Shown one piece after another: positions 1-23,362 of a stretch of DNA of 23,362 nt. The notes beneath the pieces were generated by a model that did no database searches, was not told the DNA's origin, and saw nothing but the letters and a program-made list of their open reading frames with translations. A program made the position numbers and the translations under genes. Source of the stretch: a virus; the IMG/VR virus record IMGVR_UViG_3300036985_007742, positions 1 to 23,362 of that record, one strand, 5' to 3'. The first letter of the stretch is position 1. Every line of letters starts with the position of its first letter.

Positions 1-249
1 GACGAGGCGTGGGCGGAGGCGTTCGCGTGCTGGCTCGACCCATCTACCAATTGGCGCGACCGATATCGGGCCGGGGCGCGGCGAAAGCTGGAGTACGTCG
101 TCCTTGCCGCGCGCTATGTACTGGCGGTCTGGCCAACCAATTACGACCTCGGCGTCCCGAAGCACTGGCGTGAAAGCTATCCGGGGCAGACCGTAGGGCA
201 GGCGCTTGCACTTCCCTCCGCTAAAACGGCCACGGGCGGACAACAATAG
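1..249 (+). CDS. C-terminal fragment of an unknown phage protein
   Basis: Frame 1 is open from the first base to a TAG at 247-249, giving the last 82 residues of a protein that starts outside the window. The fragment is rich in Trp, Tyr and Arg (WLDPSTNWRDRYRAG, then KHWRESYPGQ) and ends in a flexible Ala/Thr/Gly/Gln tail. I do not recognise a family. It lies 4 nt before the next gene, so it is probably the previous member of the same operon. The coding call rests on the open frame, the sensible amino-acid composition and the tight spacing. Confidence 0.6.
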   Translation, partial: DEAWAEAFACWLDPSTNWRDRYRAGARRKLEYVVLAARYVLAVWPTNYDLGVPKHWRESYPGQTVGQALALPSAKTATGGQQ

Positions 250-253
250 GATC
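222..253 (+). promoter_or_regulatory. Shared upstream element, copy 1 (TAAAAC-N9-CGGACAACAATAG-N4-ATG)
   Basis: TAAAAC (222-227), 9 nt, CGGACAACAATAG (237-249), 4 nt, then the ATG at 254. The same two blocks with the same two spacings occur before the ATG at 2260. There is no Shine-Dalgarno sequence between the element and the start. It could be a phage promoter with weak -35/-10 blocks (TAAAAC and CAATAG, 16 nt apart) making a nearly leaderless mRNA, or a translation signal. The promoter reading is inference; the repetition is seen directly. Confidence 0.5.
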
Positions 254-982
254 ATGCCAAACACCAACGTGAAGACCGAATGTGTGCCAAGAATGTACGC
301 GACGACGAAGCGCAACCTGATACGCGAACTGCCAGCGAAGTGGGTGGATATCCACGGCGATGGAGACACGGAAGTAGTCCGCCGTCTGATGGCTCTTGAT
401 ACGGAGAATTGCACCGAGGACGAAGTGGATCTAATTGTGTCCAGATTCGGGCGTGGATATGTTGCCAACAACTGTTCTTCGTGCGAACGAGATGTGGAAG
501 TGACCGTGACTATCGGGGTATTGCCAGAGGAGGAAACTACAAGAACAGCGCATCTTTGCCTGGAATGCCTAGAGAAGGCCGTGGACGGCGCCAAAGCGGC
601 ATTCTTCCATATGGGTAAGCCGGCAATGGTGACCGGGAGTAGCACCATGAGCAACACAACCGTTTCCGACTCGCTGAACGCACTCGCCGATGAGCTGGAA
701 GGCTTCGCGAGAAAACTCAGGGCGCAAGGGGTGTTCTTTGGCGCGGATCCGGCGCAGCTGGATGAGATAATCAGCAGAGCGCCAATCACGCGCGAGATGT
801 TACAAGAACTCAGGAAGATGAGCAGAATGCCACCGGCACAGCGGGAGGAATATATCTGCGCGCTACCGACTGAGGAGCAAGCGAAACTCCGCGCGAGGAT
901 CAAGTCGATGGCCGAACATTTCGGTTTTTCGCCAAAGAAGAACGACGGCTTCGGCATGAGGATGGAAGAGGAGGGTAAGTAA
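254..982 (+). CDS. Unknown protein with two Cys-pair motifs
   Basis: A 242-residue protein of unknown function. Around residues 74-108 it has CSSC and, about 30 residues later, CLEC, a spacing that fits a treble-clef or zinc-ribbon metal site. The C-terminal half is helical and charged (LADELEGFARKLRAQG, then PPAQREEYICALPTEEQAK). I chose the ATG at 254 over an in-frame ATG at 206 because 206 lies inside the upstream gene and a shared upstream element sits exactly before 254. An internal ATG near 648 after GTAGCACC could allow a second, shorter product. The stop overlaps the next ATG (TAATG). Metal binding is inferred from the Cys spacing alone. Confidence 0.7.
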   Translation: MPNTNVKTECVPRMYATTKRNLIRELPAKWVDIHGDGDTEVVRRLMALDTENCTEDEVDLIVSRFGRGYVANNCSSCERDVEVTVTIGVLPEEETTRTAHLCLECLEKAVDGAKAAFFHMGKPAMVTGSSTMSNTTVSDSLNALADELEGFARKLRAQGVFFGADPAQLDEIISRAPITREMLQELRKMSRMPPAQREEYICALPTEEQAKLRARIKSMAEHFGFSPKKNDGFGMRMEEEGK

Positions 983-1398
983 TGGCAATTTCAGCAAACG
1001 GTATTCGCATCCGCATTCCAGCGTTTCTGCTCGAGGCGAAGTGCGGACCGGGATGGATACCCATTCCGTCAACTGGCGTGCCTGAAGACGTGAGAGTTGT
1101 CCTGGCCAAGTACGCAGACAGCTGCAACGACGGGTACATTAACCCGACGGATGCACGTTTGGAAGTGAACGACAACACGTGGGAAGCAGTTCTAGCCGCA
1201 GCTCGGGTAAGCAGCAATGAGAACTTGGAGCGGTCGGCTAGGATGGGGTGCGAACACAAGCACGTCTGGGATAGCCACAGCGTCATAGATGGATATCTCG
1301 TATCCACGGTTACGTGCAGCACTTGCCACGCCATGGTGAGCTCCAAGAGGATACTGGCAAAGGAGACCAATGGGACAAGCATCGCAAACAAAGGCTGA
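982..1398 (+). CDS. Unknown protein with His/Cys cluster
   Basis: A 138-residue protein with no family I recognise. The C-terminal part has CEHKH and, about 25 residues later, CSTCH, together enough Cys and His to hold one metal ion. The N-terminal half looks like a compact domain (IRIRIPAFLLEAKCGPGW). It starts at the A of the preceding stop codon and its last 29 nt overlap the next gene, so translation of the three genes is probably coupled. It could be a small zinc-binding regulatory or accessory protein; that is inference. Confidence 0.7.
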   Translation: MAISANGIRIRIPAFLLEAKCGPGWIPIPSTGVPEDVRVVLAKYADSCNDGYINPTDARLEVNDNTWEAVLAAARVSSNENLERSARMGCEHKHVWDSHSVIDGYLVSTVTCSTCHAMVSSKRILAKETNGTSIANKG

Positions 1399-1786
1399 CC
1401 GAATCCACCGGACCAAGCTATTCGGAGGCCAGACGACGGCGCAAGACGTGTGGCGCAATCACGTTCTCGGCGCCCAGATGTGCAACAAGTGCAAGCAGCC
1501 CGCCGTCATGGAGGCTCACCTGTTCTGGCCCACCGAGGACTTCGAGAAGGACCAGCCGGCCCTCGCGGTGCAGATTGCTTCCGAACACCAGGGCGGTATT
1601 CCGTTTGTCCGCTTTCGCTCGGCCGGCAACGTCCAGCGAAACTTTGTCCATCTTCCGACCCTGTACGCATGCGGGGCGTGCTCGCCCGAGTTGGAGAGCA
1701 TGTGCGCCAAGCTGCCGAGCTACGTTGTGGCGGAGTTTCGCCGCGGGCCCGGGGCGGACAAGATTGTTGGGGCGGTGCCATCGTGA
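1370..1786 (+). CDS. Unknown protein with CxxC...CxxC zinc-finger-like motif
   Basis: A 138-residue protein with CNKC near residue 38 and CGAC near residue 102, plus HLFWP and SEHQGG segments between. The two Cys pairs flanking a hydrophobic stretch suggest a zinc-stabilised fold, the third such protein in a row in this operon. A clear ribosome-binding site (AAGGAG at 1360-1365) sits 4 nt before the ATG, which is why I accept the 29-nt overlap with the upstream gene. The stop overlaps the next GTG start (GTGA). The function is unknown. Confidence 0.7.
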   Translation: MGQASQTKADRIHRTKLFGGQTTAQDVWRNHVLGAQMCNKCKQPAVMEAHLFWPTEDFEKDQPALAVQIASEHQGGIPFVRFRSAGNVQRNFVHLPTLYACGACSPELESMCAKLPSYVVAEFRRGPGADKIVGAVPS

Positions 1787-2004
1787 GCGACCGATGGACG
1801 TACTCACTCCTCTTGGCGTTGTCCGCCGCATTGGACGTGCTCTTCATCCTGAAACGCAGCCACACGATCGACTGGTCGTGGTGGGTCGTCACGCTGCCTC
1901 TGACCGTCCCGGTGGGCATCGCGGTGGCCGCGCTGGCGCTTGTTGGCGCCGGCCAGCTGTACCGGACCTGGAAGGTCAACAAATCACTCGAGAGAGGGTG
2001 GTAG
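1783..2004 (+). CDS. Small membrane protein, two predicted transmembrane helices
   Basis: A 73-residue protein starting at a GTG that overlaps the upstream stop codon. Two hydrophobic stretches, roughly residues 7-23 (SLLLALSAALDVLFIL) and 34-58 (WWVVTLPLTVPVGIAVAALALVGAG), are separated by a short polar turn containing KRSHTIDW. The tail is basic (YRTWKVNKSLERGW). Size and topology resemble class II holins, but many small phage membrane proteins look like this and there is no endolysin next to it, so holin is only a possibility. Longer upstream readings of the frame lie inside the previous gene and are not credible. Confidence 0.65.
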   Translation: MSDRWTYSLLLALSAALDVLFILKRSHTIDWSWWVVTLPLTVPVGIAVAALALVGAGQLYRTWKVNKSLERGW

Positions 2005-2008
2005 GACT

Positions 2009-2230
2009 GTGAAGCACCCCGGGCCATGGACGGAAGATAGCAGCGGTGGAACAGTCGAAGCCAATGGGCAGGATGTCGCCTTCGACGAGACGCGGAGGTT
2101 GGTCATGGCGGCGCCTGAGCTGCTGGACCTGCTGACAAAGATGACGGAATACGCTGCCGACATGGAGTGGGTCGAGGAATCGCAACTCGTCAAGGATGCG
2201 CGTGCCCTCATCAAGCGCATCGAAGGATAA
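2009..2230 (+). CDS. Small phage protein of the AAPELL...ARALI type
   Basis: A 73-residue protein from a GTG start, preceded by the purine-rich AGAGAGGG (1991-1998). The first half contains WTEDSSGGTVEANGQDVAF, and the second half has RRLVMAAPELLDLLTKM followed by VKDARALIKRIEG. Short proteins with a conserved AAPELL segment and an ARALI...IEG tail are common in phages of GC-rich hosts; their function is not known. The last segment is strongly helical. The gene closes the first tight operon block: the next gene has its own upstream element. Confidence 0.7.
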   Translation: MKHPGPWTEDSSGGTVEANGQDVAFDETRRLVMAAPELLDLLTKMTEYAADMEWVEESQLVKDARALIKRIEG

Positions 2231-2259
2231 AACCAACGAAACCGGACAACAATAGAGCC
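2228..2259 (+). promoter_or_regulatory. Shared upstream element, copy 2
   Basis: TAAAAC (2228-2233), 9 nt, CGGACAACAATAG (2243-2255), 4 nt, then ATG at 2260. This is identical in both blocks and both spacings to the element at 222-253. The first T belongs to the TAA stop of the preceding gene. The flanking and spacer bases differ between the copies, so the blocks stand out as the conserved part. No Shine-Dalgarno sequence is present. Confidence 0.5.
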
Positions 2260-3696
2260 ATGACCAACTCGAAGAAGAAGTACACGCTCCTCCCAGAGCA
2301 CAAGGCGCGTTTCCCCGAATGGCAAAACAAATGGATCGCCAATGCGATGTCCACAAAGCCGATGGACGATGATGACCGCGCACAGATGAAAGCGGCAATC
2401 GTCGGGATGTATCAAGCTGCGGGGCTTGAGCCTCCGCCCGAACATCGGATCGTATTCGTGCCATCGCCATTCGTTGCGCGGTTTGCATCTGGGTTCGCAT
2501 CTTGGATCTGGCATCAGCGCGACGCCACCAGCGTCGCCACCCACGACGCCACCTACGGCGCCACCCGCGACGCCACCCGCGACGCCACCAGCGACGCCAC
2601 CGACGACGCCACCCACGTCGCCACCCGCGACGCCACCCACGTCGCCACCCGCGACGCCACCTACGGCGCCACCGACGACGCCACCCGCGACGCCACCAGC
2701 GACGCCACCAGCGACGCCACCGACGACGCCACCCACGTCGCCACCCGCGACGCCACCAGCGGCGCCACCCACGGCGCCACCTACGGCGCCACCGACGACG
2801 CCACCCACGTCGCCACCAGCGACGCCACCTACGGCGCCACCCGCGTCGCCACCCGCGACGCCACCTACGGCGCCACCGACGGCGCCACCGACGACGCCAC
2901 CCACGTCGCCACCAGCGACGCCACCTACGGCGCCACCCGCGTCGCCACCCGCGGCGCTAAGTGGTTCAGACTCGGAGGCTGCTCAGAACGTGACATGAGC
3001 GACCTCGCAGAACGGATTCTTCCAGGACATCGTCGCGGCATGCTCGAATGTGCCACAAAGGCATGGCGAATGGCCAATGGTGGAAATCAATGGTCGGGGT
3101 GGGTAGCATTTCTGAGTTTTTTTCGCTACGTCGCCGAACTGCCAATCGACTATTCCGCATGGGAACACTACGAAAAGGCCGCGGTGCACGCTGGCCCGAG
3201 ATACACACACGCCAAATTCTGCATTGTATCGGATCGCCCAGAAGTGCTTCTCGTCGATGAGCAGAACCGACCCCACTGCACTACTGGTCCGTTCTGTCGA
3301 TGGCGAGATGGCTCCGCGCTGTACGCAGTCCACGGGGTGCGCGTACCATGGACGGTAATCGAACAGCGGGATAAGATCACAGTGTCCCAAGTCGATGCGG
3401 AGCCAAATACGGAAGTGCGCAGGGTGATGCTTGAACTGTACGGGGAAGCCCGCTATCTGCAAGACAGCGGAGCGAAGCCAGTACACACGGACAGCTTCGG
3501 TACGCTCTACCGCAAGGAGATTCCTGGCGACGAGACGTTGGTGATGGTTCGGGTGCTGAACTCGACGTCAGAACCTGACGGGTCGTTTAAGCCATATTTT
3601 CTAAGAGTACCGCCGACAATCAAGACGGCACACGAGGCCGTTGCTTGGAGTTTCGGCGTAGAAGCCAAGGACTACAAACCGCAGATCGAAAGCTAG
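2260..3696 (+). CDS. DUF6745-like protein with an N-terminal 36-unit tetrapeptide repeat
   Basis: A 478-residue protein. Residues 1-87 form a charged N-terminal region. Residues 88-231 are 36 perfect-length copies of [DVG]-A-T-[SHYRD]. Residues 232-478 match my memory of the DUF6745 family, with hallmark segments YSAWEHYEKAAVHAGPR, FCIVSDRPEVLLVD, NRPHCTTGPFCRWRDGSALY, VRRVMLELYG and YRKEIPGDETLVMVRVLNST. The role of this family is unknown. The ATG at 2260 follows a shared upstream element; an in-frame ATG at 2167 lies inside the previous gene. The gene following it is the usual partner of this family. The repeat may form a regular, solvent-exposed array, but no function can be claimed. Confidence 0.85.
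   Translation: MTNSKKKYTLLPEHKARFPEWQNKWIANAMSTKPMDDDDRAQMKAAIVGMYQAAGLEPPPEHRIVFVPSPFVARFASGFASWIWHQRDATSVATHDATYGATRDATRDATSDATDDATHVATRDATHVATRDATYGATDDATRDATSDATSDATDDATHVATRDATSGATHGATYGATDDATHVATSDATYGATRVATRDATYGATDGATDDATHVATSDATYGATRVATRGAKWFRLGGCSERDMSDLAERILPGHRRGMLECATKAWRMANGGNQWSGWVAFLSFFRYVAELPIDYSAWEHYEKAAVHAGPRYTHAKFCIVSDRPEVLLVDEQNRPHCTTGPFCRWRDGSALYAVHGVRVPWTVIEQRDKITVSQVDAEPNTEVRRVMLELYGEARYLQDSGAKPVHTDSFGTLYRKEIPGDETLVMVRVLNSTSEPDGSFKPYFLRVPPTIKTAHEAVAWSFGVEAKDYKPQIES
2521..2952 (+). repeat. 36 x 12-bp coding tandem repeat
   Basis: Thirty-six uninterrupted 12-bp units of the form GNC-GCC-ACC-NNC. The first codon is GAC, GTC or GGC; the fourth is AGC, CAC, TAC, CGC or GAC; the middle GCC and ACC codons never change. 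All variation therefore changes the protein and none is synonymous. A TAC fourth codon is always followed by GGC. A degenerate 37th unit (GGC GCT AAG) ends the array. Confidence 0.95.
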
Positions 3697-3704
3697 GAGA
3701 CCAA

Positions 3705-4022
3705 ATGAAGAAGACCATGTTCCGACAAGGGGATGTTCTGATCACGTCAGTCAAGAGAGTCAATGGGTTGAGCGAGGTCGCACGCGAGTCCGGGCGGATT
3801 GTTCTGGCTCACGGAGAAGCCACAGGGCACGCGCATGCTATCGCATCGATGGATGCGATGCTGCTCATGGACGAGAAGATGCTCAACCGATATCTCGACG
3901 TGAAGGCAATGGTCGTTCTCGACCATGAGGAGCACACCCGACTCGAGCTGCCCAGAGGATTCTACGAGGTGAAACGGCAGCGGGAGTACAGGCCCGAGGG
4001 GCTGCGTCAGGTCGCGGACTAG
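3705..4022 (+). CDS. Small partner protein of the DUF6745-like gene
   Basis: A 105-residue protein with the recognisable pattern FRQGDVLI near the start, GRIVLAHGEATGHAHAI in the middle, and VLDHEEHTRLELPRGFYEV plus KRQREYRPEGLRQVAD at the end. In bacterial genomes I recall proteins of this pattern directly beside DUF6745 proteins; the biochemical role of the pair is not known. AGGAGA at 3695-3700 is a good ribosome-binding site 4 nt before the ATG. The HGEATGHAHAI segment has several conserved His that could bind metal, which is inference. Confidence 0.75.
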   Translation: MKKTMFRQGDVLITSVKRVNGLSEVARESGRIVLAHGEATGHAHAIASMDAMLLMDEKMLNRYLDVKAMVVLDHEEHTRLELPRGFYEVKRQREYRPEGLRQVAD

Positions 4023-4024
4023 GC

Positions 4025-4189
4025 ATGAGCAAGCGCACGCGGACACGGAGCGGCCACCTAAAACCCACGTTGGAAAAACGAAAAAGGGTCCGGAGGGGCG
4101 TGAACAGCAGACGCAATCGTTTCTGGTCCGACATACTCGCGATGCCGTCGTCTATCACAATCACCGCCGAGTTCACTCCTAGGGAGTAG
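4025..4189 (+). CDS. Small basic protein
   Basis: A 54-residue open frame starting 3 nt after the preceding stop. The first 32 residues are extremely basic (SKRTRTRSGHLK, then KRKRVRRGVNSRRNRF), and the tail is neutral to acidic (SSITITAEFTPRE). Such composition fits a nucleic-acid-binding peptide. It fills what would otherwise be a 176-nt gap in a tightly packed region. There is no clear ribosome-binding site, so translation would depend on coupling to the upstream gene. I do not recognise a family. Confidence 0.45.
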   Translation: MSKRTRTRSGHLKPTLEKRKRVRRGVNSRRNRFWSDILAMPSSITITAEFTPRE

Positions 4190-4198
4190 AATCACCTC
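4187..4198 (+). promoter_or_regulatory. Possible -10 element directly before the HNH gene
   Basis: TAGAAT (4187-4192) is a 5-of-6 match to the sigma-70 -10 hexamer and lies exactly 6 nt before the ATG at 4199. This is the same geometry as the stronger promoter at 7925-7953. No convincing -35 hexamer is seen 16-18 nt upstream, so this is weak. If real, transcription would begin at or next to the start codon. Confidence 0.25.
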
Positions 4199-4663
4199 AT
4201 GAGCCAGACCAGTATCAACTACGCCAACGGGAAGCGTCATCCACAGCAGGAGGGAAAACCGAAGTGGAACGCCCAAGAGAAGGCCGCGCTCCTGAAGCTA
4301 CGCCGAGAGGCCAAGGCTGCGGGTGCGACTCTCCAGAACAACGGTGAGGGTGGATTGCGGCCAAGTCTTGTGCTGGGGGTGTTCAGAAAGGGCGGATGGG
4401 CATGCTCAAACGTGGATTGCCCATCTCCCAAGAGGAACATCACGATCGACCACATCAGCGGCCACCCGGAGGAGATCGCCGCCGACAAGGGGGCGAGGAA
4501 CCGGAAGGATCTCAAGAAGGGGATCGCCCTGGGGCACGTGAGTAAGCTGGACGCGCTGCACGTTCTGTGTGCTGTGTGCCACGATGCTGTTCACGAACGC
4601 GAACGCGAACTGGGCGACGGCAAGAAACCCGAGCCGATGCCAGGCCAGAACGCGAAAGGCTGA
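4199..4663 (+). CDS. HNH endonuclease-like protein
   Basis: A 154-residue protein. The second half carries an HNH-type (treble-clef) nuclease pattern: WACSNVDC supplies the first Cys pair, TIDHISGH holds the DH dyad, and LHVLCAVCHDAVH gives the second Cys pair and the final His. The N-terminal part is basic and helical (NAQEKAALLKLRREAKAAG), suited to DNA contact. HNH proteins cut DNA; in phages they often lie near the terminase and portal genes and assist packaging, or act as free-standing homing nucleases. Which applies here is not visible because terminase and portal are outside the window. Confidence 0.75.
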   Translation: MSQTSINYANGKRHPQQEGKPKWNAQEKAALLKLRREAKAAGATLQNNGEGGLRPSLVLGVFRKGGWACSNVDCPSPKRNITIDHISGHPEEIAADKGARNRKDLKKGIALGHVSKLDALHVLCAVCHDAVHERERELGDGKKPEPMPGQNAKG

Positions 4664-4667
4664 CCCC

Positions 4668-4925
4668 ATGCCGAAGCTGAGTACCATCCCGAGCGTCGAT
4701 CGCTTCTTCCGCGAGTTCGTGCGGCTTACGCCCGAGGAGTCCGCGCAGGCTATCGCCGAATGCGAGGACTTCTGCCGAGGCTATCGGGAAGGCAAGGCGG
4801 ATGCGGAATCCGAAGTCTGGCAGGACAGCGACGGCGTCCCCCAGGTGCTCGGCGAGGTTTCGGGCGCCACGCTGGCGGAGACCATGAACTACCTCGGCGT
4901 GCGTCTGAGAGGGAGGGCGTCTTGA
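4668..4925 (+). CDS. Small unknown protein
   Basis: An 85-residue, mostly acidic and helical protein (FFREFVRLTPEESAQAIAECEDF, then GYREGKADAESEVWQDSDG). The ATG at 4668 is 4 nt after the HNH gene's stop. A further upstream in-frame start lies inside that gene. The stop (TGA) overlaps a TTG start of the next gene. No family recognised. Confidence 0.6.
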   Translation: MPKLSTIPSVDRFFREFVRLTPEESAQAIAECEDFCRGYREGKADAESEVWQDSDGVPQVLGEVSGATLAETMNYLGVRLRGRAS

Positions 4926-5083
4926 ATCGCGGATTGTTCGAACGTTTCCTGAACCTGTTCGGCCTGACGATTGCGCCACATGAGGAGAAGACGTATCACT
5001 TTCCACCAGCACCTGACCCGGACCGATTTGCGAGAATGGTGTTGAGCCAGGCGAGCAAGGCGAGACAAGAGAAGGAGATGTGA
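4922..5083 (+). CDS. Small unknown protein, TTG start
   Basis: A 53-residue protein read from a TTG that overlaps the preceding stop codon. GGGAGG at 4911-4916 is a strong ribosome-binding site 5 nt upstream, which is why the rare TTG start is accepted. The sequence is amphipathic at the start (RGLFERFLNLFGL) and basic near the end (ARMVLSQASKARQEKEM). The function is unknown; the N-terminal amphipathic segment may touch membrane or partner protein. Confidence 0.5.
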   Translation: MNRGLFERFLNLFGLTIAPHEEKTYHFPPAPDPDRFARMVLSQASKARQEKEM

Positions 5084-5087
5084 TGTC

Positions 5088-5285
5088 GTGAACGAGAGAC
5101 CTCCACTCGACGCATCCGACAAGGTCAAGCTGCGGGCTCTGGACCATTACTACATGCCGGTTGGCGAACCCGTCGAGACGGAAGTGCGCCTCGTGCTGCC
5201 AGAGCTCGGCGTGTTCTATGCGGTCGGGTTCCACTTCGCGTACCGAATCGCCGACGAAAACGTCACATGGACGAGAGGGCCGTGA
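5088..5285 (+). CDS. Small unknown protein, GTG start
   Basis: A 65-residue protein starting at GTG, with AAGGAG about 10 nt upstream. The nearby ATG at 5083 is in a frame that stops after two codons and can be discarded. The segment TEVRLVLPELGVFYAVGFHFAYRI looks like a small beta-rich core. Its stop overlaps the next GTG start (GTGA). No family recognised. Confidence 0.55.
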   Translation: MNERPPLDASDKVKLRALDHYYMPVGEPVETEVRLVLPELGVFYAVGFHFAYRIADENVTWTRGP

Positions 5286-5500
5286 AGCGCGTGCGCTACA
5301 GGCCGGCAGTCTGCAAGCGAGGGGATATCGAGACCTTCGCGCAGAGCCTTCTCACCTTCACCACCGAGGCGGAGGCGAACGTCGAGGCTGCCAGACTCGA
5401 GCGCGAATGGGAGCGCAGGTGTAGCGGAGCACTGGAAGCCGTGCTTTTGCTTGAAGTCGAGGAAGTGGCCGCATGCCCCCATCCCTCTACGAAAGCGTAA
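5282..5500 (+). CDS. Small unknown protein
   Basis: A 72-residue protein from a GTG overlapping the upstream stop; an in-frame ATG at 5267 would add five residues. It contains YRPAVCKRGDIETFAQSLL, a helical acidic middle (TEAEANVEAARLEREWERR) and a hydrophobic end (ALEAVLLLEVEEVAA). The last 28 nt overlap the minor head gene in another frame. No family recognised. Confidence 0.5.
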   Translation: MKRVRYRPAVCKRGDIETFAQSLLTFTTEAEANVEAARLEREWERRCSGALEAVLLLEVEEVAACPHPSTKA

Positions 5501-6411
5501 TCAACGCGCACCGTAAGATACTCGACCGTCTCGTAGACCGCGGCGCCGCGGAGCGCATGAAGCACGTGTTCGAGAAGTCTGCGGCCGAGGTTTTGGCGAA
5601 GCTCGAACGCCTCGGCAAGGGCTCGGCCACGTTCACTGCACATCACCTGAGCATGGCCCTGGCCCAGCTCAAGGCCGGGCAGATTTACATCGACGACCAG
5701 CTACTCGGCACGCTCAGCGCAGCCAGCCGGGAGGCGCAGGTAGAATCCCTGCACACGCTCGTGCGCAGCTACAAGAAGCTGGAGACACACTTCGCTGGGC
5801 ATTCGCCGGTGCTGCCTATCGAAGAAGCGGCCCGGTTCTCCGGAGTCATCGACAAGAGCCGGAGTTCACTCCTGCGCCAGCACAAGACGAGTATCCTGCG
5901 GTATGGGATGGACACCATCGACAAGACCCAGGAAGCCTTGGCGACGTCGCTCACATCAGGGGAGACGCTCGACGGCGCGATCAACCGAGTTCACGGAGTC
6001 ATCAGGGATGAATTCTGGCAGGCCGAACGGATAGGCAGGACGGAATGCGCCTGGGCCATCAACGCGACGCATTCAGAGGGCATCAAAGAGATCGCCGAGG
6101 AGTCGCCCGGGCTGGAGCAACAGTGGACCGAGTTCTGCGGTCCCGACGGAGCCCCGTTGGACAGTCGGGTATCTGTCGACAGCATCGCGCTAGCGGGTCA
6201 AGTAGCCCCGCCTGGAGGCGTTTTTACCATGCCGGCTACTGCACCATTCCCGGATGCCAAAGGCGAGACCAGAGTGCCGGAGGCGCTCGTAGGGAAGACG
6301 TGGGAATTCCCCCCGAATCGACCGAACGACAGGGCCACAATAATGCCCTGGCGCAAGGCGTGGGGGCGTCCAGGCTGGCGATTCAAGGGCGGCCGTCGCG
6401 TCCCCGCCTAG
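5473..6411 (+). CDS. Phage minor head / head morphogenesis protein (Mu F / SPP1 gp7-like)
   Basis: A 312-residue protein. The N-terminal two thirds are long helices. The C-terminal third has the pattern of the Mu F-like family: AERIGRTECAWAINATHSEG, then WTEFCGPDGAPLDSRV, then AGQVAPPGGVF, ending in FPPNRPNDRATIMPWRKAWG. Proteins of this family join the procapsid beside the portal and help head assembly or DNA delivery. It normally follows the portal gene, so terminase and portal are probably to the left of the window. The capsid genes that usually come next are displaced by about 7 kb of sugar-metabolism cargo. Its start overlaps the previous gene by 28 nt; no better start is visible. Confidence 0.8.
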   Translation: MPPSLYESVINAHRKILDRLVDRGAAERMKHVFEKSAAEVLAKLERLGKGSATFTAHHLSMALAQLKAGQIYIDDQLLGTLSAASREAQVESLHTLVRSYKKLETHFAGHSPVLPIEEAARFSGVIDKSRSSLLRQHKTSILRYGMDTIDKTQEALATSLTSGETLDGAINRVHGVIRDEFWQAERIGRTECAWAINATHSEGIKEIAEESPGLEQQWTEFCGPDGAPLDSRVSVDSIALAGQVAPPGGVFTMPATAPFPDAKGETRVPEALVGKTWEFPPNRPNDRATIMPWRKAWGRPGWRFKGGRRVPA

Positions 6412-6427
6412 CGAGCAACGCGGTCGG

Positions 6428-6456
6428 CAATTGTTGGCCGGTTCGGCCATTAATTG
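6428..6456. terminator. Hairpin downstream of the minor head gene
   Basis: Two nested stems: CAATT (6428-6432) pairs with AATTG (6452-6456), and TGGCC (6435-6439) pairs with GGCCA (6445-6449) around a 5-nt loop. It begins 17 nt after the minor head stop codon. No long T-run follows, so intrinsic termination is uncertain. Confidence 0.35.
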
Positions 6457-6483
6457 CGCAGTGTGGTCAGGGATGCGGGGCGC

Positions 6484-6506
6484 CAGATGATGCCACCGGT
6501 CATCTG
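6484..6506. repeat. 7-bp inverted repeat
   Basis: CAGATGA (6484-6490) and TCATCTG (6500-6506) form a perfect 7-bp stem around a 9-nt loop. It is the second hairpin in the gap between the convergent genes. Confidence 0.4.
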
Positions 6507-6626
6507 CCGCTACATCTTTTGTAGCACCTGCTCAAGACGTCCAGCGCTGACCAGTTCTAAAGCTGCCGTTAGAATAATAGGCGCGTTATATTTCGCACGA
6601 CTGGGCGAAGGGGGGATGTCAACGGC

Positions 6627-6666
6627 AATCGGTCCGTGAGTTCCGCCCCAAAAGCACGGACCGATT
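6627..6666. terminator. Perfect 12-bp inverted repeat, possible bidirectional terminator or protein site
   Basis: AATCGGTCCGTG (6627-6638) and CACGGACCGATT (6655-6666) are perfect complements around a 16-nt spacer. It lies 41 nt beyond the 3' end of the minus-strand glycosyltransferase gene. The stem is strong enough to act on either strand, but the spacer is long for an intrinsic terminator and there is no T-tract. It could equally be an operator or recombination site. Confidence 0.45.
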
Positions 6667-6707
6667 CTCGCTCAGCGAAAAGTCAAGACACGTATCTCGG
6701 ACAAACG

Positions 6708-7931
6708 CTAGAGCCCGCCGAACATCGAGTAGTCCCGAAACGCCCTGCCCAGCATTCTACGTGTGAGCGCCGGAGCCGCATCGAGGAAGCCCTTTCCAGA
6801 GGTCAGGTGTAGGAGCGACGTGAAGTAGTCCTCATATGCCGCGCCGACGATCTCGAATGTGTTGTTCCGCTCCACCCACTGGCGGCAGACATTCGGATCG
6901 ATCGGGGGGACACCGGGCGTCTGCCCGAGCAGGTTGCGAGCCGCCCAGACCGACTCCTCGAACGTGTTGACCCGCCAGCCGGTGTAGCCGTGCACCACGG
7001 TGTCGGTGTAGCCGCCCAGGTCGGTCGAGATGACCGGGCAGCCAGACGCTGCAGCTTCAATCGCCACGGCACCCAGGGGCTCGACGTAGCGGCTCAGGCT
7101 GAACAGGCCCTTCGCCTTCTGCATGAGCTCGCGGCGGACCTTGGCGGAGGTCATGCCGATGTGTTTGCAGCCTTCCGGCCATTCCGCGACGAAGCTGGAG
7201 GCGTCACCGCGGCCGGTGAGAAAGATCGGAGTCTTGAGCTCGCGTGCGACTTGGATCGCCCATCGGACGCCCTTCGGTTCAAGCATGCGGGTCTGGACCA
7301 TGAAGAAGTTCAGCTTCTCGGCCGTGGACAAAGCCGGTCCGAACAAGTCGAGGTTGAGCGGCAGCGGAATGACCTGGCGCCACCACTTGTCGCCGCCGTA
7401 GTTCTGCTCGATGCCCTCATGAAAATGCCGCCAGGAATGCGACAGGTACACCCGGAATACCGCGTGCGCGTAGGGCGACCCGATGCCGCACTCGACGACG
7501 ATTTGCGGGACGTCCTTCACGCAGCCCTGATGCCCCCACAGGCAGGCGACGATTGAAGAGTAGGGCGCACCACCGCGCTCGAGCAGAATCTTCTTCACGT
7601 TCTCTTCGTACATATCCCACTGCTTGGAGTAGGCGTGCTCACGGCAGAGGATGAACGGGGCCTCTGGCTTCTTCCAGCCGTACAGGATGTCCCACCACTC
7701 CTGCGGCATGGCGTCGATGTGCTCGACTCCATCGGGCGGCTGGCTTCCGGGCATGCCGATGTGGATGACCTCGTGCGAGGGCTTGCCGTCCGGGTCACGG
7801 CGGTCGGCCATCATCTTGGCGAAATACCATGTCTGCTCTGTGAACGGGCACAGGTTGACGAGGTTCTCATCGCGTGGGTCAGTGGTCTGAGTGTGTGGAA
7901 ATCCGAGCACCAGGATGCGCATGGTTGACAT
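6708..7931 (-). CDS. GT4-type glycosyltransferase (GT-B fold)
   Basis: A 407-residue minus-strand protein. The start region MRILVLGFPHTQTTD fits the first beta strand of a GT-B Rossmann domain. The C-terminal domain has LNFFMVQTRMLEPKG, FSLSRYVEPLGAVAIEAAASG and CPVISTDLGGYTDTVVHGYTGW, with the EX7E pair at Glu284 and Glu292 that marks retaining GT4 enzymes using nucleotide sugars. Family knowledge says such enzymes add a sugar to a glycan or protein in the cytoplasm. Divergent placement beside a GDP-heptose cassette suggests GDP-heptose as donor, which is inference. Starts at 7931, 7922 (MRIL) and 7961 are all possible; I chose 7931 as a compromise, with GGAG 13 nt upstream. The gene runs opposite to all flanking head genes. 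Confidence 0.85.
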   Translation of the reverse strand: MSTMRILVLGFPHTQTTDPRDENLVNLCPFTEQTWYFAKMMADRRDPDGKPSHEVIHIGMPGSQPPDGVEHIDAMPQEWWDILYGWKKPEAPFILCREHAYSKQWDMYEENVKKILLERGGAPYSSIVACLWGHQGCVKDVPQIVVECGIGSPYAHAVFRVYLSHSWRHFHEGIEQNYGGDKWWRQVIPLPLNLDLFGPALSTAEKLNFFMVQTRMLEPKGVRWAIQVARELKTPIFLTGRGDASSFVAEWPEGCKHIGMTSAKVRRELMQKAKGLFSLSRYVEPLGAVAIEAAASGCPVISTDLGGYTDTVVHGYTGWRVNTFEESVWAARNLLGQTPGVPPIDPNVCRQWVERNNTFEIVGAAYEDYFTSLLHLTSGKGFLDAAPALTRRMLGRAFRDYSMFGGL

Positions 7932-7953
7932 GCTAACATGAAGTCTCCATAGT
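7925..7953 (+). promoter_or_regulatory. Sigma-70-like promoter of the heptose cassette, predicted leaderless transcript
   Basis: A perfect -35 hexamer TTGACA (7925-7930), a 17-nt spacer and a -10-like CATAGT (7948-7953, 4 of 6 consensus). The ATG at 7960 begins exactly where transcription should start, 7 nt after the -10. There is no ribosome-binding site before that ATG, consistent with a leaderless mRNA. The -35 overlaps the first codons of the divergent glycosyltransferase gene. Confidence 0.6.
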
Positions 7954-7959
7954 GTAGCC

Positions 7960-8661
7960 ATGAAACTACCACCGGTGGCAATTCTCGCGGGAGGTCTGGC
8001 GACCCGGCTGCGGCCGATCTCCGAGACGGTACCGAAGTCCCTGCTGAACGTGCGGGGGAAACCGTTCATCGAGCATCAGCTTCGGATGCTGCACTCGCGG
8101 GGCATCACCGAGGTCGTGTTGTGCGTGGGGCATCTTGGCTGGCAGATCGAAGAGGCCATCGGGAATGGGGCGGATCTCGGTTTGCGAGTGCGCTACTCGC
8201 ACGACGGGGAATATCCGCTCGGCACAGGCGGGGCCGTCTGCCGAGCGTTGGACTTGCTCGGAGAGGAATTCTTTGTCATGTACGGTGATTCCTACCTGAC
8301 GTGTGACTACGAGGCCGTGTACCGCAGCTTCCAGGCCGCGGGTAAGCCGGCATTGATGACGGTCTACCAAAACGACGGCAAGTTTGACGAAAGCAACGTG
8401 GAATTCGAAGGCGGGGCGATTCGGCGCTACTTCAAGCCAGGCGGAGCCCCTGAGATGCGGCACATCGACTACGGCCTTGGCGTGTTCCGGCGTGAGGCCT
8501 TCGGCGGAGTGCTGAACAGGGAGCGGCTGGCGCTGGCCGATGTCTATCATAGCCTGCTTGAGCGGGGTCGGCTCGCGGCCCACGAAGTGCACGAGCGCTT
8601 CTATGAGATCGGGTCCATCGCCGGGCTCGTAGAGTTCCGTGCATTGGAGGCGTTGCCATGA
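7960..8661 (+). CDS. hddC: D-glycero-alpha-D-manno-heptose-1-phosphate guanylyltransferase-like nucleotidyltransferase
   Basis: A 233-residue sugar-phosphate nucleotidyltransferase. The N-terminus shows the signature AGGLATRLRPISETVPKSLL, which binds the nucleotide and metal. YPLGTGGAV, FFVMYGDSYL (metal-binding Asp), FDESNVEF and FYEIGSIAGL are further conserved segments, and the length fits the HddC group. The family activates heptose-1-phosphate with GTP to give GDP-heptose. The base and sugar cannot be proven from sequence, but the neighbouring HddA-, GmhA- and GmhB-like genes make GDP-D-glycero-alpha-D-manno-heptose the best reading. Alternative: a mannose- or glucose-1-phosphate transferase. 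It is the first gene after the cassette promoter and lacks a ribosome-binding site. Confidence 0.8.
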   Translation: MKLPPVAILAGGLATRLRPISETVPKSLLNVRGKPFIEHQLRMLHSRGITEVVLCVGHLGWQIEEAIGNGADLGLRVRYSHDGEYPLGTGGAVCRALDLLGEEFFVMYGDSYLTCDYEAVYRSFQAAGKPALMTVYQNDGKFDESNVEFEGGAIRRYFKPGGAPEMRHIDYGLGVFRREAFGGVLNRERLALADVYHSLLERGRLAAHEVHERFYEIGSIAGLVEFRALEALP

Positions 8662-8686
8662 AGACCGGCGCCACGGAGGGCGCGCG

Positions 8687-8884
8687 ATGAAGACTACCAA
8701 GCAATGGACCGTTTCGCGTGATTCGTCCGGGTTCCCGGCGGCGATCTGCCTAGATGGCTGTCCGATGATTGAGTTGCAACTCGGGTCGCAGATAACCGCC
8801 CTGAATATTGGGGCTATTTTGAGGTTGATCAATGCAGCGTGGAACCTGCCGGCGCGTGCGGCGAAGTCAAAGAGGGCGAAGTGA
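8687..8884 (+). CDS. Small unknown protein inside the heptose cassette
   Basis: A 65-residue protein with GGAGGG 6 nt before its ATG. It contains WTVSRDSSGFPAAICLDGC, then MIELQLGSQITALNIGAILRLINAAWNL and a basic tail (ARAAKSKRAK). I recognise no enzyme motif. Its stop overlaps the next ATG (TGATG). Its place inside the sugar operon does not prove a sugar-related role: the style resembles small phage genes elsewhere in the window, so it may be a native phage gene trapped in the cassette. Confidence 0.6.
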   Translation: MKTTKQWTVSRDSSGFPAAICLDGCPMIELQLGSQITALNIGAILRLINAAWNLPARAAKSKRAK

Positions 8885-9285
8885 TGACCGCTATCCAGCT
8901 TCGAGACATGCTCGTCCGCTACTGCGACCTGCACTCTCGCGACGCCGAAACGTGCCGCGTGGTAATCCAAGAGTCTCGCAGCGGGTGCCCTCACGCGCCG
9001 ATGGTTGACGTTCAGTCTGCTGGCCCCGGTGCTGACTGGACGCGCGGGATGTTCATCCTGCGCCCCGACGAGCCGCTTGTGCGAGTGCGAATTCTCTCCA
9101 GACCAAAGGAAACCCTGGCTAGGATTCGACTGGCGCAAATCAAGGAAGCTCACGCGCGAACGGGTTTCGAGTACATCAAGAAAGTGCGCGAGTACGAGTG
9201 GATTGAAGGGTTCAAGCGCGGCGTTGAGGAGCACATCACGTCTGCACTGGAAGACATCAAGCAAAAAGGAGCAGTGAGCCTATGA
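8884..9285 (+). CDS. Unknown protein inside the heptose cassette
   Basis: A 133-residue protein overlapping the previous stop and, by 4 nt (ATGA), the isomerase gene. The N-terminal half has RDMLVRYCDLHSRDAETCRV and SGCPHAPMVDV; the C-terminal half is a long charged helix (EAHARTGFEYIKKVREYEW and FKRGVEEHITSALEDIKQK). No enzyme signature is visible. A role in the pathway, in coupling translation or as an unrelated phage protein are all open. Confidence 0.6.
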   Translation: MTAIQLRDMLVRYCDLHSRDAETCRVVIQESRSGCPHAPMVDVQSAGPGADWTRGMFILRPDEPLVRVRILSRPKETLARIRLAQIKEAHARTGFEYIKKVREYEWIEGFKRGVEEHITSALEDIKQKGAVSL

Positions 9286-9878
9286 CGTTTGTCGGGAAGT
9301 TTCTCAACGAGGTGGTCGACGTGGCCATGGCAATTGATGAGGGGCCGATTGAATCCATGGTAGATGCGCTCGCGGCTGTTCGTACTCAGGGCGGACGGCT
9401 GTTCATCCTCGGAATTGGCGGGAGCGCGGCCAACGCCTCACACGCTGTGAATGACTTCCGCAAACTGGCGGGGATCGAAGCCTACGCTCCCACGGACAAT
9501 GTGAGCGAGCTGACGGCCCATACGAACGACACAGGATGGGCGAGCGTTTTTGCTGAATGGTTTAATGTCAGCCGGCTACAGACGAAAGACGCAGTTCTCG
9601 TTCTTTCGGTTGGGGGAGGTGATATCGACAGGAATGTGAGCGCGAATCTGGCGCTTGCAGTTGAATACGCCAAGCACTCCGGAGCGACCACGCTCGGCAT
9701 TGTCGGGCGCGACGGGGGATACACAGCCAGGTGCGCCGACGTGTGCGTCCTGGTGCCCACGGTGAACCCGGACCACGTCACCCCCCTGACCGAAGCGTTC
9801 CAGTCGGTTGTGTTGCACCTGCTGGTGACGCACCCGAAGCTGAAACAATGCGACGCCAAGTGGGAAAGCCAGCGATGA
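9282..9878 (+). CDS. gmhA: Sedoheptulose-7-phosphate isomerase-like SIS protein
   Basis: A 198-residue SIS-domain protein. Motifs in order are FILGIGGSAANASHAVNDFRK, ELTAHTNDTGWASVFAEW, LSVGGGDIDRNVS, LGIVGRDGGYTA and PLTEAFQSVVLHLLVTHPKL. GmhA converts sedoheptulose 7-phosphate to D-glycero-D-manno-heptose 7-phosphate in the cytoplasm. The NDFRKLAG segment after the phosphate loop differs from the AEELTG of E. coli GmhA and resembles the SIS proteins I recall beside hddA and hddC in GDP-heptose clusters. AAGGA about 12 nt upstream could serve as ribosome-binding site. Alternative: another sugar-phosphate isomerase of the SIS family. Confidence 0.8.
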   Translation: MTFVGKFLNEVVDVAMAIDEGPIESMVDALAAVRTQGGRLFILGIGGSAANASHAVNDFRKLAGIEAYAPTDNVSELTAHTNDTGWASVFAEWFNVSRLQTKDAVLVLSVGGGDIDRNVSANLALAVEYAKHSGATTLGIVGRDGGYTARCADVCVLVPTVNPDHVTPLTEAFQSVVLHLLVTHPKLKQCDAKWESQR

Positions 9879-10396
9879 GCGGACGGCCGGCGTTGTTCCT
9901 CGACCGCGACGGCGTTGTGTTCCGCGCCCTGGTCAGGGATGGCAAGCCGTACTGCGCGCAATCCGTGGCCGAACTCACGATGCTACCCGGAGTTGTAGAT
10001 GCGCTGCAAAAGACGAGAACACTCGGGATGTTGAACATCGTCGTTACCAATCAGCCCGACGTCGCACGCGGGACGCTCGCGCGAGAGGTAGTGGAGCACA
10101 TGCACGCGATAATGCGACTGGTGCTGCCGATCGACGACGTGATGGTCTGCTACCACGACGATGCCGATGGGTGCGCCTGTCGCAAGCCGAAGCCCGGAAT
10201 GCTATTGGAGGCGGCGCAGCGGCACGGCGTAGACCTGGCTAGGAGCTACATGGTGGGAGATAGGTGGCGCGACGTTGAAGCCGGTCGAGCCGCTGGCTGC
10301 GTGGCCATTTGGATGCCCGGGAACTATGGTGAAACGGCGCCACGCGGGCCGGTCATCACCTGCCACAGTTTGCTCGATGCTGTAGATTGGATGTGA
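9875..10396 (+). CDS. gmhB: D-glycero-D-manno-heptose 1,7-bisphosphate phosphatase-like HAD protein
   Basis: A 173-residue HAD-IIIA phosphatase. LFLDRDGVV holds the nucleophile Asp10 and acid Asp12; VVTNQPDVARG is motif II; CRKPKPGML supplies the Lys; YMVGDRWRDVEAG gives motif IV Asp. Cys92, His94, Cys100 and Cys102 form the zinc loop of the GmhB/HisB branch. GmhB removes the 7-phosphate of heptose 1,7-bisphosphate. The zinc-loop spacing is the short form also seen in the histidinol-phosphatase half of HisB, so sequence alone leaves both open; the context favours heptose. I chose the ATG at 9875 (ATGA overlap); an in-frame ATG at 9848 would add nine residues. Confidence 0.78.
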   Translation: MSGRPALFLDRDGVVFRALVRDGKPYCAQSVAELTMLPGVVDALQKTRTLGMLNIVVTNQPDVARGTLAREVVEHMHAIMRLVLPIDDVMVCYHDDADGCACRKPKPGMLLEAAQRHGVDLARSYMVGDRWRDVEAGRAAGCVAIWMPGNYGETAPRGPVITCHSLLDAVDWM

Positions 10397-10403
10397 TGAG
10401 ATC

Positions 10404-11147
10404 ATGAAAAAGAGAACGCCCATGATACCCACTCTGGAATCTCTCAAGATCAAGATATTCGCCGACGGCGCCGACCTCAAGACCATGGGGAATCTGTACG
10501 ACATTTTCGTGATCAAGGGATTCACCACGAACCCGTCGCTCATGCGCAAAGATGGCGTGACCGACTACGAACAGTGGGCGCGGAAGGTGCTTCGGGTGTG
10601 TCCCGGCTTGCCCGTATCGTTCGAAGTGCTGGCAGACGATCTTGATGGGATGGAGCGCCAGGCCCGCAAGATTTCGGCCTGGGGCAAGAATGTCTATGTG
10701 AAGATCCCAATCACGAACACCGAGGGCGCCTCGACGGGGCCCATCATCCGGAGGCTGTCGTGCGATGGAATCAAGCTCAACGTCACGGGTTTGACCACGT
10801 TCGGCCAGGTTGTAGACGCGGGCAGCGCTTTGTCCTATGCGAATGCGGCCGATGCCATCGTGTCGGTATTCGCAGGGAGAATCGCGGACACGGGGAGAGA
10901 CCCAGCGGGGGTTTTGGCTTCGGCCGCATTGGCGTTACGATCTCTGCCCAACGTCGAGTTGCTCTGGGCCAGTACGCGCGAGCTGCTCAACATCTTCCAG
11001 GCGGACGCCGTCGGCTGCCACATCATCACAGTCACGCCCGACATCCTCCGCAAGCTACCTCTCGTGGGCAAGGACTTGTCGGAGTATTCCCTGGAGACCG
11101 TGCGGATGTTCCGCGACGATGCAGTGAAAGCCGGGTACACGCTGTGA
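10404..11147 (+). CDS. Transaldolase (small TalC-like type)
   Basis: A 247-residue class I aldolase of the short transaldolase/fructose-6-phosphate aldolase group. IFADGADLKTM holds the conserved Asp, GFTTNPSLM is the second signature, and Lys100 in VYVKIPITN is the Schiff-base lysine. The two positions that separate the branches are Glu74 (SFEV) and Phe156 (SVFAGRI), both the transaldolase form; fructose-6-phosphate aldolases have Gln and Tyr. The enzyme would interconvert fructose 6-phosphate plus erythrose 4-phosphate with sedoheptulose 7-phosphate plus glyceraldehyde 3-phosphate. This supplies the substrate of the isomerase two genes upstream. A second start at 10422 is possible. The stop overlaps the next GTG start. 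Confidence 0.85.
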   Translation: MKKRTPMIPTLESLKIKIFADGADLKTMGNLYDIFVIKGFTTNPSLMRKDGVTDYEQWARKVLRVCPGLPVSFEVLADDLDGMERQARKISAWGKNVYVKIPITNTEGASTGPIIRRLSCDGIKLNVTGLTTFGQVVDAGSALSYANAADAIVSVFAGRIADTGRDPAGVLASAALALRSLPNVELLWASTRELLNIFQADAVGCHIITVTPDILRKLPLVGKDLSEYSLETVRMFRDDAVKAGYTL

Positions 11148-12124
11148 TCATCGTCAGAAGCCCCCTTCGGATCACCCTCGGTGGTGGCGGCACGGACCTG
11201 CCATCGTACTACCGGCAGCACTGCGGCTCGTTGATTGCGGCCACGATCGACAAGTACGTCTACGTCTCGGTCATGCAACCGTTCCGCGACGGTATCTACC
11301 TGAAGTATTCCGATATCGAGCACGTGGACCAGATCAAAGATGTTCAGCACCCAATCGTCCGCGCGGCACTCGGTTTGCTCATGCCGGAGCCGTGCAACGT
11401 CGAGCTCGTCTCGCTGGCGGACGTCCCGGCGGGGACCGGGCTCGGGTCATCGGGAACCTTCACCGTCGCGCTGGTGAAGGCCCTGAGTGCGTTCCAGCGG
11501 AAGCACATCACAGCCGAGGCAGCGGCCAAGATGGCGTGCAAGATCGAGATCGACCTTCTCGCCACGGCCGTCGGCAAGCAAGATCAGTACGCTGCGGCCT
11601 ACGGGGGCATCTCAAAGTACGAGTTCCACTCGGACGAGAGCGTTCATGTGCGCCCGCTCGGTCTGAGCAGTCAGACATTGCATGACCTCGAGGACCGCTT
11701 GGCGCTCTTCTTCACCGGGTACGTTCACAGCGCGAGCGAGATTCTGAAAGACCAGAACGTTCGCACCCAGACGGGCGACGCCTCCATGATCGAGAACCTG
11801 CATCGGGTGAAGCAGCTTGGAGTTGCTACCGCAACCGCACTCGAGGCCGGCAGGACAGAGGAGTTCGGCGAGATCCTTCACGAGCAGTGGGGATTCAAGA
11901 AGAGTCGTGTCGCCGGCGCCTCGAATCCACAGATTGACGAGTGGTACGAGCTTGCGCGAAAGAACGGCGCCACCGGGGGTAAGCTGGTGGGCGCGGGGGC
12001 CGGCGGGTTCCTGCTCTGCTACGCCAAGGACCGGAGAAAGCTGGCGGTTGCCATGGAGGCAGCCGGCCTGAAGGAGCTTCGGTTCCGTTTCGACTTCGAT
12101 GGAGCAAGGACGGTGATGCAATGA
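11144..12124 (+). CDS. hddA: D-glycero-alpha-D-manno-heptose-7-phosphate kinase-like GHMP kinase
   Basis: A 326-residue GHMP kinase beginning at GTG (GTGA overlap with the transaldolase). The N-terminus IIVRSPLRITLGGGGTDLP is characteristic of HddA-type kinases; PAGTGLGSSGTFTVALVKAL is the ATP-binding loop; VGKQDQYAAAYGG and KLVGAGAGGFLLCY are further GHMP motifs. HddA phosphorylates D-glycero-D-manno-heptose 7-phosphate at C1 (alpha) to the 1,7-bisphosphate. Length matches the family. Starts further upstream lie inside the transaldolase gene. Fucokinase-type relatives are an alternative, but the full set of heptose partners favours HddA. Confidence 0.85.
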   Translation: MIIVRSPLRITLGGGGTDLPSYYRQHCGSLIAATIDKYVYVSVMQPFRDGIYLKYSDIEHVDQIKDVQHPIVRAALGLLMPEPCNVELVSLADVPAGTGLGSSGTFTVALVKALSAFQRKHITAEAAAKMACKIEIDLLATAVGKQDQYAAAYGGISKYEFHSDESVHVRPLGLSSQTLHDLEDRLALFFTGYVHSASEILKDQNVRTQTGDASMIENLHRVKQLGVATATALEAGRTEEFGEILHEQWGFKKSRVAGASNPQIDEWYELARKNGATGGKLVGAGAGGFLLCYAKDRRKLAVAMEAAGLKELRFRFDFDGARTVMQ

Positions 12125-12828
12125 TCGTTCACACCCCTGGAATCATCCCCGGCAAGAAAGGTGAGCAGCAGATCGCAATCCTGCAGGACGACACACACCT
12201 GTCCCGCTGGATAGAGCAGTACCATTGCCTGGGGGCTGACATCACGAAGTTGATTCCGCTCGTGCTCGACTTGATACCACCGGGCTCGGTCGTCATCGAC
12301 GCCGGTGCATCCTTGGGCGACCACACGGCGGCCTATGCGACGAAGGCAGGAACGGTGCATGCCTTCGAGCCGCAGCCGGAGTCGTTCGAATGCCTCCGGC
12401 AGAACTGCAATGGCTTGGACAACATCGTGCTGCACAACTGCGGGCTGTCCGACCGCGCTGCAGCGCTGAGCATGCGACGCGATCCGAACGTCGGAGCCAG
12501 CAACATCGACGCCAAGGGCGGCGTGCTCGTCGATGTTGTGACCCTCGATAGCCTGCGACTGTCGCCCGCGCTCATCAAGTGGGATGTCGAGGGCCACGAG
12601 GTGCGGGCCCTGCGGGGCGCACGCGGAACTCTCATGCGATGCCGACCCATCATGGTCATCGAGGTGAACTCGGGCGGCCTTCAGCTGGCTGGCTTCACGA
12701 TGCGCGACTTGGAAACCGAGCTGCGCTGGCTCGGCTATGCTGATTCGAGGGACATCCGCACGGGGCAGGCGTTCGACCCGAACGACGGGCGCGACGGGTA
12801 CGACATCGTCTGCCGGGCGACAGCGTAG
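12121..12828 (+). CDS. FkbM-family SAM-dependent methyltransferase
   Basis: A 235-residue methyltransferase. VVIDAGASLGDHTAAYA is the SAM-binding motif I, VHAFEPQPESFECLRQN is motif II with its acidic residue, and LIKWDVEGHEVRALRGA plus RPIMVIEVNSGG are typical FkbM segments. FkbM enzymes methylate hydroxyl groups on sugars and polyketides. As last gene of the cassette (ATGA overlap with the kinase), it probably O-methylates the heptose or the glycan that carries it, which is inference. It ends 13 nt from the convergent stop of the minus-strand operon, leaving no room for a normal terminator. Confidence 0.8.
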   Translation: MIVHTPGIIPGKKGEQQIAILQDDTHLSRWIEQYHCLGADITKLIPLVLDLIPPGSVVIDAGASLGDHTAAYATKAGTVHAFEPQPESFECLRQNCNGLDNIVLHNCGLSDRAAALSMRRDPNVGASNIDAKGGVLVDVVTLDSLRLSPALIKWDVEGHEVRALRGARGTLMRCRPIMVIEVNSGGLQLAGFTMRDLETELRWLGYADSRDIRTGQAFDPNDGRDGYDIVCRATA

Positions 12829-12841
12829 TTTTCTGCCGAGA

Positions 12842-13261
12842 CTACCTCCTCGACTTTCGGGGCATGTTCTGGCACCGCGAGGCTAACTTCGGCCATCTTC
12901 GCTTTGCACGACGGACCAGTGCGAGCTTGTTCTCGACAGTGAAAGCTCGAACAAAGCGCTGTGAGGCCAAAACCTCGTCAGTAAGATGGAACAGCTCTGG
13001 GTGGTCGAGGAGCAGGCTTTTGAAGAAGTCCTCTGCGTCTACGCCGACTGGCCATCTGTCTTCGAGTCGAACACGTGCGTCGATAAACATATCGATTGCG
13101 TAGCTGGGATCTCGTATCCCCAATTTCGCTGCGACTTCGGTTATGTGCAACTTGGCTACTAGTGGGCGGAGATTCCAATCGATCGCGTGTTGGAGCTTCA
13201 TCGCCATCTCTCGGCGAATGGAACCGAGTTTAGATTGCAGGTCTGTGTCTGGCTTCTTCAT
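12842..13261 (-). CDS. Unknown protein sharing the scaffold protein's C-terminal domain
   Basis: A 139-residue minus-strand protein. Residues 37-91 align without any gap to residues 165-219 of the scaffold-like protein at 15907-16767, with 13 identities including the shared G-x-x-D-x-x-YAI block, D-x-E-x-FF-x-x-L and H-x-x-x-F, plus many conservative changes. The rest is basic, especially the C-terminus (ALVRRAKRRWPKLASR and MPRKSRR). The start at 13261 overlaps the stop of the upstream helix-turn-helix gene (ATGA). A protein carrying only the scaffold domain could compete with or tune capsid assembly. Alternatively the domain is a general oligomerisation or DNA-related module. The function is not established. 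Confidence 0.6.
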   Translation of the reverse strand: MKKPDTDLQSKLGSIRREMAMKLQHAIDWNLRPLVAKLHITEVAAKLGIRDPSYAIDMFIDARVRLEDRWPVGVDAEDFFKSLLLDHPELFHLTDEVLASQRFVRAFTVENKLALVRRAKRRWPKLASRCQNMPRKSRR

Positions 13262-13452
13262 GAGTTCTTCCCCTCCGGCGCGTCCGGCTCCACGACCTTG
13301 ATGCCCGCCGCAGCGAGCGCCTTCTCGATGCGTTCCTTGACCGCGCCCCGTATTTCGTCGCCATCGCAGAATTTCTGAACAGTTCGCGGGTCTGCATCCG
13401 ACGAGCCTGCAATTCTGATAACGACGTGCCGGGGTAGACGTTTGGTTCGCAT
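13258..13452 (-). CDS. Small helix-turn-helix DNA-binding protein
   Basis: A 64-residue minus-strand protein. Residues 17-51 have the form SSDADPRTVQKFCDGDEIRG followed by AVKERIEKALAAAGI, the pattern of short LacI/MerR-style helix-turn-helix proteins in which DPRTV begins the recognition unit. Phages use such proteins as small repressors or activators. It is the first gene of a two-gene minus-strand operon facing away from the head genes that start at 13542. The 89-nt gap between them is the natural place for it to bind. No strong promoter or ribosome-binding site is seen in front of it. Confidence 0.6.
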   Translation of the reverse strand: MRTKRLPRHVVIRIAGSSDADPRTVQKFCDGDEIRGAVKERIEKALAAAGIKVVEPDAPEGKNS

Positions 13453-13508
13453 GGTGGATACATCGTGCGCCTTTCATGCGGCCCACGTCAAGCGCGCCTT
13501 GCGGCGTT

Positions 13509-13540
13509 GTCGTGTTTCGGCGACCTTGAGATCACACGAC
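13509..13540. promoter_or_regulatory. Inverted repeat in the divergent intergenic region, possible operator
   Basis: GTCGTGT (13509-13515) and ACACGAC (13534-13540) are perfect 7-bp complements around 18 nt, ending one base before the ATG at 13542. The repeat occupies the place of the ribosome-binding site of the + strand head operon and the upstream region of the helix-turn-helix gene. It may be an operator or a hairpin limiting translation; both are inference. Confidence 0.35.
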
Positions 13541-13541
13541 C

Positions 13542-14081
13542 ATGACCAGCGCTGTAAACCCCAAGCATCTGCAATCGTTGCTCCAGAAGTCCCAGACCGA
13601 GCTCGAAGACGAGCCGGGAGACGAGGAGGACGCGGCTGCCGACGGCGAAGCCGAAGAGCCAGGCGACGAGAGCGGGGACGAAGGCGACGAGCAGGAAGAG
13701 CACACCGTCGAGTCCATGACGGAGGCGCTCAAGCCCGCGGTCGCGACGCTGAACGAGATCATCGACGAATTCCGCACCGGCTCCGATGCCCAGCCCAAGG
13801 CGGGCGTCGAGCAGTTGGAGGAGACCGAAGGCGTCGAGTCGGAGAAGGTACATGCTTTCTGCGACTGGACCGAAGAGGCCGGCAAGAAGGACTTCCGCGC
13901 ACTCGGCGAAGCGCTCGAGCTCGAAGACGTCGATGGTTTTGTCGGCTGGTGCCGGGCCGTCCGCAAGATGAAGGAAGACGGCGGAGAGGGCGAAAGCTCT
14001 GGCGAGGAAGAGGCAGGCGGAGAGGGCGAGGAGCCGCCGTATGCCGAGACCGAAACCGATGAGGAGCCCGAAGGCGAGTAA
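13542..14081 (+). CDS. Highly acidic protein, possible head assembly factor
   Basis: A 179-residue protein dominated by Glu, Asp and Gly at both ends (DEEDAAADGEAEEPGDESGD and EEEAGGEGEEPPYAETET). A more ordered middle lies at roughly residues 55-140 (VESMTEALKPAVATLNEIID and ALGEALELEDVDGFVGWCR). The charge would make it strongly DNA-avoiding or suited to bind basic partners. Its place at the start of the capsid operon suggests a head assembly or internal protein, but no family is recognised. The stop overlaps the next ATG (TAATG). Confidence 0.65.
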   Translation: MTSAVNPKHLQSLLQKSQTELEDEPGDEEDAAADGEAEEPGDESGDEGDEQEEHTVESMTEALKPAVATLNEIIDEFRTGSDAQPKAGVEQLEETEGVESEKVHAFCDWTEEAGKKDFRALGEALELEDVDGFVGWCRAVRKMKEDGGEGESSGEEEAGGEGEEPPYAETETDEEPEGE

Positions 14082-14341
14082 TGTCGGGCAACCTGAAAAA
14101 CCGTCTCCGCAGCGAGTCGTCCATAGGGACAGTGAACACGGACCTGAGCCGGACCACTCCGCCCGCGGATCCGCGATTCATGCCTGAGAAGGATGAGCCG
14201 CTGGAAGACCAGATGCCCGCATTGGTCGTGAGGCAGAGCGGATCATCGATGGAAATCACGGTGCCGCATCAGAGGCTGCCCGATCTTCCTATTCCGAAGA
14301 ACCCGTTGCTGTTCACGGCTACCCCGAGGAAACGCACATGA
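14081..14341 (+). CDS. Unknown short protein in head operon
   Basis: An 86-residue proline-rich, probably extended protein (TTPPADPRFMPEKDEP, then RLPDLPIPKNPLL). Overlaps of one and four bases join it to the genes on either side. The lack of a clear hydrophobic core suggests a linker-like virion or assembly peptide. No family recognised. Confidence 0.6.
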   Translation: MSGNLKNRLRSESSIGTVNTDLSRTTPPADPRFMPEKDEPLEDQMPALVVRQSGSSMEITVPHQRLPDLPIPKNPLLFTATPRKRT

Positions 14342-14547
14342 GCCCAGCACTTTCACCAGGAAGACGACGCGCGTTGGAACTCGGCCGTGCGGCCGGAACC
14401 ATTCGCGAAGATCACGCATTCACCGCACCCGACGGCAAGACCGGCGGGAGGGGGGCCTCCGCGATGGCGAAGGCCGAGAAGCCGCAACTCGAAGGCGCGA
14501 GCATCAAGGCCGCCAACGAAAGATCGCTCCCGTTCAAACGGAGCTGA
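14338..14547 (+). CDS. Unknown short basic protein ending in a SLPFK motif
   Basis: A 69-residue protein with an Arg-rich start (PGRRRALELGRAAG) and the ending ANERSLPFKRS. The next gene product carries the closely related HDKALPFKS, so the two may share a binding peptide. It overlaps the previous stop (ATGA). No family recognised. Confidence 0.55.
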   Translation: MSPALSPGRRRALELGRAAGTIREDHAFTAPDGKTGGRGASAMAKAEKPQLEGASIKAANERSLPFKRS

Positions 14548-14557
14548 GGAGATCGAC

Positions 14558-14719
14558 ATGTCCGAGGAAAGAACCGCGATCAAAGAGTACGACGCCAAGC
14601 ACGGGACCTACAAGCCGACGACCCAAGAGGTCAATACGGCCGCGTCCGTGATGCCGCCCCACGATAAGGCGCTCCCGTTCAAGTCGACGGTTGGCAACAC
14701 CAACGCCCAGGAGAAATAA
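14558..14719 (+). CDS. Unknown short protein with an ALPFK motif
   Basis: A 53-residue hydrophilic protein (MSEERTAIKEYDAKHG, then MPPHDKALPFKSTVGN). GAGGAG about 7 nt upstream supports the ATG at 14558; an in-frame start at 14387 lies inside the previous gene. The LPFK segment matches the end of the preceding product. No family recognised. Confidence 0.55.
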   Translation: MSEERTAIKEYDAKHGTYKPTTQEVNTAASVMPPHDKALPFKSTVGNTNAQEK

Positions 14720-14722
14720 CCC

Positions 14723-15718
14723 ATGGCCCTCAACGATACCACCACGAAGTCCACCACAGTCCGCGACCAGTACAACACCGGGATTCTCGGCAAAGGCTCC
14801 GACGCCAGCCAGCAAGCGCCGCTTGGCGACATCCTCTCGGTGTTGCTCGACGTCTCCAACACGGCTGTGACGGTTTCGGCCGTTACCGTCGGGACGTCCG
14901 TTACACCCACGCTCACGCCGACGGCCACGGGCGCTGTCACGCCGACGGCCACGGGTGCCGTCACGCCGACGGCCACGGGCGCTGTCACGCCGACGGCCAC
15001 CGCAGCCGTTTCGCTCACGGCCACTGCTGTTTCGGCAGCGACTGCTGTTTCTCCCGCCTCGGCTGCCTACGCGTCCCCAGATCAGTCGATCTTGGCGACG
15101 CTTGCCAACGCCAACAGGGCAGGGATCAACCTGTGCGTTACAGACATCGGCAACATCATCACGAAGGTGAATGCCGCCGTCGTGGACATCAGCGCCACGG
15201 ACACGAAGGTGAACGCCGCCGTCGTGGACATCAGCGCCACGAACACGAAGTTGAACGCCGCCGTCGTGGACATCAGCGCCGTCGACACGAAGTTGAATGC
15301 CGCTGTCGTGGACATCAGCGCCATCAAGGTCGACGTCACCGCGCTGGCCACTCAGCTCAATGCCGCGCTCGTTGACATCAAGTCCCTTCGGGCTTGCATG
15401 GCGGCGACGGCAGCCAACGGAACGATGGGCGGCTGCACCGAGCCAGGTCTGTCCGTTACCACGTACCTCACAGGGACGTTGACCTACGTTCCGTCGTCAA
15501 TCATCAGCATCCGTGGATACGGAGGCACGGCCGGAGTGCTCAAGCTCATCCGTGACCCCGCGCGCATTCTCGCGACGGGCGAAGTGTTCTGGGATGGGAA
15601 CAAGGGGCTGAAGTTCTGCGCAGCCGACCTGTTGACCACCTACGATGCCATCTACGCGAAGGCCGACTTCTCGCAGAAAGCTAGCTGCCTCATGGCGGCC
15701 GGCGCGGACATCGTCTAA
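14723..15718 (+). CDS. Repeat-containing structural protein, possible head fibre or decoration protein
   Basis: A 331-residue protein with three parts. Residues 1-64 include DQYNTGILGKGSDASQQAP. Residues 65-96 are four copies of an 8-residue TPTATGAV unit, followed by a Ser/Thr/Ala-rich linker. Residues 148-203 are four copies of a 14-residue unit (KLNAAVVDISAVDT type) plus a degenerate fifth, twice seven residues long as in trimeric coiled-coil fibre stems. A globular C-terminal domain follows (VTTYLTGTLTYVPSSIISIR and GYGGTAGVLKLIRDPA). This stem-and-head layout next to the capsid genes fits a head fibre or capsid decoration protein. Its Thr/Ser-rich linker would be a reasonable glycosylation target, which is speculation. 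Confidence 0.65.
   Translation: MALNDTTTKSTTVRDQYNTGILGKGSDASQQAPLGDILSVLLDVSNTAVTVSAVTVGTSVTPTLTPTATGAVTPTATGAVTPTATGAVTPTATAAVSLTATAVSAATAVSPASAAYASPDQSILATLANANRAGINLCVTDIGNIITKVNAAVVDISATDTKVNAAVVDISATNTKLNAAVVDISAVDTKLNAAVVDISAIKVDVTALATQLNAALVDIKSLRACMAATAANGTMGGCTEPGLSVTTYLTGTLTYVPSSIISIRGYGGTAGVLKLIRDPARILATGEVFWDGNKGLKFCAADLLTTYDAIYAKADFSQKASCLMAAGADIV
14915..15010 (+). repeat. 4 x 24-bp coding repeat
   Basis: Three near-identical 24-bp units encoding TPTATGAV (14915-14938, 14939-14962, 14963-14986) and a diverged fourth (14987-15010). It lies inside the possible head-fibre gene. Confidence 0.85.
15164..15331 (+). repeat. 4 x 42-bp coding repeat
   Basis: Four 42-bp units starting at 15164, 15206, 15248 and 15290, each encoding a 14-residue unit containing NAAVVDISA. 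A diverged fifth copy (QLNAALVDIKS) follows. Differences between units are few, indicating recent duplication. Confidence 0.9.
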
Positions 15719-15734
15719 GGACGAGCGCTCGAAC

Positions 15735-15890
15735 ATGAATTTTCTCAGCGGGACATGCGCCAGCCTCGGATTTTCCGAGGGCGTCTCTGTCCCGCACAAC
15801 GTGGCTCGATACCTTGCGTGCCAGCCCGTTGAAGTCGTCATTCGTGACGACGGCGACGATACAGCCGGTGACCGCGACGTAAACGAGTAG
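15735..15890 (+). CDS. Small unknown protein
   Basis: A 51-residue protein (MNFLSGTCASLGFSEGVSV, then ARYLACQPVEVVIRDDGDDTAG) between the repeat protein and the scaffold. An in-frame start at 15645 lies inside the previous gene. No strong ribosome-binding site precedes the ATG. No family recognised, and the coding status is moderately supported by position and size only. Confidence 0.45.
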   Translation: MNFLSGTCASLGFSEGVSVPHNVARYLACQPVEVVIRDDGDDTAGDRDVNE

Positions 15891-15906
15891 CTCCGAGGAG
15901 CGAGTC

Positions 15907-16767
15907 ATGCCCGACCCAATCACCCAAGATCCGAATCAACCACCGTCCCAGTCCGAAGTGCAACAAAGCACGCTCCCACCTGCGGGAGATCAGCAGAACG
16001 CACCCCGAAGCAAGACCGTCATGATCCCAGATATCGCCCTCAGGCAACGGCTCGACCAGGCGAAGAAGAGCGGTCGTACTGCCTACCAGGCAGAACTTGA
16101 TACGCAAGCCCAGACCAAAGGCTTTGCGAATCACGCCGCCATGATGGCCCACGTCGACGGCATTCTGACAAGGCCAAAACCCCAGCAGACGCAGCAAGCG
16201 CCGCGTCCAGCCACCAGCCAAGCATCGTCCGAGGCTCCGCCTACTCCGCCGAAGAACCGCAATGACCGCCAGGCCATGGCGCAATTCGAACGAGACAGGG
16301 CGAAGTTTCAGCGAGCGCAGGAGCAGTCGGAAGCTCGTCTTCGTGACGAGCAGAAGCGTCGGCGTAGAGCCGAACGCGAGAGGGACGCCATTCAGGTCCG
16401 TTCTGCGCTCGAGCGAATTGCCGTAGGTGTTGGCGTCAAGGATACCGACTACGCAATCACCCTCTATGAACGGCACTGCCAAGGGAAAACCGAGGAAGAG
16501 CTGGGCAAGATGGATGAAGAGGCGTTCTTCAGTGGCTTGAGGAAGAGCCATGGATACATCTTCGGGGAGACGGTCGTGCCAGCCACGACTGGAACTGCCG
16601 GGGCTGTTCCAGGAGCTCACACTCCGCCATCGACGGCGGGGACCGCTGCTGCCGCGGGACAAGCCGGGGTCGTGGACGTGAACAAGATGAACAAGCAGCA
16701 GTACCGCGAGTACAAGCAAGCGCAGCCTTGGTCGCGGCCTACGGCAACCGCAGGCAGAGCAAGCTAG
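15907..16767 (+). CDS. Capsid scaffold-like protein
   Basis: A 286-residue protein directly before the major capsid gene, the standard place for a scaffold. The N-terminus is Pro/Gln-rich. Residues about 118-165 form a highly charged coiled coil (AQFERDRAKFQRAQEQSEAR, then KRRRRAERERD). Residues 165-219 form a compact domain (GVKDTDYAITLYERH and DEEAFFSGLRKSHGYIFGE) of the kind seen at the end of phage scaffold proteins. A low-complexity Ala/Thr/Pro linker and a basic C-terminus (NKMNKQQYREYKQAQPW) end it. Scaffolds guide coat assembly and then leave or are degraded. GAGGAG lies 7 nt before the ATG. The compact domain is also present in the minus-strand protein at 12842-13261. Confidence 0.75.
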   Translation: MPDPITQDPNQPPSQSEVQQSTLPPAGDQQNAPRSKTVMIPDIALRQRLDQAKKSGRTAYQAELDTQAQTKGFANHAAMMAHVDGILTRPKPQQTQQAPRPATSQASSEAPPTPPKNRNDRQAMAQFERDRAKFQRAQEQSEARLRDEQKRRRRAERERDAIQVRSALERIAVGVGVKDTDYAITLYERHCQGKTEEELGKMDEEAFFSGLRKSHGYIFGETVVPATTGTAGAVPGAHTPPSTAGTAAAAGQAGVVDVNKMNKQQYREYKQAQPWSRPTATAGRAS

Positions 16768-16812
16768 CAACGACGGCCAAGTGCCGGTGAACACAAACGA
16801 AAGAGGAAATCC

Positions 16813-18228
16813 ATGGACTTCTCAGTCATCCAGCAGTCTCCGCAAGTACGATCTCTCGTACAGCAGAACGTTTTGCAACGCGAGTTCAAGGACGCCCTTT
16901 ACCCGCGCAACCTGTTCCGAGGCGAAGCGGAGCCGGTCGAATGGCCCGCCAACGTCGGCGACAGCATGGTGTTCACCGGGCGTGGGCTCATGAAGCCGAG
17001 CATGAAGCCGCTCAGGCCGGGCGATGAGCCCAAGGCCAAGACGGTCGAATACGAACAATGGGCGTCCCAGCTTCATCAGTGGGTCGGTCGTGCTCCCGAC
17101 ATCTCCACCGTGACGGACCTCGTGGCGATTGCCCGTCTGTTCGTCAGCAACATGCAAGCGCTCGGTCTCGATGCCGGCATGTCGCTCAACCGCATCGTTC
17201 GCGACCGCATCTACAATGCGGCCATGAGCGGTCAGACGGTGGCGACGGTCACGGCGACCTCGGGCAGCACGATCACCGTCGCGCGTCTAAACGGATTCAC
17301 CACGGCGCGGCGGCCCGACCTGTCGACCGGGTCCGCGGTCAGGTTCGACACGGTGTCGTCCAGCAACCCGCTGATCGCGTACACCAAGAACGGCAGCGGC
17401 GCCACGCTGAAGCTGACGATCACGGGGTTCACCCCGACCTACGCAGGCGACGAGACTGGGCCCGGAACCCTGACGGTGGCGGAGACCCTCAGCGGATCCA
17501 ACGTCACCGCACGGGATCCGGTCTGGACCGCGGACTCGAGCTACATCAACCGCGCCGGCGGCGGCTTGACCGTCGATGCTGTCACGGGATCCAGTGACAC
17601 GTTCACGTTCGACCTGTTCCGCTCAAGCGTGGGACACATGGCCGACAACAACGTGCCGAAGTTCCAAGACGGCTTCTACCATTCGCACTTCAACAACTAC
17701 TCGAAGGGGCAGTTGTTCGCCAGCGACGAGAGCCAGCGTTTGCTGACCTCCTTGCCGGACTACTACTGGTACAAGGAGTTCACGATGGGCGAGGTGCTCG
17801 GCTGCCTCGTGTTCGAGGACACCGAGACGCCAGTGTCGAGCAACGTGATCGGCGGATCGCAGAACATCTACGACGGTTCCGACACCGGCGAGGCGTTCGG
17901 CGGTGAGCTGTGGAACGCCACCGGCGACCAGATCCAACGCCCGATCTTCATCGGTGCCGAAGCGGTGTACGAATACTACCGGCCACTCGGTGGACTCGTG
18001 ACCGAAGCAGGCGTGAACGGCCAAGTCGGCGAGTTCACCAACCTGACCAACAACGGCATCGAGGTGAACGTGGACCGCGTGCAGGTCTACCTCCGCGCCC
18101 CGGTCAACGTCACCGGCGACATCGTGACATCGGTCTGGAAGTCGGTCATGGACTGGCCTTGCAGAACCGACATCCTCACGGGCGATTCCGCGCGGTTCAA
18201 GCGAGCTGTGGCCGTGGAGCACGTGTAG
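16813..18228 (+). CDS. Major capsid protein (N4 gp56-like)
   Basis: A 471-residue coat protein. The N-terminus LVQQNVLQREFKDALYPRNL and EWPANVGDSMVFTGRGLM, followed by KPLRPGDEPKAKTVEYEQW, fits the N4-gp56-like capsid group with an HK97-type fold. Residues about 155-265 are Thr/Ser/Gly-rich beta-type sequence, probably an inserted surface domain. The C-terminal half has conserved-looking blocks (FQDGFYHSHFNNYSKGQLFA and GAEAVYEYYRPLGG, then VYLRAPVNVTGDI). AGAGGA about 7 nt before the ATG is a good ribosome-binding site. This is the largest head gene and directly follows the scaffold. The Thr/Ser-rich insert would be a candidate target if the heptose pathway decorates the virion, which is inference. 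Confidence 0.85.
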   Translation: MDFSVIQQSPQVRSLVQQNVLQREFKDALYPRNLFRGEAEPVEWPANVGDSMVFTGRGLMKPSMKPLRPGDEPKAKTVEYEQWASQLHQWVGRAPDISTVTDLVAIARLFVSNMQALGLDAGMSLNRIVRDRIYNAAMSGQTVATVTATSGSTITVARLNGFTTARRPDLSTGSAVRFDTVSSSNPLIAYTKNGSGATLKLTITGFTPTYAGDETGPGTLTVAETLSGSNVTARDPVWTADSSYINRAGGGLTVDAVTGSSDTFTFDLFRSSVGHMADNNVPKFQDGFYHSHFNNYSKGQLFASDESQRLLTSLPDYYWYKEFTMGEVLGCLVFEDTETPVSSNVIGGSQNIYDGSDTGEAFGGELWNATGDQIQRPIFIGAEAVYEYYRPLGGLVTEAGVNGQVGEFTNLTNNGIEVNVDRVQVYLRAPVNVTGDIVTSVWKSVMDWPCRTDILTGDSARFKRAVAVEHV

Positions 18229-18313
18229 GCACTTTCGAGAACTCATGTGCGAATCGTGCAGCTACCCCAACACGGCGAGTGCTCTGGCACTCTGGGATAG
18301 CTGCGCGCAAGAT

Positions 18314-18329
18314 TTGCCCTTCGGGGCAA
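18314..18329 (+). terminator. UUCG hairpin followed by TAAAA
   Basis: TTGCCC (18314-18319), loop TTCG, GGGCAA (18324-18329): a perfect 6-bp stem with an ultra-stable UUCG tetraloop, 86 nt after the capsid stop codon. It is followed by TAAAA rather than a T-run, so it may protect the 3' end of the capsid mRNA or pause polymerase rather than terminate fully. Confidence 0.45.
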
Positions 18330-18341
18330 TAAAAGGGCCTG

Positions 18342-18353
18342 GAGCTTCGGCTC
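18342..18353 (+). repeat. UUCG-capped hairpin
   Basis: GAGC (18342-18345), loop TTCG, GCTC (18350-18353): the second hairpin of the set after the capsid gene. The stem is only 4 bp. Confidence 0.35.
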
Positions 18354-18404
18354 GTAAACACACGCGGTCGTGTCGCTGTGTTCTGGTCCGCCGGCATGGT
18401 GGTT

Positions 18405-18416
18405 GCGCTTCGGCGC
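18405..18416 (+). repeat. UUCG-capped hairpin
   Basis: GCGC (18405-18408), loop TTCG, GCGC (18413-18416): the third hairpin of the set, with an all-GC 4-bp stem. Confidence 0.35.
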
Positions 18417-18644
18417 TTGCCCATACGAACGTGCCGGTCACGGTCCGCACTGGTCGCCCGATTGTGACGAGATTGCGCTCACTCGCTCTGGTCAGCAGGT
18501 GTTCGCGCTCATCTATGACGGCGAATCCGATTAGGCCTTGTGCCTGGAACGGATTTTTGTGCGGCCTACGGGAGACGCCTACCCTGGCCTGTGGCCATGG
18601 AAATGCGCGACCCACTGGTGGAGCTGGTACTAGTTGCCAGTCTG

Positions 18645-18656
18645 TGCTTTCGAGCA
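18645..18656 (+). repeat. UUCG-capped hairpin
   Basis: TGCT (18645-18648), loop TTCG, AGCA (18653-18656), extendable by one G-T pair: the fourth hairpin in the gap between the capsid gene and the next gene. Confidence 0.3.
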
Positions 18657-18768
18657 TGACGCCGGACTCTCGCTCAAGCAGAACCCATCGGCGTGGGATA
18701 AACGCTGTATCTGCGTTTGCCTGAGTCCAGCGCCCCGCCTTTTTTCGACCAGCAAAAGGACAACCCCA

Positions 18769-19128
18769 ATGGCTAACATGAGCGAACAGGTCTTCAGGCA
18801 GAGGAGCAAACAGGCGGACAGCGCGCCTAAGACGGCGCCTGCTGTGCCCGCGGATCCGCTCGCCACAGTGGCCATGAGCCAGTGCGAGGTTGAAGCTCTT
18901 TCCCAGCCGAAGGTAGAGCCGAAGCCCGAGCCGAAGACTCACGCTCCGCCTGCATTGCCGGCTGTGGACACCTCCCACAGGGTGCGAGTGCTCGAAGACG
19001 GCAATGTCATGCTCGGCTCCTGCAGGCACAAGTTCAAGGCCGGCAGCGTCCTGGACGCCAATCACTATGACTCGCGCGAGTTCGCGCAGCTCTTGCGCGT
19101 ACTCAAGACGGAGCGCATCAAGGGTTAG
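18769..19128 (+). CDS. Unknown virion-region protein with Pro/Lys-rich linker
   Basis: A 119-residue protein. AAAGGA about 8 nt before the ATG fixes the start at 18769; longer readings of this frame run into the non-coding gap. The N-terminal half is disordered (FRQRSKQADSAPKTAPAVPA, then KVEPKPEPKTHAPPALPA). The last 50 residues look folded (VRVLEDGNVMLGSCRHKFKAG and REFAQLLRVLKTERIKG). Position directly after the capsid gene suggests a connector, decoration or head completion role. No family recognised. Confidence 0.6.
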   Translation: MANMSEQVFRQRSKQADSAPKTAPAVPADPLATVAMSQCEVEALSQPKVEPKPEPKTHAPPALPAVDTSHRVRVLEDGNVMLGSCRHKFKAGSVLDANHYDSREFAQLLRVLKTERIKG

Positions 19129-19130
19129 CC

Positions 19131-19547
19131 ATGGCATTGAGCCTCTCAGAACGCGCCCGCATTCGGTATCACTTCGGATACCCGGATACGTCCATGGGTG
19201 CGTCCCTGGCTCAGGGGATTCCGTTTGATACGCAGTTCATGTTCCTTCTCGACCGGGCGATGACCCTCATTTTGCCTGAGGCGGAAGATATCGCCCGCAT
19301 GCTCATCAGTCGTCTGGACCAGACCGACGAAGCTATTTTCCAGTGCCAGATTCGAATGCAGGCGTCAAAAGTCGACGGCATCGAATTGCGACGCGACGAG
19401 GCTGATGCGCTGGAGACCGAATACTACCGGCAGGCGACACGGCTAGCGGACATGCTGCACGCGCCTTTGTACCCGTTCTCGGCGCGTTTCCAAGGCCGCA
19501 ACGGACTGACTTCTGGTCCGCAAACTGGAATGGTAGCGAGGGCCTAA
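19131..19547 (+). CDS. Unknown head-tail connector region protein
   Basis: A 138-residue, mostly helical protein beginning MALSLSERARIRYHFGY, with LPEAEDIARMLISRLDQTDEAIF and DEADALETEYYRQATRLADML. It lies in the neck/connector gene block between capsid and tail sheath, where head-completion adaptors are usually found; that role is inferred from position and helical character. It overlaps the next ATG by one base (TAATG). Confidence 0.6.
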   Translation: MALSLSERARIRYHFGYPDTSMGASLAQGIPFDTQFMFLLDRAMTLILPEAEDIARMLISRLDQTDEAIFQCQIRMQASKVDGIELRRDEADALETEYYRQATRLADMLHAPLYPFSARFQGRNGLTSGPQTGMVARA

Positions 19548-19942
19548 TGTCGACACCCATCATCATCAAGCACACGGGAATCGCCGTCGGGACGAGCAGC
19601 GCGCCGGGTGGGCTCGCGGCTGGACCGTTCGATTCGAGCTTTAGCATCACGTGCTCGGCTCACAAAACCAGCTCAATTGACATTGTCGGTGCCACGCTGG
19701 GAGCGCCCAAAGTTCTCGATCTGGAGAATGTGGTCAAGGTCAAGGTGCTTCTACTTGAGGTCACGGGTAACACCGTGTCGATGCTGCTCACCAGTTCTAA
19801 GGGGGTCGACAATGCCATTCCGCTGAGCAGCGGCGGCAAGCAGATGTTCTACGCGCCCACGGTGGGCGACGAATTTACGGCCATCAAGTTCGTCGGAGAC
19901 GGTTCGACGGTCAGTTACATGATGGCGGGGGAAACCTCCTGA
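19547..19942 (+). CDS. Unknown beta-rich virion-region protein
   Basis: A 131-residue protein of mainly small and beta-forming residues (KVKVLLLEVTGNTVSMLL, then LSSGGKQMFYAPTVGDEF and FVGDGSTVSYMMAGE). It has no Cys-based or catalytic motif. Beta-rich small proteins at this point are often decoration, stopper or tail-completion proteins, but I cannot pick one. It overlaps the next gene by one base (TGATG). Confidence 0.6.
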   Translation: MSTPIIIKHTGIAVGTSSAPGGLAAGPFDSSFSITCSAHKTSSIDIVGATLGAPKVLDLENVVKVKVLLLEVTGNTVSMLLTSSKGVDNAIPLSSGGKQMFYAPTVGDEFTAIKFVGDGSTVSYMMAGETS

Positions 19943-20535
19943 TGGAGCAGTCCCGAACTACGGCAAGCGACGTGCTTTCGGAGATACCGGCCAAGAGCGC
20001 CCAGGTTCATCCCGAGTCGCCCGTTAGGCGCAGCCTTGCGCAGTCGCTCGGGCCGGCGGTCGATCGCATTCGTCAGCTTGCTACCGACCTTGGCGTCAGG
20101 CCATATCAGGTCTGGCTCGTGCATTGGCGGTGGCCAGGCAAGCGTGGGCTCGGAAGGCCCATCGAGATTCACAGGGAAGAAATTCTCCCGACCCCTCGGG
20201 TGCAGGATATGCTCAGCACGTCGTTCGCCGTCTCGGCATTCGGCATGAGCGAGGGCGGCGGGCTGTTCATCGACCAGGTAAGCCAGCGCTACAGCGAGGC
20301 GGACTTGACCGGGCGGACGCCAGACCTCATCGACCCAGCGCGGACGCAGACGAGCTCGGGCAACGTCGAATTCTTCTGGGAGGTGCGCGAGCGTCGCCAG
20401 ACGACTCCGCCGACGAAGCCTCGGCGCTACGTCCCGAGCGGCGTGCCGATGCTGAACCGTACCGGGATGCACTGGCGGGTGAATCTGACCAAGCAGGAGA
20501 CCTCCTACGAGGTCGAGGCCGAGGCCGCATCATGA
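19942..20535 (+). CDS. Unknown neck-region protein
   Basis: A 197-residue protein. The middle has IRQLATDLGVRPYQVWLVHW and the distinctive HWRWPGKRGLGRPIEIHREE, then PTPRVQDMLSTSFAVSAFGM, SQRYSEADLTGRTPDL and NVEFFWEVRERRQTTPPTKP. Order in the operon, before a gp10-like protein and the sheath, fits a head-tail joining or stopper protein. The assignment rests on context. The last bases overlap the next start (ATGA). Confidence 0.6.
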   Translation: MEQSRTTASDVLSEIPAKSAQVHPESPVRRSLAQSLGPAVDRIRQLATDLGVRPYQVWLVHWRWPGKRGLGRPIEIHREEILPTPRVQDMLSTSFAVSAFGMSEGGGLFIDQVSQRYSEADLTGRTPDLIDPARTQTSSGNVEFFWEVRERRQTTPPTKPRRYVPSGVPMLNRTGMHWRVNLTKQETSYEVEAEAAS

Positions 20536-21134
20536 TGCGCTCGGTTCAACTGCGCGATCTGGGTGACTGGGCGAGAAACCTACCCAAAGAGCGGCACGCC
20601 GCCGCCGTGGATGCAGTCCGCAAGGTCATGCAAGAACGCGGCCGGGTCATCGTGAACGAAGAGATCAACGCGACGACGCCGCGGCCTTTCGACCGAGGCA
20701 GCTACGCTCGGTCATGGTTCGCACTATCGATCGCGGACGGCGGGCGGCTCTATTCGAAGAGCCCATATGCCTCTGTTATCGACGGTGGCCGTCGGCCTGG
20801 AAAGTTCCCTCCTATTCAGCCGATCATCGGATGGGTGCATCGCAAGGGGCTGGCTGCGGGTTCATCTTCACTCACGGCGACCATCGCGAGTCGGCAGAAG
20901 AAATTCAGGGAGTTTCTGTACTCCAACATGACAAAGGCGCAGCTTCGCAAAGCGGACAAGAAGATCGCGAAGTTCTCCGAGGCCGGCGCCGAGAGGTCGA
21001 TCGCATTCGCCATCGCCATGGCCATAAAGAAGCGCGGCATTCCCGCGAAGAACGTATTCGCGCGTGCCAGCAAGCGGCTCATTGCGCTCATCGAAACCGA
21101 GGTTCGCATGGCCATCTCTGGCGGAGGTGGCTGA
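20532..21134 (+). CDS. Phage neck / tail completion protein (HK97 gp10-like in character)
   Basis: A 200-residue protein. DLGDWARNLPKERHAAAVDA opens a long helix; then come RPFDRGSYARSWF, SPYASVIDGGRRPGKFPPIQ and PIIGWVHRKGL, a pattern typical of gp10-like head-tail joining or tail completion proteins. A long basic helical segment (LRKADKKIAKFSEAG) and KKRGIPAKNVFARASKRL follow. Two ATGs at 20532 and 20535 are both possible. It overlaps the following gene by one base. Such proteins close the neck or tail top after head completion. Confidence 0.65.
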   Translation: MMRSVQLRDLGDWARNLPKERHAAAVDAVRKVMQERGRVIVNEEINATTPRPFDRGSYARSWFALSIADGGRLYSKSPYASVIDGGRRPGKFPPIQPIIGWVHRKGLAAGSSSLTATIASRQKKFREFLYSNMTKAQLRKADKKIAKFSEAGAERSIAFAIAMAIKKRGIPAKNVFARASKRLIALIETEVRMAISGGGG

Positions 21135-21826
21135 TGCGCGCCGAGCAGTATTCGAAGTCGGCCTGCATGGACGTGCGCGACGCGTGCGCCATGGCACTTG
21201 CCCGCGTGATACAAAGCATCGACGTCGTCATCGCAGGGAATCGAATCAAGTTCAACCACGTGTTCGACGAATGGCCAACATTCGAGGACAAGTACGACCC
21301 GCCGGCGGCGTGCGTGGCGGCTCCGCCCGAGTGGACCTACGACGATTCAGGATCCGCGCCAAGGCTCTTGGAGGACACCGTGGAGAGCGTCAACACGGGC
21401 ACGGCCGACCCGCCAAGCTACGGGCTGTACAAGACGGCCGAAATGATCGACTCGTTCGGGCTTGAAATCCGGGCTGGCAGCACGGCGATGCGTTCGCTGC
21501 TCAAGCTGGCGATCGAGGATTCCTTCCAGACGCGCAACGTGACGATGGACCCGAGCGGATCAAAGTACGGCTTGCTGCTCGACCTGCCGGAATATTGGGG
21601 GCTGACCGCGCGGGCCTCGCTTCTGCGCGGATCGAACAGCGACTCCGAGGACTCGGCGATGCGGAACCAACGCTCGGCGACGTTCATCATTTCGATGCAG
21701 GCGCCCAAGGTCCAACTCGGAGCGGTCTATCCATTCGATGTGACGATCACGGAGCAAATGCAAACGCAAGACAGTCGAGTGATCTCTACGACCACGGCCG
21801 CCTTTTCCAACGGCACAAGGAGCTAG
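21134..21826 (+). CDS. Unknown tail-region protein, possible tail terminator or completion protein
   Basis: A 230-residue protein between the gp10-like gene and the sheath gene. It has VRDACAMALARVIQSIDVVI, FNHVFDEWPTFEDKYDPPAA, YGLYKTAEMIDSFGLEIRAG and TMDPSGSKYGLLLDLPEYWG. In contractile-tail phages a tail terminator or completion gene often occupies this place, but no hallmark is visible. The ATG at 21134 overlaps the previous stop; the same frame is open further upstream only as a shadow of the previous gene. Confidence 0.55.
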   Translation: MRAEQYSKSACMDVRDACAMALARVIQSIDVVIAGNRIKFNHVFDEWPTFEDKYDPPAACVAAPPEWTYDDSGSAPRLLEDTVESVNTGTADPPSYGLYKTAEMIDSFGLEIRAGSTAMRSLLKLAIEDSFQTRNVTMDPSGSKYGLLLDLPEYWGLTARASLLRGSNSDSEDSAMRNQRSATFIISMQAPKVQLGAVYPFDVTITEQMQTQDSRVISTTTAAFSNGTRS

Positions 21827-21828
21827 TC

Positions 21829-23362
21829 ATGTTCATTTTGCGAACCACTTCGATGCCGACCCTGACGAAGCTCACCGAGCTCGAGCGAATCGTTGCGGTC
21901 GACAATGCGGGTGTCAATCAGCCTGTAGGTCCAGGACGAGGACGTGCATGCATTGTCGGAGAGTGCCTTCAAGGGCCGTTCACTCCAACGATTGTGACTG
22001 CGCCGAGCGACATCACGAGCTACTACGTCGGCGATTCCAACCGGTTCACGCTCTTGAGTCAGGGCGGAGTAGACCCAACGCTGTCCGAACAGGATGGTTC
22101 AGCAATCACGTTCGACGGTAACGTATGGGCCGAGCTGAAGGGCAAGAGCTTCTCCGGCTTGGTAATTCAGCGTGTCGACTGCGACATGGTGACTGGCAAC
22201 TCCAGCGTGACCAAGATGTTCGTGAAGTTCGACGTCGTGGTGGCCGCTGCGGACCAGGCCGCTGGAGTAACAAACAAGGATATCGTGATTCCTTCTGGCA
22301 CCAGGTTTGCCGATCAAGCGATCGGAACTGCCACGAAGATCATCGCTACCAGTCAGCAGGTTACGATCCCAACGGGAACTGCGGTCGTCGCCAACGCCGT
22401 CACCTGCGGCGTCAAGTTCACACAGAGTGCTGCATCCGGGGAACTCACCTATGTAGCCACCGGCGCCACGACGGGTGTGACGGCATTCTTCGTGAAGGGC
22501 ACGAAGGCCAGCACGGGCGGCTCGGATCTCATTGACACCGCGATCGACAACGCTTCGATCACGGCGACGCTGCCAGGTGTGGCATCGTACATCGGTGGAA
22601 CAGTATCGACGATCGTTCTAGCCGGGACCGGAGCCGACGCCTACGCCCCGGCCGGCGGCGGAGCTGCGCCAAGCCCTGATACGCTCGCGAACCGCATCCT
22701 AGCGTGCTACGCCAACGCCATCGACAAGACCCTTCCGGGTGTTCCCGCGACGAACGACATCATCGCGATCTGGTCTGCGCGTAACTACCAGGCCACAACC
22801 ACGAACGGGTTCAAGACGCTTCGAGCGAAGCTCTGGGCCAACGCGATTGCATCGAGCAAGACGGGCCGAGGGCGCGTCGCTTGTGTCACGGCGGCACCGG
22901 CGCTTGCCACCACGAGTTCGGCAGCTACAACCGCCAAGGGAGTGTACACAGGTCTTATCGCGGCCGACGGCATCACCGGCGACGACGCAGATCGCTTCTG
23001 GCTTTCGGGGCCATTCGTCCAGGTGTTCAGCGCCGAACTCAATGCCAACATCACGATCAGCGTGTGCGGAACCCGGGCGGCTATGAAGGTGAACCTCTTC
23101 AACGATGGGAAATCGGAATACCAGACCAGCGTCGGTGGCCCAGAAAACTCCAGCATCCAGAATGTGGACACGCAAGAAGCGTGCTTCGCAGCCAACCCGC
23201 TGCAAGAGTCGGACTACATCGCCATGAAAGCGGCAGGAGTGTCGTGGTTCACCCAAGACCGCACGGCCGGCTGGTGGTTCTACAGCGGCGTGACCGCGGC
23301 CAACCCGCTCACGGCGGCGAATCGCGTTGCCGACAACCGGCGCAGCTTCGCAGACGAAATCC
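21829..23362 (+). CDS. Tail sheath-like protein, 3' end outside window
   Basis: The frame is open from the ATG at 21829 to the right edge, giving 511 residues with no stop. AAGGAG about 8 nt upstream supports the start. The N-terminus has GPGRGRACIVGECLQGPFTP and SDITSYYVGDSNRF, and the C-terminal part has QVFSAELNANITISVC, DYIAMKAAGVSWFTQDRTAG and FYSGVTAANPLTAANRVADN, which fit contractile-tail sheath proteins. Residues about 135-230 are a Thr/Ala/Val-rich beta-type insert (KDIVIPSGTRFADQAIG and QQVTIPTGTAVVANAV), probably a surface domain. The sheath call is from pattern and gene order, not from a database match; a myovirus morphology follows if it is right. Confidence 0.65.
   Translation, partial: MFILRTTSMPTLTKLTELERIVAVDNAGVNQPVGPGRGRACIVGECLQGPFTPTIVTAPSDITSYYVGDSNRFTLLSQGGVDPTLSEQDGSAITFDGNVWAELKGKSFSGLVIQRVDCDMVTGNSSVTKMFVKFDVVVAAADQAAGVTNKDIVIPSGTRFADQAIGTATKIIATSQQVTIPTGTAVVANAVTCGVKFTQSAASGELTYVATGATTGVTAFFVKGTKASTGGSDLIDTAIDNASITATLPGVASYIGGTVSTIVLAGTGADAYAPAGGGAAPSPDTLANRILACYANAIDKTLPGVPATNDIIAIWSARNYQATTTNGFKTLRAKLWANAIASSKTGRGRVACVTAAPALATTSSAATTAKGVYTGLIAADGITGDDADRFWLSGPFVQVFSAELNANITISVCGTRAAMKVNLFNDGKSEYQTSVGGPENSSIQNVDTQEACFAANPLQESDYIAMKAAGVSWFTQDRTAGWWFYSGVTAANPLTAANRVADNRRSFADEI

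Follow-up and report, generated by a model that had tools for sequence, protein, structure and literature searches.

A small minus-strand phage gene encodes a predicted, divergent scaffold-type domain

A two-gene operon opposes the head genes

The DNA analysed here (the window) comprises positions 1 to 23,362 of IMG/VR virus record IMGVR_UViG_3300036985_007742, from an uncultured phage. Flanked on one side by a gene for an FkbM-type methyltransferase and on the other by the head genes, which begin at position 13542, a two-gene operon occupies the minus strand of the window. The second cistron (12842..13261) encodes a protein of 139 aa and runs from an ATG at 13261 to a stop codon at 12842-12844, with a Shine-Dalgarno-like GGAGGGG at 13276-13270, 8 nt 5' of the ATG. 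Its base composition is coding-like (GC1/GC2/GC3 = 0.60/0.39/0.62), and none of the other five frames is open across the gene. The GC3 of 0.62 is the lowest among the 31 window genes listed, which fits a later acquisition.

The first cistron (13258..13452, minus strand) encodes a 64-aa protein and overlaps the 139-aa gene by ATGA. This short protein looks HTH-like by eye, with a LacI-type signature, and we regard it as a putative DNA-binding regulator; Pfam and PDB searches gave no support for the HTH identity. A divergent intergenic region of 89 bp (13453..13541), in which no sigma-70-like site was found, separates the minus-strand operon from the plus-strand head genes. The original prediction of a free-standing domain made from a separate, opposing operon was borne out in the form of this minus-strand two-gene unit, led by a short putative DNA-binding protein.

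On the plus strand, the gene for a 286-aa scaffold-like protein (15907..16767) immediately precedes that for the major capsid protein (16813..18228; phrog_1357, E 1.3e-7). Over 97-98%, this capsid protein shares 24-26% identity with those of Streptomyces phage Kromp and Komagataeibacter phages. The scaffold-like protein matches PF06810 at E 2.3e-4, which is under the curated cut-off, while the scaffold of a related phage, L004, reaches E 3.2e-8 and 34.2 bits against a cut-off of 35. The head scaffolding family phrog_2303 was matched by six of the seven members of our scaffold alignment, with a best E of 2e-6. Judged by these profiles, the protein is a scaffold of the PF06810/phrog_2303 type, weakly so when taken alone and better through its relatives. 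Near its C-terminus lies a conserved tail (VDVNKMNKQQYREYKQ, 16672..16719, plus strand), defined from the scaffold alignment, which by analogy with phage 80alpha would touch the capsid protein. The 139-aa gene is found 2.6 kb ahead of the scaffold gene and on the other strand, and does not share the scaffold's place in the head operon next to the major capsid gene.

The small protein and the scaffold share a domain

The 139-aa protein consists of a helical lead-in, a domain shared with the scaffold (residues 34-92; 12986..13162, minus strand) and a strongly basic tail of 47 residues, in which residues 93-139 include 14 K/R versus 3 D/E. Searches of PHROG, Pfam, NCBIfam and PADLOC returned no match for it and the PDB held no relative, and the PF06810 model did not match it at E values up to 1. 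A single-sequence AlphaFold2 model (pLDDT 45.9, pTM 0.25) was too poor for fold comparison.

The similarity had been described as a gapless alignment of residues 37-91 with residues 165-219 of the scaffold, with 13 identities, and we reproduced this alignment exactly (24 positives, BLOSUM62 sum 47). Among 331 window ORFs, the phage's own scaffold was the best match of the small protein, with a Smith-Waterman score of 53 versus 39 for the next; when each protein was shuffled 5000 times, 1 shuffle of the scaffold and 13 of the small protein attained a score of 53. Low pairwise identity, together with a BLASTP E value for the pair alone of only 2e-4, would be compatible with a chance resemblance. 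Profile comparison, which the original prediction had named as its check, was significant: hhalign matched the 139-aa protein to the seven-scaffold alignment with P 6.5e-8 (94.6%) and to a deeper alignment of ten scaffolds of the lineage with P 6.1e-9 (95.9%). These matches spanned 58-59 columns and placed the matching domain at residues 162-220 of the scaffold (16390..16566, plus strand). In controls, 300 shuffled versions of the small protein reached P 0.021 at best, its reversed sequence gave 0.24, and three neighbouring proteins gave 0.15 to 0.86.

Since our first set of relatives had been chosen with an alignment that contained the 139-aa protein, and might therefore be biased, a second set of phage records was fetched with the scaffold alignment alone, using scaffold-only patterns from which the small protein was left out. 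In 8 of the 12 newly searched records, the 139-aa protein matched a single place, and that place was the scaffold gene (E 2.8e-8 to 6.6e-7, 22-26 bits). Because the profile tests and the records chosen without the small protein gave the same outcome, and shuffled sequences did no better than 0.021, we rejected chance similarity, which we consider extremely improbable, and conclude from these comparisons that the domain homology is real. In phmmer searches, the small protein scored 17.6-21.5 bits against three sister scaffolds and 7.6 bits against its own. The PF06810 scaffolds of five other phages did not match it (negative phmmer bits), which indicates that the 139-aa protein belongs with this phage lineage.

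The domain is a divergent branch rather than a copy

The original prediction held that the small protein carries a copy of the scaffold's C-terminal domain. While the homology stood, the term copy did not, as the two domains are only 23% identical; similarly, the shared part is not the very C-terminus of the scaffold but the domain that precedes its actual C-terminal tail. The same 23% rules out a recent duplication of the phage's own scaffold. By comparison, the domain of the 139-aa protein is 33-35% identical to the scaffolds of L004 and the L044 group. The scaffolds of L053 and L054 (26% identity, lower score) are as far from it as its own scaffold is, and in this domain most pairs of lineage scaffolds share 50-67% identity. 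With 23% identity to its own scaffold versus 33-35% to several sister scaffolds, the 139-aa protein is best described, on sequence grounds, as a separate, divergent branch of the lineage's scaffold-domain family. In a domain tree, it was not nested inside the lineage and sat on a long branch, in a topology that was poorly resolved and misplaced an outgroup.

At the conserved positions of the domain, the 139-aa protein keeps 11 of 15 hydrophobic residues and 2 of 9 polar ones, and it has no counterpart of either the scaffold's conserved N-terminal region or its conserved C-terminal tail. The loss of the conserved polar residues argues for a surface that is probably altered and, combined with the missing tail, would weaken the case for simple mimicry of the scaffold by the small protein.

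Such divergence could also mark a fragment of another scaffold gene that recombination left behind and that is now drifting without function. The long branch, the lost polar residues, the lowest GC3 of the window genes listed and the lack of a second example would all fit such a remnant; however, the frame of 139 codons is intact, it has a good Shine-Dalgarno sequence and a start overlap, its base composition is coding-like, and the hydrophobic core has been kept. We therefore give this explanation little credence.

The gene looks like cargo in a variable slot

In related phages, other short minus-strand genes with differing followers occupy this slot, which lies just ahead of the homologue of the gene at 13542 and is oriented away from it. 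The slot contains a gene with a weak HTH_7-like match (E 0.0018) in L054 (4124-4336, minus strand), an HTH_17 gene with a CHC2 zinc-finger gene behind it in L005 (2100-2779, minus strand), an ORF of 90 codons followed by a methyltransferase gene in the L044 group (4393-4665 in L044, minus strand), and an ORF of 131 codons in L011 (4792-5187, minus strand); no slot gene was recognised in L004. The 139-aa protein is absent from 23 related phage records, and a relative of the 64-aa protein occurs among them only in L012, a record with other head genes. There, the relative (59-65% identical) is followed by a different gene, again with an ATGA overlap. Because the slot carries other minus-strand genes and other second cistrons in related phages, the 139-aa gene looks like accessory cargo in a variable slot whose first gene encodes a small, putatively DNA-binding protein.

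Searches of IMG/VR viral contigs, GTDB genomes, and phage and plasmid collections, with a reach of close relatives or motif matches, yielded no second stand-alone relative of the 139-aa protein. A weak minus-strand match in L054/L055 (10.9 bits) was dismissed because it runs antisense to a large restriction/methylase-like gene. In L054, positions 1356-4007, inside the head-gene region, encode an 883-aa protein that by eye has the look of a fused restriction/methylase (type I R/M-like). L044 additionally carries, at 3017-3646 on the minus strand, a gene whose product has an HTH_3-like start and a match to sigma-70 region 4 (E 4.8e-14), possibly a phage sigma-like regulator.

If a scaffold domain had been captured long ago, it might now serve a non-assembly role, for instance as a basic, nucleic-acid-binding partner of the 64-aa protein or as its co-regulator. 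Consistent with such a recycled fold, the hydrophobic core is kept while the conserved polar surface is lost, the C-terminal tail is strongly basic, the 139-aa gene is translationally coupled to a putative regulator, and in L012 the regulator's relative has another gene as its coupled second cistron. On the other hand, the second cistron varies between phages, so the 64-aa and 139-aa proteins need not act together, and the 139-aa protein is still recognisably closest to the scaffolds of its own lineage. We regard this explanation as possible, if on the unlikely side.

A possible action on capsid assembly

The reading that we favour, tentatively and with somewhat less than even confidence, is that the 139-aa protein is a cargo-encoded, divergent scaffold-domain protein that changes or blocks scaffold-driven capsid assembly. 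It would associate with the scaffold protein by means of the helical domain that the two have in common, together with the helix preceding that domain; the scaffold itself is the likelier partner because the small protein lacks the tail. Without the scaffold's N-terminal part and C-terminal tail, the 139-aa protein could then cap, dilute or retune scaffold assemblies, and the altered assemblies would lead to capsid assembly being changed or blocked. The 64-aa protein, product of the first cistron, may control its expression separately from that of the late head genes. In favour of a role in assembly are the homology, established by profiles and by unbiased retrieval, the confinement of the similarity to the lineage, the separate operon with its Shine-Dalgarno sequence and ATGA overlap, and the precedent of the small scaffold homologues CpmB and Rcm, which act on assembly. 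Against it, the domain retains few of the conserved polar residues (2 of 9), there is no counterpart of the tail presumed to contact the capsid, and the protein is known from a single instance.

An effect on assembly could be directed at the phage's own capsids or at those of other phages. The gene shares a genome with the head genes, adjoins them and is transcribed divergently from them, as might be expected if its product slowed or timed assembly of the phage's own capsid or switched capsid size, with expression ahead of, or separate from, that of the late head genes. This arrangement appears quite unlikely to us, however, as the match to its own scaffold (23%) is weaker than that to several sister scaffolds (33-35%), and related phages do without the 139-aa gene, whose product is therefore no core factor of assembly. 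Given that several sister scaffolds are closer to the small protein than its own scaffold is, a somewhat more natural target than its own phage might be a related phage that has infected the same cell, although the scaffolds of L053 and L054 are as distant as its own, so the likeness is no rule. No tyrosine integrase was found in eight records of the lineage; expression from a prophage can therefore not be assumed, and protection of a lysogen is doubtful. The more specific proposal, that a phage rather than a satellite uses a detached and diverged scaffold domain, under its own regulated operon, against the capsid assembly of related phages in a shared host, we consider unlikely.

Small proteins related to phage scaffolds are best known from satellites. 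CpmB of SaPI1, a satellite gene product of 72 residues, competes with the 80alpha scaffold gp46 for the capsid protein and causes small capsids to be made, as established by cryo-EM and genetics (PMC5644958). It shares with gp46 a C-terminal RIIK helix-and-hook that binds the capsid protein (PMC5644958). Like CpmB, the 139-aa protein is a small, separate protein with a segment in common with a phage scaffold. CpmB acts through the tail, whereas the 139-aa protein shares the domain before the tail, lacks the tail and is encoded by a phage; 80alpha gp46 also belongs to a different Pfam family, PF14265. The scaffold-like Rcm of SaPIpT1028 binds the major capsid protein of phi7206 and redirects capsid size; that it competes with the putative phi7206 scaffold has been proposed from homology and AlphaFold models (PMC12409344). 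Rcm, however, is the product of a satellite gene with an experimental phenotype, while the 139-aa protein is the product of a phage gene known here from sequence alone.

A capsid-redirecting protein of the CpmB/Rcm type would be encoded by a satellite without head genes of its own, whereas the present record carries both scaffold and major capsid genes; it would also share the capsid-binding segment of the scaffold, whereas the 139-aa protein has no counterpart of the presumed capsid-binding tail. Within PF06810, the parent scaffold is a weak match and the shared domain corresponds to the C-terminal half of the family, but the 139-aa protein has no PF06810 match and is without the rest of the scaffold architecture. 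Overlapping scaffold genes, such as C and Nu3 of phage lambda, likewise yield a free-standing scaffold segment from within one phage genome. In that case, though, the segment is encoded in frame within a single gene of the late operon, while here a separate, divergent gene lies on the other strand.

The earlier statement that no example of this arrangement had been described needs narrowing, since CpmB and Rcm are precedents; it holds to the extent that both are satellite and not phage genes. In the literature on phage-encoded scaffold interference, we found nothing closer than these satellite systems. The unusual part is thus the presence of a small scaffold homologue inside a phage's own genome, small scaffold homologues of satellites being already known. 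If the 139-aa protein does act on assembly, the use of stand-alone scaffold domains as weapons or regulators would extend from satellites to phages themselves, and to a stage of the life cycle for which few conflicts between phages are known; the protein would also show which part of this scaffold type works without the tail.

Other genes of the window

Positions 7960-12124 of the window hold a cassette that resembles nucleotide-heptose synthesis, with genes for a nucleotidyltransferase, a SIS-domain protein (GmhA-like), a HAD phosphatase (GmhB-like), a transaldolase and a GHMP kinase, and the FkbM methyltransferase gene comes after it. In L011, the flanking glycosyltransferase and FkbM genes are present without the heptose-like cassette. 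The glycosyltransferase gene lies on the minus strand in all phages compared, while the strand of the FkbM gene varies, being plus in the window, L005 and L011 and minus in the L044 group (glycosyltransferase and FkbM genes at 6708-7910 and 12121-12828 of the window and at 1554-2825 and 3692-4396 of L044). At 2254-3696, the window encodes a DUF6745 protein (PF20530, E 3.8e-53) with long DAT/VAT tandem repeats before the domain.
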